Notes under the pieces: model-generated
Databases searched by the model: none
Told to the model about the DNA's origin: nothing
What the model saw: only the letters and a program-made list of their open reading frames with translations
DNA from: Nocardioidaceae bacterium
GTDB lineage: Bacteria > Actinomycetota > Actinomycetes > Propionibacteriales > Nocardioidaceae
Assembly: GCA_030447585.1 (NCBI GenBank)
Contig: JAUJOO010000009.1
Coordinates: 5,334-69,333 of the forward strand
Direction: 5' to 3'
Length of the DNA stretch: 64,000 nucleotides
Shown here: positions 1-64,000 of the stretch, piece after piece
How the letters are laid out: the number at the start of each line of letters is the position of its first letter
Numbering within the stretch: position 1 is the first letter of the stretch
Made by a program: the position numbers and the translations under genes

Positions 1-162
1 TGGCGGATCGAGGAGTCGCTGCATCCCAACTACTGGGGTATGCGTGCCGAGCAGGACTGTGTGCGCAAGGTCATCGTGCGCGAGGTCACCGGCTCCGCCC
101 GCTGCCTGCCGACGGATCAGCTTGCCGCCGACGGCACCCCGCTGATGCGGTTGGCGCCATGA
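1..162 (+). CDS. C-terminal fragment of an unidentified protein (truncated by window edge)
   Basis: Open frame from base 1 (WRIEESLHPNYWGMRAEQDCVRKVIVREVTG...MRLAP*) to TGA at 160-162. Confidence 0.5.
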   Translation, partial: WRIEESLHPNYWGMRAEQDCVRKVIVREVTGSARCLPTDQLAADGTPLMRLAP

Positions 163-177
163 TCACCGAACGCCGGC

Positions 178-363
178 TCAGATCTGGGCCTGCTGGCTGT
201 AGGGCGTACTTGGCAGCTCCGGCGGTGCCCAGTCGCGTGGCAGGCCCGAGGCCGCCCGAAAACCGTAGCCGTCGGCCCTGATGACCGTGATCAACCGGAC
301 TGCGAACCAGGCAGCGACGGCGACCACGGCGGCTCCGAGGAGCACTACCGCGAATGTCGTCAT
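178..363 (-). CDS. small single-TM hypothetical protein
   Basis: MTTFAVVLLGAAVVAVAAWFAVRLITVIRADGYG... ; hydrophobic N-terminus. Confidence 0.45.
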   Translation of the reverse strand: MTTFAVVLLGAAVVAVAAWFAVRLITVIRADGYGFRAASGLPRDWAPPELPSTPYSQQAQI

Positions 364-455
364 GAGTCCAGTGTGCACGCCGGGACCGACCGTCGGGAGT
401 GGCAGAACAGCCGCTCTACCTCGATTTGCTGCCAACTTTCTGCAATGATGACCAG

Positions 456-1418
456 GTGCTCACCAATGTCGTGGTCCTTGTCTATCCGGGTGTTGCCCTG
501 TTCGAGCTGGGAGTGTTGTGCGAGGCCTGGGGCGAGGACCGACAGGACCAAGGCGTTCCGCGGATCGAGTTCGCCGTGTGTAGTCCGGAGCCGGGTCGGG
601 TGCAGACGAGCCTTCCTGGCTTCGCGCTCGAGGTGAGCGAGGGTCTTGACAGGCTCAAGGCGGCAGACCTCATCTGCCTGCCTGCCATGCCACTCAGCGA
701 TCCAGTCCCACCAGCGGTGGTTGACGCTTTGCGACAGGCATCCGAACGCGGAGCCCGGCTGCTGTCGGTGTGCGTCGGCGCCTTCGTCCTGGGCGAGGCC
801 GGTCTCCTCGACGGAAGACTCTGCACGACCCACTGGCTCCATGTCGACGAGCTGGAGAGAAGGTTTCCGCTCGCCAAGGTCAACTCGGCGGTCCTGTACG
901 TCGACGACGGCCAGGTCATCACGTCTGCCGGCTCCGCTGCCGGCCTGGACGCCTGCCTACACCTCATCCGAAAGGAGTTCGGGGGCAGCGTTGCCGCGAC
1001 GGTGGCTCGGCGCATGGTCGTGGCACCTCACCGTGACGGCGGACAGGCGCAGTTCATCGAGGCTCCAGTGCCGGTGGCCACCGCAGACACCTTGCAGCCT
1101 TTGCTGGAGTGGATGGCCTCACACCTGCAGGACGACCTGAGTGTCGAGGCTCTTGCCGCTCGGGCGATGATGTCGCCGCGGACCTTTGCCAGAAGGTTCA
1201 AGGCGGAGACCGGCACGACGCCGTACCACTGGGTCACCAACCAACGCGTGCTGTTGGCGGAGCGGCTCTTGGAGGAGTCTGAGGAGACCATCGAACGTAT
1301 CGCCTCCGGGGTAGGGTTCAGCACCGCGACCGCCTTTCGGCACCACTTCACAAGGCTGCGTGGGACGACTCCGCAACGCTATCGCCAGTCGTTCAAGGCT
1401 CCGGCTGCGGTTTCGTAG
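456..1418 (+). CDS. GlxA-family transcriptional regulator (DJ-1/PfpI-like domain + AraC HTH)
   Basis: N-terminal DJ-1-like domain (VCVGAFVLGEAGLLDGR) and C-terminal AraC signature (MSPRTFARRFKAETGTTPYHWV...GVGFSTATAFRHHFTRLRGTTPQRYR). Confidence 0.88.
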   Translation: MLTNVVVLVYPGVALFELGVLCEAWGEDRQDQGVPRIEFAVCSPEPGRVQTSLPGFALEVSEGLDRLKAADLICLPAMPLSDPVPPAVVDALRQASERGARLLSVCVGAFVLGEAGLLDGRLCTTHWLHVDELERRFPLAKVNSAVLYVDDGQVITSAGSAAGLDACLHLIRKEFGGSVAATVARRMVVAPHRDGGQAQFIEAPVPVATADTLQPLLEWMASHLQDDLSVEALAARAMMSPRTFARRFKAETGTTPYHWVTNQRVLLAERLLEESEETIERIASGVGFSTATAFRHHFTRLRGTTPQRYRQSFKAPAAVS

Positions 1419-1507
1419 ATGCGCTGACCAGTGCGGCTCTGGGCAGTTCAGTGGCTGGTGTGGAGACGCCGGGCTGCCTGCGGCGACGACGACGAGAGGC
1501 TCAGATC

Positions 1508-2113
1508 ATGCTGCGGGTAGGACTGACCGGTGGCATCGCCTCGGGGAAGTCAACGGTCAGCGTGTTGCTCGAGCAGCATGGCGCGGTCGTCATCGACTCA
1601 GACGTCCTTGCCCGCGACGTCGTCGCACCAGGCACTCCGGGGCTGGCGGAGCTGGTCATTGCATTCGGTCCCGACATCCTCACCGAGAACGGTGAGCTGA
1701 ACCGGGCCGCAATGGGCCGGCGTGTCTTCGGCGACGCCGACGCACGCGCCAGGCTCGAGGCGATCATCCACCCGCGCGTGCGGTCGCGCGCCACAAAGAT
1801 CGAGTCGGCATCGCCGTACGACGCCATCGTGGTGCACGACATACCGCTGCTCGTCGAAACCGGTCAGTACGACCAGTTCGACCAGGTGGTCGTGGTGGAC
1901 GTGCCCGAACAGGTGCAGGTCGACCGGCTGATACGCACGCGAGGCATGAGCGAGGACGAAGCCTGCTCGCGGATCGCCGCGCAAGCAACGAGGCAGCAGC
2001 GACTCGCCGCCGCCGACCACGTCCTCGTGAACGACGGGTCACGGGAGAGGCTGCGGGCAGACGTCGCAGCTCTGTGGCGCAAGCTGCGCGAGTCGGCCGC
2101 CAGGCATAGCTGA
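1508..2113 (+). CDS. coaE: dephospho-CoA kinase
   Basis: MLRVGLTGGIASGKSTVSVLLEQHGAVVIDSDVLARDVVAPGTPGL; P-loop and CoaE pattern. Confidence 0.92.
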   Translation: MLRVGLTGGIASGKSTVSVLLEQHGAVVIDSDVLARDVVAPGTPGLAELVIAFGPDILTENGELNRAAMGRRVFGDADARARLEAIIHPRVRSRATKIESASPYDAIVVHDIPLLVETGQYDQFDQVVVVDVPEQVQVDRLIRTRGMSEDEACSRIAAQATRQQRLAAADHVLVNDGSRERLRADVAALWRKLRESAARHS

Positions 2114-2150
2114 CCGGTCGGTCGGTGAAAGCGAGCGATGACCCAAGCGG

Positions 2151-3116
2151 TCAGGCAGCCAGGTCAGGGTCGGCGAGCTTGCGCAGCTGAGCCAGCGCCT
2201 CTCGCTCCAGCTGCCGTACTCGCTCTGCGGACACACCGTGGCGCGCGCCGATCTCAGCGAGCTTCTCCTGCCGGCCGTCGACGAGCCCGTAGCGCGATCG
2301 GACGATGTCGGCCGAGCGCTCGTCGAGCAGCTCCACGAGCTCGTCGAGCCGCTGCCGCGACTCGACGTCGAGGAACGCGGAGTCGGGCCCCGGCGTCGTC
2401 TCCTTGGCGACCAGGTCGCCGAGAGAGGTGTCGCCGTCATCGTCGACGGGCGTGTCGAGGCTGACGTGGTCGCGGCCCCAGTTCATCAGGTCGTGGACAC
2501 GTTCGAGCGTCATGTCAAGCTCGGCTGCGATCTCCTCCGGCTCGGGGTCACGGCCAAGCTGCCGCTCGAGCGTACGGCGCGCCGACCCGATCTGGTTGAG
2601 CTCCTCGACGACGTGCACGGGCAGGCGGACGACTCGCGCCTGCTGGGCGATGCCGCGGGTGATTGCCTGGCGAACCCACCACGTGGCGTAGGTGGAGAAC
2701 TTGTAGCCCTTGGCGTAGTCGAACTTCTCGACGGCCCTGATCAGGCCGGTGTTTCCCTCTTGGACGAGGTCGAGCATCGGCATGGCCGAGCGACCGTACT
2801 TGCGGGCGATCGAGACGACCAGGCGCAGGTTTGCCTGGATGAACTGCTGGGTGGCGCGCTCGCCATCGGCCACGAGCCACTCGAGCTCCTCGCGGGTGGC
2901 TCGATCCGGCGCTCCACCCTTGGCGCGGCCGACCCGGCCGCTGTCGAGAAGATGCTTGGCGAGCAGTCCGGACTCGATGGCCTTGGACAGCTCGACCTCG
3001 GTGGCCGCGTCGAGAAGCGGCGTACGGGCGATCTCATCGAGATACATCCCGACGCTGTCGCGACCCTCGATGGCGCCATCGCGCGACTCGACGGCCGACG
3101 TACGACGAGTAGCCAC
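2151..3116 (-). CDS. RNA polymerase sigma-70 family factor (group 2/SigB-like)
   Basis: Sigma regions 1.2-4: [61 protein letters not shown]. Confidence 0.92.
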   Translation of the reverse strand: MATRRTSAVESRDGAIEGRDSVGMYLDEIARTPLLDAATEVELSKAIESGLLAKHLLDSGRVGRAKGGAPDRATREELEWLVADGERATQQFIQANLRLVVSIARKYGRSAMPMLDLVQEGNTGLIRAVEKFDYAKGYKFSTYATWWVRQAITRGIAQQARVVRLPVHVVEELNQIGSARRTLERQLGRDPEPEEIAAELDMTLERVHDLMNWGRDHVSLDTPVDDDGDTSLGDLVAKETTPGPDSAFLDVESRQRLDELVELLDERSADIVRSRYGLVDGRQEKLAEIGARHGVSAERVRQLEREALAQLRKLADPDLAA

Positions 3117-3317
3117 ATCTACCCCTCTCTACCGACACCTAGCTGTGGTCTATGAGTTCCAACGCATCAGTCCTACTGGAGATTCCAGCGAGCGACCGGA
3201 ACCTCACCACCCACCTCTGCGGTGAGGGATATCAAGTAAACGCGCAACAGCCGACACAAAGTTGCCCCTCTCAGGAGCTTCTTACACCTGGCGGGGGTCC
3301 GGCCTGCGGCGCTCGCC

Positions 3318-5579
3318 TCAGTTGCTCGGTTGGCCGGCAAGCGGCGCGCTCGACGCACCGGCGACATCGACGATCCAGGCGTAGTAGTCCGCTGTCTCCT
3401 TCCAGGCGTCATACCTGCCGCTGGCTCCTCCGTGACCTGCCGACATCTCGCACTTGAAGATGATGGCGCTGTGGTCAGGAACGGTGGCACGTAGACGGGC
3501 TGTCCACTTGGCCGGCTCGACGTAGTACACGCGGGTGTCGTTGATCGACGTCAGAGCGTAGATGGCGGGATATTGCTGGGGCTCGATGTTCTCGTACGGC
3601 GTGTAGGACTTCATGTAGGCGTACACCTCGGGGTCGTGCAGCGGGTCGCCCCACTCGTCCCACTCGATGACGGTCAGCGGCAGGGACGGGTCGAGGATCG
3701 TGGTCAGGGAATCGACGAACGGTACCTGCGCGACGATGCCGGCGAAGTGGTCCGGCGCCATGTTCGCGACCGCCCCCATCAACAGACCTCCGGCGCTTCC
3801 TCCCATCCCGACGAGCCGCTCGCGGCTGGTCCACCGCGTCGTCACCAGCTGCTCGGCGACGTCGATGTAGTCGGTGAAGGTGTTCTTCTTCCGCAGCAGC
3901 TTCCCCTGCTCGTACCAGAGCCGGCCCATCTCACCGCCACCTCGGACGTGAGCGAGCGCGAAGACCACGCCTCGGTCCAGCAGCGACAACCTGGCGATGC
4001 TCATGGACGGGTCGATGCTGATCTCGTACGAGCCGTAGCCGTAGAGGAGGAGTGGAGCATCGCTTCTGGCGGCGACACTCTTGTGGCGCACCAGCGACAC
4101 CGGCACCTGAGCGCCATCCCTGGCAGTCACCCATTCTCTGCTCTGCACGTAGTCGGCCGGGTCGTAGCCACCGAGGACGGGCTGACGTTTGCGCAGATGC
4201 AGGTCGCGGCTGGCCGGGTCGTAGTCGTAGACGGTGGCAGGCGTCACCCATGACCCGTAGCTGAGGCGTACGAAGGGCTGCCGCCAGTCGGAGAAGCCTG
4301 CCGCGGCGGCCGCGAAGAGCTCCTCGTCGAACGCGATGTTGGCTCCCTCCCCGATGCCCTCACCGGTGACCGGGACGACGCGGACCTGGGCGAGCCCGCC
4401 CTCGCGCAGGTTGACGGTCACGGTCGTCGCGGACACGTCGACGTCACTGAGCCGGATGTCGTCGCTCGCGGCGATGACGGTCTCCAGCTGGTCGAGCGAG
4501 GACAGGTCCATCGGCCCCGACCCGAGGGCGAAGTTCACGGCATCGCGGTTGTGCAGCACCAGCAGACGGTCGCTGTCGCCGACGACGGCATGGTCAAGGG
4601 AGTACTCGATCCCCTCTTCTCGCGCGACAACCACGCGGAACTCGCCGGTCGGGTCGTCCGCCTCGAGGATGCGCGCCTCGGACGTCACCTTGGAGTGCGC
4701 GTTGATGACGAGGAACTGGTCAGACGTCGTACGGTCGACGCTCGACCAGAACCGCTCGTCCGTCTCGTGGTGCACGAGTACGTCGTCGGAGCTGTCGGTG
4801 CCGAGCGCGTGGCGCCAGACCTTGTCCGGCCGCCACGAGTCGTCCACCGTGCTGTAGAACAGGTGGCTGCCGTCGAGGGACCAGGTCGCACCAGCCATCG
4901 TGTTCTCGATCTGGTCGGGGAGTGGCTGCGCTGTGCGTAGGTCCGAGAAGTTGATCGTGTATCGCTCGTCGCCGACTACGTCGGTCGAGTACGCCAGCAG
5001 GTTCCCGTCGACGCTGACAGCGAGCGCTCCCAGGGAGAAGAAGTCGTGGCCTTCGGCGAGCTCGTTGCAGTCGACGAGGACCTGTTCACCGGCGACCTCG
5101 ACGCCGGGGTTGAGCTCCGGTGGCGTCCAGTCGTCCGCGTCTGCCTTGGTGCGGCACGCGATGGGGTACTGCTGGCCCTCGACCGTGCGGCGGTAGTACC
5201 AGTAGCCGCCGATGCGAGAGGGGACCGACAGGTCCGTCTCCTGAGTCCGGGCCTTGATCTCTGTGAAGATCGCCTCCCGCAGCGCTTCGAGGTGCGCCGT
5301 CTGCGACCGCGTGTAGGCGTTCTCGGCCTCCAGATACGCAACGGTGTCCGCGCTGTCCTTGTCGCGCAGCCACTCGTAGTCGTCAACGAAGGTGTCATCG
5401 TGATGCACCCTCTCGATCGGTCGCTTGTCCGCCACGGGGGGCTTCACGTCGGTGGACGAGGCTCTGGGCCTGGAGATGGCCTCCTTGGGAGAGTCCGCCG
5501 TGATCGCTGTCTCGACCCGAGCGGTGGGTGGGCCGCCGGTGGTGTTGCCGGCGGCGTCGTCTGTGGTGGTCTCTGTCAC
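3318..5579 (-). CDS. S9 family peptidase (prolyl oligopeptidase / protease II-like)
   Basis: C-terminal GGSAGGLLMGAVANMAPDHFAGIVAQVPFVD catalytic Ser motif, beta-propeller N-terminal region. Confidence 0.9.
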   Translation of the reverse strand: MTETTTDDAAGNTTGGPPTARVETAITADSPKEAISRPRASSTDVKPPVADKRPIERVHHDDTFVDDYEWLRDKDSADTVAYLEAENAYTRSQTAHLEALREAIFTEIKARTQETDLSVPSRIGGYWYYRRTVEGQQYPIACRTKADADDWTPPELNPGVEVAGEQVLVDCNELAEGHDFFSLGALAVSVDGNLLAYSTDVVGDERYTINFSDLRTAQPLPDQIENTMAGATWSLDGSHLFYSTVDDSWRPDKVWRHALGTDSSDDVLVHHETDERFWSSVDRTTSDQFLVINAHSKVTSEARILEADDPTGEFRVVVAREEGIEYSLDHAVVGDSDRLLVLHNRDAVNFALGSGPMDLSSLDQLETVIAASDDIRLSDVDVSATTVTVNLREGGLAQVRVVPVTGEGIGEGANIAFDEELFAAAAAGFSDWRQPFVRLSYGSWVTPATVYDYDPASRDLHLRKRQPVLGGYDPADYVQSREWVTARDGAQVPVSLVRHKSVAARSDAPLLLYGYGSYEISIDPSMSIARLSLLDRGVVFALAHVRGGGEMGRLWYEQGKLLRKKNTFTDYIDVAEQLVTTRWTSRERLVGMGGSAGGLLMGAVANMAPDHFAGIVAQVPFVDSLTTILDPSLPLTVIEWDEWGDPLHDPEVYAYMKSYTPYENIEPQQYPAIYALTSINDTRVYYVEPAKWTARLRATVPDHSAIIFKCEMSAGHGGASGRYDAWKETADYYAWIVDVAGASSAPLAGQPSN

Positions 5580-5608
5580 GCGGCGACCCTACCCGGCTGG
5601 CGCTGCCG

Positions 5609-5658
5609 GGCTCGGGGAGGTCTCTCCGGGTCCTGGGCCGCACGTTCTTCCCCGAACC
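5609..5658. repeat. intergenic repeat copy A
   Basis: ggctcggggaggtctctccgggtcctgggccgcacgttcttccccgaacc; resembles the reverse complement of 7826-7877. Confidence 0.5.
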
Positions 5659-5742
5659 TTGAGCCGCCTCACCTCGAAGTCGAACCGTCCCAAACCTCGA
5701 AGTTGAACTGTCCTCAAACCGTCGAGCCCGAACCACCGGGAG

Positions 5743-7026
5743 TCACGAGGCAGGTATCCCTGTTGGCGGTTCGGCCCCAGTCGTCGGGTCAGGATGGGGG
5801 TCGCTGGCCGGCAGATTGCGGACCGACTTGGAAAGGAGCGTGACCAGTGCGATGAGGACGTACGCGCACGCCGCCACGACGAGCAGGTCGCGCGCGCCGA
5901 ACACACCGGCGAGCGGACCGAACGCCAGCTGGCCGATCGGGATCGCCGCAAACGATCCGAGCGCGTCGTACGACGCGACCCGAGACAGCAGCTCGTTCGG
6001 GACGTGCTGGTGATAGGCCGTCTGCCATCCGATGGAGAACACCTCAGTTCCACAGCCGGCGACGAACGCCAGGGCCATCAGCGGAAGCACGGTCGGATGA
6101 AGACCGAGGACGAAGATGGGTGCCGCGAGCGCAGTGATGCCGATCATGCCGGCTCGCACCGGGTAGCGCAGCCGCCATCTCATCATCACGAGCGTCATCA
6201 GGAGCAGGCCGGCCGCCTCAGCTCCGAGGACCCACCCCCATGGCTTGATCCCGATCGTGTCGCGGGCGATCACCGGCCCGAGGGTGAACCAGGCGCCGGC
6301 GTGGATGGCGTTGAGGAAGGTGAACGCGACGACGACGACCCAGACCCAGGTCAAGGACGTGAACGCCGACCATCCGTCTCGCAGGTCACTCCACATCGAG
6401 GGCGCCTCGATGGGACTCTTTGCCAGCGCCGCGGGGAGCTTCACCCTTGCCATGAAGGCCGCGGCCACGAGCCAGGTGCACGCGTCGAGGAGCACAGCCC
6501 AGCCGGACCCTACGGTGACGACCAGCAGCGTGCCGATGGCCGGTCCGATCATCGCCAGACCGTTGCGGGAGAACGCGAGCATTGCATTCGCCTGCTGAAT
6601 GTGGGTTTTGGGAACGACCTGCGGGACGATGCCCTGCATGGCGGGGAACGTGAACGCCAGCACGGTTCCATGGAGCCCTACGAGGACGGCGATCATCCAG
6701 ATCTCCGCCACACCGGTGAGGAGCAGCGTCGCCACGGCACCTTGGGTTGCTGCGGACATCAGGTGGGACAGCTGCATCACCAGCGAACGGGACATCCGGT
6801 CAGCGATCACGCCGCCGACGAGCAAGAACACGACGAGTGGAATCGACTCAGCCGCGAGGACGATGCCGAGGGCTGTTGCTGAGTCGCTGATGTCGAGTAC
6901 TGCAAACACGAGGGCGACGGGGGCGATCACCGAGCCGACGGTCGAGATGGACCGGCCGGCGTAGTACCAAGCGAACTGGGAGTCGCGTAGCGGCGTCAGC
7001 GAGTCAGGTAGTTTCATCGGCACCAC
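5743..7026 (-). CDS. MFS transporter
   Basis: Multi-TM protein with GGVIADRMSRSLVMQLSH MFS motif. Confidence 0.85.
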   Translation of the reverse strand: MVPMKLPDSLTPLRDSQFAWYYAGRSISTVGSVIAPVALVFAVLDISDSATALGIVLAAESIPLVVFLLVGGVIADRMSRSLVMQLSHLMSAATQGAVATLLLTGVAEIWMIAVLVGLHGTVLAFTFPAMQGIVPQVVPKTHIQQANAMLAFSRNGLAMIGPAIGTLLVVTVGSGWAVLLDACTWLVAAAFMARVKLPAALAKSPIEAPSMWSDLRDGWSAFTSLTWVWVVVVAFTFLNAIHAGAWFTLGPVIARDTIGIKPWGWVLGAEAAGLLLMTLVMMRWRLRYPVRAGMIGITALAAPIFVLGLHPTVLPLMALAFVAGCGTEVFSIGWQTAYHQHVPNELLSRVASYDALGSFAAIPIGQLAFGPLAGVFGARDLLVVAACAYVLIALVTLLSKSVRNLPASDPHPDPTTGAEPPTGIPAS

Positions 7027-7706
7027 CGGCCCTCGCTTCTTTCGCGCGTCTCCTTGCCGTCCTTGCCCTCGGGGCCCTGCTGCTCCCCGCCGGTGCCTGC
7101 CGTCCCCTTCCTTTGCGGGCTTGCCGGGGTATCCCCTCCCCGGGTGGGGGGAGGGACAAACCCGACCTTGGCCGAGGCCGTTCGCGGCTCACGCATCATG
7201 GTGAAGGCGACAGTGGTCAGGTTGACGTGGATGGCACCTTCGGTTCGCGGCGGCCTGGCGCGGTCGTGGATGAGCGCGCTGGCCTCGCGCGTCAGGTCGA
7301 GTACCTGGCCCCACACCTCGGGCGTCACCCACATCTCTGCATCCACGGTGCAACCGGGACCGCCACCGGCGTAGGCCTGGCGGCGGACGAGCTCCGTACA
7401 GATCGCCTCCACGAACATCCGGCTGTCCTCGACGGCAGCAGGTGTTGCCTCATCCCGGATGCTGTCGTCATTCCACGGGTGGCGGTAGCGCTTGGCGACG
7501 CCGCCCCGGATCTTCTCCTCCCCGGCGTCCACGACATGGCCCGCGGCGGCGAGTACCCGCAGGTGGTACGACGCGTTCGCCTGGCTGGTGTCGAGCTCGC
7601 GAGCGACCTCGGCGGCGCTCATCTCGGCGCCGGTGAGCAAGGAGAGGATCTGTAACCGGAGTGGATGAGCCACCGCGCGCAGTCTCGAACTGTCCTCCAA
7701 AGACAC
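7014..7706 (-). CDS. ArsR-like winged-helix transcriptional regulator
   Basis: LRAVAHPLRLQILSLLTGAEMSAAEVARELDTSQANASYHLRVLAAAGHV. Confidence 0.88.
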   Translation of the reverse strand: MSLEDSSRLRAVAHPLRLQILSLLTGAEMSAAEVARELDTSQANASYHLRVLAAAGHVVDAGEEKIRGGVAKRYRHPWNDDSIRDEATPAAVEDSRMFVEAICTELVRRQAYAGGGPGCTVDAEMWVTPEVWGQVLDLTREASALIHDRARPPRTEGAIHVNLTTVAFTMMREPRTASAKVGFVPPPTRGGDTPASPQRKGTAGTGGEQQGPEGKDGKETRERSEGRWCR

Positions 7707-7825
7707 GTTGGAGAGTATCGGTGATGTTGTCCCCGACTGTCAAGGAACCCTTTGGTAGTCGCTAGGTGCCGCCCGTTCTCCAGGTTCGGGGCGCCGTTTC
7801 ACCTTTCCCGCAGATGCGGGCAGAC

Positions 7826-7877
7826 GGGTTCGGGGAGGTTCCCGCGGCTCAGGACCGGTGGAGACCTCCCCAAAACC
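7826..7877. repeat. intergenic palindromic repeat copy B (inverted relative to copy A)
   Basis: gggttcggggaggttcccgcggctcaggaccggtggagacctccccaaaacc; internal ggggaggt...acctcccc inverted repeat. Confidence 0.5.
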
Positions 7878-7950
7878 GGACACTGCGGTCCGGCGCGACA
7901 TTCCAGCAAGGACCGGAGCTGAGACAAGTGGGGCTGAGAGAATCTTCGGC

Positions 7951-8679
7951 ATGGTGAGGCGCTACGACCTCAACGCCGACGTCGGCGAGGGGTTCCCGTA
8001 CGACGACGAGCTCATGAGGCTCGTGACACAGGCGAACGTCGCCTGCGGGTTCCACGCAGGTGACGAGGCCACCATGCGCGACGCCTGCCTGCTCGCCGCC
8101 GCGCGGGGGGTGTTGGTGGGGGCGCAGGTGTCGTATCGGGACCGCGAGCACTTCGGCCGTCGCGAGCTCGAGGTCGACTCGCCGACCCTTGTCCGTGACC
8201 TCAGCGAGCAGGTCTCGACGCTGACGACGATCGCGACCGGTGCACAGACCCTCGTCAGCTACGTGAAACCCCACGGTGCGCTCTACAACCGGGTGGTCTG
8301 GGACGAGCGTCAGGCGGCTGCCGTGGTCCAGGTGTGTCGCGCGCGTACGCTGCCGGTGATGTGCCTGCCTGGCTCGGCGCTGCTGGAGCTCGCTGCTGCG
8401 GCCGGCGTCGCGACCATGCGCGAGTTCTTCGCCGACCGGGCTTACGACGCCCGCGGCCGTCTCGTACCCCGCGCCGATCCCGGGGCAGTCATCGACGACC
8501 CCGAGGCCGTATCGGCGAGGGTACGACGGCTCGTGCGGGACGGCACAGTCGAGACCGTCGACGGTTCGGTGCTCGGGGTCGAGGCGGACTCGGTCTGCGT
8601 ACACGGCGACACCCCCGAAGCCGCCGCCATCGCCAGAGCCGTGCGGGAGGCGCTCGACGAGTCGAGCCGCGCGCCATGA
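7951..8679 (+). CDS. pxpA: 5-oxoprolinase subunit A (LamB/YcsF family)
   Basis: YDLNADVGEGFPYDDELMRLVTQANVACGFHAGD. Confidence 0.92.
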   Translation: MVRRYDLNADVGEGFPYDDELMRLVTQANVACGFHAGDEATMRDACLLAAARGVLVGAQVSYRDREHFGRRELEVDSPTLVRDLSEQVSTLTTIATGAQTLVSYVKPHGALYNRVVWDERQAAAVVQVCRARTLPVMCLPGSALLELAAAAGVATMREFFADRAYDARGRLVPRADPGAVIDDPEAVSARVRRLVRDGTVETVDGSVLGVEADSVCVHGDTPEAAAIARAVREALDESSRAP

Positions 8680-9305
8680 GAGTGCTGACGGCCGGAGCTC
8701 ACGCACTTCTCGTCGAGGTCGGTGACGTCGGCGAGGTCAGAGCGGCGTACCAGCAGATCCTGGCCATGGCCGGCGAGAGTGGACTGGGCGCGCCCCTGGA
8801 CATCGTCCCCGGTGCCCGTACTGTCCTCATCGACGGTGTCGGCGACCAGGACGGCTGGCGGCGCGCACTGCCACAGAGACTGGCGTCTCGAGGAGACCGG
8901 ACTCCGACGGAAACAGTCTCGGGCTCCGACGTCACGATCAGGCTCAGCTACGACGGTCCCGACCTCTACGTGGTGGCGCAGGCCTGGGACTGCGACCCCG
9001 ACGAGGTGGTGCGACGTCACCAGGACAGCGTCTACACCGTTGCCTTCAGCGGCTTTGCTCCGGGGTTTGCCTACTGCACGGCCGAGCCACCACAGCCGCA
9101 GGTGTCGCGCCGAGACAACCCGCGCGAGAGCGTGCCGGTCGGTTCCGTGGCGCTCGCGGGGGAGTACTGCGGAATCTACCCACGCACCATGCCAGGTGGC
9201 TGGCAGCTGATAGGCACCACCTCCGCGGTCATGTTCGACCCCGCCCGAGAGGCGCCTGCTCTGCTTCAGCCCGGGGATCGTGTGACGTTCGAGGCGGCGA
9301 CATGA
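8676..9305 (+). CDS. pxpB: 5-oxoprolinase subunit B (KipI family)
   Basis: FSGFAPGFAYCTAEPPQPQVSRRDNPRESVPVGSVALAGEYCGIYPRTMPGGWQLIGTT. Confidence 0.9.
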   Translation: MRVLTAGAHALLVEVGDVGEVRAAYQQILAMAGESGLGAPLDIVPGARTVLIDGVGDQDGWRRALPQRLASRGDRTPTETVSGSDVTIRLSYDGPDLYVVAQAWDCDPDEVVRRHQDSVYTVAFSGFAPGFAYCTAEPPQPQVSRRDNPRESVPVGSVALAGEYCGIYPRTMPGGWQLIGTTSAVMFDPAREAPALLQPGDRVTFEAAT

Positions 9306-10195
9306 GCTTGCTGGTGGTGGAGACTGGACCGCAGCTGCTGGTGCAGGACCAAGGTCGACGCGGCTCGGCGCATCTCGGCGTACCGACCTCCGGCGCGCTC
9401 GACCAGTCGGCCCTGGCGCTCGGCAACCGGCTCGTCGGCAACCCCGAGGACGCCGCCGGCCTCGAGGTGCTGCTCGGCGGGATGCGACTGGTCTGCGAAG
9501 GCTCGGGGCGGGTTGCCCTCACTGGCGCCATGATGTTGCTGACCGTCGACGGTCGGCCGCAACCGTGGGGTGAGGCGGTCCCGGTGCGAGCCGGGCAGAC
9601 CATCGAGGTAGGCACCGCCGCGGCGGCGCTTCGGTCCTGGCTTGCCGTTGCCGGCGGGGTGTGCGTGGATCCGGTGCTGGGAAGCCGTTCCACCGACACG
9701 TTGACCGGCCTCGGTCCGCCCACTGGCGCGGCCGGTGACCGGTTGCCTGTCGGTCCGTTGCCGGCGCCCGGCGTCGCGGCCGCCGCCGTACCGTCGGGCT
9801 CGTCCCCCGAGGCTCGAGCGTGGCTCAGTCTGGCGTTGGGGCCGCGCGACGACTGGTTCACCGCTGCTGCCGTGGAACGGCTGCTGACCGCTGAGTATGT
9901 CGTCACGCCTTCGTCGAACCGCGTCGCCGTCCGCCTTGACGGGGGCAGCGAGGGCCGCCTCGATCGGCGGCTCGACGACGAGCTGCCAAGCGAGGGGCTG
10001 GTGACCGGTGCGGTCCAGATCCCCGGCCGTGGCCAGCCGCTGATCTTCCTGGCGGACCATCCGGTAACGGGCGGTTACCCGGTCCTAGGCGTCATCGACC
10101 GGCAGGCGCTGATGGCGTGCGCGCAGCTGCGCCCGGGGGACCGGCTGGGGTTTCGGCTGTCGCCGCCGAGTTCGCTTCCTCGTCATCGACCATGA
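9302..10195 (+). CDS. pxpC: 5-oxoprolinase subunit C (KipA family)
   Basis: VQDQGRRGSAHLGVPTSGALDQSALALGNRLVGN; overlaps pxpB. Confidence 0.9.
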   Translation: MSLLVVETGPQLLVQDQGRRGSAHLGVPTSGALDQSALALGNRLVGNPEDAAGLEVLLGGMRLVCEGSGRVALTGAMMLLTVDGRPQPWGEAVPVRAGQTIEVGTAAAALRSWLAVAGGVCVDPVLGSRSTDTLTGLGPPTGAAGDRLPVGPLPAPGVAAAAVPSGSSPEARAWLSLALGPRDDWFTAAAVERLLTAEYVVTPSSNRVAVRLDGGSEGRLDRRLDDELPSEGLVTGAVQIPGRGQPLIFLADHPVTGGYPVLGVIDRQALMACAQLRPGDRLGFRLSPPSSLPRHRP

Positions 10196-11546
10196 CGGTC
10201 CGCCGACGCAGCTCCGGGTCGTCTGACTGGAACGTCCGCACCGGCCCAGGACCGGTGTAGGCGGTCTCGAACCGGACCGTGACCCGGCCGAGTCCCGAGC
10301 CCCACACCCAGCCGGCGCCATGGCGGGCGTGCTCGACGTCGGTTCCCGGAGCCCACGCCCGCCCGTGCCGACGTGCACCATCGCTGCCGCTGTCGGGCGC
10401 CGTGATGGCCTCGTCCGCCGAGTCCTCCTCCGCTGCGAAGAGGTCATCTTGGATCCAGTCGGCGAGCGCCGAGACACCGACCCCGAGCAGCCGGACGCCG
10501 CTCGAGGTGTCGAGGTCGTCGAGCAGCCCGCGAGCCACCCGGCTGACCAGGGCGGGGCGGTCGGTGGGACCGGCCAGGGTGGCTGACCTCGTCACCGTGG
10601 AGAAGTCGTGACGCCGCGCTTTGAGCGTCACCGTCCGCCCCGACAAGCGCGCCTTCGTCAGCCGAGCACAGACGTTGCGGGCGTGTCTGTCGACGATCGC
10701 GGCCAGCAGAACAGGGTCGACAAGATCCTGCTCGAAGGTGTCCTCCACCGAAACGGACTTGATGGCACGCTCTGCTACGACGGGGCGGTCGTCGTGAGCA
10801 CGCGACAGCGCGAACAGGCTCGCGCCGTGAGCCTGGCCGAGCACGCGAACCAGCTCGTCTGCACCGATGTGCTGGAGCTGGTCGACGGTTCGGACGCCGA
10901 TATGGCGTAGTCGCTCGGCCGTCGCCGGACCTACCCCAGGCAGCGCCGTCACCTGCATGGGTGCGAGCAGCTGCTGCTCGGTTCCCGCCGGCACGATCAT
11001 GGCACCGTCGGGCTTGTCGAGCTCGCTGGCAATCTTGGCGACGAGCTTGGAGGTGGCGATCCCCACAGACGCGGTAAGCCCTCCCGTCACCTCGCCCACC
11101 GCCGCCTTGAGACGTGTCACCGTCTCCGCCAGGCCGCGTTCCGACAGGTCCAGGTCCGACCCGGGGGCGGCCAGGTCGACATACGCCTCGTCGAGGGAGA
11201 GCGGCTCCACGAGCGGGGAGAGCGCTCGCAGCTGACTCATCACCTCGCGACTCGCCTGCTGGTAGGCGTCGAACCTGCCGGTCAGGAACGCGGCATGCGG
11301 ACAGCGGGAGCGCGCCTCGGCTGTCGACATGGCCGAGCCCACCCCGAAGACACGAGCCTCGTACGACGCCGTGGCGACGACGCCCCGCCCGCCGACGCCA
11401 CCGACGATCACCGGCTTGCCTCGCAGGGACGGCTTGTCGCGCTGCTCGACGGCGGCGAAGAAGGCGTCGAGGTCGAGATGCAGGATCGAGGGGGTTGTCC
11501 TCACCCGTCCATCATCCACGAGCGCCGTCCACAAGTGGCGATCCAT
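10092..11546 (-). CDS. dinB: DNA polymerase IV (Y-family)
   Basis: ILHLDLDAFFAAVEQRDKPSLRGKPVIVGG, SLDEAYVDL. Confidence 0.92.
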   Translation of the reverse strand: MDRHLWTALVDDGRVRTTPSILHLDLDAFFAAVEQRDKPSLRGKPVIVGGVGGRGVVATASYEARVFGVGSAMSTAEARSRCPHAAFLTGRFDAYQQASREVMSQLRALSPLVEPLSLDEAYVDLAAPGSDLDLSERGLAETVTRLKAAVGEVTGGLTASVGIATSKLVAKIASELDKPDGAMIVPAGTEQQLLAPMQVTALPGVGPATAERLRHIGVRTVDQLQHIGADELVRVLGQAHGASLFALSRAHDDRPVVAERAIKSVSVEDTFEQDLVDPVLLAAIVDRHARNVCARLTKARLSGRTVTLKARRHDFSTVTRSATLAGPTDRPALVSRVARGLLDDLDTSSGVRLLGVGVSALADWIQDDLFAAEEDSADEAITAPDSGSDGARRHGRAWAPGTDVEHARHGAGWVWGSGLGRVTVRFETAYTGPGPVRTFQSDDPELRRRTVMVDDEEANSAATAETPAGPPGAAARTPSAPAGR

Positions 11547-11584
11547 GCCTTTGCGTTGGCCCTACGTCGGCGCAGGCTCCTCGT

Positions 11585-12604
11585 ATGACGAGCAAGAGCA
11601 AAGCGCAGCGGTTCGGGCCAGGTCCAGACTCCCGTCCCACCACCGTGGTCAAGGACCCGTCGGAGGTCATCGCGATCATCCCGTATCTGCTGGGCTTCGA
11701 CCCGGCGGACAGCATCGTCGTGGTGGCTCTGGAAGGCCCTCGGAACCGGTTCGGTCCCTGTTTCAGGCTGGACCTGGCCGCCTCGGACGACGCGGCCCAG
11801 CAAGCCGCCGCCGTGGTCGGCTTCGTCACTCAGCTGGGCTGCGCAACAGTCATCGTGGTGGTGTTCGGCGATGATCCGGGTCGTGCCGACCCCGTCGTTC
11901 GGGACGTCTCTACCCAGCTGGCGGCGCGTGGCATCACTGTCCAGGAGGCTCTTCGTGCCGACGGTCAACGCTGGTGGTCCTACACCTGCTGCGACCCCGA
12001 CTGCTGCAGCCCTGACGGCACGCCGTACGACATCAGCACGTCGAGAGTGGCTGCCGAGGCGGTCGTGGCGGGCCTGCAGAGGCTGCCCAGCCGAGACTCG
12101 CTGCGGCTCCAGCTCGAGCCGCTCCCCGTCCGTCGCTCCGCCGTCAACCGGCTGCGGTCGGAGCGCGAGGTCGTTGCGCCGACGGAGGCCGAGCTGGTCC
12201 GCATCCTTGACAAAGGCGTCGGTGACGCACGGTCGCTCAGCGACATGGACTTGCTCAGTGTCGCGACCGGGGTTCAGCAGCTTGCGCTGAGGGACCTGGC
12301 CTGGATGCAGATGTCGCGCGACAACGCGGACTCGCACTTTGCTGTCTGGTCGCAGGTGATGCGGTGCGTGCCAGATGACCTGCTGGCGCCGGTCGGATCG
12401 CTCACCGCGTTTGCCGCCTGGCTCAACGGCAGCGGTGTGCTGGCCTCGCATGCCGTCGACCGCGTCCTGGCGGTCTATCCGCGGTACTCGATGGCGCTGT
12501 TGATCGGGCGCATACTGCAGTCGGGCATCAACCCCAGCCGCTGGGACGAGCTGGCGTTGGACGGGCTGAGGTCGTCGAGCGGAGGCGGTTCCTTGACCGG
12601 TTGA
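11585..12604 (+). CDS. DUF4192 domain-containing protein
   Basis: VKDPSEVIAIIPYLLGFDPADSIVVVALEG signature. Confidence 0.85.
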   Translation: MTSKSKAQRFGPGPDSRPTTVVKDPSEVIAIIPYLLGFDPADSIVVVALEGPRNRFGPCFRLDLAASDDAAQQAAAVVGFVTQLGCATVIVVVFGDDPGRADPVVRDVSTQLAARGITVQEALRADGQRWWSYTCCDPDCCSPDGTPYDISTSRVAAEAVVAGLQRLPSRDSLRLQLEPLPVRRSAVNRLRSEREVVAPTEAELVRILDKGVGDARSLSDMDLLSVATGVQQLALRDLAWMQMSRDNADSHFAVWSQVMRCVPDDLLAPVGSLTAFAAWLNGSGVLASHAVDRVLAVYPRYSMALLIGRILQSGINPSRWDELALDGLRSSSGGGSLTG

Positions 12605-12725
12605 GGCTAGGTCTCGACTGGACATCCATGGACCGACTGGTGGCGACCCGGCCCCGAGCAGGGCAGGCTTGGACTGCGAGGGCATGCCTCGTCCCGACAG
12701 TCCACCGCAAACCGGAGGAGCGTTC

Positions 12726-14207
12726 ATGGGCCAAGAGGTCGAACGCAGAGAGTTCACCGGCGAGGACCGCACCCGTTACCGGGAGAAGGTCCGCCGGTGC
12801 CTCGACGTCTTCGCCCGGATGCTTCGCGAGTCGCGCTTCGACGTCGAGAAGCCGATGACTGGTCTGGAGGTGGAGCTCAACTTGGTCGACGACGCCTGCG
12901 ATCCGGCGATGAAGAACGCCGAGGTGCTCGAAGCGATCGCCGATCCAGACTTCGTGACCGAGCTCGGGCGATTCAACCTCGAGATCAACGTCAAACCGAG
13001 AAGGCTCCCCGGTGGCGGGCTGGCGTCGTTCGAGACAGCTGTCCGCAACAGTCTCAACGCGGCCGAGGACAAAGCCTGCGAGGTGGGCGCCCACATGGTG
13101 ATCGTGGGAATCTTGCCGACGCTTCGGCTGCAACACATGAACCCCGACACCTTGTCAGCGAATCCTCGCTACCGGTTGCTCAACGACCAGATCATCGCCG
13201 CCAGGGGGGAGGACCTGGAGATCTCGATCCATGGCGCCGACCGGCTACGCGTGACAGTCGACTCGATCATGCCGGAGGCGGCCTGTACCTCGATGCAGCT
13301 CCACACCCAGGTCAGCCCCGACGACTTCCCGACGTACTGGAACGCCTCCCAGAGCATCGCCGGTGTTCAGCTCGCGATCGGCGCGAACTCCCCGTTCCTC
13401 TTCGGCAAGGAGCTGTGGGCCGAGACCCGGATAGCGCTGTTCGAGCAGGCGACCGACACGCGCCCCGAAGAGCTGAAAGCTCAAGGAGTGCGTCCGAGGG
13501 TGTGGTTCGGGGAGCGCTGGGTCAACTCGATCTTCGACCTCTTCGAGGAGAACGTTCGTTATTTCCCCGCTCTCCTGCCCATCATCGACGACGAGGACCC
13601 GGTGGCCGTCCTTGACGGCGGCGACACTCCGTCGCTGGCCGAGCTACGCCTCCACAACGGCACGATCTACCGCTGGAACCGCCCGGTGTACGACGTCGTG
13701 CGCGGCGTGCCGCACCTCCGAGTGGAGAACCGCGTGCTGCCAGCCGGCCCCACGGTCGTCGATATGCTCGCCAACGCTGCGTTCTACTTCGGACTGGTCC
13801 GGGCGCTGGTTGACGACGAGCGGCCGCTGTGGTCGCAGATGTCGTTCGGGGCGGCCGAGGAGAACTTCCATGCCGGTGCCCGTGACGGCATCGGGGCCGA
13901 GGTCTACTGGCCGGGGATCGGCAACATCCGGGCCACTGAGCTGGTGCTGCGTCGGCTCCTGCCGAAGGCCCGTGAGGGGCTCGACCGTTGGGGCGTCGAC
14001 CGTGCGGAGAGCGAACGGTTGCTCGGCATCATCGAGCAGCGCTGTCTCACCGGTCGAAACGGTGCTACCTGGCAGCGGCTGATGTTCCACCGGCTGTTCG
14101 ACGCCGGCGAGATGGACCGCTTCGACGCGCTGCGCGAAGTTGTGCACCGTTACGCAGCCCACATGCACGGCAACCGCCCCGTGCACGAATGGCCGCTGGA
14201 CACCTAG
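12726..14207 (+). CDS. glutamate-cysteine ligase family protein
   Basis: GLEVELNLVDDACDPAMKNAEVLEAIADPDFVTELGRFNLEINV. Confidence 0.85.
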   Translation: MGQEVERREFTGEDRTRYREKVRRCLDVFARMLRESRFDVEKPMTGLEVELNLVDDACDPAMKNAEVLEAIADPDFVTELGRFNLEINVKPRRLPGGGLASFETAVRNSLNAAEDKACEVGAHMVIVGILPTLRLQHMNPDTLSANPRYRLLNDQIIAARGEDLEISIHGADRLRVTVDSIMPEAACTSMQLHTQVSPDDFPTYWNASQSIAGVQLAIGANSPFLFGKELWAETRIALFEQATDTRPEELKAQGVRPRVWFGERWVNSIFDLFEENVRYFPALLPIIDDEDPVAVLDGGDTPSLAELRLHNGTIYRWNRPVYDVVRGVPHLRVENRVLPAGPTVVDMLANAAFYFGLVRALVDDERPLWSQMSFGAAEENFHAGARDGIGAEVYWPGIGNIRATELVLRRLLPKAREGLDRWGVDRAESERLLGIIEQRCLTGRNGATWQRLMFHRLFDAGEMDRFDALREVVHRYAAHMHGNRPVHEWPLDT

Positions 14208-14314
14208 TCACTGTCTCTTCGCTCGGCGGCGCCACCAACAACGTCGGGCGCATGCCAAGACGTGCAAAACTCCGGTAGCGTGCGGCAACACTGACACGTG
14301 AAGAGGAGTAGCCG

Positions 14315-14719
14315 ATGGGCGCCATCGTGGTTGGATACGTACCGAAGCCAGAAGGTGAGGCCGCCCTCCGGTTGGCCGCGGAGGAGGCAAGACGCAGGAG
14401 CTCCAGCCTGGTTGTGGTCAACTCCCACCGCGGACCCGTTGAGCGCGAAGCCGAGGACGTCACCGACTGGCAGTCACACCTGGAGCAGGTCTCTCGTCAG
14501 CTCAAGGAAGCGGGCGTCGACCACGACGTACGTCAGCTGGCTCCTGGGATCGACCCAGCGGAGGATCTCATGAACGTCGCCGCCGAAGTCGCTGCCGATC
14601 TCATCGTCATCGGACTACGCCGCCGCACACCCGTTGGGAAGCTCATCTTGGGCAGCAGCGCCCAACGCATCCTGCTCGACGCACCCTGCCCGGTGCTGGC
14701 GGTCAAGGCAGCAGGATGA
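14315..14719 (+). CDS. universal stress protein
   Basis: C-terminal ADLIVIGLRRRTPVGKLILGSSAQRILLDAPCPVLAVK. Confidence 0.9.
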   Translation: MGAIVVGYVPKPEGEAALRLAAEEARRRSSSLVVVNSHRGPVEREAEDVTDWQSHLEQVSRQLKEAGVDHDVRQLAPGIDPAEDLMNVAAEVAADLIVIGLRRRTPVGKLILGSSAQRILLDAPCPVLAVKAAG

Positions 14720-15291
14720 CGCTCCAGATCGCGCAGGACGTCGCGGCCGACGAGGTCTTGTCCACCAGTGCATTCGCCTTGGTGACCGGCATGCTGCTCG
14801 ATCAGCAGTACCCGATGGAGCGCGCGTTTGCAGGCCCGGCCAAGATCCTCGACAGGTTCGACACCCTGGATCCCGCCATCATCGCCGGGGCGCCACCTGA
14901 GGAGTTCGCGGAAGTCTGCTCGACACCACCGGCGGTGCACCGGTTCCCCGGCGCGATGGCTGGACGGATTCAGGCCCTCGCCGCGCACATCGTGGACCGG
15001 TACGACGGGGACACCACCGCGTTGTGGTCCACAGCCAAGAGCGGTGAGGAGCTGTTGAGTCGCGTCATGGCGTTGCCAGGCTTCGGCAGGCAGAAAGCAC
15101 AGATCTTCGTCGCCCTGCTCGGCAAGCAGCTCGACGTTCGGCCGCCGGGGTGGGAGCAGGCCGCGGGAGTCTATTCCGAGGAGGGTTGCTACCGCTCGGT
15201 GGCGGACGTGCGTGATGCGTCGTCGCTGGAGAAGGTGAGATCTTTCAAGAAGGAGCAGAAGGCCGCCGCCAGGGCACAACCTGCCGGCTGA
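14716..15291 (+). CDS. HhH-GPD-type base excision DNA repair protein
   Basis: MLLDQQYPMERAFAGPAKILDRF...LPGFGRQKAQIFVALLGKQL. Confidence 0.82.
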   Translation: MTLQIAQDVAADEVLSTSAFALVTGMLLDQQYPMERAFAGPAKILDRFDTLDPAIIAGAPPEEFAEVCSTPPAVHRFPGAMAGRIQALAAHIVDRYDGDTTALWSTAKSGEELLSRVMALPGFGRQKAQIFVALLGKQLDVRPPGWEQAAGVYSEEGCYRSVADVRDASSLEKVRSFKKEQKAAARAQPAG

Positions 15292-15321
15292 GCGCCCTCC
15301 GCCCGAGACAGCTGAGCGCCC

Positions 15322-16029
15322 TCACCCCGAGACAGTCAGGGCCGCTGCCCGACGCCGTACATGCTCTGGCACCTCGAGGCCTTGAGCGTCGGCGGACGTG
15401 GTTATCTGTCCGGCCGCGAGGCTCAAGGAGAGCACCCCTGCCCAGCCGCCGGCGGCGATGTCGTCGGCGCCGTCCACCGGGTCGCCGACCCGCTGTTTCA
15501 CCGATGCCTCGTGCAGGGGCAGCGCCATCACGACGGTGGCTGCGAGCTCCTTGCGGTGGTGCGGTCGCAGCGTCGCCGCTCGTCCGGGTACGACGGAGTC
15601 GACGATGAGGTCGAGCGCGCGGGCCTTCTCGACTGGGTCGTCCACGAGCCGGCCCCTGCCAAGGATCACCGCGGATCGGTAGTTCATCGAGTGGTGAAAG
15701 GCCGACCGGGCCAGCACGAGGCCGTCGACCTGCGTCACCGTCACACAGATGTCTGACTCCACTCCGGCGCCCAACGACCGCGCAGCCACCGACCCGTGCA
15801 CGTAGAGCGTGCCGTCCTCATCAGGCCCGTCCGGATCCGTTGCGAATACCGTGGGTACGACGAGCGGTCCGCCGTCGATGATGACCCCGAGGTGGCAGAC
15901 GAGGGCTTGGTCGAGCAGCTGGAACAGGGCACTGCGCTCGCGCAGCGCCCGGGCGGTGCCTCGACGCACCGTCGTCCGCCTGGTCGGTGAGAGGGTGCTC
16001 ACGCAACGAGTGTGCACCAGGAGTGGCAT
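15322..16029 (-). CDS. pyridoxamine 5'-phosphate oxidase family protein
   Basis: LVCHLGVIIDGGPLVVPTVFATDPDG...LYVHGSVAARSLG. Confidence 0.85.
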   Translation of the reverse strand: MPLLVHTRCVSTLSPTRRTTVRRGTARALRERSALFQLLDQALVCHLGVIIDGGPLVVPTVFATDPDGPDEDGTLYVHGSVAARSLGAGVESDICVTVTQVDGLVLARSAFHHSMNYRSAVILGRGRLVDDPVEKARALDLIVDSVVPGRAATLRPHHRKELAATVVMALPLHEASVKQRVGDPVDGADDIAAGGWAGVLSLSLAAGQITTSADAQGLEVPEHVRRRAAALTVSG

Positions 16030-16080
16030 GCTGTAACCAGCCAATTCGCGCTAAGTGTTCCAAGCCACTATGGGGTGTGT

Positions 16081-17487
16081 ATGCCGCGCAGCTCGGCCGA
16101 ACCGCTGCCCGTCGAGCTGCGCCGGGACGTCGCTGAGCCCCTGGGGGTTCAGCTGGCGCGTCAGGTGCGTCAGCTCGCAGCGAACGGAGTGCTTGCTGCC
16201 CACACCAGGCTGCCGAGCAGTCGCGCGCTGGCCGCCGAGCTCTCGGTTTCCCGCTCGGTCGTCGAGCAGGCCTACGACCAGCTTCAGGCGGAGGGTTGGC
16301 TCACGTCGGTTCGAGGTGCCGGCACCTACCTTGCCGATCTGCCTTCGTCGACGAGCCGGCCGAGCGCGACAGCCCACCGACGCTCAGAAGGCTCACGTTC
16401 CCACCGCCTCCTCTCGCTGGACACGGGCACTCCATGGCAGGACCACCGGGTGAGCCTCGGCTGGCGACGAGCCTGGCGGGAGGTGTCCGTGGCTCGACCG
16501 GCCCAGGGCTATCCCGATCCTGCCGGGATGGCGGAGCTGCGCGAGGAGGTGTCGGCGTACCTGGCCCGCCGCCGCGGAGTGAGGCGCACGCCGGACGAGG
16601 TCGTCATCACCTCCGGCACGACCCATGCCTGGGCACTTCTGCTGGACGTCCTGGACCGGCGAGGCAGCGTCGCCATCGAGGACCCTGGGTACCGGGCGGC
16701 GGTGGCGGTGGCGGCCGACGCGGGCTTCGGCGTGGTCGACGTACCAGTAGACGTGTTCGGGCTCGATGTTGCCGCTCTGGCTGCTGTCGGGCGCGACGAC
16801 GTCCAGGCGATCTACGTCACGCCGGCTCATCAGCATCCGTTAGGTGTCAGCCTGTCCGCGTCCCGGCGGGTGGCGTTGCTCGAGGAGGCCGGCCGGCGTT
16901 CGGCGTACGTCGTCGAGGACGACTACGACTCAGAGTTCCGCTACGACGTCGCGCCGTTGCCGGCACTGGCGTCACTGGACCCGCGGCAGGTCGTCCACCT
17001 GGGGACTGTCTCGAAGGTGCTCCACCCAGCGGTGCGCCTCGGTTGGCTCGCGGCCGACCGCGCCCTGGTGCGCCGCCTCGTGGAGAGGCGGGCCGCACGC
17101 CATGACCACCCGAGCTGGCCGCTGCAGCAAGCAGTGCTCACCATGATGAGGGAGGGCCACCTCGACCGCGCGGTGCGCTCCGCCCGACGCATCTACGCCG
17201 AGCGCAGCGCGGTGGTGACGCGTCGACTCGCCGCCGTGCTGGCCGGGCAGAGCGTCGGGTCTGCTGGGATGTATGTCACCGCAGAGTTGTCGGCGTCGAT
17301 GGCATCGGACGCTGTGGCTGCCGCCGGCGCGGCGGGCTTCCTCCTGCCCTCGCTGGCAGACTACTGTCGTACCTGCGACCGGCACGGCATCGTGCTTGGC
17401 TTCGGAGGAGTGAGCGACACCGAGCTGCGGCGAGCGCTCGACGCGGTCGAGTCTGGGCTGCGGCGCGGCGGCGGGCGGCGGGGGTGA
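16081..17487 (+). CDS. pdxR: MocR/PdxR-type GntR regulator with aminotransferase domain
   Basis: GntR wHTH (AANGVLAAHTRLPSSRALAAELSVSRSVVEQAYDQLQAEGWLTS) plus PLP aminotransferase domain; divergent from PNPOx-like gene. Confidence 0.85.
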   Translation: MPRSSAEPLPVELRRDVAEPLGVQLARQVRQLAANGVLAAHTRLPSSRALAAELSVSRSVVEQAYDQLQAEGWLTSVRGAGTYLADLPSSTSRPSATAHRRSEGSRSHRLLSLDTGTPWQDHRVSLGWRRAWREVSVARPAQGYPDPAGMAELREEVSAYLARRRGVRRTPDEVVITSGTTHAWALLLDVLDRRGSVAIEDPGYRAAVAVAADAGFGVVDVPVDVFGLDVAALAAVGRDDVQAIYVTPAHQHPLGVSLSASRRVALLEEAGRRSAYVVEDDYDSEFRYDVAPLPALASLDPRQVVHLGTVSKVLHPAVRLGWLAADRALVRRLVERRAARHDHPSWPLQQAVLTMMREGHLDRAVRSARRIYAERSAVVTRRLAAVLAGQSVGSAGMYVTAELSASMASDAVAAAGAAGFLLPSLADYCRTCDRHGIVLGFGGVSDTELRRALDAVESGLRRGGGRRG

Positions 17488-17580
17488 TTTGAGACTCCTC
17501 GCGGACATGTCACAATAGGGACGCGGCTGTTGACATGAACGGGCTTCGCCGCGCCCGTGACCCGCTACGAGAGGTTGTTC

Positions 17581-19035
17581 GTGTCGCCGAGCACACCCAC
17601 CACTGTGCCAGGATCCGCCCCGCTCTCGCCGCCCGAGCGACGAACCACGGCCGCCGCAACGTCTGCCGCCGGACGAGCGACCGTGACCGCTTCGGCGGTG
17701 AGCCCCACGAACGCCAAGAGCAAGAAGCCGGTCGACAAGAGGGCATCGCCGGTGAAGTCGGTCGCGCCTGCGAAGGCGCCCGCCAAGAAGGGTCCGGCTG
17801 CGCCTGCGACAACCGAGAGACCGCCCAAGAAGGCCGCGGCGAAGACCGCGCCGGTCAAGGAGGCGTCGGCGAAGAAGGCGCCGGCGAAGAAGGCCGTCCC
17901 CTCCACTGACCCTACGACCAGCGCGTCACCCGACCTCGTCGTCGACATCCCTGCCGTCGCGCTGGATCTTGACGCGGACACCAAAAAAGACCCTTGCCGA
18001 CATAGACGACACCATCTTCGAGAAGGACCTCGCCACAGACCCGACGCTGAAGGAAGACGAGAAGCAGGGGTTCACCCTCCGAGGCCGACGAGGCGGACGA
18101 GCCGGAGCAGACCGTCACAGTCGCGGGCGCTACTGCCGACCCGGTCAAGGACTACCTCAAGCAGATCGGCAAGGTGCCGTTGCTGAACGCGGAGATGGAG
18201 GTCGAGTTGGCCAAGCGCATCGAGGCCGGCCTCTTCTCAGAGGAGAAGCTGGCCCGAAACGGCAAGCTCTCGGCCAAGATGCTCGGCGAGCTGGCCTGGA
18301 TCGCCGAGGACGGACGCCGCGCCAAGAACCACCTCCTCGAGGCGAACCTGCGGCTGGTCGTCTCCCTCGCGAAGCGCTATACAGGCCGCGGCATGCTGTT
18401 TCTCGACCTGATCCAAGAAGGCAACCTGGGTCTGATCCGAGCAGTCGAGAAGTTCGACTACACCAAGGGATACAAGTTCTCCACCTATGCCACCTGGTGG
18501 ATCCGGCAGGCGATCACGCGAGCGATGGCTGACCAGGCCCGCACGATCCGCATCCCGGTTCACATGGTCGAGGTCATCAACAAGCTGGCCCGCGTGCAGC
18601 GCCAGATGCTCCAGGACCTCGGCGGGAGCCGACCCCGGAGGAGCTCGCCAAGGAGCTCGACATGACCCCTGAGAAGGTCGTCGAGGTACAGAAGTACGGT
18701 CGTGAGCCGATCTCGCTGCACACCCCGCTCGGCGAGGACGGTGACTCGGAGTTCGGTGACCTGATCGAAGACTCCGAAGCGATCGTTCCTGCTGACGCCG
18801 TGTCGTTCACCCTGCTGCAAGAGCAGCTGCACGCAGTGCTCGACACCCTTTCGGAGCGGGAGGCGGGGGTCGTGTCCATGCGCTTCGGCCTCACCGACGG
18901 TCAGCCGAAGACGCTTGACGAGATCGGCAAGGTCTACGGCGTGACGCGTGAACGCATCCGCCAGATCGAGTCGAAGACAATGTCAAAGCTCCGCCACCCT
19001 CACGCAGCCAGGTGCTGCGCGACTACCTCGACTGA
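17581..19035 (+). CDS. sigA: principal sigma factor SigA/HrdB-like, with four apparent single-base frameshifts
   Basis: Lys/Ala-rich N-terminus; [125 protein letters not shown](S)[10 protein letters not shown]. Frame changes near 17985, 18080, 18622 and 18998. Confidence 0.88.
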
Positions 19036-19039
19036 GGCT
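19016..19039. repeat. attL-like direct repeat (end of sigA coding sequence)
   Basis: tgcgcgactacctcgactgaggct, encodes the last SigA residues (LRDYLD*). Confidence 0.85.
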
Positions 19040-19107
19040 CGTCGGACGCTAAAGGCGTTTGTGCAGTTCAGAGGCGGATTAGGGTCTCTGTCTTGCGACA
19101 CGCTACC

Positions 19108-19908
19108 CGACCTGCCTCCGGTTCTCGATCGCCGCCATCGCTGCTCTCTGGTTTCGTTGACCATCGATCGCCGCCAGCTTTCTGGTTTCGTCGACCACCT
19201 GCTCGACCACGCGCAACCGGCCACTGCCAGGGTGCGTCAGCTCGCCGTACGACGGTTCTCCCTCTGGCTCGAGGAGGAGGGCGAGCAGGACACGGACCCG
19301 CTGCTCGGCGTCAAGCCGCCAAAGCTCGACTCCAAGGTCATCGAGCCGCTGAGCGACGCACAGCTCAAGGCGATGCTGAAAGCCTGCGCTGGCCCGGAAC
19401 TACGCGACCGGCGAGACGAGGCGATCCTGCGGCTCATGGTGGAGACCGGGGCCCGGGCCGGCGAGGTTGCCGTGCTCGAGAGCTGGCCGACGTCGACCTG
19501 CTAGCCGGGACCGCCATCGTCAGACGCGGCAAGGGCGGCAAGGGCCGCACCGTCCCGTTCGGGTCACAGACCGCCCGCGCCATCGACCGGTACATCCGAG
19601 TGCGCCGAACGCACCGGCTCGCCAACAGTCCGGCACTATGGCTGGGGGACCGCGGCAAGCCGTTCCGCTATGACGGGCTGCACAAGTCGCTGGGGATGCG
19701 AGCCAAGATGGCTGGTGTCGACGGGTTCCACCCTCACCGGCTGCGACACACTGCCGCGCACCGCTGGCTGGCCGCTGGCGGCTCCGAGGGCGGCCTGATG
19801 GCCGTAGCGGGCTGGACGAGGCCCGACATGCTCATGCGGTACACGAAGGCTCAGGCGTCCGCACGGGCCGCCGACGAAGCCCGCACGCTGAACCTGGGGG
19901 AGTTGTGA
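19108..19908 (+). CDS. int: tyrosine recombinase/integrase (one apparent frameshift near 19480; start uncertain)
   Basis: [24 protein letters not shown] then [28 protein letters not shown]...[19 protein letters not shown]...LMRYTKAQA in the next frame; R...HxxR...Y pattern. Confidence 0.85.
19126..19200. repeat. imperfect tandem duplication near attL
   Basis: cgatcgccgccatcgctgctctctggtttcgttgacca / cgatcgccgccagctttctggtttcgtcgacca. Confidence 0.5.
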
Positions 19909-20187
19909 GTGCCTATGAGCGCCACCGGGACGCTTCCTGCTGCGCTGCAGCAGTTACTAAGACGGCCAGATGTTCGGTGGGGCGACGGCACCTCTCACCG
20001 GGTCAGGCCACTGCCAGCCAAGTACGCAATCGCTGAGCTCCCATGCCCAAAGGGTTGTTACCGCGCAGCGGTGTACCCGACACCACACGGGCCGCTTCTC
20101 GTCACCAGCGGTCGAGAGCGCTCGTCGCAGGGTGGCCCAGCGCACGTCGACCTGCTCGAAGAAGCCCTCGACGACCCGGAGGCTTGA
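19909..20187 (+). CDS. hypothetical protein
   Basis: GTG start directly after the int stop; KGCYRAAVYPTPHGPLLVTSGRERSSQGGPAHVDLLEEALDDPEA*. Confidence 0.45.
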   Translation: MPMSATGTLPAALQQLLRRPDVRWGDGTSHRVRPLPAKYAIAELPCPKGCYRAAVYPTPHGPLLVTSGRERSSQGGPAHVDLLEEALDDPEA

Positions 20188-20420
20188 CGAGAGATGCATG
20201 CTGGGGTGCAAGCACGGAATGAGTAGGTCGCTGCTGTTGAGGAGTTGCGCAGTTTCGTGAGGGCAAATCGGGCAACACGCGGCGCCGTCTTTCGCTGGTA
20301 AGCACAGTGTTGCCGTAGACTGCTTAGCACAACGCAAGCAACGGTGCCTGTGTCGCTCGGCGACCAGAGCCGCAGTTTTAAGGCTCACTGCGGACCAACC
20401 CTCGGAGGGGTGGTCCGAAC

Positions 20421-20722
20421 GTGGCCAGTACCGACTCAGAGCGCATCCTTCGCTCACGCATCGCAGCCCACACTTCCTGGGCGCTCACTGACAATCGCTC
20501 AGCCAGAACCGCCCCGGCGCGTGCTGCGCTCGACGCAAGTTCCTCGAACAGGCCGGCGGTGACCCTGTTCGTGCTGCACACCTTCGCAAGGCCCACTTTG
20601 CACGCCTCGCGCTGAAGTCGGCACAGTCGCGCCGCAAAGCCCAGGAGCCTCACCGCCGTCGCGGAGACCGCCGAGGCCGAACTGGCAGGGATTTTGACCA
20701 GCGGGGCGACCATGCCGCCTGA
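20421..20722 (+). CDS. small conserved actinobacterial mobile-element protein (frameshifted near 20535; end uncertain)
   Basis: MASTDSERILRSRIAAHTSWALTDNRSARTAPARAALDA | KFLEQAGGDPVRAAHLRKAHFARLALKSAQSRRKA after restoring one base. Confidence 0.55.
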
Positions 20723-20732
20723 CAGCACGAGA

Positions 20733-20760
20733 AAGGCGCCCTACGGGGAGAGGGCGCCTT
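20733..20760. terminator. terminator-like hairpin without T-tract
   Basis: aaggcgccct acggggag agggcgcctt, perfect 10-bp stem. Confidence 0.4.
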
Positions 20761-21057
20761 CTGGAATCTCGCTGGCTGGCAAGAACAGAACCAATCTACA
20801 CCGCGCGGCCGACAGAAACGACCACCTGGAGTCGTTCGGCGCCCGTGTCATCCAGGACGCCCTCAGTGAGGCCACAGCGAGTTACTGGCGTCGACGTGCC
20901 GCCGTGTTCGAGACTGCGCGGCCGAAGGTCGGAGACTTCCCGGATGGGCTGCGCGCGCCGACCTCAGAGCCAGAGACGAACGGCTGGCAACCACGGCCCT
21001 AGCGTGCCGCCAGCGCGCCGCAGTCGCCCTGTACGGCGAGCAGGTGCCCGATGTCTA
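20761..21057 (+). CDS. hypothetical element protein (frameshifted near 20960; start uncertain)
   Basis: SGISLAGKNRTNLHRAADRNDHLESFGARVIQDALSEATASYWRRRAAVFETARP... then LRARDERLATTALACRQRAAVALYGEQVPDV* in another frame. Confidence 0.45.
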
Positions 21058-21351
21058 GGCGCTGGCTGCGCGTGCACGTCAACGAGCGCAACGACTTCGC
21101 CGCGATCAACGGCCCTGGCTCAGGAAAGCTCAATCATCGAGGCCGGCGGCAAGGTGTTCTGGTCAAGGCAGCGACATGCATACATGACCAACCGCAGGAT
21201 TGCCAGCAACGTCATGGCCCTCGCGGAGCACCGCGGATACACCGTCACCTACAGCGAAGATCTTGATCTCCACGACATCAAGATCTCGATCGGGAACACA
21301 GAGGAGATCCTGATCGGGAACACCTCCTCGGCCGAGGGCGGTGCGGCGTGA
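21051..21351 (+). CDS. hypothetical protein (frameshifted near 21110)
   Basis: MSRRWLRVHVNERNDFAAIN | ALAQESSIIEAGGKVFWSRQRHAYMTNRRIASNVMALAEHRGYTVTYSEDLDLHDIKISIGN. Confidence 0.5.
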
Positions 21352-21884
21352 CTGGCCGTAGGGCATGGCGCTATGACCGGCGCCCGAGGTGGCGCAAGGA
21401 CATCCTCTCGTCACCCCACTACAGCCCTACTCACAAGCTCATCCTGGCGGCGACCGCCGAGCGGATGAGGGCTGACGGCAAGTTCGCGGTCGAACGCAAA
21501 GAGGTCATGTGGATGTCCGGCGTCAAGCACCCGCAGAGGGTCACGGAGGCATGGTCAAGGGCCGTGCTGTTCGAGCACCTGACACTCGTCACGAAGATGG
21601 CGTACGGGCAGCCGACTCGGTACCAAGCCATCTTCCCGACCAACCCGTGCGGCGAGCTGTGCACCCGCGACGAGCACAAGTTTAACCCGCGTGTAGTGAC
21701 CGCAAATCCGGTCACTATAAGTACACACGCGGCACCCGCTCAGCCACCCACCTGGCCGCCGCCAACGGAAACCGAACCGGACCTCGAAGACCAGCGCCAA
21801 TGGAAGCGTGAACTGCCGTCCCTCATCCGCCTCGCGGCCGACCGCTTCGCCATGCCTGACAACGACGAACGGACCGGAACATGA
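21348..21884 (+). CDS. hypothetical protein, possible winged-helix DNA-binding/replication-associated
   Basis: WRKDILSSPHYSPTHKLILAATAERMRADGKFAVERKEVMWMSGVKHPQRVTEAWSRAVLFEHLTLV; coding-like composition, downstream ORF overlaps its stop. Confidence 0.5.
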   Translation: MTGRRAWRYDRRPRWRKDILSSPHYSPTHKLILAATAERMRADGKFAVERKEVMWMSGVKHPQRVTEAWSRAVLFEHLTLVTKMAYGQPTRYQAIFPTNPCGELCTRDEHKFNPRVVTANPVTISTHAAPAQPPTWPPPTETEPDLEDQRQWKRELPSLIRLAADRFAMPDNDERTGT

Positions 21885-22123
21885 CCAACCTCGTTGACAT
21901 CACCCGGCGACTACAAGCACGGCGCCAGTTCGACTATGTCAGCGGCCAGCACGCCATCCTCGTCGCCCGCACTAGAGCCGACGAACTGCTCGCCGCCACC
22001 GAGGGTCAACTCGTGGTGCCGGTCGACGACATCTTTGCTGCCATCTGCGAGCTGCGCGCCATCATCCGCGCCGATGCCACCTGGCCCGACGACGCCACAT
22101 CCCGAGACGAGGTCACGTCGTGA
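21881..22123 (+). CDS. hypothetical protein
   Basis: MTNLVDITRRLQARRQFDYVSGQHAILVARTRADELLAATEGQ; overlapping ATGA with upstream ORF. Confidence 0.5.
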   Translation: MTNLVDITRRLQARRQFDYVSGQHAILVARTRADELLAATEGQLVVPVDDIFAAICELRAIIRADATWPDDATSRDEVTS

Positions 22124-22274
22124 TTGCCGCCGCCACCAACGAAGCGCGACGCCGCGAGCCCTTGCCGGCGTGTAAGGCGTGCGGCGCGTCGTACGTCAGC
22201 TGTGACGGGAGGCGCTGGCTCAGCGGACGCTCGTGTTGCGGGGACACCTGTACGCACGGCCGGAAGGGGAGGTG
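22122..22274 (+). CDS. Cys-rich zinc-finger-like mini-protein
   Basis: GTG start; LPACKACGASYVSCDGRRWLSGRSCCGDTCTHGRKGR*. Confidence 0.45.
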
Positions 22275-22280
22275 ACTGTC

Positions 22281-22493
22281 GTGCCGCGCCGCAATGCAAA
22301 CGCTCATCCACGGCGCTTCGTGCCGCCGCCGCAACCGCGACCACCAGAACCGGAGGCCAACCGGATACCGGACCAGTTGGCCCGCAACCTCGTACGCCGC
22401 CACCTCGCATCAACCGCCATCCTCGGCTGGCGGCCAGCACCGAAGACGCAAGCACCCGCAACGACCGACGAAGAAGGGCAGGCAGCACCATGA
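22281..22493 (+). CDS. hypothetical protein
   Basis: VPRRNANAHPRRFVPPPQPRPPEPEANRIPDQLARNLVRRHLASTAILGWRPAPKTQAPATTDEEGQAAP*. Confidence 0.4.
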   Translation: MPRRNANAHPRRFVPPPQPRPPEPEANRIPDQLARNLVRRHLASTAILGWRPAPKTQAPATTDEEGQAAP

Positions 22494-22964
22494 CCACCAG
22501 GACCAAGGAAACCCTCGAGGAACGCGCCGCGCGTGTACAGGGGGAGATGGCCGAGCTGTACGCGGAACAGAACCGTCAGCAGCGTGCCAATGCCGAGAAG
22601 CTAGCCCAGCACCACAAAGCCGTCGACGCCGAGGCCGTCGCCGCCTATGACCGGAAGGCGCTCGACGCTGAGGTTGAGAAGGCAAGACAAGCCGTCGTGC
22701 AAGCCGTCGTCGACCATCCGCTCACCAAGGCGCTCAGTCGCTACTACATCGCCGGCGCTCGCCGCCGAGAGCTGTTCGACCAGCGCATCGGCGCCCTCGG
22801 ACGGCAGGGCCGCGACATCACCGGCGTCCGGCACCCAGAGACCATGCCGATCGACGTCATCGGCCTCATGGTCAACACAGCAGCGAACGCCGGCACCGAC
22901 GCCCGCCTCGAGCTCGAGGCAGCTTCCACACCCGCCGCGACACAATCCCTGAGGAGAACGAGAA
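22490..22964 (+). CDS. coiled-coil hypothetical protein (3' end uncertain)
   Basis: MTTRTKETLEERAARVQGEMAELYAEQNRQQRANAEKLAQHHKAVDAEAVAAYDRKALDAEVEKARQAV... Confidence 0.45.
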
Positions 22965-23222
22965 GTGAACGAAATGGAGATCGACTTCCCCGCCATAAAG
23001 GAAATCGACACCGACGCCGTCCGGCTCGAGGCCAAGTTCTTCCGGTACGACGAGCACCTCGACCGAGCGGCCGACCTGTTCGAGTCCGACCCGCAGGCGT
23101 GGCTCAAGCTGCCCGTGCAACTGCAGGACGCGTCCGGCCTGTACCGCGACAGGCGCACCCTCTACCGCAAAGCGGTCGACCGCGGCGTCATTCCCGACGA
23201 CCGCGGACCGTCCGCGGCCTAA
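22965..23222 (+). CDS. hypothetical protein
   Basis: MNEMEIDFPAIKEIDTDAVRLEAKFFRYDEHLDRAADLFESDPQAWLKLPVQLQDASGLYRDRRTLYRKAVDRGV. Confidence 0.5.
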   Translation: MNEMEIDFPAIKEIDTDAVRLEAKFFRYDEHLDRAADLFESDPQAWLKLPVQLQDASGLYRDRRTLYRKAVDRGVIPDDRGPSAA

Positions 23223-23237
23223 CCGACCCACAACCGA

Positions 23238-23432
23238 ATGGAGACACCAGTGCCCCCCGTTACAGCACCCATCAAGCACGAGCCCTTCTGCCGGCCGAGA
23301 CCGGAGGCAGACGAGCCACGCACCGAGACATTCACCGTGCCGAAGTACGGGCCGGACGACGTGACACGCATCGGCTTCGCCACCACGCATCGGTGTCTTG
23401 AGTGCGGCGCAGCCGAGTACGTGCATGGCTGA
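23238..23432 (+). CDS. small hypothetical protein with CxxC
   Basis: METPVPPVTAPIKHEPFCRPRPEADEPRTETFTVPKYGPDDVTRIGFATTHRCLECGAAEYVHG*. Confidence 0.45.
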   Translation: METPVPPVTAPIKHEPFCRPRPEADEPRTETFTVPKYGPDDVTRIGFATTHRCLECGAAEYVHG

Positions 23433-23793
23433 CAGACCCAATATGACAGCGGCGTCAACGTCGCTTCTCGTCGGTGGGAGCCATGGTCACCGATGTGAAG
23501 ATCGAAGGCAGCCAGCGCGTCTTTCTCCTTCCTTTCTCGCGCCTAGACCTGCCTGCGCCGCGTGCTGGCCGGCATGTGAAATCCCTTCCGTGCCGGTCAG
23601 CACTCCCACCGATGGGCGCCGAAGAGTGTCCATCATCGGACCTTTTAGTTTCATACAGTCAGGCAGGCCCTATGCCGACCGGTGGCCCCGCTCAGGAGGT
23701 GGGGGGACACCCCCACCCGCGCTCAAACGGAGACCTCGCGGCTAGCGCCGTCCGACTCCCCGGACCCGAATCACTTGAAGTTTGGAGGCTCTG

Positions 23794-24114
23794 ATGCCCC
23801 GTAAACCCGCTCAGACGGCCGGTGAGGCGCTGAGGAGTGCCGTGCTGGACGAGTACGAACTCGAACCCCACGAGCTGCTGCTGCTCGACTCAGCGGCTCA
23901 CACAGCCGACTCGTGCGCCGACCTGCAAGCCATAGTCGACCGCGATGGGCCGGTCACGCCCGAGGGCAAGCCGTTGCCGGCCCTGGTTGAGCTTCGGTTG
24001 CAGCGGCTGACGCTCGGGAGGCTGTTGGCGTCGCTGCGTATCCCGGTCGAGGACAAGCATCTGCCGGCGCGGCCGACACGGGGGTTCTACGGCAAGCCCA
24101 GGTCAGTGTCGTGA
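23794..24114 (+). CDS. phage small-terminase (P27)-like protein
   Basis: LRSAVLDEYELEPHELLLLDSAAHTADSCADLQAIVDRDGPVTPEGKPLPALVELRLQRLTLGRLLASLRIP; resembles small subunit-like proteins of actinobacterial phages (recalled). Confidence 0.5.
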   Translation: MPRKPAQTAGEALRSAVLDEYELEPHELLLLDSAAHTADSCADLQAIVDRDGPVTPEGKPLPALVELRLQRLTLGRLLASLRIPVEDKHLPARPTRGFYGKPRSVS

Positions 24115-24344
24115 GGCGCCGACCACCGCCACCGCCACCGGAGATGCCGGCATGGCTGCGTGCGTTTCACCCGGCCGACTGGGGAGCCAACGCGGACGCC
24201 GACCGGGACAGCTTGGAGATGTATGAGGCACGGAGGCGGTACAACACCGCCTGCGGTGACTGGTGCCGGGCACACGATGTCGACCCGCTAGCCGTGATTC
24301 GGCAAGGACGCCAGGACCGCCACCTCGCGGGCGGCGCATCGTGA
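24111..24344 (+). CDS. hypothetical protein
   Basis: MRRRPPPPPPEMPAWLRAFHPADWGANADADRDSLEMYEARRRYNTACGDWCRAHDVDPLAVI; overlaps upstream stop. Confidence 0.45.
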   Translation: MRRRPPPPPPEMPAWLRAFHPADWGANADADRDSLEMYEARRRYNTACGDWCRAHDVDPLAVIRQGRQDRHLAGGAS

Positions 24345-24354
24345 AGATCGAGTA

Positions 24355-24609
24355 CTAGGGCAGCAGCTCAGCGGCCTCCCGGAGTGTCTCGCGAAGTGCC
24401 TCAGGGTCTGCCAGCGAGGCAACGAATGTGTCACCAACGGCGCCCTGACCGCAAGGGCGACCCAAGGCTCGCGCGGCACATTCGCAACTGTGTGTTGCGG
24501 GGAGGACGCCCGCGGTTCCCGGTTGTCGAAGGCATGGAAGGACTCCCAGACGGATCGACGCCGCCGTGGCGTGCGTGATGGCGCACGACCAAGCCGCAAG
24601 GATCCGCAT
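24355..24609 (-). CDS. possible small hypothetical protein
   Basis: ...HSCECAARALGRPCGQGAVGDTFVASLADPEALRETLREAAELLP*; C-terminus looks protein-like. Confidence 0.3.
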   Translation of the reverse strand: MRILAAWSCAITHATAASIRLGVLPCLRQPGTAGVLPATHSCECAARALGRPCGQGAVGDTFVASLADPEALRETLREAAELLP

Positions 24610-24687
24610 GGTCGGGCCGAAGCGGCCTGCGAAGTTGTACGCGCGCTCTGATAGGACGCGCTGAGCATTCCCGCTTGGGGCTGCCGC

Positions 24688-25182
24688 TCAAACCTGGCTG
24701 ACTTCGTCCAGCCTCCCGGTGGCCACATCGAAGACGAAGCCGCGGACCGCGTCTTTCTTCGGCACGAACGGGCTGTCGAGGATGCGCCCGAGGGACTTGC
24801 GCACGTCGTCCTCGAGGGAGGTGAACGACTCCGCCTGCCAGGTCGGCCGCTGGCCGGTCTCGCTTTCGAGCTTGTCGGCGAATTGGTCGTCAGTGAACGT
24901 CAGCATGCCGCAGTCGGTGTGGTGGATCAGGACAATCTCCTGAGTGCCCAGCAGGTGCTGGCTGATCGCCAGGGAACGGATCGCGTCATCGGTGACCACG
25001 CCGCCGGCATTGCGGATGACATGGCAATCGCCCTCCTCGATGCCCAAGGCGGCGTACACGTTGAGGCGGGCGTCCATGCAGGCCAGGACCGCGATGTGCT
25101 TTGCGGGCGGCATTGGCAGCGGGCCGGAGAAACCAGCAGCGTAGGCCTCGTTGTTCTTCAGGTACTCCTCGGTCACAGTCAT
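24688..25182 (-). CDS. beta-carbonic anhydrase
   Basis: HIAVLACMDARLNVYAALGIEEGDCHVIRNAGGVVTDDAIRSLAISQHLLGTQEIVLIHHTDCGM. Confidence 0.9.
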   Translation of the reverse strand: MTVTEEYLKNNEAYAAGFSGPLPMPPAKHIAVLACMDARLNVYAALGIEEGDCHVIRNAGGVVTDDAIRSLAISQHLLGTQEIVLIHHTDCGMLTFTDDQFADKLESETGQRPTWQAESFTSLEDDVRKSLGRILDSPFVPKKDAVRGFVFDVATGRLDEVSQV

Positions 25183-25434
25183 CGGCAGTCCTCCTCAGTC
25201 GCGGGTTCGCAGGTCAGCCCACAGCGTACGCACGGCCGGAAAACCATGGGGACGACCCCGACGCTGACCTGGGCGGCTGTCATGGTCCGCCTTCCGACGC
25301 CACGGCCTCAGAAACGGCACAGGGGCGCCTGTAGGCATCTCTCCCCACCGTCACGGCGTCGCGCGGGACCAATGCCTGAGCCCCAGCGCTAGGACGACCT
25401 GCGCCGCTAGCGCATTGTGCTGTCATTGTGTGCT

Positions 25435-26241
25435 GTGGGCACGTTGGATGGATCCGAAGCCATGGCTTTCGAGGTTGCTCGCCGGGTGCTGGGGGTGACC
25501 GTCGAGCACTACGACACCGCGGGTCGACAAGGCGCGGTCGACGCGATCCTTCACTACCCTGACGGGCGCACAGCGGCGTTCGAGGTGACCAGGCTTGCCG
25601 GTCCGGGTGAACTACAGCTCGACTCGATCTTGGGCAGTCAGGGACACTCGTGGCCCAACCCGGGGAACTGGTGGTGGACTATCAACGTCGACAGTGTGGC
25701 CGACATCCCACGACTCAGGAGCTGCTACGCATCCATCCTCCAGACCTGCGAGTCGCTGGGTGTCCAACGACCCGACAGCTTGGGTTGGACCGACCATGCG
25801 CGAGACGACGAGGACTTGCAGTGGCTCGCAGAGTCATCGGTTCGGATGGTCGGTCATCCTGAGGTGCCAAGCCGCACCGACGACGAGGTGCGCGACGTGA
25901 TGGTCGTGCGCGGCGCCGTTGGTGGCGCGGTGGATGAGGCGCTCAGCGGCCTGCCAGATGCACTGCATCGCGCTTTCGAGGCTGACCACGTGCGCCGCCG
26001 CATCGGCAAGCTGGGACGCGCAGCCCAGACGGAACGGCACCTGTTTCTGATCTTAGGACTCACCGGCCTTGCCTTCCCCGTCATCGACGGACTGATCGTT
26101 GGCCGTGCGCTCCCCTCTGAGCCTCCCCCGGTGCCCACCGATAAGGTCACGCACCTGTGGCTGGCGCCGGCGTGGAGCCAGCGTGTCCTGCTTTGGGCGA
26201 ACAACTCGTGGAGCCAGTGGCACCCTTACGACGCCGCCTAG
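25435..26241 (+). CDS. hypothetical protein, possibly PD-(D/E)XK-like
   Basis: GRQGAVDAILHYPDGRTAAFEVTRLAGPGELQLDSILGSQGHSW...; D...ExT pattern only. Confidence 0.5.
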   Translation: MGTLDGSEAMAFEVARRVLGVTVEHYDTAGRQGAVDAILHYPDGRTAAFEVTRLAGPGELQLDSILGSQGHSWPNPGNWWWTINVDSVADIPRLRSCYASILQTCESLGVQRPDSLGWTDHARDDEDLQWLAESSVRMVGHPEVPSRTDDEVRDVMVVRGAVGGAVDEALSGLPDALHRAFEADHVRRRIGKLGRAAQTERHLFLILGLTGLAFPVIDGLIVGRALPSEPPPVPTDKVTHLWLAPAWSQRVLLWANNSWSQWHPYDAA

Positions 26242-26308
26242 GCGGCGTCCGAAAAACCCTTGTGGACAACCCGCACGGCCAGCCTGCTGAGCGTCTACCG
26301 TCTGACTG

Positions 26309-26681
26309 ATGAGACCCGTCGACGGCAACTCTCGACGAGGCCGCGCACATCGTCGGGTGCTCGCTCCGACAGGTGGCCCGCCACATCGAGGCGGGGCGCC
26401 TGCCAGCGGGACCGAAGCGCCAGCCGCGCAAGGTTTCCCGCGCCGAGGCCGAAGCGTTCGCACTGCAATTGCCCTCGTCCCGTGTGCCGTTCGACCGTGA
26501 CACGTCGTACTGGGTCGGGGCCACACAAGCCTCACGCATCCTCGGAGTGAACGTCGCACGGCTAAACCAGCTCGTCGCTAAGGGGTTCGTGCCATTCGAG
26601 GTCCACGCTGACGGACGGCGCATCTACCGGCGCGAGCAGTTGCTCACCGTGGCGAACGCCCGAGAGGCCCGCTGGCACTAG
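26309..26681 (+). CDS. excisionase-type/HTH DNA-binding protein (frameshift in first codons)
   Basis: TLDEAAHIVGCSLRQVARHIEAGRLPAGPKRQPRKVSRAEAEAFALQL...YWVGATQASRILGVNVARLNQLVAKGFVPFEVHADGRRIYRREQL; two HTH units. Confidence 0.65.
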
Positions 26682-26768
26682 CCGCCGAAACCGAGTGTGA
26701 GGCGCCGTCTAGGGCGTGGGCGGGGTGTTATGCCACGTCCGGTGCCTGATGTGTTTGGCCTTAGACTC

Positions 26769-27244
26769 TTACAGGACGCTTTCCCAGTCGTCTCTGTACG
26801 GCTCGACTCCAAGATTGAACGCCCACTCGATCGCGTCCTCGAAGGTCAGGCGCCCGGTAGGCATGTGTTTCTCAGCCGTTGGTGCGTCCGAGTTCGGCAC
26901 TTGGAAGTTTGCGTGGATGTGCAGAGCTTGGTAGCGGCGGTTGTACGGGTGCCAGTGAATACGAAAAATGTCCTGCCCTAGAGCGCTGAGCTTGTACGGT
27001 ATGCACGCGTGGTCACGCGCCACTCATGCTCGTTGACCCGGATAATCTCGTAGTGCATCTCAGCTTCAAAGTGGGAGCCCCTGACCGCGAAACCCGTCGA
27101 GCCGTTTAGCGTCCACGCTCTGACACCCCCGGGCTGTCGGCCTCCGGCGCTCGTAACTATCTTCGCCTGACCAAGGCACGAGACAGAGCGCCTCAGCGGC
27201 GCAATGAACGCCTCGAACGCATCAGCAGGGGTGCGCCCTGGCAC
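26769..27244 (-). CDS. hypothetical protein of a two-gene module (one frameshift near 26995)
   Basis: FAVRGSHFEAEMHYEIIRVNEHEWRVTTRAY | YKLSALGQDIFRIHWHPYNRRYQALHIHANFQVPNSDAPTAEKHMPTGRLTFEDAIEWAFNLGVEPYRDDWESVL*. Confidence 0.55.
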
Positions 27245-27256
27245 AGAACGGGGCGT

Positions 27257-27460
27257 CTACCGGGCGAAGGGCGCAAGCATCATCAACCGGACGACGCCCT
27301 CGTCGTCGGTGTCATCAAACTCACCGCTGTCCAGACGCTGAAGGAACTCCTCGGGCTGCATACCCAAACGGTCTCTCACTTGAGCCGCGAACATCTTGCG
27401 CCCTTCCGCTTGAGTCAACTCCTCGACCTCGATCGCCGCGTCTGCCATTGCTCCACGCAT
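27257..27460 (-). CDS. small acidic protein, partner of downstream gene
   Basis: MRGAMADAAIEVEELTQAEGRKMFAAQVRDRLGMQPEEFLQRLDSGEFDDTDDEGVVRLMMLAPFAR*. Confidence 0.55.
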   Translation of the reverse strand: MRGAMADAAIEVEELTQAEGRKMFAAQVRDRLGMQPEEFLQRLDSGEFDDTDDEGVVRLMMLAPFAR

Positions 27461-27591
27461 GGTCTCGCCCTTCCCTTGCGCCGGTCTAACCACCGTACAC
27501 GCATCACTCAGATACCGTCTCAGCAACCGCCGACAGTGCAAAAGTTAGACCCGCCCAAGGGTGAGTTAAGTAAGTCATCACCCGAACAAAC

Positions 27592-27620
27592 GACCCCCGC
27601 TCCTATATCGAGCGGGGGTC
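27592..27620. terminator. strong intrinsic-type hairpin
   Basis: gacccccgctc ctatatc gagcgggggtc, perfect 11-bp stem. Confidence 0.6.
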
Positions 27621-27717
27621 GCTGTACGTCGTGGATGGTTTGGTCAGTCGCTGACCGCCTCAAGCCACGCCGCCGCCTCGTGGAGAGGGTAGTCGGTCCC
27701 TGTGTCCGAGGCCTTTC

Positions 27718-27909
27718 TTACCGAGCCGAGCGTATGGCGATGCCGATGAAGATGCCGGCGATCAGTCCCACTCCGCCAGCCGCCATGGCGGCCATGGTCC
27801 CGGCCTGCGCTGCGGCTTGGGTGGCTTGTGCGCCTGCCAGAGTGGCAGCCCCGGTCGCTTGGGCGACCTCTACTGTATGCAGTCTCTCCTGGATCTCGTT
27901 CTCTTCCAT
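27718..27909 (-). CDS. small membrane protein with one C-terminal hydrophobic segment
   Basis: MEENEIQERLHTVEVAQATGAATLAGAQATQAAAQAGTMAAMAAGGVGLIAGIFIGIAIRSAR*. Confidence 0.55.
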   Translation of the reverse strand: MEENEIQERLHTVEVAQATGAATLAGAQATQAAAQAGTMAAMAAGGVGLIAGIFIGIAIRSAR

Positions 27910-28018
27910 GCTGGCCCTTTCTTCGGTGGTGTCAACGGACATACGACCCTCACCCTCTGGATGTGGAAGGTGTGGGTACCCACCGCCAAGGTCCCGAAAC
28001 GGTCCGGCACGCCGTTGG

Positions 28019-28345
28019 TCAGTCGCGGGGAGCCAGTTCGACGCCGACGAGGCGGCACGCTTCCAGCAGCGCCATGCCGAGCTCGTGAGCCTGCGCCGGC
28101 GTCAGCTCGGTAACGCCGTTCAGTATGACGGACGGCACGTCCAGGTCGTCGCCGTCCCAGTCTGTGCAGATGGTTGCAGAGACCTCGACGCCGGCGATGG
28201 TCGTGTCAGCGCAGTGTACGAAGTGCCCCTGCGCCACCTCGTCGTAGCCGGGAGCATCAGCACGAGACCCGCCGGGCCGGTTGATGTCGTCATGGTTGGT
28301 GCACCAGGACGGGCACTTCATGGCCCGCTCGGTTGTGGTGGTCAT
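28019..28345 (-). CDS. DUF6907-like protein
   Basis: MKCPSWCTNHDD...VEVSATICTDWDGDDLDVPSVILNGVTELTPAQAHELGMALLEACRLVG. Confidence 0.6.
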   Translation of the reverse strand: MTTTTERAMKCPSWCTNHDDINRPGGSRADAPGYDEVAQGHFVHCADTTIAGVEVSATICTDWDGDDLDVPSVILNGVTELTPAQAHELGMALLEACRLVGVELAPRD

Positions 28346-28441
28346 GGGATGTCGCCTTTCAGTCAAGGATATTTCGACCCACACCGCTCCTGACCTGCAC
28401 GTTTAACACGCTCACACGCACAGCGCTAAGCCGTCCCTAAT

Positions 28442-28465
28442 TGCGCGACTACCTCGACTGAGGCT
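28442..28465. repeat. attR-like direct repeat
   Basis: Identical 24-mer tgcgcgactacctcgactgaggct. Confidence 0.85.
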
Positions 28466-28490
28466 GGTCGGCGCTAGGTGTGCGTCCCGC

Positions 28491-28590
28491 GCGTGCTGCG
28501 CTCGACGCCAAGTTCTTCGAGCGGGTCAACGGGTGACCCTTCGCGTCGCATCTGCGTAAAGCACACTTCGCCCGTCTGGCGCTGAAGTCG
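28491..28590 (+). pseudogene. decayed second copy of part of the 20421 element gene, located outside attR
   Basis: gcgtgctgcgctcgacgccaagttcttcgag...cgtctggcgctgaagtcg aligns to 20519-20620; the frame is broken. Confidence 0.6.
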
Positions 28591-28793
28591 GAGCTAGCCT
28601 GTGTGCCAGAAGTGGCCGCGGCGTATGCGAAAGAGTTCGGGGGACAAACGCGGCGGACACGCTGAGGCTCCGCAGACGACTACGCAAATGGCTCTATTCC
28701 GTTACAACTCAGACACTCTAACGTGGTCAGCAATTCTGGGAAGGGAGCCATACTTGTCGCGCATTCGAATCGGGCGGTGTTGGGCGCGATCGC

Positions 28794-30308
28794 GTGAGTG
28801 TCGCTGCGCGGGGTCCCGTGTTGAGCAAGACCCAGGTTGGGTCGGCGACGCTGACGCGTCCCCGAGGAGCTGCGTCAGGTGCCGCTCACGCCTCCCTCAC
28901 CGAGCCCGCCTTGCGTGAGGATGCCGCCGCTTCGGCCGAGCCGGTCAAGCCTCCTCCACGTCTGCTGTTTCTGGCCGCCTCCCTCCTCGGCACTGTCTTC
29001 ACGTTCATCATCCTCGTAGCGACCCTTGACCTGATCTGGGACGAGGGCATCAACCACACCTGGTTGGACCGGGTGCTTGCCTGGGGCTCGATCCTGTGGG
29101 CGGTGGCGATTATCCCCGCCGTCGGAGCGCTGGTGGGCTGGGCTGCCTACCGCCGCCCCGCCGACACCGCCGAGCCGGTCGACCGTCTGGTCTGCTTCCG
29201 CATCGTGTCTCGGGGTCAAAACGCCGAGGTGCTCGCTCAGACCGCTCGGAACATCGCCGCCACGATGCAAGACTTTCCGCTGTTCCCGTACCGGATTGAA
29301 GCCGTGACCGACATGGCCGTGGCGCTGCCTGACGGCGTGGATGCCGTCGTCGTGCCTGACGACTACGAGACGCCGAACGGCGCCCTTTACAAGGCTCGCG
29401 CCCTCCAGTACGCCCAGGAGGCGTCGGACCTGCCCGATGACGCCTGGGTGATGTTCTTGGACGAGGAGTCTCACATCACGCCGTCGCTCGTGGCGGGGAT
29501 CGCCCGAGCCGTGTCCGAGGAGGAGGCGAGTGGCGAGCACCGGATCGGGCAGGGTTGCATCCTGTACCACCGGAGCTTGGACCGGCATCGGTTCCTGACG
29601 TTGGCTGACATGATCCGTACCGGCGATGACCTGGGCCGCTTCGCCCTCCAGCACCGTCTCGGCGTGACCCTGTTCGGACTACACGGCTCGTTCATCCTGG
29701 CCCGCAACTCGGTCGTGAACGAGGTCGGGTTCGACTTCGGGCCGGAAGGCTCGATCACCGAGGACGCCTTCTTCGCCCTAGTTCAGATGGAGCGGGGCCG
29801 TCGGTGCCGATGGGTGGACGGCTACGTCTCCGAGCAGGCGCCCGAAACAGTCCGCGACTTCATCAAGCAGCGTCGCCGGTGGTTCAACGGCCTGTGGCTG
29901 GTGGTGCGTCACGCTCCCGTCAACATCCGCTGGCGGGCCGCTCTGACCCTCTCGGTCTCCCTGTGGTCGATCTCGTGGCTGGCCGTCGCCTATACGGCGT
30001 TCAATCTGTACGCCGGGCTGTTGGTGAACCCGGTCATCTTCTTCCTCGGCGCCTTGGCCTTCGCCACCTACATCATGCAGTACGTCCTCGGGCTGTGGAT
30101 CAACCTGCGCGAGCGTGATGAGCGGCGCCCCTGGCTCTATCTCCCCCTAGTCCTGCTCGTCCCTGCATGGTCGTTGATCGAGTCGGCGGGGGTGCTCTAC
30201 GGCATCATCCGCCCCGAGCGGGGGTTCCACGTCATCAACAAGCCGGTGCAGCCTGAACCACATCACCCTCACCTCGAGGCTTCGTCACCGCCGCCCAGCT
30301 CACAGTGA
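28794..30308 (+). CDS. Egh/BRE-3-like family 2 glycosyltransferase
   Basis: LDEESHITPSLVAGIARAV...GQGCILYHR...LTLADMIRTGDDLGRFALQHRLGVTLFGLHGSFILARN...GSITEDAFFALVQMERGRRCRWVDGYVSEQAPETVRDFIKQRRRWFNGL. Confidence 0.75.
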   Translation: MSVAARGPVLSKTQVGSATLTRPRGAASGAAHASLTEPALREDAAASAEPVKPPPRLLFLAASLLGTVFTFIILVATLDLIWDEGINHTWLDRVLAWGSILWAVAIIPAVGALVGWAAYRRPADTAEPVDRLVCFRIVSRGQNAEVLAQTARNIAATMQDFPLFPYRIEAVTDMAVALPDGVDAVVVPDDYETPNGALYKARALQYAQEASDLPDDAWVMFLDEESHITPSLVAGIARAVSEEEASGEHRIGQGCILYHRSLDRHRFLTLADMIRTGDDLGRFALQHRLGVTLFGLHGSFILARNSVVNEVGFDFGPEGSITEDAFFALVQMERGRRCRWVDGYVSEQAPETVRDFIKQRRRWFNGLWLVVRHAPVNIRWRAALTLSVSLWSISWLAVAYTAFNLYAGLLVNPVIFFLGALAFATYIMQYVLGLWINLRERDERRPWLYLPLVLLVPAWSLIESAGVLYGIIRPERGFHVINKPVQPEPHHPHLEASSPPPSSQ

Positions 30309-30378
30309 GTGCAACCGAAGCGACCTGAGCCGACGCGCGTCCTCGCGCCGGGAATGGCGATCAGCCGGCGTACCGGGT

Positions 30379-30885
30379 TCACTCGAACGCGAGCACGGCG
30401 GCAAGCCAGGTAGCTGCCGCGAGGAGTGCCCCGGCGAGCTCGATTAGGATCGACAGGCCGACTGCTCGAACGGCAAGCTTCGTCGACGGCCACGCGGCCT
30501 GAGGTCCCAACCGCCTCCTCTCGGCGCCGTACACACCGACAACGAACCCGAGGAAGAGACCGACGACCGGTATGACGAAGAACCCCACCATGCCGAGTAC
30601 GGCCCCTACGAGAAGGCTGGAGAAGGGGACACCGGCGTCACGCAGTCGTCTGCCGGGGAGGACGAACTTGACCGCTTGCGACGCCGCGATCAGCCCGGTG
30701 ACCAGCGCGAACGTCGTCCAGGCAGTGGCGCTGCTCTCGGCGACCGCCCACACCAGCACGGCGAGCACGACCAGCAAGCCCCCAGGCACAACCGGCACCA
30801 CGACACCGACGACGCCGGCGAGGATCGCAAGCCCGACAAGGAAGGTTGCGGCGTCACTCACGGGCGACAGTATCCCCGACAGCAC
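30379..30885 (-). CDS. DUF456 domain-containing membrane protein
   Basis: ILAGVVGVVVPVVPGGLLVVLAVLVWAV...VGFFVIPVVGLFLGFVVGVYGAE. Confidence 0.8.
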   Translation of the reverse strand: MLSGILSPVSDAATFLVGLAILAGVVGVVVPVVPGGLLVVLAVLVWAVAESSATAWTTFALVTGLIAASQAVKFVLPGRRLRDAGVPFSSLLVGAVLGMVGFFVIPVVGLFLGFVVGVYGAERRRLGPQAAWPSTKLAVRAVGLSILIELAGALLAAATWLAAVLAFE

Positions 30886-30928
30886 CTAGAGGCGGACAGT
30901 CTCCACGACAGCAGCCCAAGAACGATGA

Positions 30929-30954
30929 AGGCGGCCACCGAAAGGTGGCCGCCT
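30929..30954. terminator. hairpin (possible bidirectional terminator)
   Basis: aggcggccacc gaaa ggtggccgcct, perfect 11-bp stem with GAAA loop. Confidence 0.6.
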
Positions 30955-30989
30955 GAAGCAGGGGCGGGCATCAAGCCCGTGGGGTGATG

Positions 30990-31220
30990 TCAGCGCTTGT
31001 CGCTGCTCGGTGCCGTGGGACGCGCTTGGAGGCTGCCGGTCTCGTCCTGGATGGCGGCGGCGATCTGTTGGAGCTTCTCGGCGTGCTCACGGGCGTGGTG
31101 CGCGCAGAAGAGAAGCTCACCACCGGTGCTGAGCTCGACACGGACGTATGCCTGAGCACCGCACCTGTCGCAACGGTCTAGAGCCGTGAACGGCTGGCTC
31201 GGTGCAACTGCTGTGATCAC
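30990..31220 (-). CDS. DUF7455-like small protein
   Basis: DRCDRCGAQAYVRVELSTGGELLFCAHHAREHAEKLQQIAA. Confidence 0.7.
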   Translation of the reverse strand: MITAVAPSQPFTALDRCDRCGAQAYVRVELSTGGELLFCAHHAREHAEKLQQIAAAIQDETGSLQARPTAPSSDKR

Positions 31221-31504
31221 AGCGGGCCTTTCTCGTCGTCGTAAAGCGCTGTCACTCCAGTCAACACGTAACCGGAGCCGGTTGATTCCCCTTCTCGATC
31301 CTCTTCACGTGCTGCGGCGGTACATGTCCACCATAGGAGCATCGTGGACCTTCCACCGTGCCATCTGGGGGACCTGTACTCAAATCCTCACGCGTGTCGT
31401 GCGTCTCGGCGTGGGCGGCGGGGGCGCGTCGGCGGCCGAGGGTATCGTTCCTGGCACTGGTCGAGATGCCGATTCGGCGACCGTTTCTCGCCTCGAGGAG
31501 TTCA

Positions 31505-33585
31505 GTGCCAGCCAGAGTCTCTGCCGTGGACGCGTCGTACAACGCGCGCCACCTACTCGTGCTCGAGGGACTCGAGGCCGTGCGCAAGCGGCCCGGCATG
31601 TACGTCGGCTCGACAGACACCCGCGGGCTCATGCACTGCCTCTGGGAGATCATCGACAACGGCGTCGACGAGGCCCTCGCCGGTGCCTGCCGCTTGATCC
31701 AGGTGATCCTGCACGCAGACGGCTCCGCCGAGGTTCGCGACGACGGACGCGGGATACCCGTCGACGTCGAGCCGAAGACCGGGCTCGCAGGCGTCGAGGT
31801 CATCTTCACGATGCTGCATGCCGGTGGCAAGTTCGGGGGCGGGTCGTACGTCGCAACGGGCGGCTTGCACGGCGTTGGGGCGTCGGTGGTCAACGCGCTT
31901 TCCGCGCGCCTGGACGTCGAGGTCGACCGAGGCTCGGCCACGTACGCGATGTCGTTCCAGCGGGGGTGGCCGGAGCCTTTGACGGTCCTAGGCCTGCGGA
32001 TGCCTTTGCGCCGTCCTCGGGGATGACCAGGGTCGGCCGTGTCAACAAGGGCGTCACCGGTACCCGGGTGAGGTTCTGGCCGGATCGGCAGATCTTCACC
32101 AGGGATGCCGACTTCGCCTACGACGAGCTGGTTACCCGGGCGCGTCAGACGTCGTTCATCGTCCCAGGTCTCGAGCTCTCCATCCGCGACGAGCGCGGCG
32201 ACGAGGTCCGGCAGGAACGTTTCCGCCACGACGGCGGCATCGCCGAGTTCTGTGAGTTCCTTGCCACCGACGAGGCGGTCACCGATGTGCTGCGACTACG
32301 AGGCGTGGACCACTTCACCGAGACGGTTCCGCTGCTCGACGAGGCAGGGCACATGACGCCGCAGGATGTGGAGCGTGAGCTCGGCGTCGACGTGGCGCTG
32401 CGGTGGGGGATGGGTTACGACACCGAGGTCCGCTCATTCGTCAACGTCATAGCCACCCCCAAGGGAGGCAGTCACCTCCTTGGTTTCGAGCGGGCACTCA
32501 CCAAGACGTTCAACGACGCCGTACGCCAGACCCGCGGTCTGATGAAGGCAGGCGAGAGCGACCTGGTCAAGGAGGACGTGCTCGAGGGACTCACCGCCGT
32601 CGTAACGGTCCGGCTGGCTGAGCCTCAGTTCGAGGGGCAGACGAAGGAGGTGCTCGGAACGCCTGCCGCTTCGCGGATCGTGTCACGGGTGGTCGCGGCG
32701 GAGCTGAAGTCGTTCCTGAGCTCGACCCGAAAAGCCGAGAAGGCGCAGGCGCGAGCGGTCATGGAGAAGGTGGTCAACGCTGCCCGCACTCGGGTGGCAG
32801 CGCGCCAGCAACGCGACACCCAACGCCGCAAGAACGCTCTCGAGTCAAGTGCCTTGCCGGCGAAGCTGGCCGACTGCCGCAGCAACGACGTGGAGCGTAG
32901 CGAGCTTTTCATCGTCGAGGGGGATTCCGCGCTCGGCACCGCCAAGCTGGCAAGGGACTCCGAGTACCAGGCACTGCTCCCGATCCGAGGAAAAATCCTC
33001 AACACCCAGAAAAAGTCGTCGGGGGAGATGCTGCAGAACACCGAATGCGCCGCCATCATCCAGGTCGTCGGCGCCGGCAGCGGCCGCAGCTTCGACCTGG
33101 AGCAGGCCCGCTACGGCAAGATCATTTTCATGGCAGACGCCGACACTGACGGCGCCCACATCCGGTGCCTGCTCACCACGTTGTTCCACAAGCACATGCG
33201 CGAACTGCTGACGGAGCGGCGCGTGTACTCGGCCGTCCCACCGCTGCACCGCATCGAGCTGTCCAACCCGAAGAAGGGGATGGACAAGTACGTCTACACG
33301 TACAGCGACGACGAGCTGCAACGCAGGCTCGCCGAGCTCACCAAGAAAGGCATCCGTTGGAAGGATCCTGTCCAGCGTTACAAGGGACTGGGGGAGATGG
33401 ACGCCGATCAGCTGGCCGAGACGACGATGGACCCTCGACACCGCACCCTGCGTCGGATCACGATCGATGACGCCGAGGGCGCCGAGCAGGTCTTCGAGAT
33501 GCTGATGGGCAATGACGTCGCGCCGCGCAAGGACTTCATCGTCCAAGGTGCCTACGAGGTCGACGCCGAGGCCATCGACGCCTGA
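31505..33585 (+). CDS. parE: DNA topoisomerase IV subunit B (one apparent frameshift near 31960)
   Basis: [39 protein letters not shown]...[15 protein letters not shown] | [36 protein letters not shown]...[18 protein letters not shown]. Confidence 0.92.
33533..33583. repeat. parE 3'-end repeat, left copy
   Basis: acttcatcgtccaaggtgcctacgaggtcgacgccgaggccatcgacgcct. Confidence 0.85.
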
Positions 33586-33598
33586 CCGGGAGTCTGAG

Positions 33599-34250
33599 AT
33601 GCCAACATTCTCGGAGCGCATGGGGATCATCAAGCCCCGTGATGTCATCCAGAGCGAGTCCATCGATCAGCCGCTGATGAATCGGCTCTGGGACATAGTG
33701 CGGGGTGGATACCTGGCCACCGCGACGGTTCGACTAGAGAACCACCACCTCGGAGGAAACTACGACCGGATCTGGACTGACTTCTTGAAGTTGGCTGGCG
33801 ACGAGGTTCCAGACTGAGCCGACGACGCTGCGAGGACGTTACGCGACTGGTTCTTCGGTTCTGAATGGAACCGCGTCTACGACTTGGTTGAGTTCGTCCT
33901 TACGAAGTGTGCTCCTCGACCAGGCCTGAACCCGAGTCGCGTTGGCGAGGCCCTGAACGAGGTTCTTGAGCGTCACATGTCGGCCTACCGGTGGATCGAT
34001 CGCGAGTTCGTGCCCATCACTGATGAGGAGCAGATCTCGGCTCGAAGCCGCGCTCGGCAACCCCTTGGCGCAGGTCCGTGGGCATCTCTCCAAGGCTCTC
34101 GCGCTTGTCTCTGACCGCGACAACCCCGACGAAGAAAACAGCATCAAGGAATCGATCTCGGCGGTCGAGTCCCTGTGCTCGGCCATCGTAGGCAAGAAGG
34201 CTCGTTTCCTGCTCAGCCTTCGTCACCTTGCTGACGGAGAAAGCCCGGCA
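33599..34250 (+). pseudogene. AbiJ_NTD4-like abortive-infection protein remnant (in-frame stop, frameshift, truncated 3' end)
   Basis: MPTFSERMGIIKPRDVIQSESIDQPLMNRLWDI...GDEVPD*ADDAARTLRDWFFGSEWNRVYDLVEFVL...LNEVLERHMSAYRWIDREFVPITDEEQISA | LEAALGNPLAQVRGHLSKALALVSDRDNPDEENSIKESISAVESLCSAIVGKKA. Confidence 0.7.
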
Positions 34251-34282
34251 AGCGGGTCTAATGTTGGCGGCTGTCTCCGCCT

Positions 34283-34404
34283 AGGCCACCGCGACCCAGG
34301 TGCACGCCACGTCCGTGGTGGTGTTGCGCCAGCCCCACAGGGTGAATCCGGTGGTAGTGATGTTGTTGACAGAGACGCGCACCTCGCCCGAGGGAGCGCC
34401 AGAT
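34283..34404 (-). pseudogene. C-terminal fragment resembling a phage tail/minor tail protein
   Basis: Reverse strand SGAPSGEVRVSVNNITTTGFTLWGWRNTTTDVACTWVAVA*. Confidence 0.5.
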
Positions 34405-34408
34405 AACT

Positions 34409-34459
34409 ACTTCATCGTCCAGGGTGCCCATGAGGTCGACGCCGAAGCCATCGACGCCT
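34409..34459. repeat. parE 3'-end repeat, right copy
   Basis: acttcatcgtccagggtgcccatgaggtcgacgccgaagccatcgacgcct; encodes [16 protein letters not shown]. Confidence 0.85.
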
Positions 34460-34494
34460 AGGGGAGGTTGCGCAGGAGTTGAATGTGGGCGCCG

Positions 34495-34950
34495 CTATGC
34501 CTCGGTCGGTTCGGTGCTCGATGGTGGAGGTCGGTAATGCGCTGCGGCTTCGATCAGTGACCGCAGGGCGGGTTGCCCGATGTCGCCGATCTCGGTGATC
34601 CTGAGGCTGCGCATCGTGAGTGTGCCGGAGACCTGTTTGCCGCCTGAGGCCGGCAACAGTCCGGTCGGGTCGGGCAGCTCGCCGCCGTGGTAGAAGCCGA
34701 GGGTCACATGGCGTTTGAACGGCATCAGGTAGGCGAACTGCTCGGTGAACTTCTTCGGGCCAGTTCCCCACCCGACTGAACGCTGCTTCGGCCACACAAC
34801 TTCGACGGTTCCGGGTAGCACCTCGAAAACCAGGTCACGCACCGCGGCAGCGATCTCCTGGACCTCCTCAGTCGAGGCCTCGATCACCTGGCGAAATGCT
34901 GCGTCATCGGAGGGGCCGCTCCTGTTGATGATTCCTGCCGCAGCAGCCAT
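34495..34950 (-). CDS. DUF1801 domain-containing protein
   Basis: FEVLPGTVEVVWPKQRSVGWGTGPKKFTEQFAYLMPFKRHVTLGFYHGGEL. Confidence 0.75.
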   Translation of the reverse strand: MAAAAGIINRSGPSDDAAFRQVIEASTEEVQEIAAAVRDLVFEVLPGTVEVVWPKQRSVGWGTGPKKFTEQFAYLMPFKRHVTLGFYHGGELPDPTGLLPASGGKQVSGTLTMRSLRITEIGDIGQPALRSLIEAAAHYRPPPSSTEPTEA

Positions 34951-35061
34951 GGTCTTCCCCGTTCGAGCGTCGGACCGTTGTGAGCCGATGCTACAGCGCG
35001 GTCATGTTCACGCTCCTTTCTGCCCGCGCGGCAGGAAAAGGCGCCTCGAACGTACCTCGAA

Positions 35062-36738
35062 TCACAGACCGCTAGCGGCGATCCCTTTCTGGCTGGAGGC
35101 TGGGGCGCCTCGCAGCAGGACCAGCGACAAGACGGCGGCCACGACCGCGCAGACGGCCGCCCCCAAGAAGATCGCGTGCAGCTGTGCGATCCCTGCCTCC
35201 TTGAGGATGTTGACGTAGTCGTCGCACACCGTGCTGGAGTCGCAGACCTCGTCGATGCTCGGCTGCTGGGCCGTGACCGCGTAGAACCGTCGCAGGCCGA
35301 TGGTGGTCAAGGCGGATATGCCGACCAGCATGCCGACCATCCGGGCGACCACCACCAGGGCCGAAGCGAGACCATGCACATCGGAGCGGGTGGCGGCCAG
35401 CAAGGCGGCGTTGACGGGAGCGATTGCGAGCCCGAATCCGAGCCCGCATATCACCAGCGGGATCGTCGCGGCCGGCCGGTCCAGAGATGTCATGCCCCAG
35501 GTCGCCATCCAGGCGAAGCCACCGGCGGCCAGCAGCATGCCGGCAGCAGACAAGACACCGACCGGGAGCCGACGGATCAGGTAACCGCCGAGCAGGGCGC
35601 CGACCGGCAGGGCCGCCAGCAGCCGGACGAGCACCAGCGCCGCGCCGAGCTGGGAGTTCGGGTATGTCGTGATGCGCGCGAAGATGGGGATGTCGACCAG
35701 AGCCGCGATGAGGGACGCGCCGACGAAGAATGAGACGGCGATGGAGCCCCACGCCGCTCGGTCGTGGAGGGCTCCACGAGGGACCAGCGGAGTCCTCGCC
35801 GTCCTCAGCCGCCATACCAGCAGGCCCGCAGCGACAGCACTGGCGACCAGGAACCAAGGGCCGAGCGGCGAGAAGACCTGCACTTCCGGGTCGGCAGTGG
35901 CAAACGCCAGCACGATCCCGGCCAGGGCGATGCCAAGCAGACCGGCCCCGGGCAGGTCAGCCGCCGTACCGATGCCACGAAGAGCGCGCAGGTCGAGGAG
36001 CGGTCGGCGGGCCGTCAGCTCGCGGGCCACGAACGACCCGACGAGCCCGTAGAGCGTGAAAGCGACGGGTGTCGCCCACCGGGTGTCGCCAAGATAGGGG
36101 ATGAAGGCCAGCCCGGTCGTGAGTCCGGTCTTCAGCCGCTCCGGTTCGATCAGCACCAGCGCAAGGGCCGCCGTTGCGGCGACGGCGAGCAGGAGTCCGA
36201 GAATGTCTGGCCGGCTGGCGTCGATCGGCGCGGCGCTTCCTTCTGGTGCTGAGCGCGCCAGTGCCAGCAGCGCGGCAGCCAGCACCAGACCCGCCGCCAT
36301 GTTGATCCAGAAGATCGTGTGCCAGGTGGAGAAGCTCAGCACCACGGCTCCGTACAACGGCCCCAGGACGCTACCGAGCTCCTGCACCGCCCCTACCACG
36401 CCGAGCGGCAGCCCGCGCCGCTCCACCACCCAGATGTCGGCCACCAGGGCCAGCGTGGCGGGAACCAGACCTCCGCCGCCGACTCCCTGCAGGAAGCGGC
36501 CCACCACCATCGACACCAGGTCGTACTCCGCGGCCGTGACGAGCGAGCCCAACGAGAAGATGACGAGAGAGCCGATGAGAACGGGCACCCGTCCACGGAT
36601 GTCGGCGATCCGACCGATCAACGGCAGCATGGCGATGTAGCCGAGCAGGAAGCCCGACACAATCGGCGCAGCCCGCTGCAGCTGGTCGATGTTGAGCCCG
36701 ACGGACGCCATCATGTCGGGGAGGGCGAGAACCACCAC
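35062..36738 (-). CDS. MFS drug-efflux-type transporter (14-TM, EmrB/QacA-like)
   Basis: LPLIGRIADIRGRVPVLIGSLVIFSLGSLVTAAEYDLVSMVVGRFLQGVGGGGLVPATLALVADIW. Confidence 0.88.
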   Translation of the reverse strand: MVVLALPDMMASVGLNIDQLQRAAPIVSGFLLGYIAMLPLIGRIADIRGRVPVLIGSLVIFSLGSLVTAAEYDLVSMVVGRFLQGVGGGGLVPATLALVADIWVVERRGLPLGVVGAVQELGSVLGPLYGAVVLSFSTWHTIFWINMAAGLVLAAALLALARSAPEGSAAPIDASRPDILGLLLAVAATAALALVLIEPERLKTGLTTGLAFIPYLGDTRWATPVAFTLYGLVGSFVARELTARRPLLDLRALRGIGTAADLPGAGLLGIALAGIVLAFATADPEVQVFSPLGPWFLVASAVAAGLLVWRLRTARTPLVPRGALHDRAAWGSIAVSFFVGASLIAALVDIPIFARITTYPNSQLGAALVLVRLLAALPVGALLGGYLIRRLPVGVLSAAGMLLAAGGFAWMATWGMTSLDRPAATIPLVICGLGFGLAIAPVNAALLAATRSDVHGLASALVVVARMVGMLVGISALTTIGLRRFYAVTAQQPSIDEVCDSSTVCDDYVNILKEAGIAQLHAIFLGAAVCAVVAAVLSLVLLRGAPASSQKGIAASGL

Positions 36739-36841
36739 ATACGTGTCGGCGGCCGCGAACCCGACCGCGACCGCCGCGACGACCGCAGCGCGCGTGGCCC
36801 GAAGCCGACGCGCGCTGTCGGTCCGTTGCCCTGCAGAGTCC

Positions 36842-37530
36842 TCAGATCGGCGCCTTGATGTCGACCGGCTCGCCGTCGAGGTTGACGTCGATGGAGTAGG
36901 TCACGTCGCCGGTGTCGCCGTAGAACGGCCCGGTGATCTCTACGCTGTCGAGGTCGTTCGCGTCCGTGAGCGAGTAGGTGACGTCGAAGTCGTCGTCGCC
37001 CGAAGACGGGAACACCTGGACGACGGAGTCCGCGGGGATCTTCCCGTGGATGTCGGTGAGAACCGTCTCTCCTCACGTGACTCGTCGCCGACCTCGAGGT
37101 CCTCGGTGGCGGTGAAAAGGGACGAGATACCGCCATCGTCGGCGAGCAGCTGCGCCGGGTCGGGGGCGCCGTAGGCGGCCGGATCGATCGTGCTCCAGGC
37201 CGAGAAAGGGAGCTTGATGTAGACGTCTCCGTCCACCGCGATGAGCGGAGCGGTGATGTCGAGATTCGTCTGCACCTTGACCTCGCCGTCGAAGGCAGGG
37301 TCATGTGTGCCGACGCCGTGCGCGCTGAGCAGGCCCTCGAGATCGGCAGGCAGGTCGTCGGTGGCGAGGGTGAACTCGATGTACTCTGCCTCGTCGAAGC
37401 TCTGCTTTGCGTCCGCGAGCCGTTCTTCAGCGGTCTGGTCGCTGGACGAGGTGTCGGTGCCCTTGCAGCCCGAGATCGTCAGCAGGACGGCGGCGGTGAG
37501 GAGCACAGGTCGGGTCATCGCGGTGGGCAC
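36842..37530 (-). CDS. LppX/LprAFG-family lipoprotein (one apparent frameshift near 37072)
   Basis: Lipobox LLTISGCKG; ...DLEVGDESREE then TVLTDIHGKIPADSVVQVFPSSGDDDFDVTYSLTDANDLDSVEITGPFYGDTGDVTYSIDVNLDGEPVDIKAPI* in another frame. Confidence 0.78.
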
Positions 37531-37567
37531 GGGTACAGCCTGCCATGTCAGCGGCTCGCCGCGACGT

Positions 37568-40013
37568 TCACCTGCCGGGTCTGCCTCCGACGGCGGCGAT
37601 CGGCTGCGAGGCCGGGTCTCCCGACCCGTCGCGACGCCCCGGCTCCGCAGGCAGATCGACGGGGGAGCCGCTGGCGGCCGCTGCCAGCACCGGCGTAGGG
37701 CCGGCGAACCCGGTGATCAATAGGTCCTCCCCGCGCAGGAAGCGGTGGCACCGCACTCCTGCTGTGGCCCGACCCTTAGCCGGGTACTCAGCGAAGCGGC
37801 TCACCTTCACACTGCCTGCCTCCGTACCTGGGAGCGCCGCGCTAGATCCGGAGACTGTGACGACCACGTTGTCCTCCCCGGGGTCGACGGCGCCGAAGAA
37901 GATCACCCGGCTCCCGGGGTTCAGTCGTACGCCGGCGATACCTCCACCCGAGCGGCCCTGGGGCCGCACACTCGAGGCGGGGAAGTGCAGCAGCTGAGCA
38001 TCGCTGGTGATGAACACGAACTCGTCGTCCGCGTGCCCGAGCTCCTGCGCGCCGACGACTTCGTCGCCGTCCTCGAGGCGGATGACGTGCCAGGAGTCCC
38101 GGCTGCCGAGGACCTCCGCCTGTACCCGCTTGACGACCCCACGCGCCGTGCCGAGCGCGAGCCCCAGGGACTCAGGCAGGAGCCCGGTGATGTTCACCAC
38201 CCGCTCTCGAGGCTCGAGAGCCACGAACTCGCTGAGCGGCGCGCCGCCCTGCAGATGCGGAGCGTTCGCGGTGGGCGGCAATGCCGGCAGGTCCAGCGCG
38301 CCGAGCTTGACCAGGCGACCAGCCGACGTGAGGACACCGATGGACCCTCGAGCGGTCGTGCGGGCCAGCCCGACCACGGTGTCGTGCTTGGCCCGTTGGC
38401 CGTCGCTGCCGAACGGCTCCTCGCCGACGGTGCGCGCAAGCAGCCCGGTGGACGACAGCAGGACACGGCACGGGTCGTCGGCAACCTCGAGGGGGACGGC
38501 GGAGGTGACGAGCTGCCCTGCCGACTCGAGCAGCACCGTCCGGCGAGGGGTGCCGTGCTGCTTGGCCACCTCGGCGAGCTCGTCGGTCACGACCGTGCGC
38601 AGCAGCGCATCGTCCTCGAGGACTGCCGTGAGCTGCTCGATGGTGCGCTCCAGCTCGATCTTCTCGGTCTCCAGCTCGAGCCTGGAGAACCTGGTGAGAC
38701 GACGCAGCGGCATGTCGAGGATGTACGTCGCCTGGATCTCGCTCAGCTCGAAGACGTCCATCAGTCGTCGGCGTGCCTGGTCAGGGTCCTCGCTCGACCG
38801 GATGAGCTGGATGACCTCGTCGATGTCGAGGATGGCGATGAGGAGGCCGTCGACAAGGTGGAGCCGGCTCTGCGCCTTGGTACGCCGGAAGGCGGACCGA
38901 CGGCGTACGACGTCGAACTTGTGATGCAGGTAGACGTCGAGGATCTCCCGGAGGCCGAGGGTGCGCGGCTGCCCGTCGACGAGCGCGACCGCGTTGATGG
39001 CGAAGGACTCCTCCATCGGTGTCTGACGGAAGAGCTGTTCGAGGATTGCTTCGGCGTTGAAGCCGTTCTTCACCTCGATGACAAGCTGCAGGCCCTTGGC
39101 GCGGTCGGTGAGGTCCTTGACGTCGGCGATGCCGTGCAGCTTCTTGGTCTGGACGAGCGCCTTGATGCGTTCGATCACGCGCTCCGGCCCGACGTTGTAG
39201 GGCAGCTCCGTGACCACGATGCCTTTTCGTCGCGGCGTAACACTCTCGACGCGGGCACTTGCCCGCATCCGGAAGGAGCCGCGGCCTGACTCGTATGCGT
39301 CTCGGACCCCGTCAAGGCCCACGATCTTGCCACCCGTAGGCAGGTCGGGCCCGGGGATGAACCGCATCAGGTCGTCGAGGGTCGCCTCGGGATGGGTGAT
39401 GAGGTGGCGTAGCGCCTGCACGACCTCGATGAGGTTGTGCGGAGCCAGGTTGGTGGCCATCCCCACAGCGATGCCGGAGGCGCCGTTGACCAGGAGGTTG
39501 GGGAAGGCCGCCGGTAGCACCGCCGGCTCGAGCTCGCGGCTGTCGTAGTTGGGCTTGAAGTCGACCGTCTCCTCGTCGATGCCTGCCGTCATCAGCAGCG
39601 CGGCAGGCGCCATCCGGCATTCGGAGTAGCGCATCGCGGCCGGCGGGTCGTCGGGAGAGCCGAAGTTCCCGTGCCCGTCGATCAACGGCAGCCGCATCGA
39701 CCAGGGCTGCACCATGCGCACGAGGGCGTCGTAGATCGCCGTGTCTCCGTGCGGATGGAGCCGGCCCATCACCTCGCCCACGACACGTGCGCTCTTGACG
39801 TGGCCGCGGTCCGGGCGCACGCCCATGTCGTTCATCGTGTAGAGGATGCGGCGCTGCACTGGCTTCAGGCCGTCACGGGCGTCCGGCAGCGCACGCGAGT
39901 AGATCACCGAGTAGGCGTACTCGAGGTAGCTCGAGCGCATCTCGTCTTGGACGTCGATGTCGACGATGTGCTCGTCGAAGTCATCGGGGATGGTGTTGGT
40001 TCGGCGGGCCATG
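37568..40013 (-). CDS. parC: DNA topoisomerase IV subunit A
   Basis: [75 protein letters not shown]. Confidence 0.93.
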
Positions 40014-40168
40014 GGCTCTGGGGTATCTCCTGCTCGACGGGGCAGGCCCATTGTCTCCGGTGGCGCCGACGCCGTGGCAGAGGCTCGCCCAGGGTGACGC
40101 GGCGAGTCAGGTCGAGCGGTCCGGAACCGGTTTGGGTACGTCGATCGCACCCGGCATACTCGCCGGCT

Positions 40169-40678
40169 ATGAGCCTTCCCTTTCCGTCGCCCACGGAGCC
40201 CATCGGCTCTCGCGCCGAGGTGTTCCTCGGCTACCTCGACTACTTCCGGTCGGTGGTCGCCGACAAGCTGGGCGGCCTGTCCGAGGATGACCTCCGCCAG
40301 AGTCGGCTGGTCTCGGGCTGGGCACCGCTGGAGCTTGTCAAACACCTGACGTACGTCGAGCTGCGCTGGCTCGAGTGGGGGTTCGAGGGCCGCGAGGTGG
40401 CCGACCCGTGGGGCGACCACCGGGACGGACGCTGGTACGTCGGACCGGACGAGACACCCGACGACCTGCTCGAAGCGCTCGACGCCCAGGCGGCGCGCTC
40501 GAGGACGGTCGTCGAGTCACATGCCCTCGACGAGGTGGGCCGTCCGGGGGAGCGCTGGGCCGGTGGCGAGCCTGCCACGCTGGAGCGGGTCCTGTTCCAC
40601 CTGCTCCAGGAGTACGCCCGCCACATCGGCCACCTCGACATCGTCCGCGAGCTTATCGACGGCGAGGTCGGCGAGTAG
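40169..40678 (+). CDS. DinB-fold/DUF664 family protein
   Basis: LSGWAPLELVKHLTYVELRWLEWGF-type motif; RVLFHLLQEYARHIGHLDIVRELIDG. Confidence 0.85.
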   Translation: MSLPFPSPTEPIGSRAEVFLGYLDYFRSVVADKLGGLSEDDLRQSRLVSGWAPLELVKHLTYVELRWLEWGFEGREVADPWGDHRDGRWYVGPDETPDDLLEALDAQAARSRTVVESHALDEVGRPGERWAGGEPATLERVLFHLLQEYARHIGHLDIVRELIDGEVGE

Positions 40679-40928
40679 ACGTCTAAGACGGGCGCTGCTC
40701 GGCGCGACGAGTCTCACTGTGACGCAGCGTCCGCCGGTTTGGCGCAGAAGCGGTCCGACCGAGCGGTGGGTTGCCCCCGACTGCGCCAACCCATTGTTTC
40801 GCGCGACGTGGCGCACTACGACGGCTTCCAGGCCCTATGCCGGACTACGGCCACCGTAGCGGAGCGGCTCGGCGTCGTACCCGAGGGCATCAACGGCGAG
40901 GTCGGCAATTCAGGCTCGACCAGCGAGT

Positions 40929-41789
40929 TCAGTCAGGGACAAAGTGACGCAGCAGCTCGTCGGCGAGGTCATCGGCGGCCTCCTCCGCCATGTGGTGGTC
41001 GGACTCGATGCCGTGACCTCGCACGTCGGCTGCCCAAGCGCGCCAGACATCCAAGGGGTCGCCGTACAGCTCCTCCAGGTCGTCGCGCGTCGACCAGAGG
41101 ACGAGCAAGGGGCACGCGAGTCGGCGACCGTCCTCTCGGTCCTGCGTGTCGTGCTCACGGTCGACTACTAGGCCGGCCCGGTAGTCCTCCAGCATCGCGT
41201 GGACGGTTTGGGGGTTACGCGTCGCAGCCCTGAACTCGGCATACGCCTCCTCACCCATCGCCCCAGGGGTGCCGCGGTACCAGGAGTCGGGGTCGGCGTT
41301 GATGACGCGTTCGGGCGTCTCGGGCGTAGCGAAGAACCAGTGCCACCACAGTCGCGCGAACTTCGCGTCGCAACGTTCGAGTGCCTCGATGATCGGGACG
41401 CTGTCGAGCAGCGCCAGCCGGGTGACCACCTCTGGGTGGTCCATGGCCAGCCGGAACGCGACGTAGCTGCCCCGGTCGTGACCGGCGACCATGAACGCCT
41501 CATGGCCCAGGATTTTCATCAGACTCAGCATGTCGCGGGCCATGGCGCGTTTGGAGTACGGCGCATGGTCGGGGGTCGTCGGCGGCTTGGACGACTGGCC
41601 ATAGCCGCGCAGGTCCGGCACGACGACCGTCAGCCCGGCGTTCAGGAGGCGGCCAGCGACGCGGTGCCAGGTGGCTCCTGTCCGCGGATGGCCGTGCAGC
41701 AACAACACAGCAGGCCCTGAGCCGCCGTGCCGGACGTGCAGCACGACCTCACCGACATCGACCTGCTCCGTGGTGAACCCTTCGAACAT
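40929..41789 (-). CDS. alpha/beta hydrolase (haloacetate dehalogenase-like)
   Basis: LLLHGHPRTGATWHRVAGRLLNAGLTVVVPDLRGYGQSSKP...VAGHDRGSYVAFRLAMDHP. Confidence 0.85.
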   Translation of the reverse strand: MFEGFTTEQVDVGEVVLHVRHGGSGPAVLLLHGHPRTGATWHRVAGRLLNAGLTVVVPDLRGYGQSSKPPTTPDHAPYSKRAMARDMLSLMKILGHEAFMVAGHDRGSYVAFRLAMDHPEVVTRLALLDSVPIIEALERCDAKFARLWWHWFFATPETPERVINADPDSWYRGTPGAMGEEAYAEFRAATRNPQTVHAMLEDYRAGLVVDREHDTQDREDGRRLACPLLVLWSTRDDLEELYGDPLDVWRAWAADVRGHGIESDHHMAEEAADDLADELLRHFVPD

Positions 41790-41838
41790 GGCCCCGCCTC
41801 TGTCCTCTCGCAGTGACATCACATTGTCGGCCAGGTGG

Positions 41839-41914
41839 ACATCGCAAACCCATGCTCTGCATCGCAGGTTTGCGATGTTCACAGTCCAAATGGACTGTCT
41901 ACATCGCAAACCCA
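41839..41914. promoter_or_regulatory. putative operator array upstream of alpha/beta hydrolase gene
   Basis: acatcgcaaaccca at 41839 and 41901, inverted core ggtttgcgatgt at 41867, and perfect inverted repeat acagtcc-aaat-ggactgt at 41881-41898. Confidence 0.6.
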
Positions 41915-41952
41915 CCCCTCCCAGTCACGTCGTATCGCGGTGCGGAGGGGCC

Positions 41953-43668
41953 CTAGGACCTGAGGTCGGGGAAGTCGTCCTCAGTGAAGGCCGCCTCACC
42001 CCGCTCGCCCGACTCCACCCGGGCCGCCTCCTCCGTCCTGAGCTCGACGCGGCGGATCTTGCCGGTGATCGTCTTCGGCAGGTCGGCGAACTCGATCCGT
42101 CGCACCCGCTTGTACGGCGCTAGGTGCTCGCGCGCGAAGCGCAAGATGTCGAGCGCGGTACTCGCCGTCGGCGCATGCCCGGCGGTCAGCGTCACGAACG
42201 CCTTCGGCACCGCAAGCCGCACCGGGTCGGGTGAGGGCACGACGGCCGCCTCCGCGACGGCGGGGTGCTCGATCAACACGCTCTCCAGCTCGAAGGGGCT
42301 GATCCGGTAGTCGCTCGCCTTGAAGACGTCATCCGCCCGCCCGACATAGGTGATGTAGCCGTCCCCGTCGAGCGAGGCGACGTCGCCGGTGCGGTAGAAG
42401 CCGCCCCGCATGACCTCGGCCGTGAGCTCCGTGTCGTCGCGGTAGCCGCTCATCAGCCCGAGCGGCCGCCTGGCCAACTCGAGGCAGATCTCGCCGTCGG
42501 TGCCGACCTCATCCGTCACCGGGTCGACCAGCGCCACCGTGTAGCCTGGCAGCGGCCGGCCCATCGACCCGAGCTTGACCTGCTGGCCCGGCGGGTTCCC
42601 GATCTGCGCGGTCGTCTCCGTCTGACCGTAACCGTCTCGCACCGTCAGCCCCCAGGCCCGCTGGATCTGCACGATCACGTCAGGGTTGAGCGGCTCGCCC
42701 GCTCCCACACATTCGCGAAGAGACATCCGGCGGCTGCCGAGGTCAGCCTGCGTGATCATCCGCCACACCGTCGGCGGGGCGCAGAACGTCGTCACGCCCA
42801 CCCGCTCCATCACGTCGAGCAGGCCGTTCGCGTCGAAACGCGCGTAGTTGTAGACCACGACGGTCGCTCCGGCGTTCCAGGGTGCGAAGAAGCACGACCA
42901 GGCGTGCTTGGCCCACCCAGGCGACGAAATGTTGAGGTGCAGGTCCCCGGGCTGAAGCCCTATCCAGTACATGGTGGACAGATGCCCGAGGGGGTATGAC
43001 GTCTGGGTGTGCTCGACCAGCTTCGGAGTCGCCGTCGTGCCCGAGGTGAAGTAGAGCAGCATCGGGTCGTCGGCAGCCGTGCCACCACCCACATAGGGGA
43101 CGACGCCCTCGGCGACCGCGTCGTCGTACGACAGCCATCCATCCACGGTCCCCACACAGACACGCACGAGCGAAGCCGTCTCAGGCCCGAACTTGGCGGT
43201 GTCCGCAGCGTCGGCAACGACGGCTCGCACCTGCCCGCGGGCCAACCTGTCGGGGAGGTCAGCGACCGACAGCAGCGTCGTGGCAGGGATAATCACTGCG
43301 CCGAGCCGGATGCAGCCAAGCATCGCCACCCACAACGCCTCGCAGTTGCCGAGCAGCAAGAGCACCCGATCGCCGACGCCGACTCCCGCGTCGCGCAGGT
43401 AGCTCGCGAACCGTTGCGAGAGCGCCGAGACTTCCGCGAACGTCAAAGTAGTCTCGGTGCCGTCCTCCTCGATGATCCACAATGCTCGCGCCGACCCGTG
43501 CTCCGCTGCCAGCACGTCGATCCAGTCGGTCGCATAGTTGAAGGAAGCGAGCTCCGGCCATCGGAACAGCTGACGTGCTGTCGGGTAGTCCTCTCGGTGC
43601 GCCTGCAACAGGTCACACGCCGCGCGGAAGGCACTCGTCGCATTGGTCACGGCATCAGCGTTCGCCAT
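41953..43668 (-). CDS. AMP-binding acyl-CoA synthetase
   Basis: LLYFTSGTTATPKLVEHTQTSYPLG...DGYGQTETTAQIGNP...YRTGDVASLDGDGYITYVGRADDVFKASDYRISPFELE. Confidence 0.9.
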   Translation of the reverse strand: MANADAVTNATSAFRAACDLLQAHREDYPTARQLFRWPELASFNYATDWIDVLAAEHGSARALWIIEEDGTETTLTFAEVSALSQRFASYLRDAGVGVGDRVLLLLGNCEALWVAMLGCIRLGAVIIPATTLLSVADLPDRLARGQVRAVVADAADTAKFGPETASLVRVCVGTVDGWLSYDDAVAEGVVPYVGGGTAADDPMLLYFTSGTTATPKLVEHTQTSYPLGHLSTMYWIGLQPGDLHLNISSPGWAKHAWSCFFAPWNAGATVVVYNYARFDANGLLDVMERVGVTTFCAPPTVWRMITQADLGSRRMSLRECVGAGEPLNPDVIVQIQRAWGLTVRDGYGQTETTAQIGNPPGQQVKLGSMGRPLPGYTVALVDPVTDEVGTDGEICLELARRPLGLMSGYRDDTELTAEVMRGGFYRTGDVASLDGDGYITYVGRADDVFKASDYRISPFELESVLIEHPAVAEAAVVPSPDPVRLAVPKAFVTLTAGHAPTASTALDILRFAREHLAPYKRVRRIEFADLPKTITGKIRRVELRTEEAARVESGERGEAAFTEDDFPDLRS

Positions 43669-43806
43669 CCAGCGCTCCTTGCCGGGTCGTCTGATCCTGA
43701 CATTGTCCCCGTCTGGCATCGAAGCCGGTAGTTCCGCGCCGCGGCCACGAGTAGCGAGCCCCCAGCTACCCGAAGCACAAGCAGAAGGGCCGCTACCGTC
43801 CCGGTC

Positions 43807-44109
43807 GGGGGAACTGGCTACGCAAGAGGACGTCCCAGCCGGCGAGGCTGTAGCCGGCGTTGTTGACCACTACGCCGACGGCGCCCTCGGCCTCCTGGAC
43901 GTGCTCGCCGCGGTCTGCATGGAGGTCTCGTCGGTGACGTCGAGCGGGAGTGTGCGACATCCCATCGCCGCCAGATCGTCCAAAGTCTCGGTGCGGCGTG
44001 CGGTGGCGTAGACGGTCCAGCCGGTGTGCTCAAGGTGTCGGCAGTGGCGCGTCCGATCCCCCGACGAGCAGCCGGTGACGAGAACGGCCTTCGAGGGCAA
44101 GGGCGACAT
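43807..44109 (-). pseudogene. truncated short-chain dehydrogenase/reductase
   Basis: MSPLPSKAVLVTGCSSG... GWTVYATARRTETLDDLAAMGCRTLPLDVTDETSMQTA, then EHVQEAEGAVGVVVNNAGYSLAG in another frame; C-terminal half absent. Confidence 0.65.
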
Positions 44110-44190
44110 GAAACGTCAGCGTACGCAGCCTGCCGGTCGGCTGATGGTGAGGCGACGGTGCGGTCGCGGCCCGCATGCGAGGATGTGGCC

Positions 44191-44793
44191 ATGCGCAACG
44201 TCAGCCTCAAGGACCGGGCCAGCGACCTCAGAGCCGCTATCAACCGGGTGGGCTACTACCCGTCTGTCGTGGGTGAGGCTGTCGAGTCAGCCGTCGCAGG
44301 CGAGTCAGTGCTCAGCTTCGTCATCCACCACGAGCCGACATTCGACCACGACGAGGTGCGACGCCACGTCACCGTGCTGGTCCTCACTGCCTCGCGGCTG
44401 CTCGTGGCGCACACCGACGAGCACCCGCCCGACGACCTGCTCCCGGCGCCGTACGCCTCGACGACCACCGAGGCCGTGCCGCTGAGTCGGATCGGGAGCG
44501 TGTCGGTGACGCGGATGGTGGCGAACCCGGCTGCACAGTCAGGCCCGGCCCCCGGAGAAGGCGTCGCGGAGGCCGTGCTCACCGTCGGCTGGGGCGCAGT
44601 GCAACGGGTAGACATCGAGCCCGCCGGCTGCCCCGACCCCGACTGCGAGGCGGACCACGGCTACAGCGGAGTGCTGACCGCCGAGGACTTCGCTGTCAGG
44701 ATCAGCTCGAGCGCCGAGGGCTCGGAGGCGGTGGAGGCGTTGCTTGAGTTCGCTCGGGCACTCAGCGCCGCGACCGTTACCGTGACCGCCTGA
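44191..44793 (+). CDS. DUF5998 family protein
   Basis: MRNVSLKDRASDLRAAINRVGYYPSVVGEAVESAVAGESVLSFVIHHEPTFDHDEVRRHVTVLVLT. Confidence 0.82.
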   Translation: MRNVSLKDRASDLRAAINRVGYYPSVVGEAVESAVAGESVLSFVIHHEPTFDHDEVRRHVTVLVLTASRLLVAHTDEHPPDDLLPAPYASTTTEAVPLSRIGSVSVTRMVANPAAQSGPAPGEGVAEAVLTVGWGAVQRVDIEPAGCPDPDCEADHGYSGVLTAEDFAVRISSSAEGSEAVEALLEFARALSAATVTVTA

Positions 44794-44795
44794 CG

Positions 44796-45926
44796 GTGGG
44801 CGGTGACGTTGCGGTTCTGCCGCACTACTTTTCGCGCTCACTCGTCGACGTCCTACCCTCCGTCGTCTCGGCGGTCGGGGCTGCCGGCTGGGACAACCCG
44901 CTCGGCCTGGCGCCGGCTGAGTCGTACGTCGTGTTGCTCATCGACGGGCTCGGGTGGAACCTGCTTCGCGCCAACCCTGACGAGGCGCCCTACCTCAACT
45001 CGCTCGCGGACGGGTACGAGCCGATCACGTCTGGAGTGCCGTCAACGACGGCCACGAGTCTCACCAGCCTGGGGACGGGGTTGCCTCCCGGTGGGCACGG
45101 CGTTGTCGGCTTCACCTCGCGGATCCCGGGCACTGACCGGCTGCTCGACGCTTTGCGCTGGGACCACAGGGTGGATCCACGGGTGTGGCAACCGCACGAG
45201 ACCGTCTTCGCGCGCGCCAGACGAGACGGGGTGGCGGCGAGCGTCGTCAGCGAGCGCGCCTTCGAAGGCTCTGGTCTGACCGAGGCCAGCCAGCGAGGAG
45301 CGGCTTTCGTCGGCGCCGACACAGTCGAGGAGCGCATCTCTGGAGCGGTTGCCGCATCTGCTGATGTTCCGTCGTTGACCTATGTGTACGTCGGAGAGCT
45401 CGACGCAACCGGTCACCGGCTCGGCTCCTCGTCGTGGGGTTGGAGACGGCAGCTGGCGATCGCCGACTCCTTCGCCGCCCGGCTGCGAGAGGCGTTACCC
45501 GCCCGCTGTGCGCTGGTGGTGACAGCAGACCACGGCATGGTCGACGTCGCCCTCGAGGACCGGCTGGACGTCGATGACGAGCCCGAGCTGCTCGACGGCA
45601 TCAGCGTTTTCGGAGGCGAGGCCCGGTTCAGGCACCTGTACTGCCAGGGCGGCGCTGTCGACGACGTGGCTGCTCGTTGGCGGGAAAGGCTCGGCGCCGA
45701 CGCGTGGGTGGTCACAAGGGACGAGGCGGTGGGGGAGGGCTGGTTCGGCTCTGTCGACTCGGCGGTGCGTCCGCGCCTCGGCGATGTGATCGTCGCCAGC
45801 GGGCTTGGCACGGCCATCGTCTCCACGAGTCGGTTCTGGCACGAGACCAAGCTCGTCGGGTTCCACGGTTCCCTCACCGCAGACGAGATGTTCGTCCCCC
45901 TCCTGGTCGACGCGCGCGCCGGGTAA
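44796..45926 (+). CDS. alkaline phosphatase family protein (nucleotide pyrophosphatase-like)
   Basis: VVLLIDGLGWNLLRAN...SGVPSTTATSLTSLGTGLPPGGHGVVGF...VTADHGMVDV. Confidence 0.88.
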   Translation: MGGDVAVLPHYFSRSLVDVLPSVVSAVGAAGWDNPLGLAPAESYVVLLIDGLGWNLLRANPDEAPYLNSLADGYEPITSGVPSTTATSLTSLGTGLPPGGHGVVGFTSRIPGTDRLLDALRWDHRVDPRVWQPHETVFARARRDGVAASVVSERAFEGSGLTEASQRGAAFVGADTVEERISGAVAASADVPSLTYVYVGELDATGHRLGSSSWGWRRQLAIADSFAARLREALPARCALVVTADHGMVDVALEDRLDVDDEPELLDGISVFGGEARFRHLYCQGGAVDDVAARWRERLGADAWVVTRDEAVGEGWFGSVDSAVRPRLGDVIVASGLGTAIVSTSRFWHETKLVGFHGSLTADEMFVPLLVDARAG

Positions 45927-45967
45927 GCCCCGATCCCCGATCGACGTAGCGGCAGTCAGTCCGACTC

Positions 45968-46630
45968 TCAGAACGGCAGCACGGCCGGTGACATGGCCGC
46001 CGCCTTGGCGCGGGACGCCGTCATCCTGCGCCGGTGGTGTTGGCGGCAGAGAACCTCGTAGCCGACAACTGGTGTTGGCTTGTCGGGTTCGTCAACCGGG
46101 TCGTCGACGTCCCCGACCACAATGACCTCGCCTTCGACCACCATCTCGCCGTTCTCGGTCCTGGCGTTGTGGGTGGCCCGCTCACCGCACCAGCACAACG
46201 CCTCCATCTGCAAAGGGTGAACCCGGTCGGCCAGCTCGACGAGCCGCGAGGACGCGGGAAACAGACGCGTCCGGAAGTCCGTCAGGATGCCGAATGCGAA
46301 GACGTCGATCTGCAGCTCGTCGACAAGTCTGGCGAGCTGGTCGACGTGGTCGGCGGTGTAGAACTGGGCTTCATCGCAGATCAGGTAGTCGATCCGCCCA
46401 CCGCCGGTGAGGCTGTCGACGACGAAACGCCAGAAGTGGAAGTCGTTGGTCACCTCGATCGCGTGCACGGTGAGACCGAGCCGGCTGGACAGGCGCGCCT
46501 CACCGGCGCGGTCGAGGCTGGTGAAGATCCGGCCCACGCGTCCACGCGCCTTGTGGTTGTGGTCCATCTGCAGTGCGAGAGTGCTCTTGCCACAGTCCAT
46601 GGTGCCGGTGAAAAACTGGAGTTCAGCCAC
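45968..46630 (-). CDS. tdk: thymidine kinase
   Basis: MAELQFFTGTMDCGKSTLALQMDHNHKARGRVGRIFTSLDRAGEARLSSRLG...DYLICDEAQFYT. Confidence 0.92.
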   Translation of the reverse strand: MAELQFFTGTMDCGKSTLALQMDHNHKARGRVGRIFTSLDRAGEARLSSRLGLTVHAIEVTNDFHFWRFVVDSLTGGGRIDYLICDEAQFYTADHVDQLARLVDELQIDVFAFGILTDFRTRLFPASSRLVELADRVHPLQMEALCWCGERATHNARTENGEMVVEGEVIVVGDVDDPVDEPDKPTPVVGYEVLCRQHHRRRMTASRAKAAAMSPAVLPF

Positions 46631-46738
46631 GGATGACGATCATGCCATCCGCCGCATAGCGGAACGATCCGAGGTGGCCAGGACTCCCGCCACAGTCGGA
46701 TCGTTCGCCCCAGGGGAGCGTGGCAGCGGTCCCACGCC

Positions 46739-48736
46739 CTACCAGTGCACGCCTTTGAGGATTCGGGCAAGTAGCCGCTGCTCGTTCGTCACCTCTGCCT
46801 CGGTGCCGTCATCGTTTGCGGCGGTGGAGTCGGGAAACACCCGGTAAGCCATGTGCAGGATCCGGAAGACCGCTTTGGGCAGGAGTGCATGCGCGACCTC
46901 GCCGGCTGTCCCCAGTGTCGTGTTGATCTCGTTTGGGCGGTCCTTGAGCGCAGACATCACGAGGTCGGCCGCCTGGGCCGCAGTGATGGTCGGGAAGGCG
47001 TCATAGATCTTCGTCGGGGCGATCATCGGCGTCCGGACCAGCGGCATGTGGACCGTCGTGAAGGTGACCCCGTCGCCGATCACCTCCGAGCTGACGACCC
47101 GACTCCAGGCGTCGAGCGCGGCCTTGCTAGCGACGTACGCCGAGAAGCGCGGTGGGTTTGTCTGCACGCCGATCGAGCTGATGTTGACGACGTGGCCGGA
47201 CCCGTTCGCCTCCATCAGCGGGAGCAGCCCCATCACCAGCCTGATCGCGCCGAAGTAGTTGAGCTGCATGGTGCGCTCGAAGTCGTGGAACCGGTCCGAC
47301 GACAGCCGCAGCGATCTGCGGATGGAACGGCCCGCGTTGTTCACCACGAAGCCAATCGCCCCATGCTGCTTCGTCAGCTTGGTGGTGAGCCGGTCGATCG
47401 CGTCGAGGTCCGTGAGGTCGCAGGGGTAGCTGTGCGCCACTCCGCCGGCAGCCTCGATCTCCGCCTGCGTCTGCAGCAGGCCATCCTTGCCGCGTGCGAC
47501 GAGCAGCGGGACGCCGCCGGCCTGCGCCACCTTCAACGCCGTCGCCTTCCCGATGCCAGAGGTTGCACCGGTGATCACGACCTTGCTTCCCACCAGGGCC
47601 TCCCGCAGCGCCGGGTCCTGTGCCGATGTCGGATCCAGATGCTGCTCCCAGTAGTCCCACAAGGCCGCGGCGTAGCTGTCCAAGGTCGGGCACACGATTC
47701 CCGACCCTGCCAGCGCCTGTTCGGTATGCCGCGAGGCGAACGTCGCGGACAGCGACAGGTGGCCGAGCGCCTCCGGCGGCACCCCGAGCCGGCCGATGGT
47801 CTGCTCGAGGGCGCGTTGCACCACCGGCGTACGCGCCACACCGGTGAGCAGGTTGATCGGCATGAGCTGAGGCGGCAGCGCGCTCGTGAACCGGCGCTGC
47901 ACGGGCACGGCGAAGGTCGGCGCGTTGGCTGCCTTCGCCAAGGTGTTGACCACGTCGATCGTCGGCTGGGGGTCGGGGTGGACCAGGTGAAAGGTGCGCT
48001 GGTCAAGGCCTGCGACGTGGGCGAGGTAGCTCATCGCCCGAGCGACGTAGTCCACGGGCACGATGTTGGTGTCGCCGAGGTCGATGCCGACGAGTGGCGC
48101 CCACTGCGGCAACGAGTCTCGCAGTCGTTTCAGCGCCGGGAAGAAGTAGTACGCGCCGTCCACCTTGTCCATCGCACCGGTGACAGAGTGCCCAACCACG
48201 ATCGAAGGACGGTAGATGCGCCAGGGCAGCTCGGAGTAGCTGCGTACGACACGCTCCGACTCGTACTTCGTCTGGTGGTACGCCGACGGCAGCTCCTGGC
48301 CCTGGTCGAACATGGTCTCGTCGAATGCGCCGACGTAATCGCCCGCCACTGCCACAGAGGACATGTGGTGGAAGGTCTTTGCTCCGGCGGCGGCGGCCAG
48401 CTCGAGCGCGCCCCGGGTGCCGCCGACGTTGAGCTGTTCGTTGCGCTCTGTCGAGGCGGTCATGTCATACAGCGCCGCTAGGTGGAAGAAGTGCGTGATG
48501 GACGCGCCGTGCTCGTCGATCATGCTCTGGTCGACACCGAGCAGCGGAGAAGTGAGGTCTCCCGGCACCGCGATGACGCGCTTCGACGACCGCCAGTGGA
48601 TGCGGTGAAGGAGGGCGAAGCGGTCGAGCGACGTCTCTCGTACGAGCACGAAGATGCTGCCGCGTCGATGCTTGAGCAGCTCCTCGACCAGGTGCCGGCC
48701 GATGAAACCGGTGCCACCTGTCACGAAGTAGCTCAT
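46739..48736 (-). CDS. bimodular SDR/fatty acyl-CoA reductase-like protein
   Basis: N-terminal extended SDR (MSYFVTGGTGFIGRHLVEELLK) fused to classical SDR (KVVITGATSGIGKATALKVAQAGG...VVNNAGRSIRRS). Confidence 0.85.
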   Translation of the reverse strand: MSYFVTGGTGFIGRHLVEELLKHRRGSIFVLVRETSLDRFALLHRIHWRSSKRVIAVPGDLTSPLLGVDQSMIDEHGASITHFFHLAALYDMTASTERNEQLNVGGTRGALELAAAAGAKTFHHMSSVAVAGDYVGAFDETMFDQGQELPSAYHQTKYESERVVRSYSELPWRIYRPSIVVGHSVTGAMDKVDGAYYFFPALKRLRDSLPQWAPLVGIDLGDTNIVPVDYVARAMSYLAHVAGLDQRTFHLVHPDPQPTIDVVNTLAKAANAPTFAVPVQRRFTSALPPQLMPINLLTGVARTPVVQRALEQTIGRLGVPPEALGHLSLSATFASRHTEQALAGSGIVCPTLDSYAAALWDYWEQHLDPTSAQDPALREALVGSKVVITGATSGIGKATALKVAQAGGVPLLVARGKDGLLQTQAEIEAAGGVAHSYPCDLTDLDAIDRLTTKLTKQHGAIGFVVNNAGRSIRRSLRLSSDRFHDFERTMQLNYFGAIRLVMGLLPLMEANGSGHVVNISSIGVQTNPPRFSAYVASKAALDAWSRVVSSEVIGDGVTFTTVHMPLVRTPMIAPTKIYDAFPTITAAQAADLVMSALKDRPNEINTTLGTAGEVAHALLPKAVFRILHMAYRVFPDSTAANDDGTEAEVTNEQRLLARILKGVHW

Positions 48737-48759
48737 CGGTCTCCTTACCGCTGTAGGAG

Positions 48760-49764
48760 TCAGGAGTCGCTCTTGCCCTTCCCGAACATGATCTCGTCCC
48801 AGCTGGGGACGCTTGCACGCCGGTTCCCTCGACGCTTGCGCCCGGTCGATGCCGGCTGTTCAACCGCCTGTTCGGCGGCCGCGTGCTCACCGACGGGCGG
48901 TTCGTCGACAGCCGGCTCAGCACCTGGCACCTGGCTGGCTCGCGCTTCGTCGCCGATGAACCGCCGGTGGTCGTGCGGGCTGCTGTCCTCTACACCCGGC
49001 GGGTCGAGCTGGCCAGGCCCGTCGTGTCCCTCGCTCACCGCCCTCACGACAGCGGTGAGGTCGTCTGTGGTCTCCTCGTCCGGGTGGAGGTTCAGCAGGT
49101 CGTCCTCGTCGGAGGGCACGGACGCCAACCGTCGTCCCCGCGCGTTGTCGGCCCGTGAGCTCGGCCTCGGTTGCGGCCCCTTGCGGGTGCTCTGCTGTTC
49201 GCCGGTCAGCCACTTCGCTTCGTCGTCGTCGGCGACTGCGTACCGGCCGACTGTGTCGAAGACGAACAAGGCAGTCCTTTCCCGCTCGCCGGACTGGTAT
49301 GTCGCCTGCACGGACCACTTGCCGTCGTTTCGGCGCCAGGCATCCCACTCCGACCCTCGAGCGTCGACGCCGCGGCTGCTCAGCCGCTCACTGACCACGT
49401 CGATGAGTCGGCGAGACGGGCCCTCGACGTTCTTTCGTCGAACGTGGCTCCGTTGCGCCAGCTGGGCGACGTGCTGGCGCTCGGCGATCACCGGAACGCA
49501 GTACGGCATGATCTTGTCGACCGTGACCTGTGCCAGGGCAGCCACCGCCTCCGGTGTCTCCCCGGCGCGGACGCGGGCCTGAATGTCACGCGGGCGCAAA
49601 GCGCTTTCCATCTCGATCTCCAACTGCCCGAGTCGCGTGCGGTCTCCACGCATCGCCGCACGCAACTTGTCGTTTGCAGGCGTGACGAACTCCGCACCTG
49701 TGTCGTCCACGAAGACGACCTTGCGGCCGTCCGCGCTCAACCCAACGAGCTCGAGGTTGCGCAT
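48760..49764 (-). CDS. sepH: septation protein SepH (DUF3071)
   Basis: MRNLELVGLSADGRKVVFVDDTGAEFVTPANDKLRAAMRGDRTRLGQLEIEMESALRPRDIQARVRAGETPEAVA. Confidence 0.9.
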   Translation of the reverse strand: MRNLELVGLSADGRKVVFVDDTGAEFVTPANDKLRAAMRGDRTRLGQLEIEMESALRPRDIQARVRAGETPEAVAALAQVTVDKIMPYCVPVIAERQHVAQLAQRSHVRRKNVEGPSRRLIDVVSERLSSRGVDARGSEWDAWRRNDGKWSVQATYQSGERERTALFVFDTVGRYAVADDDEAKWLTGEQQSTRKGPQPRPSSRADNARGRRLASVPSDEDDLLNLHPDEETTDDLTAVVRAVSEGHDGPGQLDPPGVEDSSPHDHRRFIGDEARASQVPGAEPAVDEPPVGEHAAAEQAVEQPASTGRKRRGNRRASVPSWDEIMFGKGKSDS

Positions 49765-49961
49765 ACATGTCCTCCTGCACCGGTCACCGGCGAATGCATG
49801 CCCAGTCTGTCCTGTGGTGCACCGGGCACAAAGCGAGCGCGCACCGCCGTTCCGCTATTCAACACCGCTGAGCGCCGTCGATGTGGGTGACGAGCCCAAA
49901 TGCCTTCATTACCTTCGACCGATTCACCAAACCCGCTCCCGATGGGTCGCCGCGCCCAGCG

Positions 49962-51167
49962 TCACACCTTGTCGAGAATGTGTGCGCGCGCCGCTGCCGG
50001 CGTCCTCGTAGCAGCGGCGATGGCAGCAGCCAGGATGCCGCTGACCACCGGCACGAAGTAGGCGGTGCTGGCACCGAACTCGTCGATCAGCGCACCGGCA
50101 ACGGCTGCTCCTGGGGCGATGCCGAGCCCGATGCCCGTGGTCAACCACGTGATGCCCTCGGTAAGCCGGGACGCGGCGACGTTCGCCTCCACGAGCGTCA
50201 TCGCCGCCACCATGGTGGGGCTGATCGCGAAACCGCCGAGGAAGAGCACCGCCCCAGCCACCAGCAGGTTGTCGAGGAACGGCAGCGGAGTCATCGCCGC
50301 GGCCATGCCGACGGCGCCCAGTCGGTACCGGCGCAGGGGTGACGAGCCGCCACCGTAGAGGCCGGTCAGCACACCGGCGAGCAGGCTCCCCAGCGCCCAG
50401 ACGGCGAGCAGGGCCGCGACCGCGTTCGGGTGCCCCTGCTCCTCGGCGAACGCGACAGTGACCACCTCCGTCGCTCCGAAGAGCGACCCGAGACACGCCG
50501 CGACCATTGTCATCGGCACCACGAAGGCCCAGTCGAGCCGGTCGCGGTCTGCCCGGCGCCGACGCGTCCGGTGCACTGGGGGCTGCGTCGCTCGCTGGGC
50601 GGCGAACCAGAAGCCTCCCGCGAGGGCGCAGGCGACGACGCTCACGATGCCGGCCATCTCGTGCAGCTGAAGTGCCAGCACGGTAACGAGCACCGGACCG
50701 ATGATGAAAATCGACTCGTCCACCACGGCCTCGATCGAGAATGCCGTGTGCAGGTCTCGTCCAGGACCCAGCAGATGGGTCCACCTGGCTCGCACACACG
50801 CGCCAACCGGTGGGTAGCCGAAACCGGCCAACGCGGCGAACAGGTGAGGGGCCGGGGAGGACCACTCGAGCTCGACCGACGTCCCCAGTCCGAGCAGCCC
50901 GACCGCGAACAAGGTGACACCCGGCAGAACAACCTGTCGCTGCCCCCACTGGTCGATGAGGCGAGCCAGCAGCGGCGACGAGGCGGACGCGGCAAGCATG
51001 TAGGCGGCTGAGACCGTGCCGGCGAGCCCGTAGGACCCGGAGCGCTGGGCGATCAGCAGCACGATCGCCAGCGTCACCATCGAGATCGGCAGCCGGGCCA
51101 CGAACCCGGCAACCGAGAACGCCAACGCCCCGGGCTTGGTCAGCACGGAGCGGAACGACGCGAACAT
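49962..51167 (-). CDS. MFS transporter
   Basis: MFASFRSVLTKPGALAFSVAGFVARLPISMVTLAIVLLIAQRSGSYGLAGTVSAAYMLA. Confidence 0.85.
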   Translation of the reverse strand: MFASFRSVLTKPGALAFSVAGFVARLPISMVTLAIVLLIAQRSGSYGLAGTVSAAYMLAASASSPLLARLIDQWGQRQVVLPGVTLFAVGLLGLGTSVELEWSSPAPHLFAALAGFGYPPVGACVRARWTHLLGPGRDLHTAFSIEAVVDESIFIIGPVLVTVLALQLHEMAGIVSVVACALAGGFWFAAQRATQPPVHRTRRRRADRDRLDWAFVVPMTMVAACLGSLFGATEVVTVAFAEEQGHPNAVAALLAVWALGSLLAGVLTGLYGGGSSPLRRYRLGAVGMAAAMTPLPFLDNLLVAGAVLFLGGFAISPTMVAAMTLVEANVAASRLTEGITWLTTGIGLGIAPGAAVAGALIDEFGASTAYFVPVVSGILAAAIAAATRTPAAARAHILDKV

Positions 51168-51229
51168 CTCGTGGAGTCTATGAGCCGCCGCCGACGGCCG
51201 CGGACAGTCGTGCTGGCAGGATTCGACCC

Positions 51230-52321
51230 ATGCCGGACCGGCCCAGCGTCGACCCCTTCGACGCCGTCCTCCTCGTGTCGTTTGGTGGGCCAGAACGTCC
51301 GCAGGACGTGCTCCCTTTCCTCGAGAACGTCACCCGGGGTCGCGGCATCCCGCCCGAGCGCCTTGCGGAAGTGGCCGAGCACTACTACGCCCTGGGCGGC
51401 CGCAGCCCCATCAACGACCAGTGCCGCGCGTTGCTCAAGGCCGTGGAGGCCGACCTGGGGGAGCATGGCATCGACATCGCTGTCTACTGGGGCAACCGCA
51501 ACTGGCAGCCCTTCCTCCACGACGCCGTTGCCCGCATGCGTGATGACGGCGTACGCCGGGCGGCCGCGATCGTGACGAGCGCGTACTCGTCGTACTCGGG
51601 ATGTCGCCAGTACCGCGAGAGCCTGTACGACGCCGTCGCCGGCACACCAGACGCGCCGCGAATCGACAAGCTGCGCCACTACTTCAACCACCCGGGTTTC
51701 GTAAGAGCGTTCGTCGACACCACCTGTGAAGCGCTGGCGTTGTTGCCGCAGGACCTGCAGCCCGGTGCACGGCTGGTCTTTGTCACGCACTCGATCCCCA
51801 TCGCGATGGCCGCCGCTGCCGGACCGCGAGGAGATGCCTACGTGGACCAGCACCGTTTTGTGGCCGAGGCTGTCGCGCACGAAGTGCGGGAGCGCACGGG
51901 AGCGGCGCACGCCTTCGACCTCGTCTACTGCAGCAGGTCGGGAACGGCCTCGACGCCCTGGTTGGAGCCCGACGTGAACGACCACCTCGTAGGCCTCGCG
52001 GCCGATCGGGTGAAGGCTGTGGTGGTGGTCCCGATCGGGTTCGTCTCGGATCACATGGAGGTGATCCACGACCTCGACACGGAGGCGGCGGCCACCGCTC
52101 GACGACTCGGTCTCGGATTTGGTCGTGCATCGACCCCAGGAGTCCATCCGGCGTTCGTGTCCATCGTCCGGGACCTGCTCGTCGAACGCGCTGCCGTTGA
52201 GTCCGGTGACCCTGTGGAGCGAACCGCAACGGGACCTCTTGGTGCCACCTGGGACCTGTGTCCGGCCACCTGCTGCCCGAACCCCCGCCGGCAACGGCCG
52301 GCGCTGTGCGAGGTCACCTGA
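51230..52321 (+). CDS. hemH: ferrochelatase
   Basis: FDAVLLVSFGGPERPQDVLPFLENVTRGRGIPPERLAEVAEHYYALGGRSPINDQ. Confidence 0.93.
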   Translation: MPDRPSVDPFDAVLLVSFGGPERPQDVLPFLENVTRGRGIPPERLAEVAEHYYALGGRSPINDQCRALLKAVEADLGEHGIDIAVYWGNRNWQPFLHDAVARMRDDGVRRAAAIVTSAYSSYSGCRQYRESLYDAVAGTPDAPRIDKLRHYFNHPGFVRAFVDTTCEALALLPQDLQPGARLVFVTHSIPIAMAAAAGPRGDAYVDQHRFVAEAVAHEVRERTGAAHAFDLVYCSRSGTASTPWLEPDVNDHLVGLAADRVKAVVVVPIGFVSDHMEVIHDLDTEAAATARRLGLGFGRASTPGVHPAFVSIVRDLLVERAAVESGDPVERTATGPLGATWDLCPATCCPNPRRQRPALCEVT

Positions 52322-53142
52322 TGGCAGCGCCGCGCGAACTGCTGCAGCTGGCAGAGCGGACCGCGAGGGAGGCAGGCCGCCTTGTCGTGGCCGGCCGGCA
52401 GGATCGGGTGGAGGTCACGGCGACGAAGAGCAGTCCGACGGATGTCGTCACCGCGGTCGACCTCGCCTCCGAGCGCCTGATCCGCGAGACGATCGCCGCG
52501 GCTCGCCCGGAGGACGGCTTCGTGGGCGAGGAGGGTGAGGACCGCAGGAGCTCGTCGGGGGTGACGTGGGTGGTTGACCCCATCGACGGCACCGTCAACT
52601 TCTTGTACTCGATCAGGCAGTTCGCGGTGTCGTTGGCGGCCGCGGACACAACGGGCATGCTGGTCGCGGTCGTCCACGACCCCAACTCGGGGGAGACCTT
52701 CACCGCCGTGAGAGGGGAGGGCTGCTGGCTTGACGGCTTCCCCATCCGCCCGTCGAGCTGCCTCGACCCGGCACAGGCACTTGTCGGCACCGGCTACCAC
52801 TACCGTCCAGATGTCCGCGCGGCGCAGGCTGAGGAGACGGCGAGGCTGCTCCCACGCATCCGGGATGTGCGCCGGATGGGTTCGGCCGCACTCGACCTCT
52901 GCTACACGGCGTGTGGCAGGTACGACGCCTACGTCGAGCGCGGCCTCAGACCTTGGGACCTCGCCGCGGGCGGGCTGATCGCCCGAGAGGCAGGCGTCCG
53001 CGTCGAGGGCATCAACGGGTCTGAACCGTCGGAGTTGCTCGTCATCGCTGCCCCGGAGGCGCTCTTCGCACGGCTCCACAGGGAGCTCGTCGGGGCCGGG
53101 TTCGGAGCCTGGCCGCTCGACGGCTGGCCCCCTGCCCGCTGA
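52321..53142 (+). CDS. suhB: inositol monophosphatase family protein
   Basis: FVGEEGEDRRSSSGVTWVVDPIDGTVNFLYSIRQFAVSLA...RRMGSAALDLCYTACGRYDAYVERGLRPWDLAAGGLIAREAG. Confidence 0.9.
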   Translation: MAAPRELLQLAERTAREAGRLVVAGRQDRVEVTATKSSPTDVVTAVDLASERLIRETIAAARPEDGFVGEEGEDRRSSSGVTWVVDPIDGTVNFLYSIRQFAVSLAAADTTGMLVAVVHDPNSGETFTAVRGEGCWLDGFPIRPSSCLDPAQALVGTGYHYRPDVRAAQAEETARLLPRIRDVRRMGSAALDLCYTACGRYDAYVERGLRPWDLAAGGLIAREAGVRVEGINGSEPSELLVIAAPEALFARLHRELVGAGFGAWPLDGWPPAR

Positions 53143-53357
53143 CCCGGCTCGCCGCACCGCTCCACCGTTCGTGTCCTGCGCCACATCGGGGCCGCTCTCA
53201 GGCATGGCCGAGGACACTTCTGCTGAGACGCTCCTGAGTAGACGTGGCGCGCGCGCAGTTTTTCCGGCACAATCGCGCAGCCGAGCGGGCACAAAACGCG
53301 GGACTGCTGCGTTGAACCCCTCGCACCGACGAGGCGAAGGACGAGTGAGCGGGACAG

Positions 53358-53657
53358 ATGGCTACTGACTACGACGCACCACGCAAGACCGAAGAAGAGC
53401 TGAACGAGGACTCGATCGAAGAGCTCAAGGCTCGACGTCACGACAAGAACTCAGGCAAGGTCGACGAGGACGAGGTGGAAGCGGCCGAGGCGTTCGAGTT
53501 GCCGGGCGCCGACCTGTCCCACGAGGAGCTCAGCGTGCAGGTGCTGCCCCGTCAGGAGGACGAGTTCACCTGTTCGAGCTGCTTCTTGGTTCACCACCGA
53601 AGCCAGCTCGCCTCGGAGAAGGACGGGGTTCTGGTCTGCCGGGACTGCGCGGCCTGA
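53358..53657 (+). CDS. DUF4193 family protein
   Basis: MATDYDAPRKTEEELNEDSIEELKARRHDKNSGKVDEDE...EDEFTCSSCFLVHHRSQLA...CRDCAA. Confidence 0.88.
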   Translation: MATDYDAPRKTEEELNEDSIEELKARRHDKNSGKVDEDEVEAAEAFELPGADLSHEELSVQVLPRQEDEFTCSSCFLVHHRSQLASEKDGVLVCRDCAA

Positions 53658-53744
53658 CAGCCGGGCCAAGCCGAGTCGACCGACCCTGCGGTGTCTCGGC
53701 CCCGGCGGTGGCGCCCTCGGGCCTTCACCCTCCGCCACTCAGCT

Positions 53745-53916
53745 GGGTCGGTCGAGGCCGAGGATCTCTTGCGCCTTCGCTTCGCTCTTTGACGGCGCTG
53801 CGAGTTCCCCTCCCCTGTGTGCCCGGCTCTCGTGCGCCATAGGCGAGGACGAGGGGATTCGCAGCGCCGTCAAAGAGCGAAGCGAAGGCGCTGCGGCCCT
53901 CGTCCTCGACCGACCC
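53745..53916. repeat. 172-bp near-palindromic intergenic element
   Basis: Perfect 33-bp inverted arms 53771-53803 / 53859-53891 plus outer 13-bp arms gggtcggtcgagg (53745-53757) / cctcgaccgaccc (53904-53916). Confidence 0.8.
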
Positions 53917-53961
53917 AGGTGCGTTGGCTGACTCGTCCGCGGTCGGGCTGAGGCCGACGCG

Positions 53962-54306
53962 CTACTTGACCTTCTCCTTCGTCTCCTTCGTCGCACCCTT
54001 GTTCATGCCAGGAGGCAGGGTCCCGAACGACCTGAACCAGTAGTTCGCAGCTTTTCGCGTCGCGTACATCCGCGCCAGCCCGACGCACAGCCCACTGATC
54101 GCAGCCCAGACAAACGCCTCGTTGTTGCCGATCTCGGGCGACTCCGGGGATGTAGGCGGTTCGCGCCCGGTCGCCGACTTCCAGGCTGCGTCAAGGGCCT
54201 TCGTGGCGGCGATTCCACCCAGCAGGTACGACGCTGTACCCATGAGCTTCCAGGTCTTCTTGCCCTTCTCGGCGGGCGGCTTCTCAGCAGAGCCTTTCTT
54301 GGCCAC
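53962..54306 (-). CDS. DUF4235 domain-containing protein
   Basis: WKLMGTASYLLGGIAATKALDAAWKSATGREPP...GLARMYATRKAANYW. Confidence 0.85.
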   Translation of the reverse strand: MAKKGSAEKPPAEKGKKTWKLMGTASYLLGGIAATKALDAAWKSATGREPPTSPESPEIGNNEAFVWAAISGLCVGLARMYATRKAANYWFRSFGTLPPGMNKGATKETKEKVK

Positions 54307-54340
54307 GGCGGGACTCCTCCGGTGAGCTGGCTGAACCCCG

Positions 54341-54805
54341 TCAGTCTTGCATGGTTCTCGCGGTGAGGCAGCGGGCGAGCGCATCGGGTCGTCGGCTCGA
54401 CACGAACCAGTACGGCACCGGGTCCATGTCGTCGTCGACCACCACCTTGACCGCGCCGCGGCAGTAGCCGCGCAGCAGGAGGAACGCACGGGCGTCGGCA
54501 TCCACCCCTGCCAGCGCCCGGCTCGAGGCCTCGTCGAGTGCCGTGACGGCTCCGATGTATCGGTGGGGCAGCCGCGCTCGTCCCACCTGCAGGCCCGCGT
54601 CATCGACTACGACACGCACCGATCCGTACCGCCAAAGGGCGACCGCCACCAGAGCCCACGCTCCGATGCCTGCCACCAGGGCGAGCTCCCAGGTCACCGC
54701 TACGAAGAGCACCCACCAGACAGCTACCGCGAACACGGTACCGACGACCCACCAGCCCATTGGCACATGCAGTGTCTCCCGGTACTCCGCGGCGCTGACG
54801 GTCAT
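54341..54805 (-). CDS. DUF3093 domain-containing protein
   Basis: YRETLHVPMGWWVVGTVFAVAVWWV...DMDPVPYWFVSSRRPDALARCL. Confidence 0.85.
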   Translation of the reverse strand: MTVSAAEYRETLHVPMGWWVVGTVFAVAVWWVLFVAVTWELALVAGIGAWALVAVALWRYGSVRVVVDDAGLQVGRARLPHRYIGAVTALDEASSRALAGVDADARAFLLLRGYCRGAVKVVVDDDMDPVPYWFVSSRRPDALARCLTARTMQD

Positions 54806-54895
54806 GCTGGCAAGCCTGCCACCATCGCGCCGAGTAGGGTTGGTCGCCGGGTCCGATGACCCGACGGGCGAACATGGAGAGGGGCGCCGCAGCCG

Positions 54896-55369
54896 ATGGT
54901 CGAGGTGTTGATCCAGCGGATCGACCCAGACATCTCGCTCCCTGCGTACGCGCATCCGGGAGATGCCGGCCTTGACCTGATGAGCACGGTCGACGTCGAG
55001 CTGCAGGCGGGGGAGCGGGCCATGGTGCCGACGGGAATCAGCATCGCGTTGCCGGCTGGTTTTGTCGGCCTCGTACATCCTCGCTCCGGTCTGGCAGCCA
55101 AGCACGGAGTTTCCGTCGTCAACGCGCCCGGGACCGTGGACGCGGGATTTCGCGGGGAGGTGAACGTCTTGCTCATCAACCTCGACCTTGCGGAGCCCTT
55201 CACGGTACGCCGAGGGGACCGCATCGCGCAGCTCGTCGTCCAGCGGGTGGAGCGGGTGCGGTTCGTCGAGGTGGGCCACCTTCCTGGTTCAGACCGCGGG
55301 TCGGGGGGCCACGGATCCACCGGAGGGTTCACCTCCCCGACCCAGGCACCTCAGGAGGCACAGTCGTGA
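54896..55369 (+). CDS. dut: dUTP diphosphatase
   Basis: [70 protein letters not shown]. Confidence 0.95.
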
Positions 55370-56046
55370 TCTTTCGTCGCCGGCCCAGGCCAACCGACGA
55401 CCGTGGGGCGAGCGCCGACGCATCAGGCAGCGACGACTCCGTCGTGGACGTCACCGCGTTGCCGCCTGGGCGCCCCCACGGTCCCTGGGATCGCAGCGAG
55501 ACCAAGGCCGACGAGGACGACCCCCACTACATCGACCTCGGAGGCCTCGTCGTACGCGGCCGTGAGGGGCTCGAACTGCGCCTGCAGGTAGATGAGCAGA
55601 CACAGACGGTCACCTCCGTCCTGTTCGCCGGGCCTGAGTCAGGCCTCGAGCTGCGAGCGTTCGCCGCTCCTCGACACGAGGACCTCTGGGACGACATCCG
55701 CTCGGACATCGCTGCGGAGGCTGCCAAGCGCGGGGGCACCGCCACGGAGACGGAGGGCGAGTACGGCACAGAGCTCAAGGTGGTCGTGCACGTGAAGACC
55801 CCCGATGGTCGAAACGCCACGCAGGCCACCCGCATCGTAGGCGTCAACGGCCCCCGGTGGCTGCTGCGAGCGACGTTCCTCGGCAAGAGTGCGGCGGGCG
55901 CAGATCCCACCGGAGCGCTGGAGTCGGCGCTGCGTGACGTCATCGTGGTTCGCGGGGACGCGCCGATGGCGCCGCGGGTCATGCTCCCTTTGAAGATGCC
56001 AGACGGCGTCCGGTCGGTGACGGACGACGATGCAGCCATCGACTGA
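55366..56046 (+). CDS. DUF3710 domain-containing protein
   Basis: [49 protein letters not shown]. Confidence 0.88.
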
Positions 56047-56047
56047 G

Positions 56048-56446
56048 ATGACGACGAAGTACGCTGGGCGGATGACCAGCGAGGCGGCTCCCGGGAGACT
56101 TCGTCGCGCGTTGAAGAAGCTCGCTGCCACCCCCGACGAGCTGGATGCCGAGGACTTGCAGTCAGCCTCGGAGTCGGAGGGCTGCCAAAAGATTGACGGC
56201 GTCCGCGACCGGGAGCTCGTCACCGTGTATGGCCATCTGAAGAACGTCTCGCTGGCGCCCCGCGCCGGCACGCCCAGCCTGGAGGCGACGCTGTACGACG
56301 GTTCAGGCGCGGTGACCCTCGTCTGGCTCGGGCGGCGTACGATCCCAGGGATCAAGCCCGGCGCGGGCCTAGTGGCCACCGGCCGCGTCTCCTGCCATGA
56401 CCACCGCCGGGTGATCTACAACCCACGCTACGAGCTCCGGGTCTGA
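56048..56446 (+). CDS. OB-fold nucleic acid-binding protein
   Basis: VYGHLKNVSLAPRAGTPSLEATLYDGSGAVTLVWLGRRTIPGIKPGAGLVATGRV. Confidence 0.85.
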   Translation: MTTKYAGRMTSEAAPGRLRRALKKLAATPDELDAEDLQSASESEGCQKIDGVRDRELVTVYGHLKNVSLAPRAGTPSLEATLYDGSGAVTLVWLGRRTIPGIKPGAGLVATGRVSCHDHRRVIYNPRYELRV

Positions 56447-56448
56447 CG

Positions 56449-57137
56449 TTGCCCGAGACGCCGAGCACTCAGGCAGGTCTGACAGCGCAGACCGCCGCAC
56501 CCACCACCGTCGAGGCACTGGTGCGGGCACAGCTGTCGAAGGCGCTCGGCGGGAAGCGAGGCATGCTCGAGGGGGCGATTCCCACCCTTGGATTCACCGT
56601 GACGTGGATCTCGAGCCACGACCTGAGGCTGTCGTTGGTCATCTCCGGCGCTCTTGCCGTGACCGCCTTCATCGTCCGGGTGGTCCAGCGGTCGTCGGTG
56701 CAGTTCGTTTCGTCGTGAACGCGATGATCGGCATCTCCATCGCCGCGATCTTCGCGCTCCGGTCGGGAAAGGCTGAGGACGCGTTCCTCCCAGGGCTCAT
56801 CTACAACGCTGTGTACGCAACACTGCTGACCGGGTCGGTGCTGGTGCGATGGCCGCTGGTGGGTTTCATGATCGGCAGCGTGACCGGCCAGCCCACCGAG
56901 TGGCGCCGTGACCGCAACCTGGTGAAGTTGTGCTCATACCTGACCCTCATCCTGGCCGCTCCCTGCGTCGTCCGGGTCGTTGTGCAGTTTCCCCTCTACC
57001 AGGCGGGGCAGGCAGGCTGGCTGGGCATCGCCAAGATCTCCATGGGCTGGCCGCTGCAGCTCGGCGCGCTGGCCGTCATGGCCTGGATGCTGAGCCGGGA
57101 CTCGACTCCGCTCCCCCGGGCCGAGACGGCACCCTGA
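56449..57137 (+). CDS. DUF3159 domain-containing protein (one apparent frameshift near 56700)
   Basis: LGGKRGMLEGAIPTLGFTVTWISSHDLRLSLVISGALAVTAFIVRVVQRSSV | VVNAMIGISIAAIFALRSGKAEDAFLPGLIYNAVYATLLTGSVLVRWPLVGF. Confidence 0.82.
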
Positions 57138-57149
57138 GACCGCCGCCGG

Positions 57150-57818
57150 CTAGTGGTGCTCGGTGGGGGCGAGCAGCCGCTCCAGGTCGTCCTCGGCCGC
57201 GGTGGTCGCCACGAAGAGCAGCTCGTCGTGGGCCTCGATAGTGGCATCGGGGTCGGGCGTGTGCACGTGGCCGTCTCGCAGGACCGCCACGAGCGAGGTG
57301 TCCCCCGGCCACGGCACGTCCTGGATCTGCGAGCCGACGTACGGGGAGTCGTCGGGCAGTGTCAGCTCCACCATGTTCGCCTCGTTCTGACGGAACGTGA
57401 AAAGCCGGACGACGTCGCCGACGGTCACCGCCTCCTCGACCAGAGCCGACATGATCCGCGGGGTGGAGACGGAGATGTCCACCCCCCACGACTCGTTGAA
57501 CAGCCACTCGTTCGAGGGATGGTTGACCCTTGCCACGGTTCTCGGCACGGCGAACTCGGTCTTGGCCAGCAACGAGATGACAAGGTTGGCCTTGTCGTCG
57601 CCGGTAGAGGCAATGACGACATCGCAGCGCTGCAGCCCAGCCTCGTCCAGTGACGACAGCTCGCAGGCGTCCGCGAGCAGCCACTCGGCAGCTGGGACCG
57701 TGGCGGCCTTGATGGCACGAGGGTTCTTGTCGATCAGGAGGACCTCGTGTCCGTTCTCCAGTAGCTCCGTGGCGACGGAGCGGCCGACGGCCCCCGCCCC
57801 TGCAATGGCAACGCGCAC
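57150..57818 (-). CDS. TrkA-family potassium uptake protein
   Basis: MRVAIAGAGAVGRSVATELLENGHEVLLIDKNPRAI. Confidence 0.9.
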   Translation of the reverse strand: MRVAIAGAGAVGRSVATELLENGHEVLLIDKNPRAIKAATVPAAEWLLADACELSSLDEAGLQRCDVVIASTGDDKANLVISLLAKTEFAVPRTVARVNHPSNEWLFNESWGVDISVSTPRIMSALVEEAVTVGDVVRLFTFRQNEANMVELTLPDDSPYVGSQIQDVPWPGDTSLVAVLRDGHVHTPDPDATIEAHDELLFVATTAAEDDLERLLAPTEHH

Positions 57819-57819
57819 G

Positions 57820-58479
57820 TCAGGCCTCCTCTGAGCGGTCCGCGATGGCCGCCTCGACGGCCTCGGCCCGGTCGTCGGCTATGACGAGATGCAGCCGGTC
57901 GCCGTCCTGGAGGACGGTTTCCGGCGCGACCATCTTGCCTTCCCCGAGGCGTGTGTAGAAGGCGATCCGAGCGCCGGTCGTCTCCAGCTCGGTGGCGCGG
58001 CGGCCGACCCAGGCCTCCGGTGCGTCCATCACCGTGATCCGGATCGCGCCCGAGGGATCTCGCCACTCCGGCTCGGAGCCGTGGGGAAGCAGCCGACGCA
58101 TGATCTGGTCTGCCGTCCAGCGAACCGTGGCGACGGTGGGGATCCCGAGCCGCTGGTAGACCTCGGCCCGTCCTGGGTCGTAGATGCGTGCCACGACGTT
58201 GTCGATGCCGAAGGTCTCGCGCGCCACCCGGGCGGAGATGATGTTCGAGTTGTCCCCGCTGCTGACTGCGGCGAAGGCGCCCGCCTCCTTGATCCCGGCC
58301 GCCTCGAGCACCAGCTGGTCGAACCCGTAGCCGGTGATCTTCTCCCCGCCAAAACCCGGTCCCAGCCGGCGGAAGGCGTCTTGGTCGGCGTCGATCACCG
58401 AGACGGAGTGGCTGCGGTCCTCGAGTGCCCTGGCCAGGGTCGAACCAACCCGGCCGCAGCCCATGATGACGACGTGCAC
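57820..58479 (-). CDS. TrkA-family potassium uptake protein
   Basis: VHVVIMGCGRVGSTLARALEDRSHSVSVIDADQDAFRRLGPGFGGEKITGYGFD. Confidence 0.9.
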   Translation of the reverse strand: MHVVIMGCGRVGSTLARALEDRSHSVSVIDADQDAFRRLGPGFGGEKITGYGFDQLVLEAAGIKEAGAFAAVSSGDNSNIISARVARETFGIDNVVARIYDPGRAEVYQRLGIPTVATVRWTADQIMRRLLPHGSEPEWRDPSGAIRITVMDAPEAWVGRRATELETTGARIAFYTRLGEGKMVAPETVLQDGDRLHLVIADDRAEAVEAAIADRSEEA

Positions 58480-58610
58480 GTCTGCTCTCCTGGTCTTCGC
58501 TGACTGGTCCGAACCGGCGAGCCACTGCGCCATGTCGGTGACTCCGTATTCATCTGACGCTACACCGAGGCGACAGCAGTTGGGTGGCTCTCGGGGTCTA
58601 GCATCGCCAG

Positions 58611-60650
58611 GTGAGCATCGCAGACGTGGGCAAGCGGTTGCTGATCGGCCGCAAGCTGCGCAACACCCAGCTGGGGGAGACGCTGCTCCCCAAGCGCATC
58701 GCGCTCCCCGTCTTCGCAAGCGACGCCCTGTCGTCGGTGGCCTACGCTCCTGACGAGATCTTCCTGGTTCTCTCAGCGGCGGGGGTGGCCTACTACACCC
58801 TGTCCTGGAAGATCGGCCTGTGCGTCGCGCTGGTCATGCTCGTCGTCATTGCGTCCTACCGGCAAAACGTCCAGGCCTACCAGTCCGGCGGCGGTGACTA
58901 CGAGGTGGCCACCACGAACGTCGGTTCGACGGCAGGCCTCACGGTGGCGAGTGCGCTGATCGTCGACTACGTCTTGACGGTGGCGGTGTCCATCTCCTCC
59001 GCAGCCCAGTACGCCGCCGCCGCCATCGAGCCCGTCCAAGGCCACCAGGCGACTGTGGCGATCCTTGCCGTCGTCTTTCTGATGACGATGAACCTGCGCG
59101 GCGTCAGGGAGTCCGGCACTGTGTTCGCGATACCGACGTACGTCTTCATCGTGGCGGTCTTCTCGATGGCGATATGGGGTTTCTTCCGTTACTTCCGTGG
59201 GACGCTGCCGCAGTCCGAGCTTGCCGGCTACAGCATCCAGGGAACCCAGACGATCGCCGGCGGGTTCGGCAGTATGGCGCTGGTCTTCTTGGTCCTGCGC
59301 GCCTTCGCGTCGGGATCGGCCGCGCTCACCGGAGTCGAGGCGATCAGCAACAGTGTGCCGGCATTTCGCAAGCCGAAGGGCAAGAACGCCGCCACCACAC
59401 TGCTGCTCCTCGGCGTCATCGCGGTCATGATGGGCCTGTCCATCCTCGTGCTAGGCAACCTCATGCACGTCAGGCTTGCCGAAGTACACAACGGGGTTCG
59501 GCTGGTCGACCCGCAAGGCGATCTGGTGCCCGTCGACTTCCATCAGGACCCCCTGATCGGGCAGTTGGCGAAGGGAGTCTTCGACCATTTCCCGATCGGG
59601 TTCTACGTCGTCGCCGCCGCGACCGGCATCATCTTGGTGCTGGCGGCCAACACCGCCTTCAACGGGTTCCCTGTCCTTGCCTCGATCCTGTCAGGCGACG
59701 GCTACCTGCCGCGTCAGCTCCACACCCGCGGCGACCGCCTGGCATTCTCGAACGGCATCGTCTTGCTGGCGGGGTTCGCGATCCTGCTCATCTACGTCTT
59801 CGACGCCGAGGTCACCAAGCTCATCCAGCTCTACATCGTCGGTGTCTTCGTGTCCTTCACGCTCAGCCAGACGGGCATGGTCCGGCACTGGACGCGTCTG
59901 CTGCGCACCGAGACCGATGGCGCTGAGCGGATGCGGATGCGGCGCAGCCGCGTCGTCAACAGCATCGGACTCAGCGTCACCGCCCTGGTGCTGGTCATCG
60001 TGCTCGTCACCAAGTTCACGCACGGAGCCTGGATCGCCATCACGGCGATGGCAGTTCTCTTCTTCATCATGCGGGGCATCCGTCACCACTACGAGCTCGT
60101 CGCCAGCGAGCTCGCGGCCGGGGAAGGAGACACGTCCCTGCCCTCGCGAATACACGCGATCGTGCTTGTCTCGAAGGTCCACAAACCGACCCTTCGTGCT
60201 GTCGCTTACGCCCGGGCGTCGCGGCCCAGCACTCTGGAAGCCCTTACCGTGCACGTCGACGACGAGACGACCGAGCAGCTGATGGCCCGCTGGGACGAGA
60301 CCGGGCTGCCGGTCCCGCTGCGGGTGCTGGCCTCGCCGTACCGCGAGATCACCAAGCCGATCCTCGAATACGTCCGCGACATCCGACGCCGGTCTCCCCG
60401 CGACATCGTCGCCGTCTACATCCCGGAGTACATCGTCGGACGGTGGTGGGAGCAGCTTCTCCACAACCAGACGGCGCTTCGGCTGAAGAGCCGGCTGCTG
60501 TTCACGCCCGGTGTGATGGTGACCTCGGTGCCGTTCCAGCTGCGGTCATCTGCAGCGGCCGAGGAGCGGGCCGAGCGCGAGCTGCACGTGGCAGGCGGCG
60601 TACGGCGTGGTCTGATACGTCAGAGGCGCCGCGACGATGACGACCGCTGA
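58611..60650 (+). CDS. APC family permease
   Basis: LPVFASDALSSVAYAPDEIFLVLSAAGVAYYTLSWKIGLCVALVMLVVIASYRQNVQAYQSGGGDYEVA. Confidence 0.9.
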   Translation: MSIADVGKRLLIGRKLRNTQLGETLLPKRIALPVFASDALSSVAYAPDEIFLVLSAAGVAYYTLSWKIGLCVALVMLVVIASYRQNVQAYQSGGGDYEVATTNVGSTAGLTVASALIVDYVLTVAVSISSAAQYAAAAIEPVQGHQATVAILAVVFLMTMNLRGVRESGTVFAIPTYVFIVAVFSMAIWGFFRYFRGTLPQSELAGYSIQGTQTIAGGFGSMALVFLVLRAFASGSAALTGVEAISNSVPAFRKPKGKNAATTLLLLGVIAVMMGLSILVLGNLMHVRLAEVHNGVRLVDPQGDLVPVDFHQDPLIGQLAKGVFDHFPIGFYVVAAATGIILVLAANTAFNGFPVLASILSGDGYLPRQLHTRGDRLAFSNGIVLLAGFAILLIYVFDAEVTKLIQLYIVGVFVSFTLSQTGMVRHWTRLLRTETDGAERMRMRRSRVVNSIGLSVTALVLVIVLVTKFTHGAWIAITAMAVLFFIMRGIRHHYELVASELAAGEGDTSLPSRIHAIVLVSKVHKPTLRAVAYARASRPSTLEALTVHVDDETTEQLMARWDETGLPVPLRVLASPYREITKPILEYVRDIRRRSPRDIVAVYIPEYIVGRWWEQLLHNQTALRLKSRLLFTPGVMVTSVPFQLRSSAAAEERAERELHVAGGVRRGLIRQRRRDDDDR

Positions 60651-61827
60651 ACCGCTCGTCGGCACCGAGCTGTTGGTGGACGTCGGGCCGATCGCCCACG
60701 GTGGCCATCACGTCGCCCGGCACGAAGGCAGGGTGATCTTCGTCCGGCACGCCATCACCGGCGAGCGAGTCCGGGTCCGAGTCACCGAGGGGAACACCAC
60801 CTCGCGGTTCCTGCGGGGCGACGCAGTGGAGGTGCTCTCGGCGTCGCCCGACCGGGTGAAGGCGCCGTGTCCGCACGCCGGGCCGGGCCTGTGCGGAGGC
60901 TGCGACTTCCAGCACATCGCGCTCCCCCGTCAGCGGGCTCAGCTCGGCGACGTGGTCGCCGAACAGCTTCAACGTCTGGCCGGGATTGCCTGGAGCGGTC
61001 GGGTGGAGCCCGTTCCCGGCGACAGCCAGGGTTTTGGTTGGCGGACCCGGATGAAGTACGCCGCCACCGCGGATAGCAGGCCCGGGCTACGTCGGCACCG
61101 GTCCGAGGACGTGGTGCCGATCGACCGCTGTCTCATCGCCGACCCCCGCCTCCCCGACGTCTCCCGGGCTCTTGAGACCGGTGCGGCCGAAGCGCAGGCG
61201 GTCGTCAGCTCAACCGACGAGGCGGTCGTGGTCACCGATCCGAGCGCGGCGCCGCTCATCCAGGAGACGGTGGGAGGGCGAACCTTTCGGCTCCACGCCG
61301 ACGGCTTCTGGCAGGTGCACCGCGGAGCCGCGCAGATCCTGACATCCGCCGTGCTCGAAGGGCTGTCACCACTGCCAGGGGACCGTTGTTGGGACCTGTA
61401 CGCCGGTGTGGGCCTCTTCGCCGGCATGCTCGCCGACCGGGTCGGGGAGACAGGTGCCGTCCTGGCCGTCGAGTCCCGTGGGCGCAGCGCGGCTGACCTT
61501 CGTGCCAATCTCGCCGACCTTCCGCAGGTCCGGCCGGTCAAGCAGCGGGTCGACCGCTTCGTAGGCAGCCGCGCCGCCCAAGGTCGTCTCGACCTCGTGG
61601 TTCTGGACCCGCCACGGTCCGGCGCTGGGCGCACCGTCGTAACGGCCATCTGTCGTCAGCGTCCGCGCGGGGTCGCCTACGTTGCCTGTGACCCGGCCGC
61701 ACTGGCCCGCGACCTGGCGACGTTCGTGGCGCACGGCTACCGGCTCGACTCACTTCGGGCCTTCGATCTGTTCCCCATGACCCACCACGTCGAATGCGTC
61801 GCCATCTGCGTCAGGGAGCCGAGCTGA
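60637..61827 (+). CDS. class I SAM-dependent RNA m5U methyltransferase (TrmA/RumA-like)
   Basis: TRAM-like N-terminus; CPHAGPGLCGGCDFQHIALPRQ; LDPPRSGAGRTVV. Confidence 0.9.
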   Translation: MTTAEPLVGTELLVDVGPIAHGGHHVARHEGRVIFVRHAITGERVRVRVTEGNTTSRFLRGDAVEVLSASPDRVKAPCPHAGPGLCGGCDFQHIALPRQRAQLGDVVAEQLQRLAGIAWSGRVEPVPGDSQGFGWRTRMKYAATADSRPGLRRHRSEDVVPIDRCLIADPRLPDVSRALETGAAEAQAVVSSTDEAVVVTDPSAAPLIQETVGGRTFRLHADGFWQVHRGAAQILTSAVLEGLSPLPGDRCWDLYAGVGLFAGMLADRVGETGAVLAVESRGRSAADLRANLADLPQVRPVKQRVDRFVGSRAAQGRLDLVVLDPPRSGAGRTVVTAICRQRPRGVAYVACDPAALARDLATFVAHGYRLDSLRAFDLFPMTHHVECVAICVREPS

Positions 61828-61862
61828 CCGCACGAGTGCTGGCCGAGCACTAGGGTCACCCC

Positions 61863-62325
61863 ATGGGCACGGTGTTCCTGCACGTCGGCACGATGAAGTC
61901 GGGCACCACCTATCTGCAGCACGCGCTCGACCGTAACCCTGCTGCGCTCGACGTCGACCTGCCGGCCGATGCCACCTGCCCCGAGCCGCGAACTCGTCGC
62001 TTGGCGCGGTCTCGGCCGAGCTCATGCGGCGGCTGAACGCCTCCACCCGGGATCTCGACTGGGCCCACTACCGCGGTTCCGCCCGGAGGACGTCACCGAG
62101 ACGCAGTTGCTCGCCGCCGCCCTCGAGGGACTGGCCGGGATGACCCGGCTGTTCGGCGACCTCAAGACCGAGCGCGACGAACTGGCAGAGCGCGTCGCAG
62201 CAACGCAGCCGGTACCTGCCCGAGAGCAGACCGAGGACCAGAGCGGCGGAGCCGGCGGGCGGCTGGCGCCACCGTCGGGGAAGATGACTCAACCGGCAGC
62301 AGCGTGTATCTTGATATCAAGATAG
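61863..62325 (+). pseudogene. sulfotransferase remnant
   Basis: MGTVFLHVGTMKSGTTYLQHALDRNP... P-loop-like N-terminus, then out-of-frame SLGAVSAELMRRLNASTRDLDWAHYRG and VTETQLLAAALEGLAGM C-terminal segments. Confidence 0.55.
62307..62324. promoter_or_regulatory. 18-bp perfect palindrome upstream of acnA (probable operator)
   Basis: tatcttgatatcaagata, 75 bp before the acnA ATG. Confidence 0.6.
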
Positions 62326-62398
62326 TTGCCGTATGCCCGCCCAGTCGGGGTATTACACGGGTCGGCCACGGGCGTGGCTAGCCGTTGAAGGAGAAGAA

Positions 62399-64000
62399 AT
62401 GAGTAGCTCGGACAGTTTTGGCGCCAAGAGCAGGCTTGAGGTGGGCGGGACGTCATACGAGATCTACCGGCTGTCCGCCGTCAGCGGGGGGGCTCGACGC
62501 CGCCAGCCTGCCGTACAGCCTCAAGGTCTTGCTGGAGAACCTGCTACGCACCGAGGACGGTGCCGACATCACGGCCGACGACGTCAGAGCGGTGGCGGGC
62601 TGGGACGCCGACGCCGTCCCCAGCAAGGAGATCCAGTTCACCCCCGCCCGTGTGATCATGCAGGACTTCACCGGTGTGCCGGCGATCGTCGACCTCGCGA
62701 CCATGCGCGAGGCCATGCAGGAGCTGGGAGGGGACCCCGCGAAGATCAACCCGTTGGCGCCTGCGGAACTCGTCATCGACCACTCCGTCATCGCCGACGT
62801 CTTCGGGACCTCAGCTGCCTTCCAGCGCAATGTGGACTTCGAGTACGAACGAAACATGGAGCGCTACCAGTTCCTGCGTTGGGGCCAGTCGGCCTTCGAC
62901 AACTTCTTGGTCGTGCCGCCAGGGACCGGCATCGTCCACCAGGTCAACATCGAGCATCTCGCGAAGGTTGTCTTCACCCGGGAGCTCAGCGAGAGCTCAC
63001 CGGTCGGACACAGCACAGGAGACGCTGACGGGGTACGGCTTGCCTACCCGGACACCTGCGTCGGCACCGACTCCCACACGACGATGGTCAACGGGCTCGG
63101 GGTCGTGGGGTGGGGGGTCGGTGGCATCGAGGCCGAGGCGGCGATGCTGGGCCAACCCGTGTCCATGCTGATCCCTCGGGTGGTGGGCTTCAAGCTGTCC
63201 GGCGAGCTTCCCGAAGGCGCGACTGCGACCGACCTCGTGCTAACCATCACCGAACAGCTGCGCCAGCACGGCGTGGTGGGCAAGTTCGTCGAGTTCTACG
63301 GTCCTGGCGTGGCCGCCGTACCGCTCGCCAACCGCGCCACGATCGGGAACATGTCGCCCGAGTACGGCTCGACCATCGCGGTCTTCCCCATCGACGAGGA
63401 GACGATCAAGTACCTGCGCCTGACCGGGCGCAACAGCGAACAGCTGGCGCTCGTGGAGGCGTACGCCAAGGAACAGGGCCTGTGGCACGAGCCCGACGTC
63501 GAGCCGCGCTACTCCGAGTACCTCGAGCTCGACCTGGCCAGCGTGGTGCCCTCCCTCGCCGGTCCCAAGCGCCCCCAGGACCGGATCTCGCTCACCGATG
63601 CGAAAGAGGGGTTCCGCGCATCCCTGATGGACTATGTCGACCACGACGGCTCGCCGGCGGCTGGGCACGAGCCCGAGCACGGTGTCGCCTCGCGGGTCGA
63701 CGAGGGATCTGCCGACTCGTTCCCGGCGTCTGACCCGCTGGCCGTCGGGACCGCCGGAGACGGCGAAGGACGACCGAATGCCGCCGGGCGAGCAAGCGAC
63801 AGGCCGTCGAGGCCTACCCGGGTGCGGCTGGCGGACGGCTCGGCCTTCGAGATGGACCACGGCGCTGTCGCGATCGCCGCGATCACGTCATGCACCAACA
63901 CCTCGAACCCCTCAGTCATGATCGGGGCGGCACTGCTCGCGAGGAACGCCGTCGAGAAGGGCCTGAGCAGCAAACCCTGGGTGAAGACCACCCTCGCCCC
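62399..64000 (+). CDS. acnA: aconitate hydratase, N-terminal part (one apparent frameshift at a G7 run near 62488; truncated by window end)
   Basis: [31 protein letters not shown] | [23 protein letters not shown]...[35 protein letters not shown]...[24 protein letters not shown]. Confidence 0.9.

Follow-up and report, generated by a model that had tools for sequence, protein, structure and literature searches.

A gene resembling those of small terminase subunits (terS) in a bacterial island in which no phage structural genes are recognised raises the question of whose DNA it serves to package, and with whose machinery. Such a gene is present in the window, the whole stretch of 64,000 nucleotides of Nocardioidaceae DNA analysed here, and an earlier note on this locus had regarded an actinobacterial phage satellite and a decayed prophage as equally good explanations. 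We therefore considered the limits and gene content of the island, the identity of the terS product, the sequence upstream of it, and the distribution of comparable islands in 299 genomes of one family and an order-level sample. Genes outside the window were called using a simple in-house caller.

Boundaries and gene content of the island

The island lies directly after the primary sigma-factor gene sigA/rpoD, the 3' part of which (18078-19035, + strand; Sigma70_r3/r4) is 88-93% identical to sigA of relatives and constitutes the attachment gene, with its coding end and stop codon inside attL. The 3' end of sigA is repeated (19016-19045 versus 28442-28471) with 29 of 30 positions identical, and this direct repeat contains the attachment core TGCGCGACTACCTCGACTGA, at 19016-19035 (attL, + strand) and again at 28442-28461 (attR, + strand), which equals the end of sigA with the stop codon included. 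Islands located after sigA elsewhere are flanked by the same core, in which one base is variable. Beside attR lies a conserved inner arm (ACAGCG..CGTCC.TAAT; 28420-28441, + strand) that recurs in sister islands, sequence of this type being found inside attR of loci L056, L090, L092, L095, and L096. The 9.4-kb element mentioned in the earlier note is thus bounded at 19016 and 28442 by the repeat of the sigA end, giving an island of 9.43 kb with a predicted excised form of 9,426 bp. Since the final codons of the sigma factor and its stop codon are contained in the core, sigA stays intact after insertion.

Adjacent to attL, a tyrosine integrase gene (19151-19905, + strand; Phage_integrase, 5e-17), already listed in the earlier reading, extends over two frames with an apparent frameshift near 19480 and is 51-86% identical to integrases at sigA in other genomes. 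Downstream are a gene for a small 'HTSWA...LRKAHFARLALKSAQ' protein (20421-20684, + strand; apparent frameshift near 20534) that is present in every sigA island examined, two small conserved satellite genes, at 20847-21002 (+ strand; VIQDALSEATASYWRRRA..., start uncertain; matches in L013, 1e-10, and L094, 4e-8) and 21100-21351 (+ strand; matches in L050, L094, L056, and L013), and a called ORF of 178 aa (21348-21884, + strand) in the position of relatives' winged-helix-like genes. The last has no family match in Pfam or PHROG, and its product may have a replication or regulatory role. A coiled-coil-like ORF (22490-22957, + strand) precedes the packaging region, an arrangement also seen in other TerS islands, and is followed by a small ORF with a strong coding signal (22965-23222, + strand). 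Just beyond attR, a truncated second copy of the HTSWA-type gene (28486-28599) is probably the remnant of another, earlier island at the sigA site.

To the right of terS, a full-length beta-carbonic anhydrase gene (24688-25182, - strand; PF00484, 4.9e-13) is an unusual cargo for a satellite. Its use as a mark of an island end at 24.6 kb was rejected in view of the att repeat at 28442; this repeat, together with an identity of only 33-37% to the relatives' chromosomal copy beside parE, argues for the gene being cargo. A plasmid search returned mainly matches to carbonic anhydrase genes. Further rightward are a called cargo gene for a 274-aa protein (25417-26241, + strand) that gave no convincing match in Pfam, PHROG, or PADLOC, a candidate excisionase or regulator gene (26313-26681, + strand; HTH_17, 6e-11, and MerR-like; phrog_66 excisionase/regulator, 6e-7; start codon uncertain), which corresponds to the HTH/excisionase-like gene proposed earlier, and small accessory genes on the opposite strand (26769-28345, - strand), of which one (28019-28345) is DUF6907-like and also occurs in the right arms of sister islands.

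In agreement with the earlier note, Pfam and PHROG revealed no recognisable capsid, portal, tail, or lysis gene within the 9.43-kb island, and no TerL gene either. The same databases gave no primase or replication family match in the island. No divergent regulator was found beside the integrase gene, the genes from int to terS running one way; no gene for conjugation or defence was recognised, with PADLOC returning only one HTH-level and one marginal match; and no called ORF of the island is as large as an FtsK/TraB-like DNA translocase. Compared with relatives, apparent frameshifts are present in sigA (two), parE, the integrase gene, and one small gene. Since sigA (18078-19035) and parE (31505-33585) are essential, we treated these as assembly indels and make no claim of pseudogenes, and we counted the apparent frameshifts in the integrase against the satellite reading as far as functionality of the window copy is concerned.

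The small terminase gene and the cos-like site upstream of it

The terS gene (23794-24114, + strand) starts with ATG preceded by GGAGG, displays a GC content by codon position (0.74/0.47/0.81) like that of a real gene, and encodes 106 aa. Its product matches PHROG_1496 'terminase small subunit' (E=3.2e-7), as do all nine members of an alignment comprising the window protein and eight homologues from related and distant genomes. PF05119 is matched by four of the nine; the window protein is not among them and has no Pfam match, missing Pfam's P27 model. An AlphaFold model obtained with six locus-derived sequences as input has three helices and a pLDDT of 79.5. Foldseek ranked the HK97 small terminase first in the PDB (8pop, 6z6e) at a weak E-value of about 0.7, and nearly all top ranks among viral structures were small terminases with probability near 1 and weak E-values (0.01-0.7); a PDB sequence search with the TerS profile gave nothing meaningful. 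The predicted fold backs the small terminase identity, short of proof. From the family match and the alignment, the P27-type small terminase suggested by the earlier note stands, and the product of 23794-24114 can be securely assigned to the P27/HK97 type.

When used as a query, the window TerS reached zero phages among 50,697 records and zero viral contigs; phages were reached only from L013, a central satellite TerS, and L019, a prophage TerS. Overlapping the terS stop codon is a small ORF with a basic start (24111-24344, + strand; 77 aa; weak similarity). A small gene lies 3' of terS in most TerS islands, and the weak similarity among these genes is only suggestive of a shared family.

In phages of the cos type, TerS recognises cos and brings the DNA to TerL. 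The gap 5' of the window terS contains GGTGGGGGGACACCCCCACC at 23698-23717 and GGCT/AGC at 23740-23746, and we consider this region (23698-23746, + strand) a cos-like site that consists of a G/C-rich box and a predicted cut between T23743 and A23744 (TAGC) and matches the ends of actinophage records. The linear records of Footloose, Mendokysei, and Bernal13, which we take to have been opened at the physical cohesive ends, following general practice for such phages, start with AGC and end with T (joined, ...T/AGC...); a G-rich box is situated approximately 40-50 bp inward of the right end, and TerS is encoded close by. The TerS proteins of these three phages resemble that of the G382 prophage. 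The spacing of box and cut in the window is that of the phage ends, and the same spacing is seen in G420, G428, G124, G402, L098, and the G382 prophage.

A motif derived from the phage ends only was present upstream of 4 of 17 TerS genes located outside full prophages, compared to 6 of 469 other genes (P=2e-4); it should be noted that the motif first came to attention in these very sequences, and that 13 of the 17 TerS islands miss its strict form. A less strict G/C-box pattern, drawn up post hoc, was found in 10 of 20 TerS upstream regions versus 11 of 468 others. As TAGC alone was only weakly enriched upstream of terS (8/20 versus 83/470; P=0.02), the assignment of a cos-like site rests on TAGC and the G-box together, and when the entire window island was scanned for a G-box with TAGC after it, exactly one site was returned, before terS. 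A good cos-like site is also present at the expected position of terS in the G412 island, which encodes a tape measure and no TerS.

Distribution of TerS islands and of the sigA integrase clade

The distribution of the integrase was surveyed using the intact integrase of G368 as query against the 299 genomes. The 11 closest integrases (that of the window and ten others, with at least 66% identity to G368) are all encoded directly after sigA, the window integrase being 77% identical to that of G368 over the matched part; matches at 50-59% identity are not at sigA. Judging from these positions, the clade is specific to sigA. Nine of the ten sister islands were read. Both att cores are clear in G368, G148, G473, G412, and G251, with sizes of 7.1-15.3 kb. 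For G350 and G436, a right core was identified and sigA itself marks the left end; G439 has the left core only, and a contig end truncates G420. Common to these islands and the window are the integrase, the small HTSWA-type protein, and some of the small genes. The phage genes recognised are TerS in the window and G420, TerS and tape measure in G368, tape measure in G350 and G412, capsid (MCP) in G251, TerL, portal/capsid, and tape measure in G473, and a short piece similar to a phage tail/lysis family in G439; none was recognised in the sigA islands of G148 and G436. No full prophage was found at sigA among the clade islands examined, which come from one family and of which some are cut by contig ends. 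Tape measures are closely related between islands with different integrases (for example G412 versus G436, E=4e-126), which points to exchange between islands.

In the sister island of G473, a single ORF of 937 aa (L092, 10342-13155) has successive matches to portal, head protease, and major capsid protein, and may be a natural fusion belonging to a satellite that forms capsids. In that of G368, the tape measure is followed by a 311-aa protein (L056, 6160-7095), to which N-termini in G412 and G439 look similar; its identification as TerL (phrog_13702, 3e-6) was rejected given no recognisable ATPase motif and no Pfam match.

Across the 25 TerS loci, TerL adjoins TerS at three (G382, G440, and G326), all of which are full-prophage-like, and most of the others are integrase islands. 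These include islands with TerS and a tape measure (G360, G428, G436, G368, and G273, the last cut at a contig end) and further ones in which no structural gene was recognised. Four loci (G360, G413, G420, and G273) are cut by contig ends, and the weak TerS matches in G128, G342, and G515 are of doubtful status. An IMG/VR island inside a host gene (L098) also carries TerS and no structural genes; two different TerS-like genes lie close together in it (7986-8336 and 8781-9131). The comparison with relatives that the earlier note had called for thus reveals TerS islands without TerL in several genera.

As a detector of TerL, PF03354 failed on the known prophages G382 and G440, whose TerLs it missed, and a profile built from three TerLs (A3) took its place. 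Neither PF03354 nor A3, nor the search for a portal, gave a match in the host assembly, which is 88.6% complete, so no resident helper is visible in it; given that prophage TerLs of this group escape PF03354, the lack of a match in the host is only limited evidence for an external helper.

TerS of the window kind is also encoded near the left end of twelve Mycolicibacterium records of 10.9-11.1 kb (OR387110-OR387121) that were deposited as phages, with no mention of satellite status, including Anya, WillG, Alyssa1, and JSForest2. In the three records opened, TerS lies 98-317 bp from the left end, and a small gene after TerS, a connector, a capsid, a tape measure, and a serine integrase are annotated; no TerL, portal, or lysis gene is annotated in these three. 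The TerS of one 11-kb record was confirmed as PHROG_1496. Our loci L101, L102, and L109 are such 11-kb Mycolicibacterium records, satellite-like and deposited as phages. Genomes of approximately 11 kb without a packaging motor or portal are, we infer, best explained as satellites, and their recovery as phage isolates suggests that TerS-led 11-kb actinobacterial genomes get packaged. They resemble the window island in size, in having an integrase, a P27 TerS near the left end, and a small gene after TerS, and in their actinobacterial host, and differ from it in the serine integrase, in the capsid, connector, and tape-measure genes, and in the terminal sequence CGACCGGTCGG.

Proposed satellite nature and alternative origins of the island

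The simplest explanation for an element that has its own TerS and a cos-like site, but no TerL, portal, or capsid, is a satellite that redirects the motor and heads of a helper. On the strength of its sequence, we think it probable that the window island is a phage satellite of the cos type, which would supply TerS and cos and use the TerL and particle of its helper. The actinobacterial satellite that the earlier note had put forward gains support from the recurrence of TerS islands without TerL, from the sigA-specific integrase, and from the cos-like site beside TerS. In the proposed cycle, the tyrosine integrase would insert the island at the 3' end of sigA while keeping this essential gene intact. 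Growth of a compatible siphophage would induce the island to excise and amplify, whereupon its TerS would bind the cos region just upstream of terS and recruit the large terminase of the helper, leading to a cut at T/AGC (23743/23744). The 9.43-kb genome would then be packaged, probably as concatemers, into helper procapsids, and helper tails would be added, permitting transfer. Sister islands would enter this process elsewhere, contributing a tape-measure or capsid protein in place of TerS or in addition to it.

Decay of a complete temperate phage at sigA, which would have lost all but the integrase, TerS, and small genes and left TerS without a role, appears unlikely to us. P27-type TerS does occur in the full prophages G382, G440, and G326, and the apparent frameshifts in the island and the truncated HTSWA copy just beyond attR could be taken as signs of such decay; however, sigA and parE have frameshifts as well, a sign of assembly error, the att cores are exact, and one cos-like site is preserved. 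Moreover, compact islands with an intact TerS and no TerL recur across genera, and the islands examined from the sigA clade measure 7-15 kb and include no full prophage. Decay, given equal standing in the earlier note, is now the weaker reading. More improbable still is an island moved by conjugation or generalized transduction with TerS as a passenger or an anti-phage packaging decoy, which would accommodate the lack of recognised replication or induction genes, a TerS that alone might sequester phage TerL or cos, and cargo such as carbonic anhydrase, whereas a phage-type cos site beside terS makes sense only with packaging of the island DNA itself, proteins for building virions (tape measure, capsid) are encoded in sister islands, and no conjugation or defence gene was recognised using PADLOC.

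Within the satellite reading, the chances seem to us about even that the sigA islands are one lineage which shares an integrase, an att site, and a small-gene core and swaps small interchangeable subsets of assembly genes, so that its members would attack one kind of helper at different steps. These subsets would be TerS and cos (window, G420), tape measure and cos (G412), TerS and tape measure (G368), and capsid (G251).

With its att sites, integrase, and incomplete set of virion genes, the island corresponds to satellites in the general sense, and no TerL/portal/capsid module, or remnants of one, as would characterize a prophage, were recognised in it. It resembles the TerS-encoding PICIs of the SaPI type in its integrase, its specific att site, its lack of structural genes, and its own TerS, which in SaPIs redirects helper packaging via pac sites (PMC6092414), and differs from them in lacking a divergent stl/str regulator and a primase-rep module, and in having a cos-like site and 9.4 kb as opposed to a pac site and about 15 kb (PMC6092414). 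The Mycobacterium candidate PICIs, including phiRv1/phiRv2, are likewise small, integrated, and actinobacterial, with few assembly genes, but are defined by an integrase and a capsid gene, the latter missing from the window island, and occupy tRNA or serine-integrase sites rather than sigA (PMC10654092). Tape-measure genes are known in PLEs and cf-PICIs, and PLE virions incorporate the satellite tape measure (PMC12987554). The PLE of Vibrio cholerae, a vibrio satellite of a lytic myophage, swaps single helper parts and contributes a tape measure of its own (PMC12987554), which sister sigA islands seemingly do too, whereas the window island has TerS and no tape measure. The Streptomyces satellites MulchRoom and MiniFlayer share an actinobacterial host with the window island and, unlike it, encode small and large terminase, portal, and capsid and have direct terminal repeats (PMC10690885). 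As in PICIs, structural and lytic genes are lacking in the window island, some sister islands having a tape measure or MCP; the capsid gene that characterizes cf-PICIs and candidate PICIs was not recognised in the window island and is present as MCP in the sister island of G251; and the PICI layout, with a divergent regulator next to int and a xis/primase-rep arrangement, is not seen. The PICI-type satellite envisaged by the earlier note therefore holds as a functional likeness (TerS, no structural genes) and not as to the stl/str regulator and primase-rep module, which were not found, and for want of these two we have filed the island as a phage satellite and not as a PICI.

Satellites have been well documented in Firmicutes, enterobacteria, and vibrios, whereas experimental work on them is thin in Actinobacteria. 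Experimental validation of actinobacterial satellites trails (PMC10023795). The window offers a bounded element with a packaging site predicted to the base, for which the predicted helper class is that of cos siphophages with ends of the Footloose/Bernal13 type. As sister elements at one attachment site carry different virion parts, it could be tested which single part of a helper needs replacing. It is also notable that the attachment site is the 3' end of the primary sigma-factor gene, since the element must preserve an essential gene.
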